Position numbers and translations under genes: made by a program
The notes under the pieces: model-generated
The model's database searches: none
The model's input: only the letters and a program-made list of their open reading frames with translations
Told to the model about the DNA's origin: nothing
Shown: positions 1 through 61,680 of the stretch, piece after piece
Numbering within the stretch: position 1 is the stretch's first letter
How the letters are laid out: each line of letters starts with the position of its first letter
Assembly (NCBI RefSeq): GCF_905250085.1
Contig: NZ_CAJNOB010000004.1
Coordinates: 1 to 61,680 of the forward strand
Direction of reading: 5' to 3'
Length of the DNA: 61,680 bases
Source: Candidatus Methylacidithermus pantelleriae
GTDB lineage: Bacteria; Verrucomicrobiota; Verrucomicrobiia; Methylacidiphilales; Methylacidiphilaceae

Positions 1-93
1 TGAAAAATGGTGGCTAGAAACGGATCGCCTTCAACGGGTTGGAAGTATCACAAGCCGGCTTTGGCAGCCTCCTCTGACGACCTTTCTAGAACT

Positions 94-122
94 CATCTCA
101 AAAATGAAGCCATCTCAAAAAT
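94..122. repeat. Tandem 12-bp repeat at the end of the IS5 relic
   Basis: CATCTCAAAAAT occurs exactly twice, at 94-105 and 111-122, 17 bases apart. It lies immediately beyond the 3' end of the transposase relic. IS5-family ends are short inverted repeats, so this may be one element end. No inverted partner is visible on the other side near 884-900. Confidence 0.4.
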
Positions 123-883
123 ATCGTAACAGGATCACAATGCAGGCCAAATGCACAAAACCGAGGTAACTGGTCAAATGACGATCATAGCGTACCACCA
201 GACGGCGGAAGTTCTGCAGGCAGGCGAAGAGCCGTTCCACCTTCCAGCGGCGTTGGTAGCGCCGCAACGGTCGACCGTCTTGGGTGCGAGGCTTCTTTGT
301 GATTGGGGCAATGGGGAGCAATCGTCTGGATCCCTTGGGCAGCCAAGCGTTCATCCAACGGATCGCTATCATAGGCCCGGTCGCCGATCAGCCGTCGAGG
401 CCTCTCCGCAACAAAACGGGCTTGCAGGATGGGCTCGACGAGAGTGATCTCATGCGGCGAAGCACTTCCCACCGAGGTGGCGAGAGGAAGACCAGTGCGG
501 TCCGCCACTGCGATGACCTTCGAACCTTTGCCCCGCTTGGTCTTGCCCACCCATGCCCCCCTTTTTTCGCCGGGATGAAAGTCCTGTCGAGAAAGCATTC
601 CTCCAGATCCAGTCGGCCCTGTTTTCTCAAGATCCTCGGCCAGGGTTTTGCAGGATCCGCCCCAGCATTCCGGCTCGCAATCACTCCTAGAACCTGCGGT
701 GACAGGTCTGGTATGAGGGATATCGCTTCAGCAGATCCTTCCACGGGCCCCGGTTCGCAAGATCCACAGGATGCATTCAGCACGGCGCGGTCATCCGCCC
801 GTAGGCCGCCGCCCCTCCGGTCGTCGAGGAACTACAGGGAGCAAGGGCTTGACGAGGGCCCACTGTCCCTCCGTTAGGTCCAT
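115..883 (-). pseudogene. IS5-family transposase relic
   Basis: This is a degraded IS5-family (IS427/IS1031-like) transposase. A start is visible at 883 (MDLTEGQWALVKPLLP), which is a typical IS5 N-terminus. The reading frame then hits stops and shifts at least twice. The middle part is read at about 555-680 (DLEECFLDRTFIPAKKGG), the next at about 310-555 (VGKTKRGKGSKVIAVAD, then GDRAYDSD). The C-terminus is in a third frame at 115-300 ([20 protein letters not shown]). Joined, the pieces cover nearly a full 250-260 residue transposase. IS427-group elements may use one programmed frameshift, but the internal stops and several shifts argue for decay. It sits 5 bases from the stop of the neighbouring symporter gene. 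Confidence 0.85.
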
Positions 884-887
884 AGCC

Positions 888-2525
888 TCACCCCTTACTC
901 AAAGTCTCGGGCGTACTACATTCCGAGATGAGTTCTCGTTCGTTTTTTGCGGATCGGAAGCACATGCCAATGAAAAAGGTGACGCAACTTCCGGCCAACA
1001 CTCTCCAGGGAAAAGAGATAACCGGTTGGGAACAAAAGATGATGGGCGAGCCGAAGATGCTTGTTGCTATCTCACCGAGAAGTCCTGAAAGGCAGCTGAC
1101 GGCTGCAAAGCCGCACAACATAGCCAAGAGGTTACCGCGGTCATTACCGCGGCGGCGCGTGACCATTCCAAGAAGAAAGATCCCCAAAAGAGAGCCGTAG
1201 GTGTACCCAAAGATGCCCAAAGCAATGGGAATCATCCGGGATCCGGAGTGGGTTAACACAAAGTACGCAATCGCGGATGCAATGAGATAAATGAAAAGGG
1301 CAAAGACCGTTGTGAAATATCGAGCAAGCCGCGTTTGATCCATCTCGGAAGTAGCCTTTATCTTGGGCCACCAGTCGCGTGTAAACGAAACGGCTAGCGA
1401 ATTAAGTCCCGCCGAAAGCGACCCCATGGTTGCCGCAAAAAGCCCCGCCAGGAGAAGACCACGAAGGCCACTGGGCATCTCTTTGAGAATGAAGTAGGGA
1501 AAAACTTCATTGGCGTCAGGAGGGAGTTGGGAGTCGGGTAGCAGCCGGTAATAGTGGAAAAGAAGGATACCAATGGAGAGAAAAAGAAAGCTAATGGGTA
1601 TGTCGACCAGTCCGGAGGCAACCACCGAATAACGGCTCCTCCGGACATCGGGTGCGGTGAGCATTCTTTGAACCATGTCCTGATCCGTTCCATGCGTCGC
1701 CATGGTGAGGAAGGTGGAACCTAAAAGCCCAGCCCAAAGGGTGTAGTCTTGCAAAAGAATGGCTCGAAGGTTGTCGGAGAGGTTGGTCTGGGAGTGGAAG
1801 CCCAGAGAGAGCATGGAAGAGACGCGAAGAGGTAATAGGCTTCCAAGTGTCGTCCCAGGGAAAGACGCATGAAGTCTTTGCCATAAAAGAACAAGGGCCG
1901 TCATGGCACTCCCTACCATCAACACGGCCTGGAGCAGGTCGGTCCAGATAACAGCGCGAATCCCGCCGATTGCTGTGTAGACGGTAGTTGCTACAGTAAG
2001 AACTAAAAGGGCTGCTGCATACACAAGCCATTGGTGGAAAAGATCCTGCCTTTCGCCTAGGAAAAACACTTTCCATGCCACCGCCAAGACGACGGCGGCA
2101 ATGTAAAGGCGAGCCCCACAGGCTAACACCCGCGTGAAAAGAAAGGTGGCCGAGGCCGCTTTTTGGGTTAAAGGACCGAAGCGAATGCCAAGGAATTCAT
2201 AAATGGAATACACCCCGTAGCGATAGTACGGTTTAAGAAAAAGAGAAGCCACGATCAATCGCCCCAGGATCGTGCCCAGAGCAAGTTGAAGATACATGTA
2301 GTTTTGAAGGGCAAATCCCTCAGCTGGCGTTCCCAAAAAGGTTCCGGCGCTGGTTTCAGCTGCAACGATAGAGGCTAGAACAGCCCACCAAGGCATGCGG
2401 CGTCCTGCCAGGGCGAAGTTTTTGAGATCCTTGTCCTGCCCGCGAGAGAGAAGCCCAACCTGGAGAACGAAGAAAAAGTAAACTCCAACGATGATAACAT
2501 CGAGAAGCCAGGGGGGGCTATGCAT
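888..2525 (-). CDS. Sodium:solute symporter (SSS family)
   Basis: The 545-residue protein belongs to the sodium/solute symporter superfamily, which couples Na+ entry to uptake of sugars, amino acids, organic acids or similar solutes across the inner membrane. It starts with a membrane segment (LLDVIIVGVYFFFVLQVGL) and has about 13 hydrophobic helices throughout. Typical SSS features are the early WWAVLASIVAAETSAGTFLG segment and the helix-rich core with YTAIGGIRAVIWTDLLQ. The length fits the family. The substrate cannot be assigned. It is a lone gene; its 3' end abuts an IS5 transposase relic, but the reading frame is intact. An N-terminal ATG at 2525 fits the usual position just before the first helix. 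Confidence 0.85.
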   Translation of the reverse strand: MHSPPWLLDVIIVGVYFFFVLQVGLLSRGQDKDLKNFALAGRRMPWWAVLASIVAAETSAGTFLGTPAEGFALQNYMYLQLALGTILGRLIVASLFLKPYYRYGVYSIYEFLGIRFGPLTQKAASATFLFTRVLACGARLYIAAVVLAVAWKVFFLGERQDLFHQWLVYAAALLVLTVATTVYTAIGGIRAVIWTDLLQAVLMVGSAMTALVLLWQRLHASFPGTTLGSLLPLRVSSMLSLGFHSQTNLSDNLRAILLQDYTLWAGLLGSTFLTMATHGTDQDMVQRMLTAPDVRRSRYSVVASGLVDIPISFLFLSIGILLFHYYRLLPDSQLPPDANEVFPYFILKEMPSGLRGLLLAGLFAATMGSLSAGLNSLAVSFTRDWWPKIKATSEMDQTRLARYFTTVFALFIYLIASAIAYFVLTHSGSRMIPIALGIFGYTYGSLLGIFLLGMVTRRRGNDRGNLLAMLCGFAAVSCLSGLLGEIATSIFGSPIIFCSQPVISFPWRVLAGSCVTFFIGMCFRSAKNERELISECSTPETLSKG

Positions 2526-2637
2526 GAAACCCGTTAAGCTTGCCGCAAAAGGTTAGTGAGAAAAGAATAGATAGGAGACAACCACGGGCTTTACGTTGGT
2601 TAGGCCCTGCAGTTTTCCATCGTTTGCCCAGGGGCGC

Positions 2638-4674
2638 CTAGAAAGCTCTGGAGCTACCATTTGGCGCTTGGGATGGTACTTTCCCAAAGGATTGGGAGTC
2701 CTGGGGAAGACGCTTCTGGTTTTCGCTTTGGAGCGCCTGCCAAAGCGCGTCCAATTCCTTTTCTGCCCGTCCAATTGCTAGGCTCACGTCGCTTCCCGAT
2801 GCCTGGCGGGTGAACAGGTAAAATTTGATTTTGGGCTCCGTCCCTGAAGGGCGGATGGCGATTCGACGATCCCCTTCGAGTTCTAGAACCAGCATCGGCT
2901 CCTTTGGGACTAAATCTCCTTCTTGATCGTAGATGTCCTCCCTTTGGAAGTCGACCACCCGTTTTACCGTGAATGACGCGAGGCGATCTGGAGGGGTGTC
3001 CCGGTAACTGTCCAAAAGGGTTTGAACCTCTTCCAGGCCCGAAGGACCTTCTAAGGGGAGTGTAATGAGTCGTTCCCTATAGGTTCCGTATCTCTGGTAG
3101 ATCCCTTGCAGGTATTCCACCAACGTCTGACCATGAACCCGAGCCCATAAAAGACTTTCGACCAACATGAGAGCTGAACCATGGGAATCCTTGTCGTGGG
3201 CGTAATGGCCGCCAAGGAATCCATAGCTTTCCTCGGCTGCCAGAATAAGGAAGCGTCCTTGCGAAAGTTGGAAGCCTGCCTTTTCGTCAGGCGAAAGTTC
3301 CTGTGGATAGAGGATTCCGTGCTCTGCCTCGTAGCGCCTGAGTTTGGCTCCCATGTACTTGAAACCTGTCAGAGTTTCGATACATGGAACGCCGAAATCA
3401 TGAGCGATCGCCTTGATGAGATCAGTGGTTACAAAGCTTTTTAGAAGGACGGCACGCGAGGCATTTCTTTCGGTGAGAAGCCCTTTACGTTTGAGCATGT
3501 CACAACGATAGAAGGCAAGGAGAGAGCCTATCTGGTTACCCGTGAGAAGCTCGTAGTCACCTTGACGAGTTTTTACGGCCACACCCATCCGATCGGCGTC
3601 TGGGTCGCTGGCCACGACCAGGTCGGCTTGCGTTTGTCGAGCCAAACGGAGCGCTCTTTCGAAGGCTTTTGGATCTTCGGGGTTTGGGGAGACGACCGTA
3701 GGGAAACGGGGATCCGGAATCGCCTGTTCCGGTTCAAGCAAAAGCGGCACACCCCATTTCTCAAAAAGAAGGGGGAAAATGCGCGCTCCTGTACCATGGA
3801 GAGGGGTATACACCGCTTGAATCTTATGAGCCTCGCTCTCAAAAAGCTTCGGCTCCAAGACCACGTTGCTGAGAGCTTCCACAAACGCCAGATCACCATC
3901 CCTACCCAGGAGAGAAATTTTCCCTCGAGATTCCGCCCACTGGGGTGTTTCTAAACGGTTGGCAAGCCGATCAAAACGGGCAACCACCGCCCCCGCATCC
4001 GGTTCGACCAGCTGAGCTCCATCGGGCCCATAGGCTTTAAACCCGTTGTCGTGAGGAGGATTGTGGCTTGCGGAAATGACGATCCCACCCTGGGCTTGCT
4101 TCCATCGAATGGTGAAGGAAAGTTGGGGCGTGGATCGCTCCTCGGGAAAAAGAATCACCTCAATGCCCATCCGGGAAAGGACTTGAGCCGCCTCTTGGGC
4201 AAACGATTGGGAAAAGTGTCGCGTGTCGTGGGCAATGGCTACCTGAATGGTTTTTCCTGGAAAGCACTCTTTGAGGTGCATTCCAAGGCTTGCGGTTGCC
4301 AAGCGAACGGTGCGGTGATTCATCATTGCCGTCCCGGTGGCCGGATGTTCTGGACAGCCAAAAGAATCCGGCGTTCCTTTTTCGGCTAAAGTGACGCGCC
4401 GGGCAATGGTACGTCCCCGAATCCCGCCCGTCCCAAAGCTGGGAGCTTTGTAGAAGCGATGATTCAGTTCTTCCCAATCCTCTGAGAGAAGAAGCTCTTC
4501 CAAGCTTGCAAGTTCCACCGAGGTTAGGTCAGGATTGTGACAGAAGCGCCAAAGATGCTCCCAGCTGGAAGAGAAAAGCCCCGTAGATTCCTTTGCTTTT
4601 TGTACCAGTACAATAATTTTTTCTCGTTTCGTTTCCACTCCCTTCTTTTTAACCCATGGCAAGGGAAAAGCCAA
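2638..4674 (-). CDS. Alpha-D-phosphohexomutase (phosphoglucomutase/phosphomannomutase)
   Basis: This enzyme moves phosphate between C1 and C6 of a hexose phosphate in the cytoplasm, feeding glycogen, cell-wall and lipopolysaccharide sugars. The four-domain alpha-D-phosphohexomutase fold is recognisable: FGTGGIRG near the start, the phosphoserine loop [20 protein letters not shown], the Mg2+-binding loop [11 protein letters not shown], and the C-terminal phosphate-binding loop [14 protein letters not shown]. At 678 residues it is longer than most bacterial phosphomannomutases and closer to PgcA-type enzymes (about 580). The extra residues are mainly an N-terminal extension and a C-terminal tail. 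The longest frame starts with TTG at 4674; a GTG at 4638 is an alternative and neither has a good ribosome site. It is divergent from rpsO. Glucose versus mannose specificity cannot be read from the sequence. Confidence 0.88.
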
Positions 4675-4745
4675 GGGGGTGGCAAGGATCGGAGCGCAAA
4701 TCCTCTTGCCTGCTAGGGATCAAAGGCTATTATGCCAGAAAAGAC

Positions 4746-5024
4746 ATGCCAATTGCGACGATGGAGCGGTTCGACAAGGCTGAGATCATTCGGAGCTATC
4801 AGCTGCATGAAAAGGACACCGGCTCTGCGGATGTCCAGATAGCGATTCTGACGCATCGGATCAATCAGGTGGCGACCCATCTTCAACGCCATCGGAAAGA
4901 CTTTAGCTCCCGGCGGGGACTCGTGATGATGGTTAACCAGCGTCGGAAGCTTTTGGACTACTTGCACAGGGTTGCCCCGGATCGTTACCGGGCGCTTCTG
5001 GCCAAGCTCAATTTGCGAAAGTAA
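4746..5024 (+). CDS. rpsO: 30S ribosomal protein S15
   Basis: S15 binds 16S rRNA in the small-subunit platform. The 92-residue product shows the S15 signature: [16 protein letters not shown], then [21 protein letters not shown] and the [12 protein letters not shown] end. The family is usually 88-90 residues, so ATG 4746 (MPIAT) or ATG 4761 (MERF) are both reasonable; the longer reading frame from 4656 is not needed. It precedes pnp by under 100 bases. This rpsO-pnp order is widely conserved and usually means co-transcription. Confidence 0.96.
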
Positions 5025-5110
5025 TCCATGGAAAGGTACTTTCCTTCCGAAGGGCGACACGGTCCAGCCCGGCGCGCTTCATGGGGGGATCTGGCCTTGG
5101 CACACAAACA

Positions 5111-7273
5111 ATGGGGGAGAATGTGACAACGGACGGTTGGGTGAAGGTTTCGAAAGACTTTGGGCCCCTTTCCTTAACGATGGAAACGGGCAAAGTGGCG
5201 AGGTTCGCCGACGGCGCTGTGATGGTCACCTATGGGGAGACCATGGTGCTCGTTACTGTGGTCTCGGCGGACGAATTGACCCCGGGCCAAAACTTCTTGC
5301 CCCTTCAAGTCGAGTACCGCGAACGGGCGGCAGCTGCGGGCAAGATTCCGGGTAGTTACTTTCGGCGGGAGGGGAGGCCTTCGGAAAAAGAGATTCTCGT
5401 TTCGCGAATGACCGACAGGCCTCTCCGTCCGCTCTTTCCCAAAGGGTATTTCTACGAGACGCAAGTCCTTTCGACCCTTTTCTCAGCGGATGGCCAGAAC
5501 GATCCGGACATTTTGAGTATTAACGGCGCCTCAGCGGCATTGATGATTTCCGACATCCCTTTTCATGGTCCGCTCGGGGCTGTGCGGATCGGAAGAGTCG
5601 AAGGGAAATGGGTAGTCAACCCGACACATCGCGAGCGGGAATTTAGCGATCTTGATCTGGTGTACGTGGGAACGAAGGATCGAGTTTTAATGATCGAGGG
5701 CAGCGCCCTGGAGCTGCCGGATGAAGACTTCAACCAAGCGCTAGAATTTGCTCATTCCCAAATTCTACCGGTCCTCGAGCTCCAGTGGGAGCTGGTCGAA
5801 CGGGTCGGAAAACCGAAACGGAGTAGCGTTCTTTTCCAGGCCCGCCGCGAAGTGGAAGAGTTTTTGGCGTCGATGGTGGAGGAAGAGTTGCGACAGGCTC
5901 TTTTCGTTCACCGGAAAGCCTTAAGAGATCAAAAAGTCGACGAGCTTCTTGAAAAGTCCAGGACTCTTGTTAGCCAAACGTTTGCCGACGCGTCTCTGGC
6001 CGAGATCGAGGAGGCGTTTTGGGCGATCGCTCACCGGGTGTTTCGTCAAGAGGTGCTTCAGAGTGGGCGGCGGTGTGATGGCCGCAGTCCCACAGAGGTT
6101 CGCCCTCTTTCTGGAGAAACTGGCATATTCCCCAGGGCGCATGGGTCGGCGCTTTTCTCTCGAGGTGAAACCCAGGTGGTTTGTCTGGCGACTTTGGCTT
6201 CCATCCGGGAAGCCCAGGAGCTGGATGCGTACGGGGGAGGAGAGTCGACCAAGCGATTCATACTTCATTACAACTTTCCCCCCTTTAGCACGGGAGAGGT
6301 TCGAAGAATCACTGGACAAACGCGCCGTGAAGTGGGTCATGGGGCATTGGCCGAACGCTCTCTGGCAGGCGTGATTCCTTCGGAGGTAGAGTTTCCGTAT
6401 GCCATTCGCGTCACTGCAGAAGTTCTCGAGTCCAACGGGTCAACGTCAATGGCCAGCGTATGCGGGGGTACGCTTTCCCTTATGGACGCCGGAGTTGGCC
6501 TAAAAGCCCCGGTGGCCGGAATCTCCATCGGTCTTTTGACGGATTATCAGGGGGAATCGTTGGCACGTTACGTCTTGCTCACCGACATTGTGGGCGATGA
6601 GGATCATTTGGGTGACATGGACTTTAAGCTGGCAGGAAGCCGGAAGGGGGTTACGGGTTTTCAATTGGATCTTAAGCTTCCAGGCATTCCTCTTGAGCTC
6701 TTGCAAGAAGCTGTCCTCCAGGCGAGGAATGCCCGGATGCAAATCCTTGAGTTCATGCAGAATGTGCTAAACGAGCCGCGAAAGGAGCTCTCTCGTCATG
6801 CCCCAAGAATTGAGACGATCAAGATTCATCCCGATAAGATCGGTCTTCTGATCGGGCCAGGCGGAAAGACCATTAAACAGATTGCTGCGCAAACGGGTGC
6901 GGAGATCAATGTGGAAGACGATGGGACGGTGATGATTTATTGTCCGAACGCAGATGGAATGGCTTTGGCCAGGGAAATGATCGAGGATTTGACTGGAGAG
7001 ATTGTGGTCGGCGAAATCTATCGCGGGCGAGTAGTGGGAGTCAAAGAATTTGGTTGTTTTGTGGAAATTAAAGGTAAAGGAGAAGGGTTGGTTCATATTA
7101 GTGAACTTTCGGATGTGCCCGTGCGGCGTGTGGAAGATGTGGTACGGATGGGGGATGAAATTTGGGTTAAGTGCATTGGCATTGACGAAAGAGGGAGGAT
7201 TAAACTATCTCGCAAGGCTGCTTTGCGAGATCGACGGCTGGTCTCCCCTCCGGGAGGCAGTCCGAAAGAATGA
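5111..7273 (+). CDS. pnp: Polyribonucleotide nucleotidyltransferase (PNPase)
   Basis: PNPase degrades RNA 3' to 5' using phosphate and is a core part of RNA turnover. The protein shows, in order: a first RNase PH domain (METGKVARFADGAVMVTYGE), an alpha-helical linker, the catalytic second RNase PH domain with FILHYNFPPFSTGEVRR and GDEDHLGDMDFKLAGS, a KH domain (IGLLIGPGGKTIKQIAAQTG), and a C-terminal S1 domain (YRGRVVGVKEFGCFVEI). About 720 residues fits the family. The frame is open from 5081, but ATG 5111 gives an N-terminus closer to other PNPases. It follows rpsO, probably in one transcript. Confidence 0.96.
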   Translation: MGENVTTDGWVKVSKDFGPLSLTMETGKVARFADGAVMVTYGETMVLVTVVSADELTPGQNFLPLQVEYRERAAAAGKIPGSYFRREGRPSEKEILVSRMTDRPLRPLFPKGYFYETQVLSTLFSADGQNDPDILSINGASAALMISDIPFHGPLGAVRIGRVEGKWVVNPTHREREFSDLDLVYVGTKDRVLMIEGSALELPDEDFNQALEFAHSQILPVLELQWELVERVGKPKRSSVLFQARREVEEFLASMVEEELRQALFVHRKALRDQKVDELLEKSRTLVSQTFADASLAEIEEAFWAIAHRVFRQEVLQSGRRCDGRSPTEVRPLSGETGIFPRAHGSALFSRGETQVVCLATLASIREAQELDAYGGGESTKRFILHYNFPPFSTGEVRRITGQTRREVGHGALAERSLAGVIPSEVEFPYAIRVTAEVLESNGSTSMASVCGGTLSLMDAGVGLKAPVAGISIGLLTDYQGESLARYVLLTDIVGDEDHLGDMDFKLAGSRKGVTGFQLDLKLPGIPLELLQEAVLQARNARMQILEFMQNVLNEPRKELSRHAPRIETIKIHPDKIGLLIGPGGKTIKQIAAQTGAEINVEDDGTVMIYCPNADGMALAREMIEDLTGEIVVGEIYRGRVVGVKEFGCFVEIKGKGEGLVHISELSDVPVRRVEDVVRMGDEIWVKCIGIDERGRIKLSRKAALRDRRLVSPPGGSPKE

Positions 7274-7321
7274 GAAGAAAAGTTTAATCTGGACGATTTT
7301 GTGGAAGAAGGGAGGTCGATC

Positions 7322-7798
7322 GTGGCACTAGCTGTTGGAACGAAAGCACCTAACTTTTGCCTGAAACGGAAAACGGCCCAGGGACTTGAGGATGTTTGCC
7401 TGAGCGACCGTTTTGGGAAAAAGAATACAGTTCTTTTGTTTTTTCCGATGGCCTTTACGAGTGTCTGTACTAAGGAGATGTGTGATGTCTCCCAGGGGCT
7501 TATCGATTTTCAACAATGGAACGCAGATGTTTTGGGAATTAGCGTCGACAACCCATTCGCGCAGGAGGCGTGGGCGAAACAAGAGGGAATTACAGTTCCT
7601 TTGTTAAGCGATTTGGATAAAGAGGTGTCCGCGAAGTACGATGTTCTTTTGCCCAAATTAGCAGGGATCGGAACGGTTGCAGCACGGGCGGCTTTTGTGA
7701 TCGATCAAGAGGGAATCATACGATATAGTGAAGTAACACCTTCCCCGACCGAGTTGCCCAACTTTGATCGGATTAGAGAAGTGTTAGCCAAGCTGTGA
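7322..7798 (+). CDS. Peroxiredoxin (AhpC/TSA family)
   Basis: This 158-residue thiol peroxidase reduces H2O2 and organic peroxides. The N-terminus VGTKAPNFCLK and the active-site segment FPMAFTSVCTKEMCDVS are typical; the peroxidatic cysteine is the first Cys of VCTKEMC. The nearby second Cys and overall length are like the AhpE/1-Cys or atypical 2-Cys groups, so the reductant is unknown. I chose GTG at 7322 because GGGAGG lies about six bases upstream. The frame is open from 7301, but that start has no such site. It follows pnp by 48 bases. Confidence 0.92.
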   Translation: MALAVGTKAPNFCLKRKTAQGLEDVCLSDRFGKKNTVLLFFPMAFTSVCTKEMCDVSQGLIDFQQWNADVLGISVDNPFAQEAWAKQEGITVPLLSDLDKEVSAKYDVLLPKLAGIGTVAARAAFVIDQEGIIRYSEVTPSPTELPNFDRIREVLAKL

Positions 7799-8099
7799 TG
7801 GGTCTGCTTTAGGGCCATAAAGTTCTTTTCAAGCGACCTCATCCTCAGTATTCGTCTGCTTTGTCTGTTCGATAACCCGTCGTCGCTCGGTTCCTCAGCA
7901 CTGGCTTACGCACCTCGGTTATCTTATCAATGGCTTAGGTTAACTTCCGCATTGTTTAAAGGTAAATGACAGTAGGGGAACGAGGGAATCCTTTCAACCC
8001 GCCAGCGTGATTTACTAGGACCTGTGAGAAACAAGAGAAAGCGGGCCCAGTTTTTTGGAGGAGCTCGTTTGCTTTTTTGAGTATTTCGCAAAGGATGTG
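7799..8099. other. Intergenic stretch, nothing recognised
   Basis: About 300 bases between the peroxiredoxin gene and the IS4-type relic. I see no recognisable gene, RNA or strong hairpin. Confidence 0.4.
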
Positions 8100-8830
8100 G
8101 TTCTGAAATTTGCCTTCGGGGAAAAGCCGCGCTACGCGGATGCCGTAAAGGCGACCAAGGGGTTTGGGCGACTTGTCCGTGGAAGTCTTTCGAGATCTAT
8201 TGGGTTTGGAGGCGGACGGTGAGCCAGTAGGCGAGGAAAAAGATCCCGATGGGATTGCGGGCTCGGGTCGCCGCGCGCCCATGATAGACAGGACGGACTT
8301 CCCGGGGATTTTGAGCTGGGGAAAGGCCGGTTCCAACCTCGGCGAGTCGCTGATAGTGAGTGAGGGGCTTTCCGGGCAAAGCTTCCGGAGGAGAGAGGGC
8401 TCTGCAGGAGATACCATCGGTCGATCGCTTCCTCTTTTGGGATCCTATTCGTCTCTTTACGTTTCCACCAGAAGCCGGCTTGAGGGTCGACCCCGTACTC
8501 CCAAAAGTATTTATCGGCTTGGAGGCAAACGATCGCCCCAACTGACCGGCTCCCCAGTGTGACCGGATCGGCTCTTTGCGCGACCGTTTTGGGAATCTCC
8601 GCCACCACCTCCTTGGCAGAAGCCACCCGGTTTTCCCGCCGGGTCCGATCGCTCAAGGCTTGGGCTATATTTTTTGCGGCCATTACAGATGGAACCCGAT
8701 TGGCTTTTAGCTGCATCAGTTGACTCCAGTCGGTAAGCCAAAGCTGGCGCCTCCGCGAGCTGCGTGGGGATGTTCTTCTGCACTGGCTAGCCAGAGATTT
8801 CGCGTGTGCTGGGAAAAGGGTCATCTCCAC
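8100..8830 (-). pseudogene. IS4-type (IS1634-like) transposase relic
   Basis: Pieces of a DDE transposase are scattered over two frames. One frame carries VASAKEVVAEIPKTVAQ, then GRSVGAIVCLQADKYF and IDRWYLLQSPL, matching the stretch before the YREK-like region of IS4/IS1634 transposases. The next part is in another frame at about 8200-8400: LTHYQRLAEVGTGLSP, then VRPVYHGRAATRARNPIGIF and LAYWLTVRL. The same order (Y..L..VE..F, VRP-hyd-H, R.RAHI..CFLA) is characteristic of IS4-like elements. The N-terminal half is missing or unrecognisable and there is at least one frameshift, so the element is dead. I see no clear terminal repeats. Confidence 0.65.
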
Positions 8831-9755
8831 TGGGCAACCGTTGTCCTATGTCGAAACGCCCGGAGCGAATGCGTTGCCAGGACCCTCGGTGGTTGAAGGG
8901 TCGCACGAAAAGGGCTGGAGAAAAGACCAGCGAACAAGCGAGCCCTAACGCACGTGCATCCTCTGCCAAAGGCTTGAAACGAGCCATTCCGGCGCCACCA
9001 AGCCCGTGCGAGAGAAACAAAGGCTCAAGTCCCTCTGGAAAGAGAGTAATGGGTGTACCGGGGAACGGCGTCCGGGGTACTGGGTGAACGCATGCATGTA
9101 AAGGGCGATGCGTCAACACGGGCGGCCTGTGTGGTGGGTGGTTTGGGTTGGTGGCGAATGGGTCGACTTACGAGTGTGCCGTGAAACCTCAAAGCGAGTC
9201 CAGGCAGGAGTCGAAGAGATCCGCAGGTCCGAAAGAGCCGGGAGAGAGTCGGGCGGATTGAAGGTCCGAGAGTTCTAAAGGAAAACGTCGGATGGAGAGA
9301 GAAGAGAAACATGGGTGAGGAATCCGAGAATTTCCGATACGTGTTTGGAAGCTTGCGAAGGTGGTGCAAGGAAAGACGAAGAAAAGCCGGCACATGTTCC
9401 GTGGGCACCATTGTGCTTGGATCTAGCCCAAAAGCCGAAAGCCGGACGTCTTCTCGGCGTTCGGTAGGATCAAGCGGGGGCTGGAAACGGGCAATACGGA
9501 GAAAGTATGGAGAAATATCGAACCAATGCCGGATCGAAAGAAGCAGCTGTGGCTACGGCCTCTCCGAAACGGCGTCCCACCAGTCCTCAACTCTACTTTT
9601 TCTAACCCGGGAGAGTGACAAGGATTCGACTCGTTCTACCACCACGGGCTCATGTGCTTGAAAAGAGACTCACACAGGGGCGAAGTTCTGACGCCTGGGG
9701 TACACAGCTAAAGCGGACACTAAGAGCAGGGTCGCAAAAAAGGAAGCATCCTTCT
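8831..9755. other. Long stretch without a recognisable gene
   Basis: About 925 bases lie between the IS4-type relic and the large helicase gene. Open frames exist on both strands (up to about 130 codons), but their products have low complexity or odd composition and match no family I know. It is probably degraded DNA linked to the neighbouring transposase relic. Confidence 0.4.
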
Positions 9756-12700
9756 TTACCTGCCTTGACAAAGAGGCTCGCCAGCGTGGGTAAGCAAAGC
9801 TTCCCGCAGCATCGATTGGACCCAGTCCCGGTCGGCGGCCCAACCAAAGGAGGGGATGGGCACAAAGTGATAGCCGCAGGCTTCCCACTCTTGCTGAAGG
9901 GACAAAAGCTTTTTCCCGTCCATTTTCCAGCGTTCCAAGGCAAAGGGACCGATTATTCCTACTACACCTGTCGTTCCAAAAACCAGAAGGTCAGCGGGCA
10001 AAAGAACTTCTCCTAAAAGAGTCACCGGAGTGTAGACCGCGTAGCCTAGACCCGTGATCCATTCTGCCATTTCTTTGTGCCATCCATCGGTCCCCCGCAC
10101 GGTTTCTACCAGCTGCACCTGGGAAGTGGTGGCCAAGCCGGAGGGTGGCCGGAAAAGCGAAAGCCTCGGATCATGTTCCGGAAAATATTCCGGCGGTGCC
10201 GAGTGGAAAACCCAGATCTCTTCTTTTGCTGCGGCCAGGATGGCATGAACCAGTCTTCGTCCCCACCCTTCGGGCCAGGGAGTGAGGGGCTCGTTGGGAG
10301 CAACTACAAGGGAAACAAAAACCAAGTCGCGTGATTCACCTTGAAGATCTTCTGGGGTCCCACAGAAGAAATTCCGGCGTGCGATTTCTTGAGAAGGGAG
10401 CTTTTCATTGGATAGCCGGCGGAGAAGGTTTGCCTGCGGGACACTCCCGAGGCTAACCAGAGCAATTGTCTTAGAGGCGTAAAACGGGTCTTCCAGAATC
10501 TGCCGTAACTTTTCCACTACAGCATGAGCCTCAAAAGGATTGAGCGCCAAATGCCCCGATCCTTGTTGCACGCCCTGGGAGATATGCTCCCATCGAAGAA
10601 CCTTTTGAAAGCTGGTTGGGCGAATCCGCATGGGAAGCAACGGGCGATCCGGATAGGAATGGCTATTCAAAAGAGCGACAAGTTCCGCCCGGGAGCTAAA
10701 CTGCCTGCGCAAACTTTTTCGTACAGGGAACCGCACCTCGGCAATATCCCATAGGGAGTTGGCTGCCACCAGGCGATCCCGATAGGCCAAATCCGCTACC
10801 CACCGGGTACAATCTTCTCTTTGGGATGGGTCGGAGAACTCAAGAAACGGCCCAAGTCCCGGTTGTGAGCCGTCTCCTAGGACGGCCACCTTGCGTCCCA
10901 GCAAGGTCGTCAAAAGAGATGGGGGAGGTGCAACTTCACCACCGATCACGATCACGACATCGAAAAGATTCGCATTCTCAGATAAGAGTTCCATCCCCGC
11001 AGGCAGCCCAATGAGCCACGCGGGGAAGAAGGAGACAAACCGAGTGGTATGTTTCCAAGCCTCCCTCCGGTATAATTCGGAAGAAGGTTGGAATCGCACC
11101 CGGGCATCCTCCCAAGCTTTTTTCCAGGCCAAAAGAGCCTCTCGTTGCTCCTCTTCTAGATGCGGCACGGATCGCAGCCAGGCTTCGGCCGCCCAAAGTG
11201 CGCAAGCCTCTCGTCGCCAGTTTTGCCCAAGGGTTTGATAGCGATCCCATAGCTTGAGAATTTCGCGTTCCTTTTGCGCTCGTTGCCGAACCTCGGCCCA
11301 TGCCCTGGCCCACTGCCATGCCATCGGCAGCGCTTCGAGCCGCGAAGGCCAAGCAGGATCCGCAGGCTTTTCTTTAATCCGACGAGTCAAGTCTGGGGCC
11401 ACTTGACCGAGAACTTGAAGAAGTCGTTCCGCTTCTTCCCAAGCTTTTCCTTTTTCCCACGTCTTGACCAGTTCTCCGTAGGCAAGCTCGTAGGCCAAAG
11501 GGTCTTTTTGTTCCACGCTTCGCAGAAGTTCCCCAAGAATCGGGTGTGCGTTGGGTTGCCGTGCCCATAGGTGGAGTTGGTGAAGAAAAGCACGGACGGG
11601 CTGCTCGCTTTTTTCCCAATTTTGAAAGGCAAGCGTGGCTAGAAGCTGTGCAATGAGCTCTCCCAAGGCTTGCTCGTTGGTCCAAGCGACTTCTGTTGGA
11701 GCGAAAAGCAGCTCCACTCTTGCTCGCCATTCTTTTACTTGCTGCCCAAACGCAAGGATTTTGCCCAACCAGTGGTGGCATTTTTGAACCACGTCCAGCT
11801 GGTCTTCGATTCCGCCCGAGACAGGAATTTCGGCCCAGCGTTGCCAGAGCCGGCAAAGCCTTCGCACATCCAGATACGTTTGACAGTATTCCTGGAGGTC
11901 TTGGAGCGTTTCCTTGCTCCGGCACCGACGGCCATTAAGCCGCACGGAAGACCGGAGATAGCTGGTTTCGCGGAGCACCCTAGGCCGGAATAGAAGAAAA
12001 CGGGGAGGAGGCCCTTTTTCCTCCCAGTACTGCAGAAGTGCATGGCAATCACTCAGTAGCGTTACCAGGTCGCAAGACTTGACCGTAGCTAAAGTCCAAT
12101 CTTTGACCCTGGCTACCCGTTCGGCTAGGCCAGCATCCCATAAGGCTTGTGTTTGCTCTTGCAACCGTACCCACGGCTCCGCGTTTCCATAGACAACTTC
12201 GTCCAATGCGGAGCCAGCAAACGGAAGGGAACAATTGCGTATATCGTGGAGAGCCGCGCGTAGCTCTGAGAGTGCTGCAAGAATCTCCTGGAGCTGGCTT
12301 GAGTCTTTATGAACCCGTTGCAGGATCGTTTCTTGGGCGTAGTTCTGCAAAAAACTTTGCCAGCGAAGGCGATTTTTCCTTTCTTCTTCTAGCCAGGAAG
12401 CAAGCACGGAGGGTTCCGGTAGTAGCGCCGGATCCGGGCAAAACTGGGAGAGTTCCCCATTTTTTTCCAGGGATAAAGGGCGCAAAAAGGAAGCAAGTTT
12501 TTTCCAGGCGTCGGGAGATTCTGGGAGGGAAGCCTCCGGATCCACCGCGTCGGTGAACCAATGGTATTTTTCGCGCTCAAGGAACAGCCGTTCGATAACT
12601 TCCGGAAGTGATCCTTGGTAAATTCCTCCAGCCAAGCTTACATCCCGGGTATCGCAGGGAAGACTACGAAGCAGGGTTTCCTCAACTTCGAGGAGTTCGG

Positions 12701-14162
12701 TTTCTACCTCCCGGATCTTTCCTTCCCAGCGTGCCACCTCTTCAGCGGTTTCCTCTGGTGAGTGCTCTGTCGTGAAACGTAGGATTCGATCCACTGCCGT
12801 TTCGAGGTTTGAAAGAAACTCGGAGTCAATGCCCGTCCAGCACAAGCAGAGGGGACGGATTTCTGGAGGGATTCGTTCCCAAAGCTTTCGCAGGAGTGAA
12901 GAAGAGGTACCCACGACCAGCACCTTTTTCCCATGCGCTAAAAAATCGCCCAGCAAGCTGGCGGCCGTTTGTGTCTTGCCGCTACTAGGAGGGCCATCGA
13001 TCAGCACGACCCGCGAGTTTTTTACTGCTTCCAAGGCTTCCTTTTGGTCGATTGAGAGAGCCAAAGGAATTCGGGTAGGGCGCAGCTCTTGACGATCCGC
13101 CTTGATGACCGCTTCTTGGGATCGCGACTCAAACAAAAGCTCACCTACCGGGAAAGCCTTAGCTTGCCGCCGTTGCTCTCGAAGTTCGATGGCAAGGCTC
13201 GCCCACTGAGCGCAAGACCGCTTCCGGAAAAGGAGTGCCGGGGCTAACCACACCCGTGGGAACTCCCCAGCTTGTGGGCCCGGTTCCAGGCTGGGGAGAT
13301 AGTCTCCCTTCACCGGGAGAAGACCCAAGAGGCCGCGAAGGATTCGTTCCGTTTCCTCTCGATTCCAAGGATCGATAAGATTATTCGCCCACCGGTCACA
13401 AAGCTCCCTTCGTTCCGGATCCGGTTTCTGCAGCCCTTCCAGCACTTCCCATTCGATCCTGGGCCGGAAACCTAACGGAGAAGGAGCAACGGTTAAAACC
13501 GAACCCCTTTCCCAGCGAATTTCCACGCTGGCTACCAAAAGATGGCGTCGCAAGTAAGCCCCTGTGGGACGACTCCATGTCAAAAGCCCAAATGCCATCA
13601 CCAGCTCGTGCGTGGCGGCTTTTCGTTTCCAATCTCCTTCCAGCCACACCAGCCGGTAATAGAGCTCTTCGGCTCGTTTGGCCTTTCGGTGTTGCTCTGC
13701 CCAGGGCTGCCAGCAGCTGTCAATCCATCGCTCCCACTGGTTCTGAACTGCAGGGAAGGACGCCAGCTCCAGCCATTTCCCCTCACGCCACGTTTTTTCC
13801 CTGAGGCGCGGAGGGGAAGAGTCACTGATCTCCTCGCGGGGCGGTACCCAGGGAAGGGAAGCTTCAGGAAAGGGAGGAAGGTCCGGAATCACCGGTTTCT
13901 TCCATTGAATCCAAAACTCGTGTGTCCAATTCCCAGCGGAGAGTTTAGGGCAACGGACATCCGGCAAAGCTTGTAATTCCCAAAGCCATACGACAACCGG
14001 GTATTCTTGGACGTCTTGTGCCGGTCGTGCTGCCTGCAGGGAGAGCTCGCGAAAATACTCGAGAACCTTTGTCAACGGTTCGGAGCTTTCGGTAAGATGG
14101 CGATTTGTAGGGGCTTCCATCCTGCGGCGGCCTTCTGGGTCCAAATATGAAAGAAAGCCCAA
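9756..14162 (-). CDS. Large SF1 helicase/nuclease-like protein with eroded catalytic motifs
   Basis: The 1468-residue protein resembles large superfamily 1 (UPF1/DNA2-like) helicases that end in a Vsr/DUF559-type nuclease domain. An intact Walker A (GPPSSGKT) is at about residues 390-397, followed by motif Ia-like KKVLVVGTSSSLLRKL. A long, Trp- and Arg-rich helical insert of over 600 residues follows. RecA domain 2 parts are visible at about 1171-1300: LNPFEAHAVVEKLRQIL, KTIALVSLGSVPQANLL and EDLQGESRDLVFVSLVV. However, the expected Walker B (DEAS after FDVVI) reads IGGEVAPP at about 1073. The motif VI segment, usually NVAASRAR, reads HAILAAAK near 1306. In the C-terminal nuclease-like part (about 1345-1445) the expected E-x-D of IECDG reads IIGPF. 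So ATP binding may persist but hydrolysis and cleavage look lost. The frame is fully open over 4.4 kb. It stands alone, with relics on one side. Confidence 0.72.
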   Translation of the reverse strand: MGFLSYLDPEGRRRMEAPTNRHLTESSEPLTKVLEYFRELSLQAARPAQDVQEYPVVVWLWELQALPDVRCPKLSAGNWTHEFWIQWKKPVIPDLPPFPEASLPWVPPREEISDSSPPRLREKTWREGKWLELASFPAVQNQWERWIDSCWQPWAEQHRKAKRAEELYYRLVWLEGDWKRKAATHELVMAFGLLTWSRPTGAYLRRHLLVASVEIRWERGSVLTVAPSPLGFRPRIEWEVLEGLQKPDPERRELCDRWANNLIDPWNREETERILRGLLGLLPVKGDYLPSLEPGPQAGEFPRVWLAPALLFRKRSCAQWASLAIELREQRRQAKAFPVGELLFESRSQEAVIKADRQELRPTRIPLALSIDQKEALEAVKNSRVVLIDGPPSSGKTQTAASLLGDFLAHGKKVLVVGTSSSLLRKLWERIPPEIRPLCLCWTGIDSEFLSNLETAVDRILRFTTEHSPEETAEEVARWEGKIREVETELLEVEETLLRSLPCDTRDVSLAGGIYQGSLPEVIERLFLEREKYHWFTDAVDPEASLPESPDAWKKLASFLRPLSLEKNGELSQFCPDPALLPEPSVLASWLEEERKNRLRWQSFLQNYAQETILQRVHKDSSQLQEILAALSELRAALHDIRNCSLPFAGSALDEVVYGNAEPWVRLQEQTQALWDAGLAERVARVKDWTLATVKSCDLVTLLSDCHALLQYWEEKGPPPRFLLFRPRVLRETSYLRSSVRLNGRRCRSKETLQDLQEYCQTYLDVRRLCRLWQRWAEIPVSGGIEDQLDVVQKCHHWLGKILAFGQQVKEWRARVELLFAPTEVAWTNEQALGELIAQLLATLAFQNWEKSEQPVRAFLHQLHLWARQPNAHPILGELLRSVEQKDPLAYELAYGELVKTWEKGKAWEEAERLLQVLGQVAPDLTRRIKEKPADPAWPSRLEALPMAWQWARAWAEVRQRAQKEREILKLWDRYQTLGQNWRREACALWAAEAWLRSVPHLEEEQREALLAWKKAWEDARVRFQPSSELYRREAWKHTTRFVSFFPAWLIGLPAGMELLSENANLFDVVIVIGGEVAPPPSLLTTLLGRKVAVLGDGSQPGLGPFLEFSDPSQREDCTRWVADLAYRDRLVAANSLWDIAEVRFPVRKSLRRQFSSRAELVALLNSHSYPDRPLLPMRIRPTSFQKVLRWEHISQGVQQGSGHLALNPFEAHAVVEKLRQILEDPFYASKTIALVSLGSVPQANLLRRLSNEKLPSQEIARRNFFCGTPEDLQGESRDLVFVSLVVAPNEPLTPWPEGWGRRLVHAILAAAKEEIWVFHSAPPEYFPEHDPRLSLFRPPSGLATTSQVQLVETVRGTDGWHKEMAEWITGLGYAVYTPVTLLGEVLLPADLLVFGTTGVVGIIGPFALERWKMDGKKLLSLQQEWEACGYHFVPIPSFGWAADRDWVQSMLREALLTHAGEPLCQGR

Positions 14163-14579
14163 GAAGCTTCAGTTACGCTTCCAGCAGCTGATTGTCCGAA
14201 ATTGCTTCGCTACACATAATCCCCTATGTCACCCTTCTAGGGTGAACTCCCTAGCCCGTCTGTCTCCTTCCCCAACCCGCGGGTCGCAGACCAGCCTCGG
14301 GCTCTCCCATCGCTAGAGAAATCTCGAGAGACATCCCTTGCCCAGAGACCCGGGTAGCGCCCGCTAAGCGAACCAGCCAATCCAAAGTCAATCGCAATAG
14401 AACCGCAAGCTCTTGGCAAGCTCTGCGCCTCCTAGCTTGCTAGCAGCCTAGACGTACGGAACGCCTCCATCAAGCCTCTTTTCCGAGAGCGAAGGATGTT
14501 TCCCTCGTCTGTTACGCAATGCCCTGCCGAGGTCTAACGATCCCAAAGGAACCTCATGGGCGAACGATCGCTCTCGCTT
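14163..14579. other. Intergenic stretch, nothing recognised
   Basis: About 417 bases between the alpha-E gene's 3' end and the start of the large helicase-like gene. It should hold that gene's promoter. I see no gene, tRNA or clear terminator. Confidence 0.4.
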
Positions 14580-15557
14580 CTAAGCTCTTTGGTTTAAAAC
14601 ATCCAAAGAGTTTGGAGCAAAACCATGACTTTCTTTCCGTAAAACCTCCCAAACCTCCTGGTGGATCTGGTTACACAGGGCTTGAATCTTTACGCACCAT
14701 CCCACGCACGCATTGGGTTCCTTTGGTCCTCTTGGGTTCTCGGTATCTACAATGTCCCGTATACGATGGCCTAATTCTTCAAAGTGGGATTCCCCAGCGC
14801 AAGCCCATGCGGAAAGCTTTACAACTGCCTTTTGTATGCCTAGAGCACTGTGGCAAAGCGAGCCTTTTGACTCAGGGGTTCCTACAAAACTTTTCCAAAC
14901 TCTGGCGCCCTCCACACGAGGTCCTTCCATCAGTCGATACTTCTCCCACAAACCCGCCGCTTCCAAAGGTAGCGATCCAACGATCGGCCAATCAAACGAC
15001 TCCGAACCCAGCTCCCATTGAGCCACTAAAACTGCTGAAAGATTGCCCGTACGCTCCAGAGCTATGCCAAGTTCCGCCAATTCCGCTCCGGGAGAAATCC
15101 AGTCAACCAGCAACGCTTCCGTCCAAAGCGTTCTTTCGAAAACTTCTTCCAAGTCGCCCGCTATTTCTACCACGTTCGGAGGGTCCTTTGGGAACGCCCA
15201 CTTGTCGTACAATCGGCTGCATTCCCTCCACAGCGAGCCCGGAAGATAAAAACGGAGCTCGCGAGCATTGGCTCGGGCCTGCAACAGGCAAGTTCGTAAA
15301 GAAAGCGGTTCCGTTGGCTCCCACTGGAGCCGTTGAAGACACCTCACCAGGTCGAAAGCTTCCTTCGGCAACGGAACCCGCAGCGCCTGATGAACCCACG
15401 AGCAGAACCCGTTCGTCTTCCCGCATTCTCCGCAGTCGATGCCCTTTTGCCATGCAAGGAAAAGAATTTGGGCTGTGTGCCGGGATCTTTCGATGTAGCG
15501 GGCAAGCCAATAAAGCATTTCCGCGGCTCGCAGAGGAAGGGGAGCGCTGGATGTCAT
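14580..15557 (-). CDS. Alpha-E domain protein (DUF403)
   Basis: The 325-residue protein is an alpha-E domain (DUF403) protein. The N-terminus LRAAEMLYWLARYIERSRHT is the family hallmark, and the rest is helical with CLQRLQWEPTEPLSL and a C-terminal ARANARELRFYLPGSLWREC. Its biochemical role is not established. In many genomes it is paired with a circularly permuted ATP-grasp protein, as here: it starts four bases after that gene's stop and the two must be co-transcribed. Such pairs often neighbour a transglutaminase-like protease or a proteasome-like Anbu protein; none is in this window. ATG 15557 gives the expected N-terminus. Confidence 0.88.
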   Translation of the reverse strand: MTSSAPLPLRAAEMLYWLARYIERSRHTAQILFLAWQKGIDCGECGKTNGFCSWVHQALRVPLPKEAFDLVRCLQRLQWEPTEPLSLRTCLLQARANARELRFYLPGSLWRECSRLYDKWAFPKDPPNVVEIAGDLEEVFERTLWTEALLVDWISPGAELAELGIALERTGNLSAVLVAQWELGSESFDWPIVGSLPLEAAGLWEKYRLMEGPRVEGARVWKSFVGTPESKGSLCHSALGIQKAVVKLSAWACAGESHFEELGHRIRDIVDTENPRGPKEPNACVGWCVKIQALCNQIHQEVWEVLRKESHGFAPNSLDVLNQRA

Positions 15558-15561
15558 ACCG

Positions 15562-17097
15562 TTACGAGCTTGTTACCCAGGTGTCTTTGCTCCCCCCTCC
15601 CTGGCAAGAATTGACGACTAGAGATCCCTCCTGGAGCGCTACTCGAGAAAGACCTCCTGGTACAACCCGGATCCGGTCACCTTGCAAAACAAAGGGACGC
15701 AAGTCAACGCGTCGAGGCACCAGGAGTCCTTTGAGGTAGCAAGGGGCCTGAGAGAACCACACGGTTGGTTGCGCAATATATCGGCGAGGGAAAGCACGGA
15801 TCTTTTCTCGAAAAAGCAGGCGCTCCGACGCGCTGGCTAGGGGTCCGATGAGCATACCATGCCCACCCGATTGGTTGACTTCTTTGATCACCAGTTCGTC
15901 CAGGTGTTCCAGGACAAACTTTAGATCCGAAGGCTCTGAACAGAGGTAGGTGGGAACGTTGGGGAGCATCGGCTCTTGTTCGAGATAGTAACGGACGATC
16001 TTGGGAATCCACGGGTAGATGGCCTTATCATCGGCCACCCCCGTTCCAATGGCATTGAGAAGGTTCACCTTTCCGCAGCGATACAATTCAAAAAGTCCTG
16101 GAACACCCAGTAACGAGTCTGCCCGAAAGGCCCTTGGATCTAGAAACTCGTCGTTCACCCTGCGATAGAGGACATGAACAGGGCGCTTGGCTCCGAAAGA
16201 GCGTATCCAAAGGGTTCCTCCGGTCACTTCTAAGTCCTGGCCCTCCACAAGCGGCACGCCCATCGTGCGTGCCAACCAGGCATGTTCAAAGTAAGCGGAG
16301 TTAGCTGGCCCGGGCGTGAACACGGCTATCTGGGGATCCGTCACTCCAGGAGGAGCCAGTTCAGCCAAAGTTTGCCACAAAAGTTGGGGATACTGTTCCA
16401 CGGGCTGGGGGTTATAAGCAGCCATAACTTCTGGCAAAGCTCGTTTGAGGGCCGCACGATTGGCCAGCATATAGGAGGCACCACTGGGGACTCGCAAGTT
16501 ATCTTCTAAAACGAGCCACCGGCCATCCTGGTCGCGGATAAGATCGGAACCCAAAACGGCGACGTACACTCGTTTGGGCGGGGAGATCTCTCTCATCTGC
16601 AGGCGGTACTCGAGGCTTGATTGGACCAACCACTCTGGAAGAACACCATCGCGGATGATCTGAGCTTGCCCATAAATGTCGGCAAGGAAGAGGTTGAGGG
16701 CCGTCATCCGTTGCTGGAGACCTCGTTCGATCCACCCCCACTCTTCGCGTGTCAAAATTCGGGGAAGGAGATCCAGGGGAAAAATTCGTTCCTGGCCTTC
16801 TTGGGACATGGGGACCGCAAAGGTAACTCCCTCATCCTTCAAAAATTGTTGCAGGCAAAGCTCGGCACGACGCAGGAGCGCCGGACCCCCCGCGCCAATG
16901 CGCCGTAGGAGTTCTCGGTAGGGAGGGCGAACTTCTCCCGATGAGTCAAAGCATTCATCCCATCCTTTTTCGGGCCGGTAGTTACCCAAAAGATTGGAAA
17001 CTAACAACCGTGGCTCTGGTCTGAGAAGTGGCTTGGGGAAAGCGGCTTCCATTGAGTCATGCGCCTCAACAAACCAATCCGTTTTGTACCCGGACAT
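15562..17097 (-). CDS. Circularly permuted ATP-grasp protein (DUF404/DUF407)
   Basis: This 511-residue protein belongs to the circularly permuted ATP-grasp family, predicted to form peptide-like bonds using ATP. Typical segments are LNLFLADIYGQAQI in the N-terminal part, LVLEDNLRVPSGASYMLANR, NAIGTGVADDKAIYPWIP, LVIKEVNQSGGHGMLIGP, and the Arg-rich end with DLRPFVLQG and VVPGGLSRVAL. The family is about 480-500 residues, so it looks full-length. It is the first gene of a two-gene operon with the alpha-E protein. The proposed role is synthesis of a peptide tag or amide-linked compound, but no product is known. An internal ATG 45 bases in is a possible alternative start. Confidence 0.88.
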   Translation of the reverse strand: MSGYKTDWFVEAHDSMEAAFPKPLLRPEPRLLVSNLLGNYRPEKGWDECFDSSGEVRPPYRELLRRIGAGGPALLRRAELCLQQFLKDEGVTFAVPMSQEGQERIFPLDLLPRILTREEWGWIERGLQQRMTALNLFLADIYGQAQIIRDGVLPEWLVQSSLEYRLQMREISPPKRVYVAVLGSDLIRDQDGRWLVLEDNLRVPSGASYMLANRAALKRALPEVMAAYNPQPVEQYPQLLWQTLAELAPPGVTDPQIAVFTPGPANSAYFEHAWLARTMGVPLVEGQDLEVTGGTLWIRSFGAKRPVHVLYRRVNDEFLDPRAFRADSLLGVPGLFELYRCGKVNLLNAIGTGVADDKAIYPWIPKIVRYYLEQEPMLPNVPTYLCSEPSDLKFVLEHLDELVIKEVNQSGGHGMLIGPLASASERLLFREKIRAFPRRYIAQPTVWFSQAPCYLKGLLVPRRVDLRPFVLQGDRIRVVPGGLSRVALQEGSLVVNSCQGGGSKDTWVTSS

Positions 17098-17914
17098 TCC
17101 TGTAAGCAGCTCACATGCCCAAAGTTCCCCGTGGCTGGCGGCTGAAAAGGAATGCGATGCAAAGATAGATCACCCAGCGTTTGAATCTGGCGGTAGAGGT
17201 TAGGCTTCAGTGGATTTGGCCGGGCGGTGTCCGGCATTTGAGAGTTTGATTCGCACGCCGTGAGAGCCATCCGGCCTTCAAGGCATTCAAGGAAGTTTGT
17301 CTCAGCGGAGGTGGAGGCTTGACAGCACCGATTGGTATCGAGAGGACCACCTGCGGTTACAGTCAATAGAGCGGTAAGCCTACCGGCTTCCCCATCGTGG
17401 CGGCCGGTCGGGTTGTCGCAATGGGTTTTTTGTGATACCGCCCTGAAGTTCCGGGAGCCGGCACCCGGCAAGGCGGGAGGGACGACGTTAACGGCCTTGA
17501 TCCCCCAGTTGGTGATTCCCCGTCTGGCTGGATCACTTTAGGAGCTTGGCTTCTCCGACTGCCTCTAGAACCTGCGTGGCACTACCTTCGTCATCCACCA
17601 TTTTGGCCCAGCCGGTTTTCCAAGAAGCCGCTCGACGCCAGCGAGGACGTGAGAAGCAAGGGGTAACCCTTTGTTACCAGAAGAGGGAAGGGCGAAGGTT
17701 CTCTTTCTTTTTCGAAGAAAGGATCATTCCCAGGCGTTTCTATTTGAGGATTGATCGCTGGCGTCTGCTTGCGTTCGCAAGGACAAGCTTCAAGCCAATA
17801 AGAGGGTTTGCAGCAAAAGAAAGTGCTATGGGTGCTGCGCTGTTATGCCCACGCTTGGTGTGCCAGAGGGAATTACCTTGGGTAAAGGCTGGAACCTTCC
17901 CCCAAGCATCGCGG
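17098..17914. other. Intergenic stretch of about 0.8 kb
   Basis: There is no gene I can support. Frames on both strands are short or biased in composition. At 17544-17559 the sequence GCTTGGCTTCTCCGAC also occurs at 53640-53655 inside the tnpA part of an IS607 relic. That could mean a small IS607 fragment lies here, but the match does not extend clearly. Confidence 0.35.
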
Positions 17915-18547
17915 CTAGCTTCCCAATTCTACCCTCAAGCGCTCTTGATAGACCTGGAGTTCTTTTTCACTGGCGTCATAGGGAACAGAAAACGGCGCGC
18001 CAATGCAAAGACGGCAATACGAAAAGGGAAGGGGAACCTGAAACCGATCCCAGCTGCGTAATTCGAGTTTGCGGGTAAGATGATAGGTGACCGGGACAAT
18101 CGCTAAGCCCGTGAGCTGACTTAGTTGCAATATCCCTTTTTGGATGCTATATCTTGGCCCCCTCGGTCCGTCCGGGGCGATTCCCAAATCCCATCCTCCT
18201 CGTTGTGCCAAACGAACCATCGCCCGAAAACCCGAGCTTGCCTTTCGGGAGGTTGATCCGCGAATCGGCAACACAGAAAACTGGGTTAATAACCGTGAAA
18301 GATACTGCCCGTCATTGCTATGACTTATAAGGACAGCTAACTTCCGTCCTGGGAGGAACTGCCGGTAGAGATACGGTAGGAGAAAGAAGCGGTTGTGCCA
18401 GAACGCAAAAATGAGCGAGGAGTTCGGAGGATGGGCGATAAGCCCAGCAGGATCGTGGAGGTCATAGACTACGGTTTTGGCCACTCCCTGAACAAGGATG
18501 GCCATAGGCCTTGTGGGGAAGCGCCGTAGCCAGTGTTTGAGAGCCAT
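17915..18547 (-). CDS. Lysophospholipid acyltransferase-family protein (DUF374)
   Basis: The 210-residue protein belongs to DUF374, a branch of the glycerolipid acyltransferase superfamily that probably acylates a lipid at the inner membrane (lipid A-type acyltransferases are relatives). Visible motifs: IFAFWHNRFFLLPYLYR, the catalytic-type H-x4-D in SHSNDG, and the DGPRGPRYSIQKG block. The last of these is the family's substrate-binding signature. The length is usual for DUF374. It follows lysS on the same strand after about 110 bases, so it may share its transcript. The acyl acceptor is unknown. Confidence 0.85.
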   Translation of the reverse strand: MALKHWLRRFPTRPMAILVQGVAKTVVYDLHDPAGLIAHPPNSSLIFAFWHNRFFLLPYLYRQFLPGRKLAVLISHSNDGQYLSRLLTQFSVLPIRGSTSRKASSGFRAMVRLAQRGGWDLGIAPDGPRGPRYSIQKGILQLSQLTGLAIVPVTYHLTRKLELRSWDRFQVPLPFSYCRLCIGAPFSVPYDASEKELQVYQERLRVELGS

Positions 18548-18657
18548 AGAGGTATTGTGGTCAAAACCGCAAGAGCTTCCAGTGGAACCTCTTGCTGCAA
18601 ACCAATCCGTGAGGGCTCTTTATACGGCTTTTCGTTGGGGAGGCAATGCAGCGGGGC

Positions 18658-20112
18658 TCAGAGTGGGAAGGGTTTGGGTCGATGGGTAGGAAAAAAAATG
18701 ACCTCACGGATGGAGCTGACCCCTGAAAACACCATAACGAGGCGGTCAATTCCGATTCCGATCCCACCTGCGGGTGGCATGCCGTATTGGAGAGCGTGGA
18801 GAAAGTCTTCATCGATGGTTCCGCCCTCTTCCAGCCGCGTTTCCATTCGTTTTCGCTGCAAGAGTGGATCGTTAAGCTCCGAATAGCCAGGCGCAATTTC
18901 CATACCTCCGATGATGAGCTCAAAAGCATCCACAACCGTCGGGTCTTGCGCGTTGGGCTTGGCAAGGGGGACAAGCTCGGCAGGTAAATGGCTTACAAAA
19001 AGCGGGCAATACGTCTGCGATTCCACCCGTTTTTCAAAAATTTTTTGGGAAAGGTCGACCGGATCGGTGGTCCCGTGCGTTTCGACCCCTAGTTCAAGGG
19101 CTCGCTTCTTTTGCTCTTCGAAAGAAAGAAGATACCAGTCGCTTCCGGCCGCCTCTTCGATGCACTGCCGGTATGTCTTCCATTCCCACGGAGGGGTAAG
19201 GTCGATTTCTACCAGCCGATCCTCCAAGGTTCGCAGGGAATACTGCAGCTTGCCCAGTAGCTCCTGGGCCAGTCCAACAATTAACTCCTCGACAAGCTTT
19301 GCCATCGTACGGTAGTCCGCGTAGGCCCAATAAGCTTCGAGCATGGTAAATTCGGGGTTGTGTTTCCGCGAAATGCCCTCGTTACGAAAATTGCGGCCTA
19401 GCTCGTAGATTTTTTCGAATCCGGCCACCAAAAGCCGTTTCAGGTAAAGCTCTGGAGCGATTCGCAGATAAAGATCTAGATCCAGAGTGGTGTGATGGGT
19501 GACGAAGGGTCGCGCTGTGGCCCCTCCGGCTACCGGGTGAAGAATCGGGGTTTCGACCTCTATGAATCCTCGGTCTTCGAGCATCCGGCGCAACTGCCGA
19601 ATAAGACGGCTTCGCAAAAGGAAAACCTCGCGTCGCTCTGGATTGGCAATAAGGTCCAGGTAACGATGGCGACTCCGAAGTTCAGGATCCTGCAGACCGT
19701 ACCAGAGCGACGGAATGGGTCGTAACGATTTGCATAGCAAGCGAAACGATCGTGCCCGCACCGTTTTTTCACCCGTTCGGGTAGAAAAAAGCTCCCCTTC
19801 GATTCCAACAATATCTCCAAGCTCCAACTCTTTGAATAACCGATAACTCTCCTCACCAAGGGATTGAACGTTTCCGTAGATTTGAATCTTGCCACTTTGA
19901 TCCAGAAGATGAGCAAAAACACTTTTGCCCATGTCTCGCCAGGCAATGATTCGGCCCGCCAGGCGGACTCGTTGGTTGCGCGGCTCCCAGGAGAGAATCT
20001 GCGCTGAGGGGAGCGTATCCAAAAAAGCCTGGCCAAAAGGGTCCACCCCATGGCTTTTCCATTGGTCGAGCCGTCGGAGCCTTGGTTCCATCAGACGATG
20101 CATTTCTTCCAT
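18658..20112 (-). CDS. lysS: Lysyl-tRNA synthetase (class II)
   Basis: LysRS charges tRNA-Lys in the cytoplasm. The protein has an N-terminal OB-fold anticodon-binding domain (RVRLAGRIIAWRDMGKSVFAHL). A class II catalytic core follows: motif 1 around GFIEVETPIL, motif 2 with LGRNFRNEGISRKHNPEFTM, and motif 3 with GGIGIGIDRLVMVF near the C-terminus. At 484 residues it is near the usual 490-510. It lies between queD upstream (24-base gap) and a DUF374 acyltransferase downstream, all on one strand. No frameshift or missing motif is seen. Confidence 0.95.
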   Translation of the reverse strand: MEEMHRLMEPRLRRLDQWKSHGVDPFGQAFLDTLPSAQILSWEPRNQRVRLAGRIIAWRDMGKSVFAHLLDQSGKIQIYGNVQSLGEESYRLFKELELGDIVGIEGELFSTRTGEKTVRARSFRLLCKSLRPIPSLWYGLQDPELRSRHRYLDLIANPERREVFLLRSRLIRQLRRMLEDRGFIEVETPILHPVAGGATARPFVTHHTTLDLDLYLRIAPELYLKRLLVAGFEKIYELGRNFRNEGISRKHNPEFTMLEAYWAYADYRTMAKLVEELIVGLAQELLGKLQYSLRTLEDRLVEIDLTPPWEWKTYRQCIEEAAGSDWYLLSFEEQKKRALELGVETHGTTDPVDLSQKIFEKRVESQTYCPLFVSHLPAELVPLAKPNAQDPTVVDAFELIIGGMEIAPGYSELNDPLLQRKRMETRLEEGGTIDEDFLHALQYGMPPAGGIGIGIDRLVMVFSGVSSIREVIFFPTHRPKPFPL

Positions 20113-20136
20113 AGGGTCCTCTTTGCGCCTTTTCCT

Positions 20137-20502
20137 CTAGGTGTCACCACGATAGATGCACCGGGTTTTTGAGGTTTCCTGGATGACGATTTCGTACAAT
20201 CCCGGGAGTTGGGGAAAGAGTCGCTCCCAAAACCAGGCGGCAAGCCGTTCCATGCTGGGATTTTCTAAACCGGCAATCTCGTTGAGGACTCGGTGGTCCA
20301 GTAATGCAATCAAAGGCTCTACGGCCTCCGAAATGCGCGCGTGATCGTAGAGGATTCCCGTTACCGGGTCAACAGGACCACTCACGGCTACCGTGACGCG
20401 AAAGCTATGGCCGTGAATCCGGCGGCAATGGTGACCTTCTGGGAAGGAGGGCAGCCACTGAGCAGCTTCGAATTCAAAATCTTTTGCCAAGATGACCTTC
20501 AA
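20137..20502 (-). CDS. queD: 6-carboxytetrahydropterin synthase-type protein
   Basis: This 121-residue enzyme family converts dihydroneopterin triphosphate to 6-carboxytetrahydropterin, the second step of queuosine precursor synthesis. The key block is CRRIHGHSFRVTV, which gives the CxxxHGH motif with catalytic Cys and two zinc His. The rest follows the family: GILYDHARISEAVEPL, LDHRVLN, and a C-terminal YEIVIQET that fits the substrate-binding Glu. A longer frame is open from 20559, but AAGGAGG lies just upstream of TTG 20502, and the product then begins LKVILAKDFEFEAAQ as expected. This unusual TTG start is the better choice. It is followed closely by lysS, and starts 133 bases from a divergent sigma-factor gene. 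The related PTPS/folate enzymes are the main alternative. Confidence 0.85.
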   Translation of the reverse strand: MKVILAKDFEFEAAQWLPSFPEGHHCRRIHGHSFRVTVAVSGPVDPVTGILYDHARISEAVEPLIALLDHRVLNEIAGLENPSMERLAAWFWERLFPQLPGLYEIVIQETSKTRCIYRGDT

Positions 20503-20635
20503 GGTTTTCCCTCCTTGGAACAAAAAAGCGTTCCTTGCCAAGAAGCAAGCCTCGCACACTTCGGGAAAGCTTTTTCTTGCTTCGTTGGTTTGTGCCGCGG
20601 TAATCTTAGCTACGCAGTCGAGGAGCGTTTTGGCT

Positions 20636-21280
20636 ATGGTGGACGAACTTCTTTCTCGGCACCGGGCGGCTTGCGAGGAACAGACGCAGGACCCGCAGGT
20701 GGCTCCCCCTACGGAACCTTCGGATCGCGAACTTGTGGTGCGAACGAAAAAGGGAGAACCCGAAGCATTTGACTGTTTGATTCAGAGGTACCAGCGGCGA
20801 CTTTTCAACGTCATTTATGGGATTGTGCTCAACTATCAAGATGCGGATGACGTTTTACTGGAAACACTTGTCAAAGCCTATCGAAACATCAATCGCTTCC
20901 GGGAGGATTCTTCCTTTTACACATGGATTTACCGGATCGCAGTCAATAGTGCGATTAACTGGAGGCGCCGGGCGTACACAAGGCCCACGGTAAGTCTTGA
21001 GGCAGATGAGGAAGAACGCCCGCTCCCTGAGGAGTTGGTGGATCAAAGGAGCGGTCGAGAGTCGCTGCGGCGATTGGAGCTTGAAGAACTACAAAAGAAA
21101 TTGAACGAATGCTTGTCACGGTTGTCTTACGCTCATAGGGTGGTAGTGACCCTTTTCGATCTTGAGGGAATGAGCCATGGGGAGATCGCCCAAATTTTGG
21201 GCTGCTCGGAGGGTACGGTTCGCTCCCGGTTGTTTTATGCCCATCAACAACTAAAACGTTGTTTGCAAGGCTATTGGTAA
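20636..21280 (+). CDS. ECF-type RNA polymerase sigma factor
   Basis: This 214-residue sigma-70 family protein directs RNA polymerase to a special promoter set. Region 2 is visible as AFDCLIQRYQRRLFNVIYG, then DADDVLLETLVKAYRNINRF, then FYTWIYRIAVNSAINWRRR. Region 4 is SYAHRVVVTLFDLEGMSHG with EIAQILGCSEGTVRSRLFYA. The frame is open from 20492 but ATG 20636 has AGGAG about ten bases upstream and makes a normal ECF N-terminus. It heads a run of four genes on the same strand: a membrane protein 20 bases on, a trypsin/PDZ protein overlapping that, and an OmpA/MotB-like protein. Such layout suggests it controls its own operon and responds to an envelope signal. Confidence 0.92.
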   Translation: MVDELLSRHRAACEEQTQDPQVAPPTEPSDRELVVRTKKGEPEAFDCLIQRYQRRLFNVIYGIVLNYQDADDVLLETLVKAYRNINRFREDSSFYTWIYRIAVNSAINWRRRAYTRPTVSLEADEEERPLPEELVDQRSGRESLRRLELEELQKKLNECLSRLSYAHRVVVTLFDLEGMSHGEIAQILGCSEGTVRSRLFYAHQQLKRCLQGYW

Positions 21281-21300
21281 ACCTGATAGAAGGAAAGAGG

Positions 21301-21816
21301 ATGAAGAACCGCGCCACCAAGGATTCTCGATATCGGGACGAGGAGAATCACCGCATAGGCCGTCTGGTTGCTTTTTTGCTTGAAGAGGAAATTGACCGAA
21401 AGGTAGGAGATAAGTATTTCCAGTCACTGTCGGGCCGTTTTCGGCAGCGGCTCCAAGCCAGTCTGGTTCAGGAACCCACCCTTCCTGAAAGGTTCCTTCG
21501 ATGGTGGGCCGTTCATGCTGGGCATATGGTCCTGTGGCCATCACGAGCGCGCTGGGCGATGAGCATTGCAATGGTGTTACTTTCCCTTCTTGGCGTGGCT
21601 CGCTGGAAAGAAGCACGAGTCAAAGGGACTTTTTTGGCAGGTTCGAACCTCTCATCAACTCCTGCCCGTGTAGAGACGCAGCTTGTGACACCCGCGCGCA
21701 ATCGTGCCCCCTCAGTCGCTTTGCCCCCGGTTGCTCCTCGGGTCATTCCGCGGCCTGAGGCCGAGTATGTGTTCACCGGGGCATCAGAAACGTATGATCC
21801 CACCGTCGCCTTTTAG
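21301..21816 (+). CDS. Single-span membrane protein, candidate anti-sigma factor
   Basis: I do not recognise the family. The 171-residue product has a charged cytoplasmic-type N-terminus of about 80 residues (RIGRLVAFLLEEEIDRKV). One hydrophobic segment follows at about 78-100 (ARWAMSIAMVLLSLLGVARW), then a proline-rich C-terminal part (SVALPPVAPRVIPRPEAEY). This N-in, one-span topology, directly behind an ECF sigma gene, is that of many anti-sigma factors. I do not see the zinc-type HxxxCxxC motif, so the role is inferred from position. ATG 21301 follows a GGAAAGAGG ribosome site. The next gene starts inside its last codons (23-base overlap), showing translational coupling. Confidence 0.6.
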   Translation: MKNRATKDSRYRDEENHRIGRLVAFLLEEEIDRKVGDKYFQSLSGRFRQRLQASLVQEPTLPERFLRWWAVHAGHMVLWPSRARWAMSIAMVLLSLLGVARWKEARVKGTFLAGSNLSSTPARVETQLVTPARNRAPSVALPPVAPRVIPRPEAEYVFTGASETYDPTVAF

Positions 21817-22855
21817 GGTTGTCGGGCGATTGGTTGTTTTTCTTTTAGGCGGGTGTCTTCTGACCTGTCACGATCTTGTCGGGCAAGGGCTTTTCGAAAG
21901 TATTGAGCGCGAGGTCAATCGTATCTTTCTTACGGCCAGAGAGGGGGTAGCTCGCGTTTGGGCTCGCCAGGGCGAATTGACGACAGTCGGGACGGGGTTT
22001 TTTGTGGCTCATGATGGGAGTCTTCTTACGGCTTGGGGTGTCGTCGGATCTTCCCGGGAGGTTGCCGTGGAGATCGACGGGCGCCGGTATGCTGCTCAGG
22101 TGGTGGGGGGCGATCGGCGGAGTGGAGTGGCCCTGGTTCGGGCCGCTGCTCCGCAATCGCGGTACAAGATTCTGGCTATGGGTGATTCAAGGTGCCTACA
22201 GCCTGGGAGTCCTGTGGTTGCCGTCGGCTATCCCTTAAATCTTCCCGCAGCTCCCAGTTTTGGGCTTGTTGCAGGGATGGATACGCAGTTTCTTAACCAA
22301 TTTTTCCCTACCACCCACCTTCGAACTGATGTGTCCGTCAGTCCGGGGCAGATTGGTTCTCCCTTGCTCAATGATCATTGCGAGGTCGTTGGCATGGTGG
22401 TCATGGTAGCAGATAACCGGCGGATTACCTATGCCCTGCCAAGTCAAGCTCTGGAGCGCATTCGGGACGATCTGGTCAGCTACGGTCGTGTTCGATACGG
22501 GTGGGTTGGCGTTGAGGTCGAGGAGGCCCCGGGCGAGATGGTGGAGGGAAAATTTGCCCGGATCAGCCGTCTAATTCCTGGGACGCCCGCGGCAAGCAGT
22601 GGCCTTCAGGCAGGTGATATCCTGTATGAGCTCCAAGGAAAACCCATTCATTATCCCAGGGACGTAGTAGATCCCGCTTTTTATGCTCGGGTAGGGCAGC
22701 GATTAAGCGTCGCCGTCTTGCGCGGTGAGACCCTGCTGCGCTTTTCTCTGCCTGTCGTAGAGAGGCCCATCGCTTCCGAAAATGGATTGCTTGTGGCTCC
22801 CTCTAAGGAACGGGCCTCTGAAGAGGTTCGTAATGTCAATGTCTCTAGGCCGTAG
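21794..22855 (+). CDS. Trypsin-like/PDZ protein lacking the catalytic triad (pseudo-HtrA)
   Basis: The 353-residue protein has an N-terminal signal or anchor (LVVFLLGGCLLT), an HtrA/DegP-like trypsin fold at about 45-230, and a PDZ domain at about 235-330 (LIPGTPAASSGLQAGDILYELQG). HtrA landmarks are aligned but altered. The His motif TNxHVV reads TAWGVV (G82). The Asp motif DLAVLK reads GVALVR (G111). The Ser motif GNSGGP reads GQIGSP (I187). All three catalytic residues are therefore gone while the surrounding fold is kept. It likely works as a periplasmic sensor or chaperone rather than a protease. ATG 21794 overlaps the previous gene; the frame upstream of it (from 21704) lies in that gene. 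The ECF operon context suggests a role in sensing envelope state. Confidence 0.8.
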   Translation: MIPPSPFRVVGRLVVFLLGGCLLTCHDLVGQGLFESIEREVNRIFLTAREGVARVWARQGELTTVGTGFFVAHDGSLLTAWGVVGSSREVAVEIDGRRYAAQVVGGDRRSGVALVRAAAPQSRYKILAMGDSRCLQPGSPVVAVGYPLNLPAAPSFGLVAGMDTQFLNQFFPTTHLRTDVSVSPGQIGSPLLNDHCEVVGMVVMVADNRRITYALPSQALERIRDDLVSYGRVRYGWVGVEVEEAPGEMVEGKFARISRLIPGTPAASSGLQAGDILYELQGKPIHYPRDVVDPAFYARVGQRLSVAVLRGETLLRFSLPVVERPIASENGLLVAPSKERASEEVRNVNVSRP

Positions 22856-22898
22856 TGCGAGAAAGACGGAATCGTTAAGCGATGGCTTTGCCTGAAGC

Positions 22899-23822
22899 AT
22901 GAGCGAACCCTTGCGACTTCCCGATTCAGAGGACCACGATCCGGCAAAATCGTGGTTGACGATTGCCCGTCCGGCTACCCCTCGTCGATGGCTCGTTGCC
23001 TTTTCTTGGAGTGGAGCGGGAGCATGGATGCTTTTCCTTGGGCTTACTGCGTTTCTGGTAACAATAGCGGCATATTCTTTCCTGGGATACCGGAAAATGG
23101 AACAACGCACCCGCTCCCTTGCCGAAGACAACCTTTTGCTTCTTCGGGATAACCAACGCTTGCGATCCGAGGTGGACAAACTCCAGAGCGAACTAGCCAA
23201 AGCCGGGAGTCTTTTACGGACCGAAGAGGCCCTTCTCGAGCGGACAGCTCAGACGCTTCGTTCCGTGCAGGAACGGGAGGAAAAACGAGGGGGTGCACTC
23301 GGGCTTGCACAAGACCAGGAACGGAGCCGGGCTATTGCCTACGGGCGTGCCTTGGAACGAGCGAAAAAACTCCAAACTTGGGTAAGCGAAAAACATTTGA
23401 CCGGAATTTCGGTCGGCGTCGTTCAGGACAAGGTACGTATGACGTTGGCACAGGAGCTTCTTTTTCGTTCAGGAGAAACCCGGCCCCATGCAGAAGGGAT
23501 CCGATTGTTGAGAGAGCTATCGGCCGTGGTTCAACCCTTGGAAAACGATGAGGAACTCTGGGTGGTTGCTCATACCGATTCTCTTCCTCCTTCTTCCTGG
23601 GCCCAACCAACTTTCCCCAGTAACTGGGAGGTAAGTTCGCATCGAGCCGCTTCGGTGGCTCGACTCCTGGCGACGGAGGGCCATTTTCCCACTGGGCGAC
23701 TGGTTGCTTTAGGCTGCGCAGAAGGTAGGCCGGTTGCACCCAACGACACACCCGACGGAAGAAAATGGAATCGAAGGATCGTCCTTTGGATCCTCCGTTC
23801 GCCCCTCTCGGAAAGGCCCTAA
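22899..23822 (+). CDS. OmpA/MotB-family peptidoglycan-binding protein
   Basis: The 307-residue protein has a short cytoplasmic start, a membrane anchor at about 38-62 (AWMLFLGLTAFLVTIAAYSF) and a coiled-coil-like stretch (about 68-150, rich in L, E, R, K). An OmpA C-terminal domain follows at about 185-300. Its landmarks are ELLFRSGETRPHAEGIRLL, VVAHTDSLPP, FPSNWEVSSHRAASVARLL and DTPDGRKWNRRIVLWI, with the peptidoglycan-binding Asp and Arg of the family. The inner-membrane anchor plus PSNWELS-type motif is closer to MotB or TolR/OmpA-like linkers than to an outer-membrane barrel. No motA is nearby, so it is not obviously a motor part. It is the last gene of the sigma/pseudo-HtrA cluster, 43 bases after the previous stop. 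Confidence 0.85.
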   Translation: MSEPLRLPDSEDHDPAKSWLTIARPATPRRWLVAFSWSGAGAWMLFLGLTAFLVTIAAYSFLGYRKMEQRTRSLAEDNLLLLRDNQRLRSEVDKLQSELAKAGSLLRTEEALLERTAQTLRSVQEREEKRGGALGLAQDQERSRAIAYGRALERAKKLQTWVSEKHLTGISVGVVQDKVRMTLAQELLFRSGETRPHAEGIRLLRELSAVVQPLENDEELWVVAHTDSLPPSSWAQPTFPSNWEVSSHRAASVARLLATEGHFPTGRLVALGCAEGRPVAPNDTPDGRKWNRRIVLWILRSPLSERP

Positions 23823-23902
23823 TTAGCTGTCTTTGCTTCTTGGGAGCAAAAACCGCCAAGGGAAGGTAGCGAAAGCTTCCGGTCCAAAGGACCAAAAGAA
23901 AT

Positions 23903-24073
23903 TTACGCCTTGAGCCGAGCCTCTTTCGACTTGCGTCGCCTTTTATCGCAAGGCTTTTCGAAACTCCGTCGCATGCGAGCTTCCCGTAAGGTACCTTCTC
24001 GGTCGAGTTTCTTTTTAAGTCTCCGTAACGCTTTATCGATCGATTCCCCTTTACGAAGCTTAACTTCTGTCAT
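23903..24073 (-). CDS. rpsU: 30S ribosomal protein S21
   Basis: A 56-residue, strongly basic protein with the S21 pattern: VKLRKGESIDKALRRLKKK at the start, then GTLREARMRRSFEKPCDKRR in the middle. S21 takes part in mRNA binding on the small subunit. The frame is open from 24166, but ATG 24073 yields the normal S21 N-terminus (MTEVKLRKGES) and has AGGAA upstream. It lies 89 bases after the stop of the alcohol dehydrogenase gene on the same strand. Confidence 0.92.
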   Translation of the reverse strand: MTEVKLRKGESIDKALRRLKKKLDREGTLREARMRRSFEKPCDKRRRKSKEARLKA

Positions 24074-24162
24074 GCCGTTCCTGCTTTCTACTCCAGGCGA
24101 TTTTGGACCCAGAGCTCCTTTCGCATGGCACAATCTTCGATCCGGTAGTGGTTCGTCAAGTC

Positions 24163-25158
24163 TCAATGTTTCTTCTTGGGGAGAAGAACTGCCGCCCCCT
24201 GGATTTTCCCCAAACGGAACTCCCTGATGGCTTCGTTCGCAGCTTCCAAAGGGTACGTGCGAACTTGGGTTTGAATTTTGATTTGCGCTGCACGCGCAAA
24301 AAATTCCTCGCCGTCCTTGCGGGTGAGGTTGGCAACCGATTGTATGGTTCTTTCATCCCATAAGAGCCGGTACGGAAAGGAGGGGATATCGGTCATATGG
24401 ATCCCACCGCAGACCACCTTTCCTCCTTTGCGAAGATGCTCAAGAGCCCTAGGCACAAGAGCTCCGACAGGCGCAAAGATCAGGGCGGCATCCATGGGCT
24501 CTGGGGGAGATTGGGTGGAATCTCCGGCCCACGCACATCCAAGACTTCGTGCAAAAGCTTTGGCAGCTTCGTCCCCCGGTCTTACAAAGGCAAAGACGCG
24601 TTTTCCTTCCGCATGACAGAGCTGAACCAGAATATGGGCGGCAGCACCAAATCCATAGAAGCCCAGGACATTTCCATCCCGGGCCATGGAGTAAGCCCGA
24701 AATCCAATGAGACCTGCGCAAAGAAGCGGAGCTGCTTCCACGTCTGTGTACTGCGAAGGGATCGTAAAGCAGTAGGCTTCGTGGGCAACGGTGTACTGAG
24801 CATATCCCCCATCGACCGTATAGCCGGTAAACCGGGCGTTGTCGCAAAGGTTTTCTCGGCCAGAGCGACAATACGAGCAATGCTCACAGCTCCAGGCCAG
24901 CCAAGGAATACCTACACGGTCTCCTAGACTAAATCGCCGGCACCCTGGCCCACGGGCAACAACGGTGCCGACGATCTGGTGCCCCAGGATGAGAGGAAGC
25001 TTCGGAGACGGAAGATCCTTTTCGAGAATGTGAAGATCGGTTCGACAGATCCCACAAGCGGTGACCTGGACGAGAATTTGCCCCGGACCTGGCTCCGGGC
25101 AAGGCCAATCCCGGCACTCCTCAAGCTGGTCTCCACCGTTCCATACCATGGCCTGCAT
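24163..25158 (-). CDS. Zinc-dependent alcohol dehydrogenase (MDR family)
   Basis: This 331-residue medium-chain dehydrogenase oxidises alcohols with NAD(P). The catalytic zinc site is seen in ACGICRTDLHILE and GHQIVGTV. The structural zinc site has the four spaced cysteines in CEHCSYCRSGRENLC. The Rossmann glycine pattern is GFYGFGAAAHI. It resembles bacterial AdhA-type enzymes with a zinc-bound tetramer fold. The substrate cannot be decided. Length is normal. It is divergent from the next gene to the right and upstream of rpsU. Confidence 0.9.
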   Translation of the reverse strand: MQAMVWNGGDQLEECRDWPCPEPGPGQILVQVTACGICRTDLHILEKDLPSPKLPLILGHQIVGTVVARGPGCRRFSLGDRVGIPWLAWSCEHCSYCRSGRENLCDNARFTGYTVDGGYAQYTVAHEAYCFTIPSQYTDVEAAPLLCAGLIGFRAYSMARDGNVLGFYGFGAAAHILVQLCHAEGKRVFAFVRPGDEAAKAFARSLGCAWAGDSTQSPPEPMDAALIFAPVGALVPRALEHLRKGGKVVCGGIHMTDIPSFPYRLLWDERTIQSVANLTRKDGEEFFARAAQIKIQTQVRTYPLEAANEAIREFRLGKIQGAAVLLPKKKH

Positions 25159-25310
25159 AGGGGGGGTCCTTTCTCAAAAGCTCCAGCCACCTCAAGAAAG
25201 ATCCAAGGGGAGAGCCTTGGGATCTGTGGGGTCGGGCGAAGGTCTAGGTGGGGTAAGCATTCTGGACGCTTGCCACGACTCCTGTTGAGCGATTAACTAT
25301 GGTTCCAGTT

Positions 25311-25763
25311 ATGCCCAAGCTCAATCTCATCGTTGTTGCCGATCTTGGCTACCTTAACGCTTACGTAGTAGCATACGATCCGCTTACAGGAAAGCCGAGA
25401 CTTGAACTTTTAGAGACTCTTGCGCTGGTGGAAGCCCACAAGCGGCTACGAGAATTATTGAGCGACGAGGCGGGCCGTTTTCCTGTAATCAGCCTCCATC
25501 TGACCGGGGCCGGCGCAACCGGAGAGCGGCACAACTTGGAACTGGAACTCAAAAAGCGATTAGTTTCTGTGTTAGCCCAAGCCATCACCGAAATTGTGGC
25601 AGAGCACAATCCGAAACGATGGGCTCTGGCAGCACCGGCTGAAGTTTTACACCGGCTTCGGGAAAAGCTGCCCCAACGGGTGCAAGCAAGTTTGGCGCAA
25701 ACAGTGGAGGCTGATTTAACAAAAGTGAAACCGTCAGAACTTTTAAGCTATTTTCAGAGGTAG
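25311..25763 (+). CDS. Host-attachment-family protein
   Basis: The 150-residue protein has the pattern of the host attachment (AtsE-like/baeRF) family: an N-terminal VVADLGYLNAYVV strand, ERHNLELELKKRLVSVLA in the centre, WALAAPAEVLHRLREKLP, and a C-terminal VEADLTKVKPSEL. The family is related to the eRF1 fold and was named from Agrobacterium attachment; its general function is unclear. The frame also allows ATG at 25299. ATG 25311 gives an N-terminus more like relatives. It stands alone, with an IS607 relic beyond its 3' end. Confidence 0.65.
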   Translation: MPKLNLIVVADLGYLNAYVVAYDPLTGKPRLELLETLALVEAHKRLRELLSDEAGRFPVISLHLTGAGATGERHNLELELKKRLVSVLAQAITEIVAEHNPKRWALAAPAEVLHRLREKLPQRVQASLAQTVEADLTKVKPSELLSYFQR

Positions 25764-25959
25764 TGGCCTTCTGGAGAGGGTTTTCAGGGTGTTGGGGAGA
25801 AAGTTCCATGGCCCTGGAGAAGCGAACGGACCGGAGCACTAAGGAAAGTTCCTCGAAGGGCTCAAGAGCTGTGCTGTTGGCTTTAAGGAAGAGCTGCCCG
25901 GGGAAATGAAAAAGGAGGGTCTCGCAATTTGACCTTTTCTTTTTTCCGGTGGCTTTCTG

Positions 25960-27420
25960 GCTCTTTCAAGGAAGGTGTTTCATGGGGGCTTGCAACTCTT
26001 CCTCAAAGCATAGACAACCATTCCCCTACCACGGAAGATCCTCCGGGATGCCGGCCGAACGGCGCTGCCGACGGTTCGCGTGCCGGGATTTCGCTGGTAA
26101 AACCTGGATAGCGCCCCAGTCCCACGTCTTCGGGGGCAAAGGCATCGGAGCCAGTCGATTGTTTCCCGAAAGGGCGTGTGCTCCATGAACCGCTTTGAGT
26201 CTCTTCCGGACCCACCGCCATGGAAACGACCATACATGTTGCGTCCAATCGCTTGCGGGTAGGGCCAAGTGACATGACCCCCGTTGCGAGTAGGCACGAC
26301 TGCCTCTGGCACGGATACGCGTTCCCAGAGACCCAATCCTCTCCAGCTGAGGGCACGAGGCCGCGCGGTTGACCGCACCCATCACAGACGTGTAGGCCGG
26401 GTTGACTCCGATCAGCTCGACTTCGGCAGGAAAAAAGGATCGCTTTTCCCTCTTCCTTGCCCTTGCCATCGAGATGCAATCCGATCCGACGAACATCCAC
26501 CCGATCGCCAAAGCGGTCCGTTTCGGGCAAGCCGAGATGATCCTCGTTCCTGTCGATCCTCACCGCTGCGGCAAGGTGAGCGTCACCAAGGAAAGAGGTT
26601 GCACCGCGACGCTCGCAAACACTCGCCACCCCTTTCGGTCCCGCTCGAACCGGTAGCTTTACCGCAGATGCCTCCCGCTTCCGGACGAGTTTCCCTGTCT
26701 TGGGTGTTCTCTTCACCATCCGGCTGGCGGAAAGGACCTGGAGGATCGCCTCCTCGCCGTAGAGCAGACGCAGACCCTCAAGAACCAGGTATTGGCTCGG
26801 GGTCTTCCATCCGTCCGGAAGCCGCAATGGCAACCGATCGGCTGCCGTCCATGGATACCGTGGCCTGGCAAGACTGCTTGGCGGCCGTCTCGTACTTCGA
26901 CCCTAGCACATAGAAACGGGCTCCTCCATTCCACCTGCCAATCCTTCTTCCCGCCCGCATGGTTGGAGTATCCGTTTTTCTTCCAAAAAACTCTTAATGG
27001 GAAGAGGCCGCGGCAGCCCAAACAGAGGCGCACCCGCTCGGGATTTCTGACGGGGCAAGAGCACGTCAAGTTCGGTCCGCAGGATGACTAGCGGCCTTTT
27101 TTGCAAAGCGTTTTATCCTGGCTTCCTTTCCTCAAGCTCGCGGATCACCTTTTCCGCTCTCCGGAGCCCGCTCCTTAGCTTCGTCCATGAGCTGGGGCCG
27201 CCGTTGGCCCACTCCAAGCGATCTTTGCTTTGAGCTCGGACCCGGACGGCATCGAGCTCCCAGGCGGTTACACCCAACCGCTGCAGGAAAGATCGACTAA
27301 GTTTTTTAGCGAAACACGAGCCCGCATCCGGCACCAAAACTTTGCTCCAGCCTGCCCGTAGAGCGCCGGATAGGCCTCGGAGACGAGAAACCTCTTCCAG
27401 TGTCAGCGTCAAACGTGTCT
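25960..27420 (-). pseudogene. IS607-type TnpB relic
   Basis: TnpB is the RNA-guided nuclease carried by IS200/IS605 and IS607 elements. The N-terminal region has TLTLEEVSRLRGLSGALRAG. Later pieces are KNGYSNHAGGKKDWQVEW (about 26960), DRNEDHLGLPETDRFGD (about 26560), and then GVNPAYTSVMGAVNRAA and RGSCHLALPASDWTQHVW in a third frame (about 26400-26200). The first-catalytic-Asp region and NPAYTS block match the class. At least two frameshifts separate the parts, so no nuclease can be made. Confidence 0.68.
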
Positions 27421-27992
27421 CGTATGTGAAAATTGAAAATCTTTCTCATAAATGCCTCCGACCGTCTTCTTCCACCGTTTCCAGTAGACCTCTTCCCGTA
27501 AAGCCTGGCACACAAGGAAACGATCTTTTCACGCAGGGCGCGCACGATATCGTCGGTCAATTGATTGGGATCCACCACCGGGATCGATCGACTCTGCACG
27601 CCCAATGTCACTTCCCGCTACTCGAAGCCCAAGCGCATCAGCCGGCGCGAGTGGGCGACCACGATGACGCCGGCCTTGAGACAAGAGAGCCGCCCAACGA
27701 ACCCTCTATGATGGTCATTCATGCCGGAGCCGCCCTCCTTGGGGGCTTTGACCATCGGTAACGGTTTGCCTGAGAGTAAACTCGGAAAATCCAAGCCAAT
27801 TGCCTCTCTCAATCCAGTGTTTCATCGGCGCTGGATACCTATGCCTAGAGGGTCAGGCCGTCAGGCCGTTCCGACTCCGTATGCACACGATTACCCTCCC
27901 GGTTGGAAACTCTTCTGCGGGAACAGCCAAACGCTCCTCTTCCACATCCGCCAAGCCGTCTTCTAGCCAACACCCTGCCGCTTGGCCCATAC
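27420..27992 (-). pseudogene. IS607-type TnpA (serine recombinase) relic
   Basis: Scattered pieces match IS607 TnpA: GRVIVCIRSRNG near the catalytic serine region (usually VIVYARVSS, but here the serine region is disrupted). They continue with GVIVVAHSRRLMRLGFE at about 27640 and LTDDIVRALREKIVSLCARL and YGKRST at about 27520. Stops and frame changes interrupt the gene. It precedes the tnpB relic as expected for IS607. Confidence 0.65.
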
Positions 27993-28257
27993 ACGCAACT
28001 TTCTTCGGATATGCTGTCAGGAAGAGCCTTATGTGTCTTTGTATTGTTTTGCTGTTGGCAACCCTACGGACAGTTAGCTAGTGGCTTTGGTAGAAGGCTC
28101 GAACCCGGAAGGGGGCAAATGCGGTCCATTACTATTGTTGACGATGAGTCTCTACTTTGGATGAGGCAACCCTGGGGACCCATAGGATTTTCGCGTGGCC
28201 GGTAACCTGATGGAAGAGGGCCGCGTCATTACTTAATAGACGGGTGGCCCTTTGTTC

Positions 28258-28851
28258 ATGGAAATTTCAGAGCTGGATGCTGTCTCCCTTGCCGAGGCTC
28301 TGCGAGCAGGGGATGAGAAGGCGGCGACCCTTGTTTTGGAAGCCATTTATCCCTTGGTCTTACGAATTGTTCGCAATCATCTGCCGCGACGGATGGAGGA
28401 AGAGGATCTCATTCAGGACGTGCTTCTAAAGGTATTGACGCGCATTGACCAATATCGGGGTGTGGCGCCCTTCCATCATTGGGTTTCCAGAATTGCCCTC
28501 TCTACCTGTTTGGATGCTCTCCGGAAGGAAAAGAGAAGACCGGAACTACGGTGGTCGGAACTTACTCAAGACGAGAAGGTGGTGCTGGAGGAGTTGGTGA
28601 GTCCTAGGGAGTATGAGGGTGGGCCTGCGCATCTTGCCGCGGCCAGGGAGCTTGCCGAAAGGTTATTAGAGGCGCTGTCTCCGCAGGATCGGATTATAGT
28701 TCGAATGATGGATATGGAAGGCGCTTCCACAGCCGAGGTGGCTGCCCTTTTGGGATGGGGCATTTCAAAAGTAAAAGTTCGGGCTTCCCGAGCTCGAAAA
28801 AAGTTACGCGCGCTTTTGGTGAAGCTCGGAGAGGAGGTGGACACCCAATGA
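28258..28851 (+). CDS. ECF-type RNA polymerase sigma factor (second)
   Basis: The 197-residue protein is a sigma-70 family regulator. Region 2 shows YPLVLRIVRNHLPRRMEEED, DLIQDVLLKVLTRIDQYRG and FHHWVSRIALSTCLDALRKE. Region 4 shows LEALSPQDRIIVRMMDMEGA and TAEVAALLGWGISKVKVRAS. ATG 28258 is preferred over the TTG at 28252. The stop overlaps the next gene's ATG (ATGA), and that gene encodes a small membrane protein, so the two are translationally coupled as sigma and anti-sigma often are. It differs enough from the sigma gene at 20.6 kb to be a separate system. Confidence 0.9.
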   Translation: MEISELDAVSLAEALRAGDEKAATLVLEAIYPLVLRIVRNHLPRRMEEEDLIQDVLLKVLTRIDQYRGVAPFHHWVSRIALSTCLDALRKEKRRPELRWSELTQDEKVVLEELVSPREYEGGPAHLAAARELAERLLEALSPQDRIIVRMMDMEGASTAEVAALLGWGISKVKVRASRARKKLRALLVKLGEEVDTQ

Positions 28852-29297
28852 GAGAGCGTTGGGAAGGAGCTTGGGAAAAGCTGGCACGGTGGGTAAGCCA
28901 AGCCCCGGTGGAAAGACATGACCAGCCTTCGGTCCTCCCCCCTGAAACACTGCGGCAGATCCTGGCACAATGGCACAGGGAACGCGCCAAGCGGTGGGAG
29001 CAACAGTCGGCATTATGGGGTGGATGGATCCTCGTTGGGGCTCTGGCCGCCGTTTTGGCCTTTGCTTTTCTCTGGCAAGGGGAGGATATCTCGCAGCTCG
29101 ATCCCAATTGGGAGGATGTGGATTGGGAGAATCTGGTAGAGCCGACGACGGGTGCAACCTTACCCGAAGCGTCTTTTGGCACGTCAGAAAAAGAGAGACA
29201 CACATGGGTTTTTTTAAAGAAGAGCTACCTTTTGAGCCGTGCTTCTCCGGTTGGGATGCCAGAGGGAAAAACAAATGAAGCTCTTGAATCTTCTTAG
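28848..29297 (+). CDS. Small membrane protein, candidate anti-sigma factor
   Basis: The 149-residue product has an Arg/Glu/Trp-rich N-terminus of about 57 residues, one hydrophobic helix at about 58-80 (WGGWILVGALAAVLAFAFLW), and a C-terminal part with Asp/Glu/Trp and no known domain. It starts within the sigma gene's stop (ATGA) and its end overlaps the following gene by 23 bases. Topology and position suggest an anti-sigma factor. I see no zinc-type motif and no known family, so this is inference. Confidence 0.55.
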   Translation: MRERWEGAWEKLARWVSQAPVERHDQPSVLPPETLRQILAQWHRERAKRWEQQSALWGGWILVGALAAVLAFAFLWQGEDISQLDPNWEDVDWENLVEPTTGATLPEASFGTSEKERHTWVFLKKSYLLSRASPVGMPEGKTNEALESS

Positions 29298-29733
29298 TCG
29301 GCCCTGGTTTATTGCTCTTTCGCTTGTCCTTTTCTTTGGGGCGTCGTTTGCTTCGGGGTTTTGGGTGGGAAGGGCGAGCCGGTGGAAAAGAACAGTCGCG
29401 CTCCCAGGTGCCCGGGTTCATTACTGGGCGAACCAACTAACCCAACAATTGGAGAAGGGTTTGCCGCTGTCCGCGGATCAAGTTCGCAAGATTAGTCCCA
29501 TTGTGGAAGAGGAATGCCGCCGTGTAGGGGTCAGTATGCACCGACATTTCTTGGTGGAGCGAGAGCGACTTTGGAAACAATTACAGATGCGAATTAGTCC
29601 TCTTTTGGAACCGGATCAGCGCCAGAAGTTTGATCTTTGGATAAAGCGAAGAGTCGAAACGCTGGAGAAAAAACTGAAGCGTTTACCTGGTGAACCAGCT
29701 CAAGGGGCTGGCTCAGATGGAGCTCCATCTTAA
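29275..29733 (+). CDS. Periplasmic-type Spy/CpxP-like or heavy-metal-sensor-like protein
   Basis: The 152-residue protein starts with a membrane or signal segment (WFIALSLVLFFGASFASGFW) followed by a helical domain. The pattern LPLSADQVRKISPIVEEEC with later LLEPDQRQKFDLWIKRR resembles the paired LTxxQ-type motifs of Spy, CpxP and CnrX/ZraP-like periplasmic sensors or chaperones. As third gene of the ECF operon, it would be a sensor or stress target outside the inner membrane. ATG 29275 lies within the end of the preceding gene. The family call is tentative. Confidence 0.6.
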   Translation: MKLLNLLSRPWFIALSLVLFFGASFASGFWVGRASRWKRTVALPGARVHYWANQLTQQLEKGLPLSADQVRKISPIVEEECRRVGVSMHRHFLVERERLWKQLQMRISPLLEPDQRQKFDLWIKRRVETLEKKLKRLPGEPAQGAGSDGAPS

Positions 29734-29735
29734 AG

Positions 29736-30488
29736 TCAGTTGCTTTTTGTAAGAAGTTCTAGGAGTTGTCGCGCATTTTCCCAAGCGATTCCATGGGCCG
29801 TGTTATCAAAATAAATGTGTACCTCATACTTCTTCGCAAGCCAGCCGCAAATCCTGTAGGCCCATTCCGTTAATTCTGCGCTCGTATATGCAGAAACGTA
29901 GGTCTCGGGACTGCCGTGGAGCCGCACATAAACGCAGTCGGTGGTAACCGCTTCCCAAAAGGGCCACTTCCCTGAGTGGGATTGGCAATTGGCCAATTGC
30001 CAGTGTCGCAAAATGGACGCCACTTCCTGGTTGTGCCATGAGGAGTGCCGAAACTCAAGGACATGTCGAACGTCTTTCCATTCCTTAAGAAGGCAAGCAA
30101 AGGCTTTCAGCTTCTCAAGATCACAGTGCAAAGAAGAGGGTAATTGCCATAAGACCGCTTTGAGTTTTGTCCCCAAGGGACGGCAACCCTCGCGCTCCTG
30201 CAAGACTGCCTCCGGTGTGCACGAAAGTTTCTGAACGTGTGTAATTCGGCGAGACCCTTTGATCGCAAAGGCAAACTCTTCCGGGGTAGTCTTATTCCAG
30301 CTGGTAAAGGTTCCGGGGGATACCGCTCGGTAGAATGTGGCATTGACCTCGACTGCGGGAAAATGTTTTGCATACTCGGTTAGCCAATCTCGAGAAGGTA
30401 AACCTTTGTAATAGCGGTCTTTCCAATCAGAATAACTCCATCCGCTCGTTCCTAAATAAAGGTCGCCTGGGAACTCAGTTACCTTCAT
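29736..30488 (-). CDS. DUF72 family protein (YecE-like)
   Basis: The 250-residue protein has the DUF72 TIM-barrel pattern: LYLGTSGWSYSDWKDRYY at the start, then VEVNATFYRAVSPGTFTSWN, FAFAIKGSRRITHVQ and VLEFRHSSWHN. Towards the end are CVYVRLHG and the YFDNTAHGIAWENARQL block. The function of the family is not known. Its stop is only two bases from the stop of the facing operon gene. The ATG at 30488 overlaps the stop of a small membrane protein gene upstream, so the two are probably coupled. Confidence 0.9.
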   Translation of the reverse strand: MKVTEFPGDLYLGTSGWSYSDWKDRYYKGLPSRDWLTEYAKHFPAVEVNATFYRAVSPGTFTSWNKTTPEEFAFAIKGSRRITHVQKLSCTPEAVLQEREGCRPLGTKLKAVLWQLPSSLHCDLEKLKAFACLLKEWKDVRHVLEFRHSSWHNQEVASILRHWQLANCQSHSGKWPFWEAVTTDCVYVRLHGSPETYVSAYTSAELTEWAYRICGWLAKKYEVHIYFDNTAHGIAWENARQLLELLTKSN

Positions 30489-30787
30489 CGAGATCCTTGG
30501 GGAGATTGCGAAGTCTCAGGGTTGGGCTGTTTTTGCACGAGTCGTGTGAGCCGATTGTGTTGAGGTCCTATGATGATAACGTGAGAACGTTGCAACGCTA
30601 GCCACACGGCTATCGAGCTTGCAGCCATCGAGAGTGCGAGGACAATGAGATCCAAGCGGAACCGAACAAGGAATTGAAAAAACGGTCCCCAAGGTCTTTT
30701 CGGCCGACTTTGCCCTGCGGGCGCAGTCTTTTGCCGATGTTGGGGGTTTTTTCGGTGAGCTATGATAAGAGGTCGCTTTATGGCCAT
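30485..30787 (-). CDS. Hypothetical small membrane protein
   Basis: A 100-residue open frame with one hydrophobic segment at about 45-68 (LDLIVLALSMAASSIAVWLA) and basic flanks. I do not recognise it. Support comes from the four-base overlap with the DUF72 start (ATGA). It has no clear ribosome site; the true start may be further in. Confidence 0.45.
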   Translation of the reverse strand: MAIKRPLIIAHRKNPQHRQKTAPAGQSRPKRPWGPFFQFLVRFRLDLIVLALSMAASSIAVWLALQRSHVIIIGPQHNRLTRLVQKQPNPETSQSPQGSR

Positions 30788-30832
30788 GGTGAAGGGTGCT
30801 TTCCTTTGCGCAGTTTCGCCCAGCCCATGGCT

Positions 30833-31630
30833 CTACGCCGGTGGGGCCGCAAGAGGAAGGGATACATTCTTGGATTCCTTACGGACAAGATCCCTCTTTC
30901 CTTTGTGATGCCTACGGGCCGAAAGACTCTTTAGAAAAGAAAAAAATGCTTCCACGTCGCCCAGATTCTCCCAAACCGCCGAATGGCCTGTGGCGAGGAG
31001 TTCTTTGCGGGAAAAGTTTCCTGTGGCCACTGCGAGAGCCTGGGCTCCGATCCCATAAGCGCACCGGATATCATGCGGGGTATCGCCGATGATGAGAACC
31101 TGCACTGGGTCCACCGGTTGCGCAACGAACTGGATCGCTTTTCGCAGGGCAGCGCGTGCCAAATCAAGACGATCAAAACCGTCTTGAGCAAAGGCGCCAA
31201 AGGGAAAGTAGGAGTCCAGACCAAAATGGTCTAATTTAATCAAGGCCGCTTCCTGAAAGTTGCCCGTTAAAAGCCCGTGGACAATTGACCGTTCGTGGCG
31301 TTGGCGGCTTAACTCGAGGATCTCTTTGACGCCCTTCTGAATCTGGCCCCTGCTTTGGCCCAATTCCCGGCGTAATCGATTACAATACACAGCAATAAAG
31401 GTTTTTTCCTGCAAAACATCCCACGAAAGCCGGTACTTCTTTGCAAACTGGTGGAGAATGCACCGATCCGTTTGCCCGCTGACTTCGATCCCATCCCAAC
31501 TCAAGTCCCTTCCTGTGAGTTCCTCCAATGCCCCGAGCATGGCGCTTCGCCCGGCTCCGCCGGTTGAGATGAGGGTTCCATCCACATCCCAAAGGCAAAT
31601 GGTGACTACTGGATCGGCCAAGCTCCCCAA
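30833..31630 (-). CDS. HAD-superfamily hydrolase
   Basis: The 265-residue protein has HAD motifs: motif I LWDVDGTLISTGG, the motif II region GLLTGNF, and motif IV GDTPHDIRCA. A helical cap lies between motif I and II. The overall form is like phosphoglycolate phosphatase or other small-phosphate HADs. The C-terminal 25 residues are basic and low-complexity. It starts three bases after the fabI stop, so it is co-transcribed with fabI. The substrate is unknown. Confidence 0.85.
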   Translation of the reverse strand: MGSLADPVVTICLWDVDGTLISTGGAGRSAMLGALEELTGRDLSWDGIEVSGQTDRCILHQFAKKYRLSWDVLQEKTFIAVYCNRLRRELGQSRGQIQKGVKEILELSRQRHERSIVHGLLTGNFQEAALIKLDHFGLDSYFPFGAFAQDGFDRLDLARAALRKAIQFVAQPVDPVQVLIIGDTPHDIRCAYGIGAQALAVATGNFSRKELLATGHSAVWENLGDVEAFFSFLKSLSARRHHKGKRDLVRKESKNVSLPLAAPPA

Positions 31631-31633
31631 AGC

Positions 31634-32416
31634 TCATCCTCCCATAATGGAGTAACCGCAGTCAGCAAAAACAACTTGACCCGTAATCGCACTGGCTGCC
31701 TCGCTTACGAGAAAGGTGGCCACGGCTCCCAGCTCGGGCAAAGAGACGTTTCGTTGTAATGGTGAGCGCTGCGCTGCGTAGCGAAGCATTTCCGTAAAAC
31801 CAGGGATTCCCCGGGCTGCAAGAGTGTTGACGGGACCTGCGCTAATCGCGTTGACGCGGATTCCTTGAGGGCCTAGATCGAACGCAAGATATCGGACAGT
31901 CGCTTCTAGAGCTGCTTTGGCTACCCCCATGACATTGTAATGGGGAACGACCTTCTGGGATCCGTAGTAGGTTAAGGTAAGAAGCGAACCGCCCTTTCGG
32001 AGGAGGGGAGCAGCTCTTTGTGCCAAACCGATCAAGGAATAAACGCTTACATCGAGCGCCGTGTTAAAGGCAGCTCGGCCTGTATCCAAAAGCCGCCCCT
32101 CCAGTGCTTCCCTGGGTGCATAAGCAATACTGTGGAGAAGAAAATCCAAGTAGCCGACTTTGGAAGCTAATTCCGTAAAAAAGCGGTCAAGTTCTTGGTC
32201 GGATGCCACATCACAAGGAAAGGCCAGCGAATCAGGACCTAATTCCGGGAGAAGCTCGTCGATATTTTTTTTGAATCGCTCCCCTTGGTAGCCGATCAAA
32301 ACGCGTGCCCCGGCGTTGTGCCACGCTTGCGCAATGCTCCAAGCAAGACTTCGATGGTTTGCCACACCCAGCGCAATTCCGACTTTCCCCGCTAAAACTG
32401 CTTGCACGCAACCCAT
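31634..32416 (-). CDS. fabI: Enoyl-[acyl-carrier-protein] reductase
   Basis: FabI reduces trans-2-enoyl-ACP in the last step of each fatty acid elongation cycle. The 260-residue protein begins LAGKVGIALGVANHRSLAWS, the FabI-type NAD-binding start. It has DFLLHSIAYAPREALEGR and the catalytic YNVMGVAKAALEA (Tyr-x6-Lys), and ends FADCGYSIMGG. ATG 32416 gives a normal FabI length; the longer frame to 32500 is not needed. A direct repeat sits just upstream (see 32492-32510). It leads into a HAD hydrolase gene. Confidence 0.93.
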   Translation of the reverse strand: MGCVQAVLAGKVGIALGVANHRSLAWSIAQAWHNAGARVLIGYQGERFKKNIDELLPELGPDSLAFPCDVASDQELDRFFTELASKVGYLDFLLHSIAYAPREALEGRLLDTGRAAFNTALDVSVYSLIGLAQRAAPLLRKGGSLLTLTYYGSQKVVPHYNVMGVAKAALEATVRYLAFDLGPQGIRVNAISAGPVNTLAARGIPGFTEMLRYAAQRSPLQRNVSLPELGAVATFLVSEAASAITGQVVFADCGYSIMGG

Positions 32417-32491
32417 GGAAGCACAATGACCCCTATCTGGCAAGTCCCGGTTCGGTTTCCCGCAGCCGGATAACCGTATGCCCAGACCGAA

Positions 32492-32510
32492 TTGTAACAC
32501 AGTTGTAACA
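32492..32510. promoter_or_regulatory. Tandem TTGTAACA repeats upstream of fabI
   Basis: TTGTAACA occurs at 32492-32499 and 32503-32510, 11 bases apart, one turn of the helix. On the fabI strand they read TGTTACAA. A TTGATT and a TACAAT on that strand bracket or overlap the repeats and may be a promoter (about 15-base spacer, which is short). The repeats could be an operator for fabI or for the divergent glycosyltransferase gene. Confidence 0.4.
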
Positions 32511-32559
32511 GAATCAACATTGACACCTGGAACAGTTCTTCCTAGCGGTAGAAAAAAAG

Positions 32560-34602
32560 ATGATAAGAATACTCTGTCTTACTGCAAGCTTTGGCGAAGG
32601 GCATAACTCGGCCGCTCGGAACATTCGGGATGCGCTTCTTTGGCTGGGTCCACCAGACATACGGGTGGAGATCTACGACCCGTTGCGAGAGATCCCTGGC
32701 TGGACTCGCTGGCTCGAGCAGGGATATCCGCTGGTGGCGAATGAATTTCCCTGGCTGTGGCGTCTTCTTTATAGGAGCTCGGCGCGGTGGCGGTGGTACC
32801 GGCCGCTTTTGGCTCGATCTTCCGCACTTCTGGCCTTTCTCGATGGGCTGCTTCACGAAAGTGAGCCGGATGCTGTTGTGTGTACCTACCCCTTGTTTAA
32901 TTTCTATCTGCATCGGCTGTATCGTGAAGGGCGTGCCAAACCGTTTCACCACTGGACCATTGTAACGGACACCCTTCCTCTCCATCCCATCTGGTATGAG
33001 TGGCCCACCGACGCTTTTGCGGTACCCGATGAGGCAACCGGCGCTTTTCTTCTCCAAAAAACCGGCATGGATCCCACCAAGATTCACGTGACCGGTTTTC
33101 CCGTTCCCGTAAGTCTTGCGCATCTTTCAGAGCGCAAGAGTAAAGTTCCCCAGCCCATTGAGTGGGGCAACCCTCGCATTTTATATGTGCTTGGAACTGG
33201 CTGGAAATGGGCTCGCCGCATCGTTGAGCTTTTAGCCCAAAAAAAGGAATGGACGGTCACCGTAGTATGCGGCCGTAACGTAGCGTGCTATCAACGGCTC
33301 AAAACGTTTGCTCAGCGGTGGGGTGACAGGGTCGAAGTTTTGGGATGGACGGGGAAGATGGCGGAACTCCTCCTTTCTCACCATGTTGTTGTCGGCAAGG
33401 CAGGAGGTGCTCTCGTTCAAGAAGTTCTCGCAGCGCATCGACCAATGGTCATTACACAGGTGTTTCCGGGCCAAGAGGAGGGAAATGAAGCGTTGCTGCG
33501 AAGGCTGGGCGTAGGTTTTCGGGCCCAGCGTCCCGGAGAAGTGGTTAGGTGTCTGGAAGAGCTCTTTGCCCATAACGGCCGGCGCTGGAAGGAGCTGCAA
33601 CGGAATTGGCCAGATCCTTCCCGGGCAGATGCCGCTGTGCGAATTGCACGCGCGATTGTAAGCCAATGTGAAGACCGATCTTTGGATTCCGACGTTACCT
33701 TTTCCTTCTCCTTCATTCCTCGGATGACCGGCACCGAACGTTCGTCTTCCGTTCTTCTGTGTGATTTTCATGCCCATACAACCTTTTCAGACGGATCGTT
33801 AACTCTCCGCGAACTTGTGGATTTTTATGGCTCGCGTGGGTTTGATTGTCTGTGTGTAACCGACCACCTTGTGGATCCAAAAGTTCTTTTGGGTCGCCTC
33901 TGCCGGCTCACCGGGTTAGTCCTTGTTCCGAGCCAGTTGCCTCAATATTTTGCTGCCATTGAAGAGGAAAAACGTCGAGCCTGGACAGAATATGGACTCA
34001 TATTGTTCGCCGGGATCGAATTTAATAAAGATTCCTTAGCGGCGAAGAGCTCGGCCCATCTGTTGGGAGTTGATGTCAAAACACCCATCGATCCTGGGCT
34101 GAGTTTGGAGGAAATTATCGATGCGATTCATGATCAAGGCGGACTTGCCATTGCTTCTCATCCCCATAAATTCCAAAGCGTATGGGGAAAAGATACCTTA
34201 TATCTATGGGAAAACCGAGAACGTTTCGCGCTTCTTTTAGATGCATGGGAAATCGCCAACCGGCATGATCTTTTTACTCCTGTTTCATTAAAGAAACTTC
34301 CTTTTGTCGCGAATAGTGATTTCCATAAGCCAAAACACATTTATTCGTGGAAAACGGTTCTTTTTTGTGAAAAGGACCCTGAGGCGATAAAAGCTTGTAT
34401 CCGGGCCAATGAAAAGATTGCGATTAGCCTCTACCGAGGAGCGCATTGGCTAGGGAAGGCGGGAAGCGGTTGGTCATTGGTAGGGAGTGAGCAAAAGGGA
34501 AAGGGGGCATTTTCCCCTAGAGCCGAGAGCAGGGCCAAGTTTTGGGAGGTGGATAGAAGGAGTTTTTCTGCAGCCCCCGGTTCCGTTGGGAGTTGCGAGT
34601 AG
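32560..34602 (+). CDS. Glycosyltransferase (GT28/MGDG-synthase-like) fused to a PHP phosphoesterase domain
   Basis: The 680-residue protein joins two enzymes. Residues 1-370 are a GT-B glycosyltransferase like bacterial diacylglycerol glucosyl/galactosyltransferases. The start is ILCLTASFGEGHNSAARNI, the acceptor part has TDTLPLHPIWYE, and the UDP-sugar site has VVVGKAGGALVQEVLAA and FPGQEEGNE. Residues about 398-640 are a PHP metal-dependent phosphoesterase: DFHAHTTFSDGSLTLREL, LCVTDHL, FAGIEFN, ASHPHKF and NSDFHKPKH supply the metal-binding His/Asp cluster. The two lie in one unbroken frame with a Ser/Thr-rich linker near 370-398. I do not know this pairing. It may process lipid-linked sugar, or an intermediate. 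It is divergent from fabI; a membrane-lipid role is a sensible guess. Confidence 0.82.
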   Translation: MIRILCLTASFGEGHNSAARNIRDALLWLGPPDIRVEIYDPLREIPGWTRWLEQGYPLVANEFPWLWRLLYRSSARWRWYRPLLARSSALLAFLDGLLHESEPDAVVCTYPLFNFYLHRLYREGRAKPFHHWTIVTDTLPLHPIWYEWPTDAFAVPDEATGAFLLQKTGMDPTKIHVTGFPVPVSLAHLSERKSKVPQPIEWGNPRILYVLGTGWKWARRIVELLAQKKEWTVTVVCGRNVACYQRLKTFAQRWGDRVEVLGWTGKMAELLLSHHVVVGKAGGALVQEVLAAHRPMVITQVFPGQEEGNEALLRRLGVGFRAQRPGEVVRCLEELFAHNGRRWKELQRNWPDPSRADAAVRIARAIVSQCEDRSLDSDVTFSFSFIPRMTGTERSSSVLLCDFHAHTTFSDGSLTLRELVDFYGSRGFDCLCVTDHLVDPKVLLGRLCRLTGLVLVPSQLPQYFAAIEEEKRRAWTEYGLILFAGIEFNKDSLAAKSSAHLLGVDVKTPIDPGLSLEEIIDAIHDQGGLAIASHPHKFQSVWGKDTLYLWENRERFALLLDAWEIANRHDLFTPVSLKKLPFVANSDFHKPKHIYSWKTVLFCEKDPEAIKACIRANEKIAISLYRGAHWLGKAGSGWSLVGSEQKGKGAFSPRAESRAKFWEVDRRSFSAAPGSVGSCE

Positions 34603-34712
34603 CGACTTTTTTAGCTTGGGGGGCCTAGCCGGGCGCCAAGGAGGGAGCATGGCGTGGGATGGGAAAAAGGCTTCTTGGCGACGAGGCTTTCCTTCGATAA
34701 AAAAAGAAAAGC

Positions 34713-35741
34713 TTGAGCGATTGGGAGAAAGATTCTGGGCCGATTGTGACGGAACAATCGTGGCGGAGGGATTTCTGGGGTCTTCTGTGGGAGAGCCGGT
34801 CCGGTTTTGTACCATGGGAAAAGATTCTCAAGCTGGGTCGATCGACTCAAGAGATCGTAGAAGAGGCGTTTTTTTTAGAAAAACGAGGTTACACCCTGGA
34901 ACTTTCTCCCGTTCTTGGGATCCGACTCTTGGCTCCGCTACCGGATATTTTCTGCTCCCGGGAGTGGGAATATCGGCTTTGGATCTCCGGAGTTCCGTGG
35001 GTTACGGGCGTAGCCTATCCAGTGGTCGGATCTACCAATGAGGAGACGCATCGTTGGGCCGAAAAGGGAGCCGGTGAGGGATTTTTTGTATTGGCCGATG
35101 CCCAGAGGCAGGGTCGTGGTCGCTGGGGGAGGGGCTGGCAGTCGCCCCTTGGCCTGGGACTGTACGGAAGTATCCTTTTGCGACCCGGTTGGGAGGCCAG
35201 GCAGGCGACTCGCCTTGCGATTGTAGCCACTCTGGCCGCAGCGGAAGCCGTGGAGGAGACAAGCGGTCAAAGAATCGACCTTGGTTGGCCGAATGATCTT
35301 TTCCTTGAGGGAAGGAAAGTAGGTGGGGTGCTGGTCGAAACCCGCACTCAAGGAGCTGCCTTGCAAGAGGCGGTCATTGGGCTAGGTCTTAACGTCCGGC
35401 AGACCGAGGAGGATTGGGATGAGGACTTGAAACCAGTCGCTACTTCCCTTGCGTCTTACGTTTCCTCACCGCCCAGAAGAATGGATCTATGGATCGCTTT
35501 TCTGCATCGATTGTACCGGAATTATCACATGGACTTTTCCCTTTGCCGTGCCCGTTGGGAAGCACGCTCTCCGATGCTCCAGCGGCTGGTGCGGATTGAA
35601 AGCCCAAGGGAGATGTTTGTGGGGATGGCCTTGGGATTGAGCGAGCTAGGGGAACTCAACGTCCAGACGGTTGAGGGGAGGGTCTATTCGCTGGGCCCAG
35701 CAGCTGTAACCCGGGTGCGAGTGACGGAGAGCGGCATCTAG
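34713..35741 (+). CDS. birA: Biotin--[acetyl-CoA-carboxylase] ligase
   Basis: The enzyme activates biotin with ATP and attaches it to the carrier protein of acetyl-CoA carboxylase. A winged-helix-type N-terminus of about 75 residues (SWRRDFWGLLWESRSG) is followed by the ligase core: VGSTNEETHRWAEKG, the biotin loop QRQGRGRWGRGWQSPLG, and LGWPNDLFLEGRKVGGVLVE. A C-terminal SH3-like domain follows. The 342 residues fit bifunctional BirA. The N-terminal domain suggests it may also act as a repressor. The start is TTG at 34713, and I see no strong ribosome site. Its end overlaps by four bases the stop of the facing oppC-like gene. Confidence 0.9.
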   Translation: MSDWEKDSGPIVTEQSWRRDFWGLLWESRSGFVPWEKILKLGRSTQEIVEEAFFLEKRGYTLELSPVLGIRLLAPLPDIFCSREWEYRLWISGVPWVTGVAYPVVGSTNEETHRWAEKGAGEGFFVLADAQRQGRGRWGRGWQSPLGLGLYGSILLRPGWEARQATRLAIVATLAAAEAVEETSGQRIDLGWPNDLFLEGRKVGGVLVETRTQGAALQEAVIGLGLNVRQTEEDWDEDLKPVATSLASYVSSPPRRMDLWIAFLHRLYRNYHMDFSLCRARWEARSPMLQRLVRIESPREMFVGMALGLSELGELNVQTVEGRVYSLGPAAVTRVRVTESGI

Positions 35742-36655
35742 GGTCTTCGAACATCCCAAAGATCCCGAAGTCCTTCCCCGATGCGATTGAGAGACCAAAG
35801 CAGAATCCCCAGGGACAAGCCGGGTGCAGCCAAGAGCCACCAAGGGCTTTGGAGTGGGTTAATCGCTTGGGCTCCATCGGCCATAAGAGTTCCCAGGCTG
35901 GCATGGGGAGGTTGTACGCCAAGGCCCAAGAAACTAAGGAAGGATTCCTGCAAAATCACCGAGGGGACACTCAGGGTTAAGTACACCGTAACAATTCCCT
36001 TAAGATGGGGCAAAATTTGGCGTTGCACGATTTTCCAAGCCGTTTGGCCCAACGCTCGGGAAGCGTGTACGAAAGGGAGTTCGCGCAAGACTAAGACCTG
36101 CCCTCGAACCACGCGTGCAACCGTCAGCCACTCCACGCACCCCAAGGCAACGAACAAAAGAAGGAGCCTCGTTTGGGGCGCCCAGGAGACCAAACCCACG
36201 GTTGCCAATACATGGGTTACCGGTTTCTCAAAGATTGTAATAAGGAGAATGGCAAAAAGTAATGTCGGAAGAGAGTAGAGAATATCGACGAGGCGCATGA
36301 GAATATGGTCGACGGTTCCGCCAGCGTATCCCGAGATGGCGCCGTAGATAACGCCGATTGTGACACTGACGGTGGCTCCCACAAGCCCCACCAGGAGAGA
36401 AATCCGGATACCTTCAAAAAGGCGTGCTAAAAGGTCTCTCCCGTGAATGTCGGTTCCCAGCCAGTGCTCAAGAGAGGGAGGGGCCAGTTGTTTTGTGCTC
36501 ATTGTGATTGGGTCATAAGGGAGAAGCCAAGGTCCGAGGAGCGACGTAAGCGTTAGGGTCAAAAGACAAAGCACGGGTACGGGCATGAGCTTAGTCCCGG
36601 GCCGGAAAAGGATGGAATGCATGCCTTTTACGTTAGACGTATCCTGGGATCGCAT
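35738..36655 (-). CDS. Peptide ABC transporter permease (OppC/DppC type)
   Basis: The 305-residue inner-membrane protein is the second permease of an oligopeptide/dipeptide importer. Marks: LGTDIHGRDLLARLFEGIR, typical of OppC/DppC, and the ATPase-contacting EAA-like loop HASRALGQTAWKIVQRQIL. About six membrane segments are present. Its start lies within the last 28 bases of the oppB-like gene, so the two are coupled. No OppD or OppF ATPase gene is in this window. Confidence 0.88.
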   Translation of the reverse strand: MRSQDTSNVKGMHSILFRPGTKLMPVPVLCLLTLTLTSLLGPWLLPYDPITMSTKQLAPPSLEHWLGTDIHGRDLLARLFEGIRISLLVGLVGATVSVTIGVIYGAISGYAGGTVDHILMRLVDILYSLPTLLFAILLITIFEKPVTHVLATVGLVSWAPQTRLLLLFVALGCVEWLTVARVVRGQVLVLRELPFVHASRALGQTAWKIVQRQILPHLKGIVTVYLTLSVPSVILQESFLSFLGLGVQPPHASLGTLMADGAQAINPLQSPWWLLAAPGLSLGILLWSLNRIGEGLRDLWDVRRP

Positions 36656-37545
36656 AGTGCATAAAAAATATCCGATATGAGATTAAAGGAGACAAGAAGT
36701 AGGCTATAGACAAGAACGATGCCTCCGGTGACAAAGACATCACGGTTAAGAACACTTTGGACAAAAAAGGAGCCCATGCCTGGAATATGGAAAACTTCTT
36801 CGATTACCATAGACCCGGTCAAAAGATTGGCAGCCAGAGGGGACGCATAGGAAATGAGAGGTAAGAGGGAGGGTCGAAAGGCATGTTTCCAGAGAATCCG
36901 TTGCCAGGAGAGACCCTTTGCGTGCGCGGTTCGAATGAAGTCTTGCTCAAGAACTTCCAGGAGACTTGCCCGAAGCAAGCGTGCAACGATCGCCGTAGGA
37001 GGTGCGGCAAGGCAAAGAACGGGAAGCAGTGCTTGACGTGGAGTCCCCCAACCGGCAGCGGGTACCAGCCGGAACTCAAGGGAGAAAAGAAAAATGGCCA
37101 GGGGAGCCAGGACAAAGGAAGGGATACACAGCCCGGCAAGGCTTATGGTCAGCACGAGACGGTCGGCAGAACGGTTATGCCACAAAGCAGCAAGACAACC
37201 GAGGACCGATCCAACCACTAGGGAAAAAACCAGCGCTAGGCTTCCCAGTCCTAGCGAGATGGGGAGCGATTGTTCCAAGATTTCCCGCACCGTTCGGTTC
37301 CGGTACTTAGTGGAAAGGCGAAGATCACCCCGTAAAAGATCCTGCCAGTAGTCAAGGTACTGGGACCAGATGGGGCCTTGAAGTTTGTAGCGGGCTTCCA
37401 ACTCCCGGAGGATCTCCGGAGCAATGGCTCGTTCGTCACTAAAAGGGCTTCCAGGGGCTATTCTCATGGCAACAAAGGTAATACTCACCACAGCAAACAC
37501 GACCACGGAAGCCCCAAGCACACGCCGGACAATGAAACGCACCAT
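36628..37545 (-). CDS. Peptide ABC transporter permease (OppB/DppB type)
   Basis: The 305-residue permease starts FIVRRVLGASVVVFAVVSIT followed by IAPGSPF, typical for OppB/DppB. The EAA-like loop RTAHAKGLSWQRILWKHAF and VIEEVFHIPGMGSFFVQSV complete the family pattern. ATG 37545 (MVRFIVRR) is preferred over the longer frame at 37587. It follows the substrate-binding protein gene and overlaps oppC. Confidence 0.9.
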   Translation of the reverse strand: MVRFIVRRVLGASVVVFAVVSITFVAMRIAPGSPFSDERAIAPEILRELEARYKLQGPIWSQYLDYWQDLLRGDLRLSTKYRNRTVREILEQSLPISLGLGSLALVFSLVVGSVLGCLAALWHNRSADRLVLTISLAGLCIPSFVLAPLAIFLFSLEFRLVPAAGWGTPRQALLPVLCLAAPPTAIVARLLRASLLEVLEQDFIRTAHAKGLSWQRILWKHAFRPSLLPLISYASPLAANLLTGSMVIEEVFHIPGMGSFFVQSVLNRDVFVTGGIVLVYSLLLVSFNLISDIFYALCDPRIRLT

Positions 37546-37550
37546 CGTTT

Positions 37551-39176
37551 TTACGGATTCCGGATGCTTTTTCGAATAAAAAGGCAACGCAGGGGATGGT
37601 GATCGAGAAGATTGGGGCCGATACCACCTAGGTGGTCAGCGTGATACAGGAGAACCGCCTGGTAGAAATACAGGGGTGCTATGGGCGCTTCTTCCAAAAG
37701 GAGTTCTTCAGCTTCCCTGAGTCGCTCGAAGCGACGTTTTTGGGTGGCTTCTCGAGCTGCCTCTTGGAGCAGTGCATCATATCGACGGTTCGACCACCCC
37801 GTGTTGTTGTTTCCGCCACCAGAAAGAAAGAGGCTCAAGAAGGTATTCGGATCGAGGTAATCTCCCACCCAGCTTGAGCGTGCGATATCATACTGAAGTG
37901 AGGAAAGGGAACCTAAATAAACCTTCCACTCCTCGTTGCGAAGTTCGACGTCAATTCCGAGTACCTCTCGCCACATTGCTTGAATCTCTGTAGCAATTTG
38001 CTCGTTTTGTTGGCCCGCGTTGTACAAAATGGATAAGCGCGGAAACCCCTTTCCTCCTGGAAATCCGGCCTCGGCCAGTAGTTGCCGCGCGCGCTCTGGA
38101 TTGTAGGCCAAGCCCTTGGGGGGTGTGTAGCCCGGTACTCCGGGAGGTGTCAAGGAAGGGGCGATTCTTTCACCGGCCCGCGTGATGCGAGTAACCAGTC
38201 GATTTTTATTGATGGACATGGCAAGAGCCTTTCGCACGCGAGGATCCGAAAGAGGCCACCGCGTCACGTTAAAACGATAGAAATACGTGGCAAAAAAAGG
38301 TCCCGAATGGAAGTACGGTTGGCGAGAAAGGGACTCAAGGAAAAAGGTTGGCACGAGTCCCTTGTCGAGAATAAGGTCCGCACCCGAAGTATAGAAAAGA
38401 TTAAAGGCGGTGGTAGCCTGGGTCACGGCTAGTGCATCGATTCTTGAAATGTGTACTTCGTTGGCTCGCCAATAGAGTGGGTTTTTTCGGAGGCAGACGC
38501 GATCGTTGATGCGCCAGGATACGAGCGTATAGGCACCGTTTGAGACTATGTGGCGCGGCTTGGTCCAGTCGTCTTTCCAACGTTCCACCGTTGCGATGGG
38601 GACCGGATAGAAAACCGGTTGCGCACACAAATCCAAAAAGTAGGGAACCGGATGCTCCAAGCGCACGATCACTGTTCGCGCGTCCGGAGCTCGAACCCCC
38701 ACGCGGGAGAAGTCTTTGAGTCTTCCTAGGCGGTAGGATCGGGCATTTTCAATGTCATCATACAGGTCTGCGTACCGAGATGCAGTTTTGGGGGATATTG
38801 CCCGTTGCCAAGAAGCAACCAATTCAGCAGCCGTCAAAGGGTGACCATCGCTCCAGCGGCAGGAGCGAAGGTGGAACGTGTACGTACGCCCGTCGGGCGA
38901 GAGCTCCCAGCTCTCGGCTACCCCGGGTACGATGCGTCCTTGGGCGTCGCGAGCGACTAAACCCTCGAAAAGAGCCTCGCACAATCGCGATTCCGGCTGG
39001 CCCGTAATGAGGTGAGGATCAAGGCTTTCGGGTTCTGGACCATTCACAAAGACAAGTTCCGGAGGAGAAGATCCCGGACAAGGGGAACAACCCAGAAGGA
39101 GAGTTCCAGCGACAATTGCGCCCCAGAGTCCTCTCCCGAGGAACGTTCTTGCTTGGCGCGCACGGCTGTCCACCAC
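37551..39176 (-). CDS. Peptide ABC transporter substrate-binding protein (OppA type)
   Basis: The 541-residue lipoprotein binds peptide in the periplasm for import. It starts with a signal peptide ending in a lipobox (GTLLLGC), followed by the family's NGPEPESLDPHL and CEALFEGLVARDAQGRIVPG, then SWELSPDGRTYTFHLR. The main body and YDALLQEAAREATQKRRFERL near the end match the SBP_bac_5 family. GTG 39176 is the chosen start. It is the first gene of an oppA-B-C set. Peptide specificity is unknown; the family also includes nickel and heme binders. Confidence 0.9.
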   Translation of the reverse strand: MVDSRARQARTFLGRGLWGAIVAGTLLLGCSPCPGSSPPELVFVNGPEPESLDPHLITGQPESRLCEALFEGLVARDAQGRIVPGVAESWELSPDGRTYTFHLRSCRWSDGHPLTAAELVASWQRAISPKTASRYADLYDDIENARSYRLGRLKDFSRVGVRAPDARTVIVRLEHPVPYFLDLCAQPVFYPVPIATVERWKDDWTKPRHIVSNGAYTLVSWRINDRVCLRKNPLYWRANEVHISRIDALAVTQATTAFNLFYTSGADLILDKGLVPTFFLESLSRQPYFHSGPFFATYFYRFNVTRWPLSDPRVRKALAMSINKNRLVTRITRAGERIAPSLTPPGVPGYTPPKGLAYNPERARQLLAEAGFPGGKGFPRLSILYNAGQQNEQIATEIQAMWREVLGIDVELRNEEWKVYLGSLSSLQYDIARSSWVGDYLDPNTFLSLFLSGGGNNNTGWSNRRYDALLQEAAREATQKRRFERLREAEELLLEEAPIAPLYFYQAVLLYHADHLGGIGPNLLDHHPLRCLFIRKSIRNP

Positions 39177-39279
39177 GGGGGCAGAACCTAGCGATGTTGG
39201 GCAACCCGTTGCGGTTCCCCAAAGATTCCAAAAGCTTGCGGCACTCCTTGACTCAGGGACACGTTTTTTTCTCTCTCCC

Positions 39280-39636
39280 TTATCGCTTCTTGTCTGCGGG
39301 CTGCGGGGAGGGTAGGCTTTTCTGGCCTTGAGTCTCGCCTGCCACAGGGGGAGGGATAGCGCGGAGGCGTTTCTGGACCGAGCTGCGGGCTAGCTCTCGT
39401 TGTCCCAAGAGAAAAGCAAGTATAATCGCCAACGTAAAAAACATCCCGGCAAGCCATGCCGTAGCCTTAATCAACACACTCGAAGTTTGGGCCCCGAAAA
39501 TGGCTTCCGTCACCGAACTGCCAAAGGCGGCCCCCAAACCCTCCTGGCGGCTTCGTTGCATGAGGATGATGAACACAAGGAGCAGGCAGATGAAAAGGTA
39601 GAGGATCCAAAAGAAGCCGATCAGAAGGTTAAGCAT
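39280..39636 (-). CDS. secG: Preprotein translocase subunit SecG
   Basis: SecG is a small membrane partner of the SecYE channel. The 118-residue product has two hydrophobic helices (LYLFICLLLVFIILMQRS and AWLAGMFFTLAIILAFLL) and the family motif QEGLGAAFGSSVTEAIFG between them. The C-terminal tail is longer than in E. coli and rich in Pro/Gln. It is nine bases after tpiA; the gap-pgk-tpiA-secG order is common in bacteria. Confidence 0.93.
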   Translation of the reverse strand: MLNLLIGFFWILYLFICLLLVFIILMQRSRQEGLGAAFGSSVTEAIFGAQTSSVLIKATAWLAGMFFTLAIILAFLLGQRELARSSVQKRLRAIPPPVAGETQGQKSLPSPQPADKKR

Positions 39637-39645
39637 GAGTCCATC

Positions 39646-40425
39646 CTAAGACGCTTTTTCTCTCGCGCAACTTTCAAAAACAATGGTCGTAAAGGAGCGT
39701 GCTTCCAGGCTAGCTCCTCCCACCAGAGCACCATCTACATTAGGCTGCAGAAAAATGTCCCGCGCGATCTCCGGGCGCACACTTCCTCCGTACTGGATTC
39801 GGGTCTTTTGGCTTGCCTCCGGGGAGACCAGCTCGGAAAGAAAACTTCGAATGAAACGATGAGCTTCCTCAATCTCGGTAGGTGAGGCGTTTTCCCCAGT
39901 GCCGATAGCCCACACCGGTTCGTAGGCGATCACGATGTCGGGTAATTCCTCGTCTGAAACCCCAGCGAGATCTTCCTGTAACTGGTGCGCGAGCACCTCT
40001 TTCCAGCGCCCAGCTTTCCGTTCTTCCCAGCTTTCGCCAATACAGAGAATGGGCCGAAGGCCCGACGCTAGGGCCGCCCGGATCTTCTCACGGATAAAGG
40101 CGTCCGTTTCGCAAAAATAACGTCTCCTTTCGGAATGACCGACGATCACGTAGTGGCAAAAAAGCTCTCGTAACATGGGGGCGCTAATTTCCCCCGTAAA
40201 AGCCCCGTAGGGAGCCGGATGCAAGTTTTGGGCACCCAAATACACGTTGGAGGCTTCACTGAGGATGCGACTGACTTCCGAAAGAGCCGTGAAGGGAGGA
40301 CAGAGCACAACTTCCGCACCATTAAAATCCCGAAGCTCTGCCAGGATGCTTTGAGCCAGCACCCGAGCCTCGGCGACGGTCTTATTCATCTTCCAATTGC
40401 CTGCAATGATTTTTTTGCGATACAT
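39646..40425 (-). CDS. tpiA: Triosephosphate isomerase
   Basis: TpiA interconverts dihydroxyacetone phosphate and glyceraldehyde 3-phosphate. Signature parts are IAGNWKMNK at the N-terminus with the active-site Lys, VIVGHSERRRYFCE with the catalytic His, and VIAYEPVWAIGTGENASP with the catalytic Glu and its flexible loop. The phosphate-binding end is IQYGGSVRPE. Length 259 is normal. It is the third gene of the glycolytic operon. Confidence 0.97.
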   Translation of the reverse strand: MYRKKIIAGNWKMNKTVAEARVLAQSILAELRDFNGAEVVLCPPFTALSEVSRILSEASNVYLGAQNLHPAPYGAFTGEISAPMLRELFCHYVIVGHSERRRYFCETDAFIREKIRAALASGLRPILCIGESWEERKAGRWKEVLAHQLQEDLAGVSDEELPDIVIAYEPVWAIGTGENASPTEIEEAHRFIRSFLSELVSPEASQKTRIQYGGSVRPEIARDIFLQPNVDGALVGGASLEARSFTTIVFESCAREKAS

Positions 40426-40495
40426 GGATGGTCTCCCATTCGTCTTTCCACAAGGAAATTCTTGCTATTGAGAGAAGCTTACTGGGGGTCCTATT

Positions 40496-41716
40496 CTAGG
40501 ACGGCCGATCGGGAATGCATACAAGGCCTGGAAGTTGCTTTCCTTCGAGAAATTCCAAGGAAGCTCCTCCCCCAGTTGATACGAACGTGATGCGGTCGGC
40601 CACCCCCGCTTCCTGAAGAGCAGCCACCGAATCTCCCCCTCCTACAATGGTGACAGCGTGGTTGGCTTGAGCCAGGGCCTGTGCGATTGCCAGAGTCCCT
40701 TTTGCGCAGCTGGAAATCTCAAAAATTCCCATTGGACCGTTCCAAAAGACCGTGCGCGCAACTCCGATGACTTTTCGAAAGGCCTCCACTGTGGCAGGCC
40801 CGATATCCACGCCTTTCCACCCTTGAGGAATAGGCTCCCCGGGAAGGGTGTATCTTCCGGGTGAGGTCTCTCTTTTGGAAAAGTCAACCGTTTCTACAAT
40901 GTAATGATCCTGGGGAAGTAGAAATTCCACGGATCGTTCGCGGGCTTTTCGTAAACAGTCGCTCGCAATCTCTACCTGATCGAGCTCCACCCGCGAGGAG
41001 CCCACTTCTTGCCCCTGAGCCACAAGAAACGTGTAGGCCATAGCCCCACCCACAGCCAGGACGTCCGCTTTTTCTAGCAACCGTTTTACGACTCCAATCT
41101 TATCCGATACCTTAGCTCCTCCTAGAAGAACGAGAAACGGCCTCGCCGGGTTGGATAATTCCTCGCCCAAAAACCGAAGCTCTTTTTCCATAAGTAACCC
41201 GATCCCGCGCTCCGCAATCCAGTGAGCCACACCCTCCGTCGAGGCGTGTGCACGGTGAGCGGCCGCAAAGGCATCATTGACGTAAACATCCGCAAGCCGC
41301 GCTAGTGCTCGGGAAAACTCGGGATCATTGGCCTCTTCCCCTGGGTGAAAGCGGGTATTTTCGAGTAATAAAATCTGGCCTGGTGCTAGTGAATGGGCGG
41401 CACGTTCTGCCTGAGGACCAACACAGTCCTCCACAAACTGGATCTCTTTGCCGAGAAGTTGTGCCAGCCGCGCGGCAATTGGTCGCAAACTCTCTGAAGG
41501 CTTCCGTTTTCCTTTCGGACGGCCAAGGTGACTGGCAAGAATGATCTTTGCCCCGCGGGAGATCAGGTATTCTAAAGTCGGTATCGTTTGACGAATTCGC
41601 GTGTCATCCGCTACCAGAATCTCTCCATCCCTTTCCAGAAGCGGGACATTATAATCCACCCGCACCAAAACACGCCGACCTTCCACGGGAAGATCCCGCA
41701 CGGAAACTTTGCTCAT
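40496..41716 (-). CDS. pgk: Phosphoglycerate kinase
   Basis: Pgk makes ATP from 1,3-bisphosphoglycerate. The protein starts KVSVRDLPVEGRRVLVRVDY and contains ILASHLGRPKGKRKPSESL, LENTRFHPGEEAND and LGGAKVSDKIGVVKRLLEKA. The nucleotide-binding end has FWNGPMGIFE and TIVGGGDSVAAL. It is 406 residues, close to the family norm. It lies 21 bases after gapA and 70 bases before tpiA. Confidence 0.97.
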   Translation of the reverse strand: MSKVSVRDLPVEGRRVLVRVDYNVPLLERDGEILVADDTRIRQTIPTLEYLISRGAKIILASHLGRPKGKRKPSESLRPIAARLAQLLGKEIQFVEDCVGPQAERAAHSLAPGQILLLENTRFHPGEEANDPEFSRALARLADVYVNDAFAAAHRAHASTEGVAHWIAERGIGLLMEKELRFLGEELSNPARPFLVLLGGAKVSDKIGVVKRLLEKADVLAVGGAMAYTFLVAQGQEVGSSRVELDQVEIASDCLRKARERSVEFLLPQDHYIVETVDFSKRETSPGRYTLPGEPIPQGWKGVDIGPATVEAFRKVIGVARTVFWNGPMGIFEISSCAKGTLAIAQALAQANHAVTIVGGGDSVAALQEAGVADRITFVSTGGGASLEFLEGKQLPGLVCIPDRPS

Positions 41717-41737
41717 AGTTGGAACAAGGACGGAACG

Positions 41738-42784
41738 CTACATTCCCTCGGCCATCCGAAGAGCTAAGTCCACGCACCGGTGTGCATATCCCCATTCGTT
41801 ATCATACCAGGCGACTAGCTTAAAAAATCGGGAATTAAGCTCAATCCCTGAGCCGGCATCAAAGATGCTGGAACGCGTATCTCCAACAAAATCCGTGGAA
41901 ACTACTTCCTCGTTCGTATACCCGAGAATTCCTTGGAGGTAGGTTTGGCTGGCGTTCTGCATTGCCTGGCAGATTTCTCGATACGAGGTTTCCCGGGAGG
42001 TCCGGACCGTCAAGTCCACCACAGAAACCGTGGGGCTTGGCACGCGAAAGGCCATCCCGGTGAGCTTCCCCGCTACCTGCGGGCACACAAGTCCAACGGC
42101 CTTTGCGGCTCCGGTGGTCGAGGGGATGATGTTGATCGCCGCGGCTCGCCCTCCCTTCCAGTCCTTACGAGAAGGCCCGTCCACAACCTTTTGGCTTGCC
42201 GTATAGCTATGGACGGTGGTCATAAGACCTTCCTCGATTCCAAATCCCTCCTTAAGAAGCACGTGTACCAAAGGCGCTAGCGCGTTGGTTGTGCAACTGG
42301 CGTTAGACACAATGACGTGGCGTTCAGGATCCAGCCGGTCGTCGTTAACACCCATCACCACGGTAAGATCTTCGCCTTTTGCGGGGGCTGTAATCAGAAC
42401 CTTTTTGGCTCCAGCCTTGAGGTGACCTCTGGCCTTGTCGGCTGTGGTAAAAAGACCTGTCGATTCGATTACTAGGTCCACCTCGAGCTCTTTCCAAGGC
42501 ATGGCGATCGGTCCCTCGGGCACCGTCAAGCACCGGATCCGGTGATCTCCGATGATCAGCATATCCGGCTCTGGAAGATCTGGACGAGATCGAGCACTGG
42601 AGACCGGCCAGGGAAAGCGTCCATAATTGGAATCGTATTTTAGTAGATAAGCTAGGTTGTCAGCCGGGACTACATCGTTTACCGCGACCACGTCTAGCTT
42701 CGCACCTAGAAGCTTTCGGTCGACGATCGCTCGAAGGACGAGCCGCCCAATCCGTCCAAAACCATTAATTGCCACACGAACCAT
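41738..42784 (-). CDS. gap: Glyceraldehyde-3-phosphate dehydrogenase
   Basis: The enzyme oxidises glyceraldehyde 3-phosphate using NAD+ or NADP+. NAD site: [17 protein letters not shown]. The catalytic Cys sits in [17 protein letters not shown]. Other marks are [16 protein letters not shown] and [16 protein letters not shown], plus the end [25 protein letters not shown] ribosome site precedes ATG 42784. It is the first gene of the gap-pgk-tpiA-secG operon. CCGGTAAC repeats lie in its upstream region. Confidence 0.97.
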
Positions 42785-42828
42785 TACCCAACCTCCTCAT
42801 GCAAAGGTTCTTATCGGCAGGCTAATCT

Positions 42829-42872
42829 CCGGTAACCCCCAAAAGGGCAATGCCATCAATGTTACCGGTAAC
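42829..42872. promoter_or_regulatory. CCGGTAAC repeat and GTTACCGGTAAC palindrome upstream of gap
   Basis: The 12-base perfect palindrome GTTACCGGTAAC is at 42861-42872. Its half-site CCGGTAAC also occurs alone at 42829-42836, 36 bases from the second copy. The sites lie in the 217-base divergent region between gap and the XRE-MBL gene, a plausible operator position for a DNA-binding dimer. Confidence 0.45.
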
Positions 42873-43001
42873 TGAAAAGGGAGTCAACCCGTTGCCGCAA
42901 CTATTTGCGACGATTTTGGTCGCTTACCCAAGCTGGAAGAACTTAACGTTCCCGTATCGTTGCGATTGCTTTTCCGACAGGGTTTCGCTAATAAAAAGGA
43001 C

Positions 43002-43811
43002 ATGATACCCTTGGAAGATAGCTTTACCGATATCATTGGAAAGGCCTTGCGGGGCTTGGGGCTTTCACCGCAGGCTCTCGCCCAAAAGACCGGGGTTCCC
43101 GTCGAATCCGTAGAGCGTCTGCTTTCAGGTACCCTGGACGAAGATCTTCTCCGCAGAGTCGCCCCAACTTTAGGTCTCAACGCAACAGCACTGATTGCTT
43201 TGGCCCGCGGAGAATGGAGGCCAGCCGAGGTCGGTCCTGTGCCCGGGCTAGCCTGCCTTAACACGCGGTTCGAGGATATGACGGTTAACTCGTATCTGGT
43301 TTGGGACACCACCACCAAGGAGGCGGCGGCCTTTGACACCGGAGCCGACTGTACGGAAATGCTCGAAGCAGTGCGCGCGAACGATCTTGTGGTGCAGAAG
43401 ATTTTTTTGACCCATACGCACCCCGATCACATTGCGGCGCTTGATCGCTTAAAGGCAGAAACCGGGGCTTCCGTTTATTGCCCTGCACTGGAACCGGTAG
43501 CTGGAGCGATCCCGGTCGAAGAGGGTTTTGAAACGACCATCGGGCGATTGCACGTGCGAACCTTTTTGACCAACGGGCACTCTCCAGGAGGGGTAACCTA
43601 TTACATTACTGGAGGTCCTCGGAGAATTGCGATCGTGGGTGATTCGATTTTTGCGGGATCCATGGGCGGGGGGAACATCTCCTACGCGCAGGCACTGGAA
43701 AATAATCGGACCAAGATTCTGACGCTTCCGGAGGATACGATCCTTTGTCCTGGGCATGGGCCTTTGACGACGGTAGGAGAGGAAAAGCGGCATAATCCAT
43801 TCTTTGCCTAG
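43002..43811 (+). CDS. XRE-type HTH fused to a metallo-beta-lactamase-fold hydrolase
   Basis: The 269-residue protein has an N-terminal Cro/CI-like helix-turn-helix at about 10-65 (LSPQALAQKTGVPVESVERL, LSGTLDEDLLRR). A metallo-beta-lactamase (glyoxalase II-like) domain follows, with THTHPDHIAAL at about 137-147, NGHSPGGVTYYI, IVGDSIFAGSMGGG and LCPGHGP supplying the metal ligands. This suggests a hydrolase with a DNA-binding part, possibly a metabolite-sensing regulator. ATG 43002 fits the HTH start; TTG at 42960 is also open. It is divergent from the gap operon, with palindromic sites in between. Confidence 0.82.
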   Translation: MIPLEDSFTDIIGKALRGLGLSPQALAQKTGVPVESVERLLSGTLDEDLLRRVAPTLGLNATALIALARGEWRPAEVGPVPGLACLNTRFEDMTVNSYLVWDTTTKEAAAFDTGADCTEMLEAVRANDLVVQKIFLTHTHPDHIAALDRLKAETGASVYCPALEPVAGAIPVEEGFETTIGRLHVRTFLTNGHSPGGVTYYITGGPRRIAIVGDSIFAGSMGGGNISYAQALENNRTKILTLPEDTILCPGHGPLTTVGEEKRHNPFFA

Positions 43812-43890
43812 GAGAGAGGGCTTTACAGCTGCGTGTGCGGGAACCCGGGAAAGGAGCCAGGATGCGGTCAGCCAAAAGCTCCTTTTTTCG

Positions 43891-43918
43891 TTGTCACGCG
43901 CGCACTAGCCGGTATAAT
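43891..43918 (+). promoter_or_regulatory. Sigma-70-type promoter for the DUF5069 gene
   Basis: TTGTCA at 43891-43896 and TATAAT at 43913-43918 are separated by 16 bases, a near-ideal housekeeping promoter. It is followed by a leader of roughly 95 bases. A small hairpin (CTGAGG-7-base loop-CCTCAG) lies in the leader. Confidence 0.75.
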
Positions 43919-44020
43919 GCGCCTAGGTTCTAAGAGGGGTAACGGCTGAGGAGACCGGCCTCAGGCGTATACTCCTTTTGGGGTGGTGAAACGAAAATCG
44001 GAAAACGCGGAGGTGATCGT

Positions 44021-44461
44021 ATGAAGTGTGTTCCATTGATCAGTTCGGGTGTCGCTGGCCCACTTGGGGTTCTGCATCTCCCGAGAATGTGGCTGAAATG
44101 TATCTTGGCGGCTAAAGGTCTTCTTGCTGATGGCTATCCCGACCTGGGTAAGGGATTTGATGCCATGACCTTAAACGCGCTTAATCTGGGCGAAGAAGAA
44201 ACGCGCAACTACATCCGCACTCACTTGCCGAGCTACACCGAATTCGAAAAATGGGTGCTTGCAAAAAACGGAGGCAAGCTGGACGCAGCTGCGGTCGCCA
44301 GGCATAACCGAGCGGTGACCTATTACCTGCACGACGAAGGGACGCGAAAGTCGATCCTTGGTGCGGCTGGGCTCGCCGATGATGGAACGATCCTGGACGC
44401 GGTTAATCTCAATAACCTAGATGACTGGACCGAGTTCCATAAGTGGCTGAAGAGCCAGTAG
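44021..44461 (+). CDS. DUF5069 family protein
   Basis: The 146-residue protein fits DUF5069, a cytoplasmic family of unknown function that is frequent in Verrucomicrobiota and related phyla. Marks: VPLISSGVAGPLGVLHLPRM, then WLKCILAAKGLLADGY, GFDAMTLNALNLGEEET, and a C-terminal DDWTEFHKWLKSQ. A strong GGAGGTGAT site stands six bases before ATG 44021, with a good promoter upstream and a strong terminator downstream. It is therefore a single-gene unit, probably well expressed. Confidence 0.82.
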   Translation: MKCVPLISSGVAGPLGVLHLPRMWLKCILAAKGLLADGYPDLGKGFDAMTLNALNLGEEETRNYIRTHLPSYTEFEKWVLAKNGGKLDAAAVARHNRAVTYYLHDEGTRKSILGAAGLADDGTILDAVNLNNLDDWTEFHKWLKSQ

Positions 44462-44485
44462 AGTTTGTCTAGCTTTCCGTTTGTG

Positions 44486-44530
44486 GCGCTGGTCTCTCCG
44501 GCCAAACGGCCAGGAGAGCCAGCGCTTTTT
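44486..44530 (+). terminator. Rho-independent terminator after the DUF5069 gene
   Basis: GCGCTGG pairs with CCAGCGC, CTCTCC with GGAGAG and GGCC with GGCC around an AAAC loop, with single-base bulges. The run TTTTT follows at 44526-44530. It begins 24 bases past the stop codon. Confidence 0.85.
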
Positions 44531-45355
44531 GGGTACGGAGGATCTTTTTCTGTGGATGTTTTGCACTTGCCTAGAAGACTGTTCGAAAAGCGCAGGCGCA
44601 GGGGGATCGCCAGGGTTTCCGCAAACGACTCTTTCTGGGGGATCGCACCGGTTGGAAGCTCGTTTGCGGGTAGGGGTTAACTAACCCCAAGAAAAAAGCA
44701 GGCTCTTGAGCAAATCTCTTGGGCTTTCTTTGCGAAGGATCTCTTTCAAAAAGGCGGGTTGCGGCTTCGGGCTACTTTTTATGGCCTTGGCTCTATCCTC
44801 GAAAGTTAGGAAGGAAACAAAGCCCAACCCAACTTTGCGGGGAAGCCTTTCGCCAATGCTAGAAAGCTGGGCCAGACAGAAAGAAAAAGCGTTGACCTTG
44901 TGCTTTTCTGGCCGGATCGACTCCGACCGAACGGAGCGTCAAACGCGTAAAGAAAACGCGGTTTAGGCTCCAACAATAGCGAATCAGGACCCATGGATCG
45001 GGGCCCAAGCGGAGACACGGAAGAGCAGTGAGGACCAGCGTGGTGGAAAACCGGCTCTTCTGAGGAAAAGCTCGGGGGTAAAAGGAAGGTTGAAAGGGAT
45101 GGAGCAAGCTTTCTTTTCCTCTGGGGCACAAGCGCAACCAGCTTTGGACCTCTAACCCGGCAGGCGTTCCCCCCGGCATCCTCGCCATCCAAGGCGTTTT
45201 TGTTTGAAAGTGACATTTCCCATCCCCTTAGACCAAACGGTGCTTTTCTGCACGAGCTGTGATTTGAAGCTCTTCGCAAGAAAAAAACGTGCGATCAACA
45301 GGTTCGATGTGGGAGAGATCCCGCGATTTGGCCAGACGAGTTTTAGCATCTAGCG
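44531..45355. other. Stretch without a recognised gene
   Basis: About 820 bases downstream of the DUF5069 terminator. Short frames only. A perfect GGGGTTA-AC-TAACCCC hairpin lies at 44673-44688. I see no gene family here. Confidence 0.35.
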
Positions 45356-45900
45356 CTAGTGGAGAAAACCGGGCGCCTCGGTTTTCTCTTTTCCTTCGCG
45401 GCGAAAGCCTTGGGTGTGGATTACGAGATGCATTTGAGGAAAGGCCGCCTCAGGATTGGCTAGCGACTGGTGCAGATTGACTTGGCCGACGGGCTCCCGG
45501 TAGTCCTGGCGCCATATTTCGGACACGTCCCATTCCGCCTCCTTAGATTTGTGGCGATGACCACAGTTGAGACACGGGCTGCGACGTTTTGCGCTCGGTG
45601 TTCCATGAGGCACTTGATGGGCCGCTTCCATAGTTTCCTTTACCCTTTGCCGCGACGAATGGAACTTTTTCCTGCACAGTCCTACCAGTTTACCCAGTCC
45701 CTTGTGCAGCGGCGCCCAAAATGCCGATGCCCAAGCCAAGTGTTAACCGGCCCAACCGGCTACGGAGGCTCCAAAACACCGGGTTGTCGAAGGTTGCCAA
45801 AGCCGTAGAGCTTTGGGTCGACTGGGGCTTTCAATCCCAGTGCGACTCCGTATATGCGTAAGCTTTTCTCTATTCTCCTGGGCTTTGGAAACGATTGCTA
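45356..45900 (-). pseudogene. TnpB-type relic
   Basis: An open frame ending at 45356 reads CLNCGHRHKSKEAEW followed by YREPVGQVNLHQSLANPE. This is like the TnpB/OrfB zinc ribbon (CxxCGxxx...) with its CVN-type asparagine segment (GAVNMH-like). The rest towards 45900 has fragments in other frames. It is a different group from the IS607 relics. There is no full protein. Confidence 0.5.
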
Positions 45901-46173
45901 GATTCTTTTCCTTGAGCGGATCACGACCGCACGCCCACGCTTGCAAAGACATTTGCCAAAGCCTAAAAAAACGCGCTCTGCGAGGGCCAGCCGTTTCTCC
46001 GAGGGAGCCGAATTTACGTCAGAAAGGCTGGCGCGGTCTCTGCAGGATTCCTTCGGGGGCGAGCACCGGGAGCGCCAAGCACCCGGTGCCACTCCAGAAC
46101 CAAGCTGGCCAAGCAGCACGGCCTTTTCTTGGTCGTACCAATGAGTAACGAAACAGAAGCAACCCGCGATTAC
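45901..46173. other. Intergenic remainder, nothing recognised
   Basis: About 270 bases to the 3' end of the dehydrogenase gene; no gene or RNA seen. Confidence 0.3.
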
Positions 46174-47070
46174 CTAGGCAACCTCCAGGGCCCTTCGGCT
46201 CTTAAAGGTTAGCTCTGAAATACCCGACTTATCCAGATGGCCCAAGCCCATACGGACCATTCGATCGTACTGTTGCTTGGTGGCTTCGGCCAGTGGCAGC
46301 CGCAATCCCACCTGCCGCGCAAGTTCCAGCGCGATTCCTGAGTCCTTAGCCGCGTGTTCCGCAGAGAAAAAGCAGGCATGATCGCGGTTCTGCATGTCTT
46401 CGCCATCGGTGTACAGCACGCGGGACTCAGCTCCTGTTTCAGAGAAGACCTCGCGAACAAGGGTGAGATCCAGTCCGAGGGCCTCAGCAAGTCCTAAACC
46501 CTCAGCTAAGCCAGCCGTGTTGATATTCATTACCATATTGACCAGTGCTTTAAGTTTTGCGGCCTGGCCAGCTGGTCCGATATAGCGGACTTTTCGTCCT
46601 AAGGCCTCTAAGATGGGTTTGGCACGTTCAAAGGCCTCGGGTTTGCCACCGACCATGAGGTAAAGGGTCCCTTGACGAGCTTGAGTGACACTAGCGGCCA
46701 TACAAGCCTCTATACTTTGGGCTTTGGCCTTTTCGCAGAGTTGCTCGATTTCAACGTGGATATGGGGGCTAACGGTAGCGCAGTTAATAAAAAGTTTCCC
46801 TTCGGCTGCCATAAGCAGATTGTCGCTGGGATTTTCATAGATGCTTTTCTGCGCCTTGTCATCGGTGACTACTGTGATGACGACATCCGAAAGCCGGCTC
46901 ACCTCGGCTAGTGTCGGAGCTGCGACGCATCCGAGCTCTTTGGCAAGCTCCTCCGCGGCTTCTCGGCGAACATCGTAAACAGCGGAGATGGTAAATTGTT
47001 TATCATGGAGACGGCGGGCCATGTTGGCTCCCATCCGTCCAACACCGACAAATCCAATCTTCTCGCTCAT
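46174..47070 (-). CDS. Beta-hydroxyacid dehydrogenase (3-hydroxyisobutyrate dehydrogenase family)
   Basis: The 298-residue protein oxidises or reduces a small beta-hydroxyacid with NAD(P). The Rossmann start is GFVGVGRMGANMARRL. The substrate loop is present (EACMAASVTQARQGTLYLMV), and the catalytic lysine is in GQAAKLKALVNMVMNINTAG. The helical C-terminal part is complete. The substrate cannot be told; tartronate semialdehyde, glyoxylate-type and hydroxyisobutyrate enzymes are all options. It stands alone. Confidence 0.9.
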   Translation of the reverse strand: MSEKIGFVGVGRMGANMARRLHDKQFTISAVYDVRREAAEELAKELGCVAAPTLAEVSRLSDVVITVVTDDKAQKSIYENPSDNLLMAAEGKLFINCATVSPHIHVEIEQLCEKAKAQSIEACMAASVTQARQGTLYLMVGGKPEAFERAKPILEALGRKVRYIGPAGQAAKLKALVNMVMNINTAGLAEGLGLAEALGLDLTLVREVFSETGAESRVLYTDGEDMQNRDHACFFSAEHAAKDSGIALELARQVGLRLPLAEATKQQYDRMVRMGLGHLDKSGISELTFKSRRALEVA

Positions 47071-47350
47071 GGTTCTCTACTCGCTTTCTAGGTTGGTTAG
47101 CTTGATTTTTTGTTTTTGATCTCTTCCTGATCGGGGGTGCTCCCTCAAACAAGCTGCCGTACGAAAAAAACGGCTAGCCGCCACCCCTTGAGCCCTAGTA
47201 CCGCTTGTAATCAAGTAGAGTCCAAGCGTCAAGCGGTTAGTGTGTCCTGTCTGAGCGTAACGCCAGCGTTCGAACTACTGGTGAGGTTGGAGGCAGAAGG
47301 AACCAACATCCGATTGGCTTGCCTCGCTCAAAGAATCAGACCGCAGGCAT

Positions 47351-48577
47351 CTATTCCAACGAAGAATCTTTGCGTTCCCCGTATGGGAAGAGCGTGCGCA
47401 GGAAGAGCAAAAAATGAGCCCAGCGGGCGAGCAGAATACTGCGAACTCGAGCGACACTAGTCTCCATGTCTTGGGGAAGTCTCGGCCACAACGGACGGCA
47501 ACAAAGATATCCGCCGATCAGTCCAAACAAAAGGAGCGGAACGGTTACCGAAAGTCCGGGGGAAATCCGACCTGCCTTGCCTAGAAGAGCACACAGAGAG
47601 GAAAAGAGTTCAAAGGCGGCAAAAAGAGTCAGGGAAAGACCTACTCCAGACAGCGTTCCCTCTTTCTTTGTGGCGTCACAGTCAGCAAGCACAAAGCTTA
47701 GAAGAACCAAGACCGAGAGAGGCCCCAGCCAGTAGGAGTACCATTGAACCCAATAGGGCGCTAGGATGTCTGAATGGCTCTGACCCGCTTTCCTCTCCTT
47801 GTCAAGGAGGCGAGAAAGCTCACCGATCCCCATTTCCTTCGGTTTTTTCTCAAAAAGGATCATTTGGGCTGGGGAAGTAGTCCAGGAATCAAGGAGGATC
47901 GTTGGCAGAAAGTAGCCTCGGACAAATTCGCCATCGTTTCCGAACTCGAGAACCTGGACCCCATAAAAGGTCCAATGGCGATCTTGCCACAATGCTTCCT
48001 GGGCAATGAGCTTTCGCTTTTCCCTGGCCTCCGCATCGCGCTCCAGCACCTCGACTCCTTGAGCTTTCCCATGCCGCACATCAAGTTCTTGAAAGTACCA
48101 CAGTCGCCCACCGTCAGGTTCGGGGTAGACAAAACCCCGCAGGACACGGGTACGACTGCTTGTACCACGGAGTTCTGCAACAATGCGTTCGCGCTTGGAT
48201 TGCGCTCGGCTCATCATGGTCAGCTCAATCCCGAGGAGTGCGACCACGCTCAAAAATCCCAGGGTGAAAAAAGGGAGATAAACAAAAAGGGGCGAAACCC
48301 CACAGGCCTGGAGAACAAGAAGCTCATTTCTTCTATGCAGCTGGAGTACTACGTAGAGAGCCGCAAAGAACAGGGCCACAGGCGCCGTGGTGACCAGGGT
48401 GGGCGGGAGATAGGCCAGGTAGTACATCGCGATGACTCCTGGGCTTGCCTTGTGGTCTAGGAAATCGTCCAATGAGCTGAAAAGGTCTGCAATCACCACT
48501 ACTAGGACAAAAGCGGCGACGCAAACCGCGCTACTTGCTAACAGGAAACGGAAGAGATACCGACCGAGGATGGGCAT
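47351..48577 (-). CDS. LptF/LptG-family lipopolysaccharide export permease
   Basis: The 408-residue membrane protein fits YjgP/YjgQ (LptF/LptG), inner-membrane parts of the ABC exporter that moves lipopolysaccharide to the outer membrane. It has N-terminal helices (LFRFLLASSAVCVAAFVLVV), a central periplasmic jellyroll-like part of about 190 residues with RGFVYPEPDGGRLWYFQEL, and C-terminal helices (WLGPLSVLVLLSFVLADC). Which of the two it is cannot be settled. Only one of the pair is visible here. The tail beyond the last helix is Arg-rich. ATG 48577 starts at the usual position and overlaps no gene. Confidence 0.88.
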   Translation of the reverse strand: MPILGRYLFRFLLASSAVCVAAFVLVVVIADLFSSLDDFLDHKASPGVIAMYYLAYLPPTLVTTAPVALFFAALYVVLQLHRRNELLVLQACGVSPLFVYLPFFTLGFLSVVALLGIELTMMSRAQSKRERIVAELRGTSSRTRVLRGFVYPEPDGGRLWYFQELDVRHGKAQGVEVLERDAEAREKRKLIAQEALWQDRHWTFYGVQVLEFGNDGEFVRGYFLPTILLDSWTTSPAQMILFEKKPKEMGIGELSRLLDKERKAGQSHSDILAPYWVQWYSYWLGPLSVLVLLSFVLADCDATKKEGTLSGVGLSLTLFAAFELFSSLCALLGKAGRISPGLSVTVPLLLFGLIGGYLCCRPLWPRLPQDMETSVARVRSILLARWAHFLLFLRTLFPYGERKDSSLE

Positions 48578-48588
48578 GCTAGATCCAA

Positions 48589-48638
48589 GGGAAGCTCCGG
48601 GGTGAGGTCTCTACCGTGCCAAGGGCTTCCCCTCACCC
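48589..48638 (+). promoter_or_regulatory. Mutually exclusive hairpins upstream of the small ORF and rpsA
   Basis: GGGAAGC at 48589-48595 can pair with GCTTCCC at 48625-48631. GGGTGAGG at 48600-48607 can pair with CCTCACCC at 48631-48638. The pairings overlap and cross each other, so they cannot form together. This is attenuator-like. It also lies just upstream of the divergent LptF/G start. Confidence 0.4.
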
Positions 48639-48664
48639 GAAAAGACTTCTTTTGGAGAGGTTCC

Positions 48665-48766
48665 ATGGCTAACAAGTCTTACGCATCCACGCTGGCGCCC
48701 CACCGTCGGTTATCGCACAAGCGAGCCAGCGCTTTGGCCAAGATGCTGGGCAAAGTCCTTTTTTAG
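48665..48766 (+). CDS. Candidate small basic protein (33 residues)
   Basis: A 33-codon frame opens at ATG 48665 with GGAGAGG several bases upstream. It encodes MANKSYASTLAPHRRLSH followed by KRASALAKMLGKVLF and stops at TAG 48764. The product is basic and has a likely amphipathic helix. I do not know the family. The spacing and composition make it more credible than random frames, but there is no homology evidence. It lies about 280 bases ahead of rpsA on the same strand. Confidence 0.4.
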   Translation: MANKSYASTLAPHRRLSHKRASALAKMLGKVLF

Positions 48767-49042
48767 CCGAGGTATCGGTAGGATGACAAGGACTAATCCG
48801 TTGTGCAAGGATGTCATAGGAATAGGGTTCTTCAGTTGGGGGGGTAGTCGTCTGCAACAAAAGCCGCTTGTCGGACAGGCAGGGTGGGCTTAAAGTAGCT
48901 ACCGCATACGAGAAAACGGGACCGGAACAGTGCCTGGGCCCGGCGACTTGCTTGTCTTGGCATTCCGCCAGCAAGGGGGTAGTGTTGTAGGGGTCCGGCG
49001 GGTAAAGACCCAACTTTGGTTAAGGAGGTTTAAACGAGACGT

Positions 49043-50716
49043 ATGGCTGAGTGGTTTTTAAGGGACCTACCGAACTTTAAGGAGGGCACGATCGTGAAAG
49101 GTCGTGTCATTGAGAAGCGTCCCCACGAGGTGGTCATCGACATTGGCTACAAGTCGGAGGGAAGCGTGCCCATAACAGAATTTGAGGATCCGGAGGCAAT
49201 TCAGGTGGGGGACGAGGTTGAGGTTCTCCTTGAGCAGTTGGAGGACGAGCACGGCATGGTTGTGCTCTCTCGCCAGAAGGCGGCTCAAAAACAAAATTGG
49301 GAGAAAGTTGTCCAGGCCTACCGCGAGGGTCTTCCGGTTACGGGAAGAGTGAGGCAGCTCGTTAAGGGGGGGCTCATGGTGGATATCGGCGTGGACGCAT
49401 TTCTCCCGGCGTCGCAGGTCGATGTTGTGGCACCGAGAAATTTGAAGGATCTGGAAGGCACGGTGATTACTTGTAAAATTGTTAAACTAAACGAAGAAAG
49501 AAAAAATGTCGTTCTGTCTCGGCGCGAGATCGTGGAAGCCGAACGAGCGGAGAAGCGCGCCCGCTTCCTTGCCAGCGTCCAGAAAGGAGACCTGGTTCGA
49601 GGGGTCGTCAAAAATATTACCGATTTCGGAGCGTTTATTGAACTGGATGGAATTGACGGGCTTCTCCATATCACCGACATGAGCTGGGGAAGGATTAGTC
49701 ACCCCTCCGAGCTTCTCAAAATTGGCCAGGAAGTTGAGGTCGTCGTTCTCGAGATTGATCGGGAAAAGGAGCGGGTTTCCCTGGGGCTTAAGCAAAAAGC
49801 TGAAAATCCCTGGGAACGGATTACCGAGAAGTATCCCCCCGGGACCGTGGTGAAAGGCAAAGTGACCACGCTACTGCCATATGGCGCTTTCGTAGAGCTG
49901 GAGCCGGGAGTAGAAGGGCTACTCCATGTTTCGGAGCTATCGTGGACCAAACGAATCAGTAAGCCCTCAGAAGTTCTTTCCGTCGGCCAAGAGGTAGAAG
50001 CAAAGGTTCTTGATGCAAACAAGGAGGAACAAAAGATCTCTTTGAGTCTTCGTGCGTTAGAGCCAAATCCATGGGAAAGGATCGCGGAGCGGTTTCCCAT
50101 TGGCAGTGTGGTTAACGCAAAGGTGCGAAGTTTTACCGCCTATGGAGCCTATGTGGACCTTGCGGAGGAGATTGAAGGTTTTATCCATGTGAACGACCTC
50201 GATTGGACACGAAAGATCAATCATCCTTCCGAAGTTCTTAAAAAGGGTGAGGAAGTCCAGGCCAAGGTTCTCGACATCGACAAGGCGAATCAACGAATCC
50301 TTCTCGGCATTAAACAGCTTTCTGAAGATCCCTGGAAGACGATCGAATCGCGCTACCAGGTCGGGGATGTTGTTACGGGAAAGGTGACCAAGGTGGCTAG
50401 CTTTGGGGCATTCGTGCAGCTGGACGATGGGATTGACGGGTTGGTCCACATCTCGCAGATCAGTAACGAGAAGGTCACGAAGGTAAAAGACGTGCTCAAA
50501 GTCGGACAGGAAGTAAAGGCTAGGATCATTAAGATTGACAAGGAGGAGCGTAGAATTGGACTTTCGATTAAAGCGCTTGATTACTCTCCCGAACAGCTGG
50601 AAAAAGAAAGGGTGGAGCTAGTTCGATCGGGGGAAGAGTTAACCTCGATGGAGGAAGCCTTTAGTCGGCTCGAAGAGGATTATCGTCCTGGCCAGTCGAA
50701 AAAGAAGGCCACGTAA
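49043..50716 (+). CDS. rpsA: 30S ribosomal protein S1
   Basis: S1 helps bind mRNA to the 30S subunit. The 557-residue protein has six S1 OB domains. Typical repeats are GTIVKGRVIEKRPHEVVIDI, GDLVRGVVKNITDFGAFIEL, GTVVKGKVTTLLPYGAFVEL and GDVVTGKVTKVASFGAFVQL. The length equals that of E. coli S1, so it looks complete. The ATG follows AAGGAGG by about 14 bases, rather far, so start control may be unusual. A long leader precedes it. The gene has no partner in the window. Confidence 0.96.
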   Translation: MAEWFLRDLPNFKEGTIVKGRVIEKRPHEVVIDIGYKSEGSVPITEFEDPEAIQVGDEVEVLLEQLEDEHGMVVLSRQKAAQKQNWEKVVQAYREGLPVTGRVRQLVKGGLMVDIGVDAFLPASQVDVVAPRNLKDLEGTVITCKIVKLNEERKNVVLSRREIVEAERAEKRARFLASVQKGDLVRGVVKNITDFGAFIELDGIDGLLHITDMSWGRISHPSELLKIGQEVEVVVLEIDREKERVSLGLKQKAENPWERITEKYPPGTVVKGKVTTLLPYGAFVELEPGVEGLLHVSELSWTKRISKPSEVLSVGQEVEAKVLDANKEEQKISLSLRALEPNPWERIAERFPIGSVVNAKVRSFTAYGAYVDLAEEIEGFIHVNDLDWTRKINHPSEVLKKGEEVQAKVLDIDKANQRILLGIKQLSEDPWKTIESRYQVGDVVTGKVTKVASFGAFVQLDDGIDGLVHISQISNEKVTKVKDVLKVGQEVKARIIKIDKEERRIGLSIKALDYSPEQLEKERVELVRSGEELTSMEEAFSRLEEDYRPGQSKKKAT

Positions 50717-50939
50717 GGTTTCTTGTCCCGTGGGAGATCCGTGGGATGGTCGGCTAGCGTTTTCTTGAAAGACTTACTTGTGGGAACACTTTGAGTCTTT
50801 CTTTGTCAGGGTGTCTCCTCGGTAGGCGATCCAGTCCGGCCCCAGGCAGAGGCGTCGCCGTAGCTATCAGTCTTAGATTCTGCTTCTGGCTTTTCATCGA
50901 TTGAGTCTACCCGTACAGTTTTCTTGTGCGGTCTTAGGC

Positions 50940-51013
50940 GGTCCCGTAGCTCAGATGGATAGAGCAGCGCTTTCCTAAAGCGCGGGTCGGGAGTTCGAAT
51001 CTCCCCGGGACCA
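50940..51013 (+). tRNA. tRNA-Arg (anticodon CCT)
   Basis: The cloverleaf is complete: acceptor stem GGTCCCG with CGGGACC, D-stem GCTC/GAGC, anticodon stem GCGCT/AGCGC around the loop TTCCTAA, and T-stem GGGAG/CTCCC around TTCGAAT. The anticodon CCT reads the arginine codon AGG. CCA is not encoded. Confidence 0.95.
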
Positions 51014-51275
51014 CTAGAGAAAAAAGACCTAAATTCCTAGAGCACAAAGAGTTCACTCTCCCCCCTAACGACGTCCAATAAATTACGGTCAATGTGTAAA
51101 CAAGCGGCTAAGGACGCCTGGATCGTGGCGACAATGGGCAAAGAGAATCGAGGGATTAGATGGGGAATAAGCTCCGTTTATGTCCTCTTTTGCGTGGAGA
51201 GGACGGGCTGCAAGTAAAAATCTTGCCTTTGCCAGAAGGATTGAGTATTACGCCAGGGGCAAAAAGGAGATTGGC

Positions 51276-51584
51276 ATGGAAAAAGCAAGAGTCCTTGCGC
51301 CTATGGTTGCTTTGGCCCTGGGAATCATTACAGGTAAGCTATCCGCCGATACGATGCTTTTCGATTTCGGGGACATGATCCTTGGGGACTCCAATGGCGA
51401 TGCCGTGATGCTCTTCCGATGGGAAGATGGGAGTATTTCAGGATCTGTAGGGGATCAATGGGTTGATGTTGAGCGAATACCAAGTTGGGGCGAGAGATAT
51501 GGAAACCAAGGACCGGTTTTACCGCTCCCTTACTCCGATTGCGAGGAGAATGCGTTCGACGCTTTGGATGACGAAGGAGAGTAG
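51276..51584 (+). CDS. Hypothetical secreted small protein
   Basis: A 102-residue product with a clear signal peptide (VLAPMVALALGIITGKLSA) and an acidic mature part (DGSISGSVGDQWVDVER, DCEENAFDALDDEGE). AAAAAGGAG stands upstream of ATG 51276. I do not recognise the family. It is the first of a group of putative exported proteins after the tRNA-Arg gene. The acidic tail could bind metal ions or be a disordered end. Confidence 0.6.
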   Translation: MEKARVLAPMVALALGIITGKLSADTMLFDFGDMILGDSNGDAVMLFRWEDGSISGSVGDQWVDVERIPSWGERYGNQGPVLPLPYSDCEENAFDALDDEGE

Positions 51585-51667
51585 AGAGTAATGCGGGAGA
51601 AGGTAGACGACAAGAATGTTTCTAGCGATGTATGGATTGTCGCGAGAACCGGAATGAAGAGACCGAC

Positions 51668-51775
51668 ATGAAAACGAACCCGACGTGGGTCGCTTGCGCC
51701 ATTGTACTCTGTGTGCTAGGGGGGAATGCCCACGCGATCTTGGGGACATCAGCACAAGTCCAAAGGCGGAACTGA
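51668..51775 (+). pseudogene. Truncated secreted-protein remnant
   Basis: ATG 51668 opens a 35-codon frame with a good signal peptide (WVACAIVLCVLGGNAHA) and then only about ten residues before a TGA. The most likely reading is the start of a longer exported protein now cut off by a frameshift. A genuine tiny exported peptide is possible. Confidence 0.4.
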
Positions 51776-52472
51776 CGGTGTCCGGAAGGTGACTTCCGGG
51801 GTGATCGAAAGCCCATTGGCGAAGTTGACAAGTTCTGGCTGCCAGATGAGCCACCAGTGGGGTTTTCTCAAATGCCGCGCCTATCTCAATGCAGAATTCT
51901 CCCAAGTCTGGCTTCGGAAAATAGGCTAAGCATGGGGCCTTTTCGTCACCAGGTTGAGGTGGCTGAATTGTCTCGCCACGAGGGAGAACCAAAGGCTAAG
52001 GCGGATTGGTTTGTGGCGGATTTTTTATGGAAGTAGGCCGTCAAGGACCAAGTGTGGCTGGAGAGCTATGCGCTTTTTCCGGGTTGGGGCTGTCAAACCC
52101 GTAGGAAGAATGGAGCAAAAACTGAAGGAACCGTTCCGCGTGTGAAGGAAAAACTCAATGATTTTTCCTGAAGTTCTAAGATCAATAGTAGGATGCAAAA
52201 GATACGCGCCCCTTTGTTCGGACAAAAGCCAGAGCGGAGTTCTGCCAGATCCGTGCAAGAGGGTTGCTGGATGACTGTTGGAACTTAGAGAGACCGAAAG
52301 CGAACGTGAATTTCCAGCTAGCAAACGTCTTGTTCGCATGCGGGGCGGGGAGAAGCTTTGACTCGGCTTGAGGATCTTCTAGCGTTTTGGGGTATTGAAG
52401 GGGACTGAGATTGACGGCCCAAAAATGGGCTCGAGTTAGGTTGGAAACGATCATGTAACCGGAGGGGCTCAA
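51776..52472. other. Stretch without a clear gene
   Basis: About 700 bases with only overlapping, unconvincing frames. It may include the remains of the secreted protein that starts at 51668. No RNA or terminator recognised. Confidence 0.3.
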
Positions 52473-53039
52473 ATGGGTTCTCTTAGGCACTGGTTTGTCC
52501 TTGCTGGAGCTACAATCTGGATAGGAACCCAGGGGAATTTCTTACCTGCAGCTACCAAGGACTTTAAGGGGAAGCCTCTTGCTCCCGTGCATGCCTCAGG
52601 CATTGGGGAGGGAGGATTATCCTCTGAATCGGTTCTACCGGGTGAAAGACGCTATCTTCTCCCAGAAACGCAACGTAGAGGGGGCAACCTAAAGCGTATT
52701 TGGATTCCTTTGACTGCAAGTCCCACCGGCGTGACTTTTCAGACTCCAAAGGGTACCTACCGGGTTGAGGCACAAGGAATGCTTGCTCCCTCTTGGAGGC
52801 GACTCTACGCCTACGCCGGCAGGAGGGCTCTCTGGATTGAGGTTGAAAACTCCAGATCCAGCACCGAACTAGAGGTGCTAGAGGCTCTGTTGAACGGTGC
52901 TCTCCTGCAAAAGGCCCAGTTGGATCGCGAGGCGCAGGCGCATCCGGATGGGTGGGAAATGAGCCAACGATGTCAAGCCGTCCGCTGGATGGTGAAAACC
53001 CTTTGGGATCTTTACGACCAAAAGAAAGGGAAGCGATGA
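52473..53039 (+). CDS. Hypothetical exported protein
   Basis: The 188-residue product begins with a signal-like segment (FVLAGATIWIGTQGNFLPAA) and has no domain I recognise. It carries RIWIPLTASPTGVTFQTPKG and a Glu/Arg-rich helical end. A GGAGGGG site precedes ATG 52473. Codon use looks normal and the frame is intact. It is the largest of the exported unknowns beside tRNA-Arg. Confidence 0.6.
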   Translation: MGSLRHWFVLAGATIWIGTQGNFLPAATKDFKGKPLAPVHASGIGEGGLSSESVLPGERRYLLPETQRRGGNLKRIWIPLTASPTGVTFQTPKGTYRVEAQGMLAPSWRRLYAYAGRRALWIEVENSRSSTELEVLEALLNGALLQKAQLDREAQAHPDGWEMSQRCQAVRWMVKTLWDLYDQKKGKR

Positions 53040-53449
53040 TAGAGGGTCTTATTTTAGGCTAAAAAATGGCGACTTTTTATGGAGAGTCCGTAGAAAAAGA
53101 GGGAAAACCTTCGAGAAGGCAGTAGTCCCCGTTTCGAGCAAGGGTGAACTTTGGGACGGGAGATGTTGCTCATCGGGTCACTTCCCGATCGTTTACGAGC
53201 GGCTTCCAAACGGAACTTGGGTTGAAAAGGGAGAAGCGAGCGAGATGTATCATTGTCCTGGCTTTAAAGGGGGTACTGGAAGAGGGGAAGAATCGATTGT
53301 GAGGCGAAGCTAGGGAACCGGTTGTGAGTTTTCACTAACAGGCGGGGAGCTGCCCTTATGTCCCATCTGGGGCTCCCAAAAGCTAAACCACATGGAGAGA
53401 CGGACGGCTCTTCATGGCAGCCTGTCAGAGTGAACTTGAGTGCATCGGC
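53040..53449. other. Gap before the second IS607 relic
   Basis: About 400 bases. Short frames with no known product. I see no gene. Confidence 0.3.
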
Positions 53450-54845
53450 CCAACCGCCAAGGTGTTTGCTACGAGGCGGCTTGGTGAATGTGGAAGGAGG
53501 GGCGTTTGGCTGTTCCCGCAGAGTAGTCGTTGACGGGTACGGTGATCGTGCACGCGGGGAGGGCAGAAGCCCGATGAGGCAGCTCTCTACGCGCGGGTGT
53601 GCAAGCGCCGATCAAAAAGCGGATTGAGACAGGCAGTTAGCTTGGCTTCTCCGACCTCGCTCTCAAAGTAAACCGTTGCGGATCGTCAAGGCCGTCAAGG
53701 GGTCAGCTCCGGGAGGAACGGCCGCCGTAAAGGGCTCATTGGGCAGCTCTGTGATCCGAAGGTTGGCGTCATCCCCCTCGAGTAGTGCGACCAGCTGATG
53801 CGTTTCGGTTTCGAGTGTCTGGAAGCGGTATGTATGGGCCGGGCAGAGTCGATCTAGCCTGTTGGTGGATCGAATTGAGAGGACCGACCGTATCGTGGGC
53901 GATCTCTATGAGGTCACGGTTTGCCTGTGTGGCAGGCTTTACCGGAAAGAGATCCGCGCAGAACCGCGCTACTAAGAAGGGGCGCGAAGCGATCGCATGA
54001 GCAAGGCCCCATTTTGGCATACGAGGCGCGTTTGAGGCTGACACCGGAACAGGTTTGCTATCTCGATGCCTATGCGGTGCTCTATGGACGGGGGAGCGGA
54101 GTTTTTTCTGCCCGATGTGGGCCGGTGTTTCGCTCAACGAGGGCACTAGATCCTTCCTGCCGCGGTTTGGCTTGACCGCCCGAAAGTTCCATGCCCTCCG
54201 GGCCGTGCTCGAAGGAAAGATCGCTTCGATGGGCGAACGGCAGCCCCGGCTGATTGCCGAAGCTACGGAGCGGGATCCGGAAAAGCGGAAAACTTCATCG
54301 TGCGTTATCGAAATGATGAATCGTGAAAAAACGGCACGATAGCGTCCTGTGGGCAACCGGTACAGTATCCCTGATGTCGTGTCCAAAGTGCAGCGAAGCA
54401 GGGCTGACCGCGCTTGTTGGCCAGTGGCTCGTCGAAATGGTCCAATCCATCGGCCATGTGCGCAATAGGACAGTTGAGCCTCGGGCAGAGATGCCTGACG
54501 GGGTGCATGTGTCGATCTGCGGCAAACCGTCTGCTGCCGCCCGTTGGATTGTGTGGCTTTCTAAGGGCGGTCGGCGAAGTTCTTCCGTTTCTATAGCTAG
54601 AAGAGGGGGACTGATCGCCGTCGTCAACTTGGGTCCAGGCACTACCAATCCCACATGTTCACGGCGCAGAGATGCATCGAGAAAGCTAATCGAAACCCGT
54701 ACAAATTCTTTTGCGTGTTTTGTGGCCATCGTAAACGCTCGGATGTCGACACCGCTTTCCTTCTTTTGGTGGGGAATCGGACTGCTTCAGCGACTTGTTT
54801 GTCCCTTAGCCCCGAAGTCTCGGGACCCGGCAACCGCCAGTAGAG
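53450..54845 (+). mobile_element. Second decayed IS607-type element (tnpA-tnpB)
   Basis: The tnpA part (about 53450-54000) keeps ASADQKAD, then, after frame changes, LRIVKAVKGS, NGRRKGLIGQLCDPKVGVI, LMRFGFECLEAV and CVAGFTGKRSAQNRA-type pieces. The tnpB part (about 54000-54845) keeps LRLTPEQVCYLDAYAVLYG, RSFLPRFGLTARKFHALRAV and LEGKIASMGERQPRLIAEAT, and a C-terminal CVFCGHRKRSDVDTA (zinc ribbon). The order matches IS607, and the tnpA segment at 53502-53522 matches 27914-27934 on the other strand. Stops and shifts make it inactive. Confidence 0.68.
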
Positions 54846-55102
54846 GGGGGACAAGCTTGCGGCTTTCAGATACCGGTTCATGACCCATTTATGGCAGAAA
54901 AAAACGGCCTTCCTCTTGGACGCCGGTGATAAGAAAGCCAGATTAGCTTGTTGCATGGTGATGATTCTTGGAGATTGTAGGAAAAGTTATTTTTTTTAAA
55001 AGAAGAGAGTTTTCTCGCAAGCTTGAGGGCCTTTTTTTCTAAAAGTGTAACAAAGGTCCCTAACCAAGAGTTCTTGGTAAACGGGTAGGAATCGTTGGTG
55101 GG

Positions 55103-55609
55103 ATGAGCATCCAACTGTGCTACTGGTACTTTGCTTACGGCGCCAACATGGACGCCCAGGGGTTAGCCCGGAGGGTCGGCTGCAACGTGCTCGAGGGGAA
55201 GCGAGCCTGTTTGGAGGGATATCGACTCGTTTTCAATCAGCGGGGAGGATATGCAAGTGTTGTTCCTCATCCCAGCGATAAAGTATGGGGGGTGCTTTAC
55301 CGGCTCACAGAAACCGAGCTTTCGAGGCTCGATCAATATGAAGGAGTACCCGAATGCTATGGGAGGCAGAAGGTTTGGGTAACCACCGAAAATGGGGAGA
55401 GAGTGCGCGCCTACGTGTATATCGGGAAAGAGAACCTCGAAAATGTTTGGCCCAAGCAGACATACCTGAGCGAGCTGCTTCGAGGTGCAAGGCAACACCA
55501 ACTGCCACAAGAGTATATCCAGTTTCTAGAGGGAGTCGCTGCGTTGAGAGAGCAGCAGGTGAAAGGAGGGAGCACTCGAACCGCTCCCAAAAAGGAGCAA
55601 ACCCCGTAA
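55103..55609 (+). CDS. Gamma-glutamylcyclotransferase-like protein
   Basis: The 168-residue protein has the GGCT/AIG2-like pattern: YFAYGANMDAQGLARRVG at the N-terminus (glycine-rich YGSN-type loop), then VVPHPSDKVWGVLYRLTE, and the catalytic-type Glu in LDQYEGVPECYGRQKVWV. Such proteins act on gamma-glutamyl or related amide-bearing compounds. The substrate is unknown. It follows IS607 debris, but its own frame is intact. The C-terminus is low-complexity. Confidence 0.85.
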   Translation: MSIQLCYWYFAYGANMDAQGLARRVGCNVLEGKRACLEGYRLVFNQRGGYASVVPHPSDKVWGVLYRLTETELSRLDQYEGVPECYGRQKVWVTTENGERVRAYVYIGKENLENVWPKQTYLSELLRGARQHQLPQEYIQFLEGVAALREQQVKGGSTRTAPKKEQTP

Positions 55610-56474
55610 ATCAGGAAAGAGTCGCTTGCCGACCTCCCCGCCCCTGGGATCTTTAAAAAGCTCGCTGTTCCAGCTTGTCGATTTTGCATTTTTCATTTGA
55701 AAAGCGCGTCAGGGGTGACTGAGTTGTAAGGGGCTACCTTTCGCTTAGATTGGCGTGTTTGGAATAGCCTCGGGTCCGCTTCTCCGAAGCCTGGGAGGAA
55801 CGGGCAAGAGAGGACCGGAAAGCAATTGGCTTGGTCGGGTTTGATCACAGAACATTGGGTATGGAAAGCTATGGTTTGAAGCTCGTGGAAGAAAAATGCG
55901 CTGCACCTTCGTCGAGCGGCGAACCTCCCTCCTTTCGTTGGATTGTCGCCGTGCTTATCGCTCTTTGGGATCCTATGAAGACAATGAAGCGTGAGTAGCA
56001 GGACGATGCGCACCGTGCCGACCTGGTACGGCACTGCCTAGGGTATTGCCCGAAGCGCTGCAACCCAGGGGTGAAGGAATCCATGACGCAACGGCTCCCG
56101 GAAACGGTTCCAGTGCATAGCTGGTGAGCACAGTTGGACGGTCAAGCCCGTTGGAGTGATATCCCGGCCATGTCCATGTGCTGGTACGCGCCAATCCTGA
56201 GGTTTTCGGCCATGAGATGGCGCGGTTCTTGAAGCGCGGTTGGGCCCCCCGGCACATGTAACGAAAGTCCCCCCTTGCGAGAACTGTCGAGCCTTTGCAT
56301 ACGATCCCACCTTTCTTCAACCACTGGTAAGGCCGTCGCCGAGGCGACCCAAACGTGATCGAAGGTCCAAGGGGACGACGGGAGTATCCTGCGTAGGGTT
56401 GTAGGGCCCAAACTCGCCAGTAGGGCCGAAAAAAGAAAAAAAGTTTTTCTCCTTTGCTGTGGCAACCGCGGAAT
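55610..56474. other. Stretch of about 0.9 kb without a recognised gene
   Basis: Several frames overlap on both strands but none has a family match. A minus-strand frame at about 56142-56465 has reasonable composition, but I cannot identify it. Confidence 0.3.
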
Positions 56475-58928
56475 TTATCCCTCGCTCCTTTGAAGAACAA
56501 CAAATCCGCAGGCAGGGAGAAGAAGGGTCATTTCACCCCCGGCGGAGGACAGGAGGGTCTTCCCATTGGCGACGTTGTGGCCCCCGTAGGCGGCGGCATC
56601 GCTATTAAAAATTTCCCGCCACGAACCCGAGGAGAGACGAGGGGAACTTACCCGGTAACCGTGCGTGTAGGGAGAGTTGGCAAGGGATCCCACCACCAAA
56701 AGTTCCGTGGATTCGATCCATCTGCGGAATGCCAGCACTCGATCCACGTTGTGCGTGTAAAAAACTTCAATTTGTCCCCGGCGTACAACTTCATGAGAGC
56801 GTCGCAGATGGATTAAGTCCCGGTAAAACGTAAATAGACCCGCGCCTTCACCTGATCTTTTTCCAATCAGATCTTCCCGGTGGGGCAATACTTGTCCATA
56901 AAGAAAAGGCTCTTTCGCGCCGACTTCCTCCCCAAAGAGGAAAAGGGGGATTCCGGCCGAAAGAATGGAGATACCTGCGACCCAACGAGCCCTTGCTTCA
57001 GCATACCACCGTGCCGTTGGGTTGGTGAGATACTCGGCTCCGCCGGCTGCGGTAACTAACGTGCGAGCGGTACCGGGATCATTGCCAGCCTCGTCATGGT
57101 TTTTGTGGTACACCACGGTTCGAGATGAGGTAGAGGAAAGGATCGAGCCAAACTGTTGAAGGTTTAAGGGTCCATCGCCCCCTTGACCTGCAACCCAAAG
57201 CAAGCGAGCTACCTCAGGACCGCGGGGTGCGTCACCCACCAAAGAGTGGTAAAACTCCGCGTACCACGCTGCGTCGAAACCCAACCCGGCCGGTCCCTCT
57301 CGATCCGTCACCGCCGCCCAGCCAGAATGATCTTCGGCAATCAACAAAAGGTTCGGCCGGACCGTCCGAAGGGTCCGAGTCAATTCCCGCAGAAAGCGAC
57401 AGCCGAACAAATTAGCCCGGGGGACCGGAGTGTTATGGGCTACATTGTCCCTATGGATTGCATTGGTTAAGTCGACGCGAAAGCCATCCACATGAAATTC
57501 TTCTACCAAAACTAGCGCGCTACTGAGGAACATGTGCCGAACCATCTCTTCGCAGTAGCGCGGAGCATATCCACTTGAGCCATTGTCGAGATAGCCGAGC
57601 CCCGGTTCGTACCAGTAGTAAAGATTATGTTCGTCTCGTTCAGAATCGTACTTCCATTCTGCGCGCTCGGCATCAGGAAGATAGTGGTTAAAGACGACGT
57701 CGAAAAGGACAACCATTCCGCGTCGGTGACAGGCCCGAACAAATTGCTTAAACTGGTCGCGCCCTTGGCTCCCGTATTCGAGCGCAAAGTAGTGACTGGT
57801 CGAGTAACCCCAGTTTTCTGGGCCGTCACCAAACTCGCACAAGGGAAGAAGTTCTACGGCGTTGACTCCAAGCTCGCTTAGATGATCTAAGAATTGAATC
57901 GCATCCTCAAAAGTGCCTGCACCCTCCCGGCCAAACCCCAAAGCTCCTAGATGGACTTCGTAAATGATCAGGTCTTCGATTCTTGAGGGAAGGGGGAATT
58001 CCGTAGAAAACTCCTCCATCCAAAAAGCTTCTTCGGGCACAAACGTCTCTTGGGGTTCCGGCCAGAGGCAAGTGGGATGGCTAGGATCGATGACTGACTC
58101 GGGATCCACCACGAGCGAAGCGCTCACACTTCCCTCAAGCGCTTCCACCGGCCCCTGGTATTTGCGCCCTCTGGGGTTGAGGTAGCCTTCTCCTATTTGG
58201 CTTCTGCTATAAAGATCCGTTCGATAAACGAGGCTCCCATCTTCTCGAAGAATGCGGAACAAATACGCCCTGGCTCGCCACCTTTCGTAGCTATCATCTC
58301 GATACGACCATACTCCTTTTGGATCTCGGGTCATTGGGATTGCCTCTTCTTCCATTCCCTCCCCTTGATCTCCAACATATCCCCCACATACTCGTTCCCA
58401 TACCGAAGGATGAGCAAAAAGGTTTTTTTCAGGGTTCGTCCAGTCCCATACCTTCGCTCGTACGAGCTCTACTCGCTGGGCAAAGGGCGCCCAAACGGAA
58501 AACTCGATCTTTCGCTGGTCGGACTCAGAGGAGGGGCGTCTTGCATTAGCTCCCAACCATCGAGCCAGACAAAAACGGTAAACTTCGCGGGTCGGCCTGC
58601 CTTCAAAAACCAAACACCGATAAAGGTGATTCCAATCGTCCCAGCTACTTGGTTCACCAGCTTCGAGGGTTACCAGAGGCCCCAGCGACCCAGCTGGTCC
58701 ATACCCCAAAACGCTCCAGTAAAGCTTTTGGCCAGCTCGTTGCTCATCCAGCTGTACCGTCGCTTCAAAATAAGGACAACCATCCTCCCCGAGACCCATT
58801 TCCATGGGAATAAAAGGGAGTGCAAGAAGGTCTTGCGGTCTCTCCCACGAGAGCACTAGCTGCACGGAATGAAAAAGAGGGGTTTTAAGGCCAACAGAGA
58901 ATTGAAAGGTGGCAGGGATCAAATCCAT
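56475..58928 (-). CDS. GH13 alpha-amylase-family enzyme, 1,4-alpha-glucan branching-enzyme-like
   Basis: The 817-residue protein belongs to glycoside hydrolase family 13. The four conserved regions are present: region I DVVFNHY, region II DGFRVDLTNAI (nucleophile Asp), region III LLIAEDHSG (acid/base Glu), and region IV YHKNHDEAGN. The N-terminal third holds an immunoglobulin-like carbohydrate-binding part (IEFSVWAPFAQRVELVR, as in GlgB and GlgX CBM48 domains), and IIYEVHLGALG introduces the barrel. The layout is that of branching enzyme or trehalohydrolase-type members. It would act on glycogen or a similar glucan, consistent with the phosphohexomutase at 2.6 kb. The frame is open from TTG 58964; ATG 58928 is chosen. 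Exact activity is not certain. Confidence 0.85.
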   Translation of the reverse strand: MDLIPATFQFSVGLKTPLFHSVQLVLSWERPQDLLALPFIPMEMGLGEDGCPYFEATVQLDEQRAGQKLYWSVLGYGPAGSLGPLVTLEAGEPSSWDDWNHLYRCLVFEGRPTREVYRFCLARWLGANARRPSSESDQRKIEFSVWAPFAQRVELVRAKVWDWTNPEKNLFAHPSVWERVCGGYVGDQGEGMEEEAIPMTRDPKGVWSYRDDSYERWRARAYLFRILREDGSLVYRTDLYSRSQIGEGYLNPRGRKYQGPVEALEGSVSASLVVDPESVIDPSHPTCLWPEPQETFVPEEAFWMEEFSTEFPLPSRIEDLIIYEVHLGALGFGREGAGTFEDAIQFLDHLSELGVNAVELLPLCEFGDGPENWGYSTSHYFALEYGSQGRDQFKQFVRACHRRGMVVLFDVVFNHYLPDAERAEWKYDSERDEHNLYYWYEPGLGYLDNGSSGYAPRYCEEMVRHMFLSSALVLVEEFHVDGFRVDLTNAIHRDNVAHNTPVPRANLFGCRFLRELTRTLRTVRPNLLLIAEDHSGWAAVTDREGPAGLGFDAAWYAEFYHSLVGDAPRGPEVARLLWVAGQGGDGPLNLQQFGSILSSTSSRTVVYHKNHDEAGNDPGTARTLVTAAGGAEYLTNPTARWYAEARARWVAGISILSAGIPLFLFGEEVGAKEPFLYGQVLPHREDLIGKRSGEGAGLFTFYRDLIHLRRSHEVVRRGQIEVFYTHNVDRVLAFRRWIESTELLVVGSLANSPYTHGYRVSSPRLSSGSWREIFNSDAAAYGGHNVANGKTLLSSAGGEMTLLLPACGFVVLQRSEG

Positions 58929-59854
58929 GCTATGGGAAGGCGAGTGTACAAAAAATGAGCCCAAGCGCTAGCGTGCTGTCATGTGAAGTTTCGATCATCT
59001 TCTTTTCAGAGAGTCTAGCTCTCGGTTGAGACGAAGGAAAAGGGCTTTTTTAGAAATCGTTGGGGCGGAGGCGGGGACTGTGGGTTTGAAAAGCCACCAA
59101 GGGATTTCGGCATTCCGTGATGTGTCTAGCGTTTTTTAAGTTTTTTGGTTTTTACGTATTGTTCCGTGTAGGCTCTATCGGCTTAGGTGCCGTCGCCAAA
59201 AGGTTCTTTAAAGAGCTGTCCCCGTCCATGCCCAAAGAGATCGAAGAGCAGCCCGGAAAAACGGTAAGCGGGGTTTTGGGAGAAAAAGACACGCTGCTGG
59301 CCATGAGGGGGGTGTATCAAGACTCTCCTTTGACTTCCTTGCCAGCATTTCTCCTGGTCTTGTCTTGGCACTGATCCTTGCCGAAAATGGGCTCGCAGCG
59401 ATCCCCGTGCCTTGATCGACTCAAGCAAAAACCGGCGTGCCAGGATCTCGGTGAAGTATATGCACCACTCGTTGCCACTGAACCCTTTTTTTAAGAGTTG
59501 GCCAAGGAACAAGATGGTTTTCTGTCTCCTAACCCTGTTTTGCCACCCACCGTGGCGGCACCATCTCGACCCTCGGTGGCCAATGGCTCTCAAGCTCGAG
59601 TGGTTCCTGAGAGGCTTGCTTTTGGCGGCTTGGGAGCTCCCGCCCGGCTCGTGGAACGGTGCGAAAGCACAAAGGACTGGGTAGCTTTCCGGATTTGCTG
59701 CGATCATTTCCGCCGTTTTTTCCTTGCACGCTTGCGCTCGGCTACCTGATCGACCCGCACGCTTGCTCACGCTGGTTTGGGCCCAAAAAAATGGTGAGCC
59801 CTCTTTGATTCTTTCGAGAAGACCTTCTCCACTGGTCTTCGCTGTGTCTCCATT
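58929..59854. other. Stretch without a recognised gene
   Basis: About 900 bases between the GH13 gene's start and the RND pump's stop. Both strands show frames up to about 195 codons, but none resembles a known family. It holds the GH13 gene's promoter region. Confidence 0.3.
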
Positions 59855-61680
59855 TTACGAGGTGTGTGATCCCCGCGCACGGTAAACCCAAGAAATAAGT
59901 ACAGGCTGTACCAAAAGGGTTAGCACCGTCGTCGAAATCATTCCTCCAACGATGACGAGAGCTAGAGGGCGCTGGGCTTGAGAACCCACGGCATGCGAAA
60001 GGGCTGCCGGCAAAAGCCCAAAAGAGGCCAGAAGAGCGGTCATAAGAACCGGCCGAAACCGCATACAGGAGCCATCCAAAATTGCTGTGAGAATGTCCTG
60101 GTCTCCTTGGGCCATAAGCTTCCGAATATAGGAGGTGAGAATAACCGCATCCTGGGTAGCAATCCCAAACAGCGAAAGAAATCCAATTCCGGCAGAGATC
60201 GAAAAGACTTCGCCTGCCAATTCGAGTGCAGCAATGCCGCCGATCACTGAAAAGGGAACGTTTGCCAAGACGATAGCTGCATCTTTTGCGCTACCAAAGG
60301 TGCTATAGAGAAGGAAAAAAATGGCCAGCAGGGTGAGGGGGATAATAACGGCTAGCTTCCGATGGGCTTCCCGCATCTGTTGAAACTCTCCGTGCCATTC
60401 GATGGAGTAGCCCTGCGGCAAAGACACTTCTCTTCCAACGCGTGTTTGAGCCTCTGCGATGGTTGTGCCGAGATCCCGGCCACGGACTCCGAACTTAATG
60501 GCAATGTACCGGCGACCAGACTCTCGGTAAATGAAAAAGGGCCCATTTTCCAGTCGAACCTCCGCAACCATCGACAGGGGAATTCGATGTCCGTCGGGTG
60601 TGTCTACCAGAAGATTCTGGATCTGCTCAACGGTGTTACGAAATCCTTCCGGAAAGCGAATGACCAGATCAAAGGTTCTCTCCCCTTCGATGATTTGGGT
60701 CACCGGTGTGCCCGCTAGTGCGTAAAGCACGACATTCTCTATGTCGGAAACATTTAAACCAAAGCGCGCACTTTTGATCCGGTCTACGGTTACATTCAGT
60801 ATTGGCTGGCCAAGCTCGCGCAACACCCCGAGATCCGTGATCCCGCGGACGCCTTGCAAAATGGCTTTAATTTGGCTAGCCAGTGAATCCAAACGTTCAA
60901 GTTCGGTTCCGAAAATTTTTATGGAGTTTTCTCCCTTGACCCCTGAAAGGGCTTCTGCGACATTGTCCTGGATATATTGCGAAAAGTTATAACTAATCCC
61001 TGGAATTGTTGCAAAATAATCTTCAAACCGTCGAATGATATCCTTCTTTCTTACACCTTTTGGCCATTCCTTTGGGTGCTTAAAGTAAACGCCATACTCC
61101 TGATTAAAGACTCCCGTTGGGTCGGTACCGTCGTCTGGCCGGCCGATCTGGACGGAAACAGCCCGGACCTCAGGCTGCTTATAGAGGAACATGCGTATCT
61201 TGTGAGCCACTTCTTTCGAGTAGGCTAGGTCGACGTTGCTCGGCAACGTGATCCGAATCCATAGGTTGTTTTCATCTAGGGTAGGAAGGAAGCTTGTCCC
61301 CAAAGTGAAGGCGGTAGCAACTGCGAAAAGGAAGAGAATCCAAGCTGTGAGCATGACGGCCTTGGGACGGGCGAGCAACCATGCAAGGCAGGGGCGATAA
61401 TAGCGCCTGATAAAAAAAGGGACGAACGGTGGTGTATGGGGCCGGAACCCCTCTCGAAAGACAAAGGAGGCAGCTGCAGGGACCAGAGTGAGGGAAAGGA
61501 CGATGGAACCCAAAAGCGCAAACGCCATTGTATCGGCCATTGGAAGAAAGATCTTGCCCTCTACACCTCCCCATAGCAGAAGCGGAGAGTAGGCCACCAT
61601 GCTGATGAGAGTCGAGAAAACCATCGCTCGCTGCACCTCCCCTACCGCAGTGGAAATGGTGTCGTAATCATACGAGCGTT
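59855..61680 (-). CDS. RND efflux pump, CusA/CzcA type (N-terminal part outside window)
   Basis: The gene runs off the right edge; the frame is open to 61680. The visible 3' part encodes the C-terminal half of a heavy-metal-type RND permease. It shows LPMADTMAFALLGSIVLSL, NVDLAYSKEVAHKIR, the porter region with RIKSARFGLNVSDIENVVL, SIEWHGEFQQMREAHRKL, ANVPFSVIGGIAALELAG, ISAGIGFLSLFGIATQDAVI and a C-terminal SHAVGSQAQRPLALVIVGGM. These blocks are the CusA/CzcA/SilA pattern. The pump spans the inner membrane and would use the proton gradient, with a membrane fusion protein and outer-membrane channel not seen here. Typical substrates are Cu, Ag, Zn, Co or Cd. Confidence 0.9.
   Translation of the reverse strand, partial: RSYDYDTISTAVGEVQRAMVFSTLISMVAYSPLLLWGGVEGKIFLPMADTMAFALLGSIVLSLTLVPAAASFVFREGFRPHTPPFVPFFIRRYYRPCLAWLLARPKAVMLTAWILFLFAVATAFTLGTSFLPTLDENNLWIRITLPSNVDLAYSKEVAHKIRMFLYKQPEVRAVSVQIGRPDDGTDPTGVFNQEYGVYFKHPKEWPKGVRKKDIIRRFEDYFATIPGISYNFSQYIQDNVAEALSGVKGENSIKIFGTELERLDSLASQIKAILQGVRGITDLGVLRELGQPILNVTVDRIKSARFGLNVSDIENVVLYALAGTPVTQIIEGERTFDLVIRFPEGFRNTVEQIQNLLVDTPDGHRIPLSMVAEVRLENGPFFIYRESGRRYIAIKFGVRGRDLGTTIAEAQTRVGREVSLPQGYSIEWHGEFQQMREAHRKLAVIIPLTLLAIFFLLYSTFGSAKDAAIVLANVPFSVIGGIAALELAGEVFSISAGIGFLSLFGIATQDAVILTSYIRKLMAQGDQDILTAILDGSCMRFRPVLMTALLASFGLLPAALSHAVGSQAQRPLALVIVGGMISTTVLTLLVQPVLISWVYRARGSHTS

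Follow-up and report, generated by a model that had tools for sequence, protein, structure and literature searches.

How might an HtrA-like protein that lacks the catalytic residues of a protease take part in signalling through an ECF sigma factor? The question is raised by a four-gene locus in Candidatus Methylacidithermus pantelleriae (order Methylacidiphilales, class Verrucomicrobiia), whose genome of 2.46 Mb also codes for a PmoA/AmoA-family protein. The locus lies in a contiguous stretch of 61,680 nucleotides, referred to here as the window, and its features are as follows.

20636..21280, + strand: ECF sigma factor, RpoE-like, 214 aa; Sigma70_r2 and r4 above cut-off; first gene in 35 of the 37 loci of the order
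21301..21816, + strand: probable anti-sigma factor, 171 aa, one transmembrane segment, apparently of an undescribed family; assigned from position, topology and profile
21544..21600, + strand: predicted transmembrane segment of the anti-sigma factor, residues 82-100, from hydropathy
21811..21813, + strand: codon of the C-terminal F171 of the anti-sigma factor, a PDZ-ligand-like end and the one column without variation when the order is aligned
21794..22855, + strand: pseudo-HtrA, with an N-terminal hydrophobic segment, a dead trypsin domain and one PDZ domain
22037..22039, + strand: codon of pseudo-HtrA G82, at the catalytic His position
22124..22126, + strand: codon of pseudo-HtrA G111, at the catalytic Asp position; Gly in 37 of 37 members of the order
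22352..22354, + strand: codon of pseudo-HtrA I187, at the catalytic Ser position
22499..22753, + strand: PDZ domain of pseudo-HtrA with a GWVGV loop, whose W237 and G239 do not vary across the order
22899..23822, + strand: OmpA/MotB-like protein with a transmembrane segment and a coiled coil; family-specific accessory

The four open reading frames that a sequence-only reading had placed on one strand were all recovered, together with their spacing. The sigma and anti-sigma genes are 20 bases apart, the anti-sigma and pseudo-HtrA genes overlap by 23 bases, and another 43 bases separate the latter from the OmpA/MotB-like gene. Sigma regions 2 and 4 are both present in the first product (Pfam Sigma70_r2, 5.8e-16; r4_2, 3.5e-14). 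A sigmaE-like autoregulatory promoter, sought upstream of the sigma gene in 35 loci, showed no enrichment.

The 21794-22855 product has the trypsin fold and the C-terminal PDZ domain of HtrA/Do proteases (Pfam Trypsin_2, 2.2e-24; PDZ_2, 1.7e-6) and lacks the His-Asp-Ser triad of the active ones. It matches the NCBIfam model of the Do/DegP subfamily at 1.4e-42, which is under that model's cut-off. When it is aligned with DegP-type chains of solved structure (best 8.7e-35), G82 falls on the His, G111 on the Asp and I187 on the Ser, which is the placement originally read from the letters of the sequence. A single-sequence AlphaFold model of the protein reached a pLDDT of 36 and was not used as evidence.

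Orthologue alignments were used to look for the triad in the relatives, as had been proposed. It occurs in none of the 37 members of the order, the Asp position being Gly throughout and the Ser position V, I or L. Among 81 distinct linked HtrA proteins of the class the full triad is likewise absent; the His position is never His, and the single triad residues that are left are a Ser in five proteins and an Asp in one. H, D and S are kept in 29 of 30 unlinked HtrA loci, which were fetched from genomes without a linked copy. In family f11 little of the trypsin domain can still be recognised, and the PDZ loop and the aromatic tail of the anti-sigma factor are mostly kept. As the triad is missing from all 37 proteins of the order, with such uniform replacements at the Asp and Ser positions, the protein is better described as a long-conserved pseudoprotease than as a product of decay. 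The linked HtrA probably became a pseudoprotease early in the history of the family. Three residues of the pseudo-HtrA, R109, F171 and H175 (window 22118-22318), do not vary among the 37 members of the order; they could be part of a new binding site within the inactive trypsin domain.

A 539-aa DegP-like paralogue in the window's genome has intact triad motifs (TNNHVV, DPLADIAL and GNSGG). Because paralogues in its own genome keep these residues, the loss of the triad is specific to the HtrA of the operon. The genome also codes for M50 proteases and for two small trypsin-like proteins, L003 (G000:C16:20614-21033) and L005 (G000:C6:30631-31104), whose open frames span 277 and 357 aa and which keep triad-like residues.

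A close orthologue of the pseudo-HtrA, with 38-46% identity, is present in 38 of 39 relatives of the order; only G026, whose genome is 86% complete, has nothing closer than distant HtrA matches. The gene order sigma/anti-sigma/HtrA, with a small one-span open frame in between, is seen in 35 of the 37 loci of the order (window included) and is thus far beyond chance. No sigma match was found at the other two loci, one of which sits at a contig end. Profiles built from the middle protein and from pseudo-HtrA detect this cluster in numerous other families of the class, and a wider profile for the middle protein, run over 384 genomes, matched 334 of them and 155 of the 171 genera. With this distribution, the cluster of sigma factor, anti-sigma factor and pseudo-HtrA is ancient. 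In two genomes of genus g17 (loci L159 and L165) the anti-sigma gene is kept, a sigma gene or an HTR (linked HtrA) gene is not recognisable beside it, and the tails end in E.

The fourth gene is distributed differently. Its product carries an OmpA domain (3.8e-9) behind the transmembrane segment, and shares this segment, the coiled coil and the OmpA-like C-terminal domain with MotB/MotD and other OmpA-like peptidoglycan-binding proteins; unlike MotB/MotD, it scores far under the equivalog cut-offs and belongs to this locus in one family only. Within the window's family the contig extends far enough in 12 members, and each of these has the gene after pseudo-HtrA; the other families of the order all lack it at this locus and keep the three-gene core. 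Thus, the expectation that relatives would show the same four-gene order holds for the core and fails for the fourth gene, which was rejected as a core part and is regarded as accessory because it is confined to one family. The 12 of 12 occurrence would suit a sensor that reports the state of peptidoglycan by way of the pseudo-HtrA, but the retention of the core in families that lack the gene makes such a role most improbable. The earlier idea of a peptidoglycan-binding partner as the cell-wall reporter finds no support as a central part of the system, as the gene is limited to one family and the core spans the class.

The product of the second gene (21301-21816) has a single hydrophobic segment and no match to Pfam, NCBIfam or PDB profiles, and thus no recognisable known anti-sigma domain; its relatives give scattered weak Pfam matches only. 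One transmembrane segment is predicted in 140 of 155 homologues, and the positive charge is heavier on the N-side in 120 and lighter in 7. Since the charge is mostly heavier on the N-side, the topology of the family is taken to be N-in, C-out; the charge balance of the window's own member is atypical (2 on the N-side versus 4). A gene beside that of an ECF sigma factor, and a product with one transmembrane segment that is N-in at the level of the family, are what is expected of an ECF anti-sigma factor. By position and topology, the protein is therefore probably an anti-sigma factor, and the profile searches indicate that its family is undescribed and class-wide.

The constraint on the last residue of this protein, F171 in the window, extends far beyond the order. 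In the 93 rows of the class with a linked pseudo-HtrA, the anti-sigma factor has a terminal F or Y 90 times and a terminal M three times, and F/Y ends are found in 16 of 39 rows without it. In control proteins of the same loci such ends are rare (sigma factors, 3/114; HTRs, 0/80; other open frames, 18/479, or about 4%). This near-universal aromatic C-terminus in loci with a linked pseudo-HtrA is the new observation made here. Mapped on the sigma-factor tree, the HTR-bearing rows show 7 changes of the last residue, always among F, Y and M, and 33-44 changes at each of the seven positions before it; in the 39 rows without HTR the last residue changed 14 times. Lineages that bear an HTR are thus under strong constraint at this position. 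Rows that lack the HTR gene have often lost the tail and end in R, K, P, Q, N or H. A tree-based test of co-loss yielded 6-7 pairs, 2-3 of them concordant, 0-1 discordant and the rest alike (median p 0.25), and because the independent events on the tree are few, the association of tail loss with absence of the pseudo-HtrA gene is suggestive only.

The last residue might be kept for some other cause, such as gene overlap, translation coupling or an interaction with the membrane or with BAM, the two proteins never touching each other. A nearby part of the tail does resemble an overlap effect. The Y of the conserved Y(D/E) is present in 35 of 57 frame-1 overlaps versus 4 of 23 loci without overlap, and its presence mostly goes with the overlapping start codon (ATG) of the next gene; Y(D/E) was rejected as part of a YxF-like ligand and is not counted as one, because it is likely a start-codon overlap. 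The terminal residue, however, is F, Y or M in all 23 loci whose HTR frame starts only beyond the stop codon of the anti-sigma gene (21 F/Y, 2 M), and overlap between the genes is thus no explanation for it. With its transmembrane segment and N-in topology, the anti-sigma factor is unlikely to carry a BAM signal. An explanation of this kind is very unlikely as a whole.

In clade f12 (L157, L161, L162, L166, L225-L232) the anti-sigma frames are larger, about 280-340 aa, and end in KF, and pseudo-HtrA was neither linked nor detected. Three further loci without pseudo-HtrA keep an F/Y end. These loci would be accounted for if a live HtrA, or some other PDZ protein, read the tail as an activator or a degron, the pseudo-HtrA being only a co-regulated chaperone or decoy. 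Recognition of such ends by the PDZ domains of live HtrAs has been described (PMC8545111). Yet the last residue is much less constrained without pseudo-HtrA, even though live HtrAs are present there, and the anti-sigma and pseudo-HtrA genes adjoin and often overlap, which leaves a reader of this sort rather improbable. Locus L248, an exception at first sight, has a GAIF tail and no linked HTR; the same genome codes, away from the sigma locus, for an unlinked 504-aa pseudo-HtrA, L269 (G560:C1:184035-184982), with F, T and T at the triad positions.

The PDZ domains of DegS and AlgW recognise the C-terminal F peptides of misfolded outer-membrane proteins (PMC8545111, PMC3582582, PMC8103513), and the anti-sigma tail resembles such a ligand. 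BamA of the window's genome ends in FDVGYAF, and the last residue of the 28 readable BamA ends in relatives is F in 25, Y in 2 and L in 1. No co-variation was seen between F or Y in the anti-sigma tail and F or Y in BamA.

By combining these observations, it is possible to outline a class-wide envelope-stress module, which we regard as somewhat more probable than its opposite. The PDZ domain of pseudo-HtrA would bind the C-terminus of the anti-sigma factor itself, by its aromatic last residue and free carboxylate. In E. coli RseB holds RseA, and in the same manner the bound pseudo-HtrA would hold or shield the anti-sigma factor. Misfolded outer-membrane proteins, which in the class tend to end in F (GYAF in BamA here), would then compete for the PDZ domain and free the anti-sigma tail. 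Live proteases, namely the triad-bearing HtrA paralogues and an M50 site-2 protease, would subsequently destroy the anti-sigma factor and thus release the sigma factor. What the sequences themselves show is the operon, its conservation through the class, the loss of the triad in all linked members, the kept PDZ loop, and a constrained last residue with its raw association with the pseudo-HtrA gene. That the second protein acts as an anti-sigma factor, that the two proteins bind, that tails of outer-membrane proteins compete, and whether the sigma factor is restrained or activated, are matters of inference. The original suggestion that signalling works through binding agrees with a dead HtrA linked to the sigma/anti-sigma pair, with the kept PDZ loop and with the ligand-like tail. 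A binding role for pseudo-HtrA is accordingly the one favoured by the sequences, and the cutting that it cannot perform may be done by another protease.

Binding could also serve the opposite end. As an adaptor, the pseudo-HtrA would bind the tail and pass the anti-sigma factor to a live protease, thereby activating the sigma factor. Triad-bearing HtrA paralogues are available in the same genome, and MamO, which promotes MamE-dependent proteolysis, is a precedent (PMC4794232). However, the live protease is not linked to the locus, and the data are compatible with restraint of the sigma factor as well as with its activation; we consider an adaptor unlikely. In MamO and other magnetosome pseudoproteases, as in pseudo-HtrA, the HtrA/trypsin fold has outlasted catalysis. 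MamO, which is encoded in magnetosome islands, keeps the His and Asp, has Thr for Ser and binds metal (PMC4794232), whereas in pseudo-HtrA all three triad positions are changed and the gene is linked to an ECF sigma/anti-sigma pair.

The tethering and competition proposed above can be compared to the RpoE-RseA-RseB-DegS-RseP pathway of E. coli and the AlgU-MucA-MucB-AlgW pathway of Pseudomonas. An RpoE-like ECF sigma factor, a single-span anti-sigma factor and a periplasmic HtrA-PDZ protein are common to all of them; M50 and live HtrA proteases are encoded in the genome, and F ends of the outer-membrane protein type are available as ligands. In contrast to those pathways, the operon has an inactive HtrA, it is the anti-sigma factor itself that carries the PDZ-ligand-like end, and this factor matches no known family. 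Proteolysis of the DegS-RseA type calls for an HtrA, linked or dedicated, that can cut the anti-sigma factor; here the linked HtrA lacks the triad, which the unlinked paralogues keep. The PDZ domain of DegS binds F peptides of the outer-membrane protein type; here the PDZ loop is kept and BamA ends in F, and pseudo-HtrA may bind such peptides too. The system appears RseA/RseB-like, yet without the cleavage by a linked HtrA that would make it DegS-type. No earlier description of it was found in the collection of open-access papers that was searched.

A wider conclusion is put forward tentatively, as a possibility that we hold to be less than even. Sensing without a protease in ECF signalling may be ancestral to much of the class, with an anti-sigma tail that mimics the C-terminus of an outer-membrane protein and is weighed by a pseudo-HtrA against the tails of misfolded ones, which compete for one PDZ pocket. 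If this is true, a large bacterial class would sense damage to its envelope with a dead protease, an inversion of the DegS logic. It would also add an undescribed, class-wide family of anti-sigma factors, and a prediction that rests on one residue, the terminal F.
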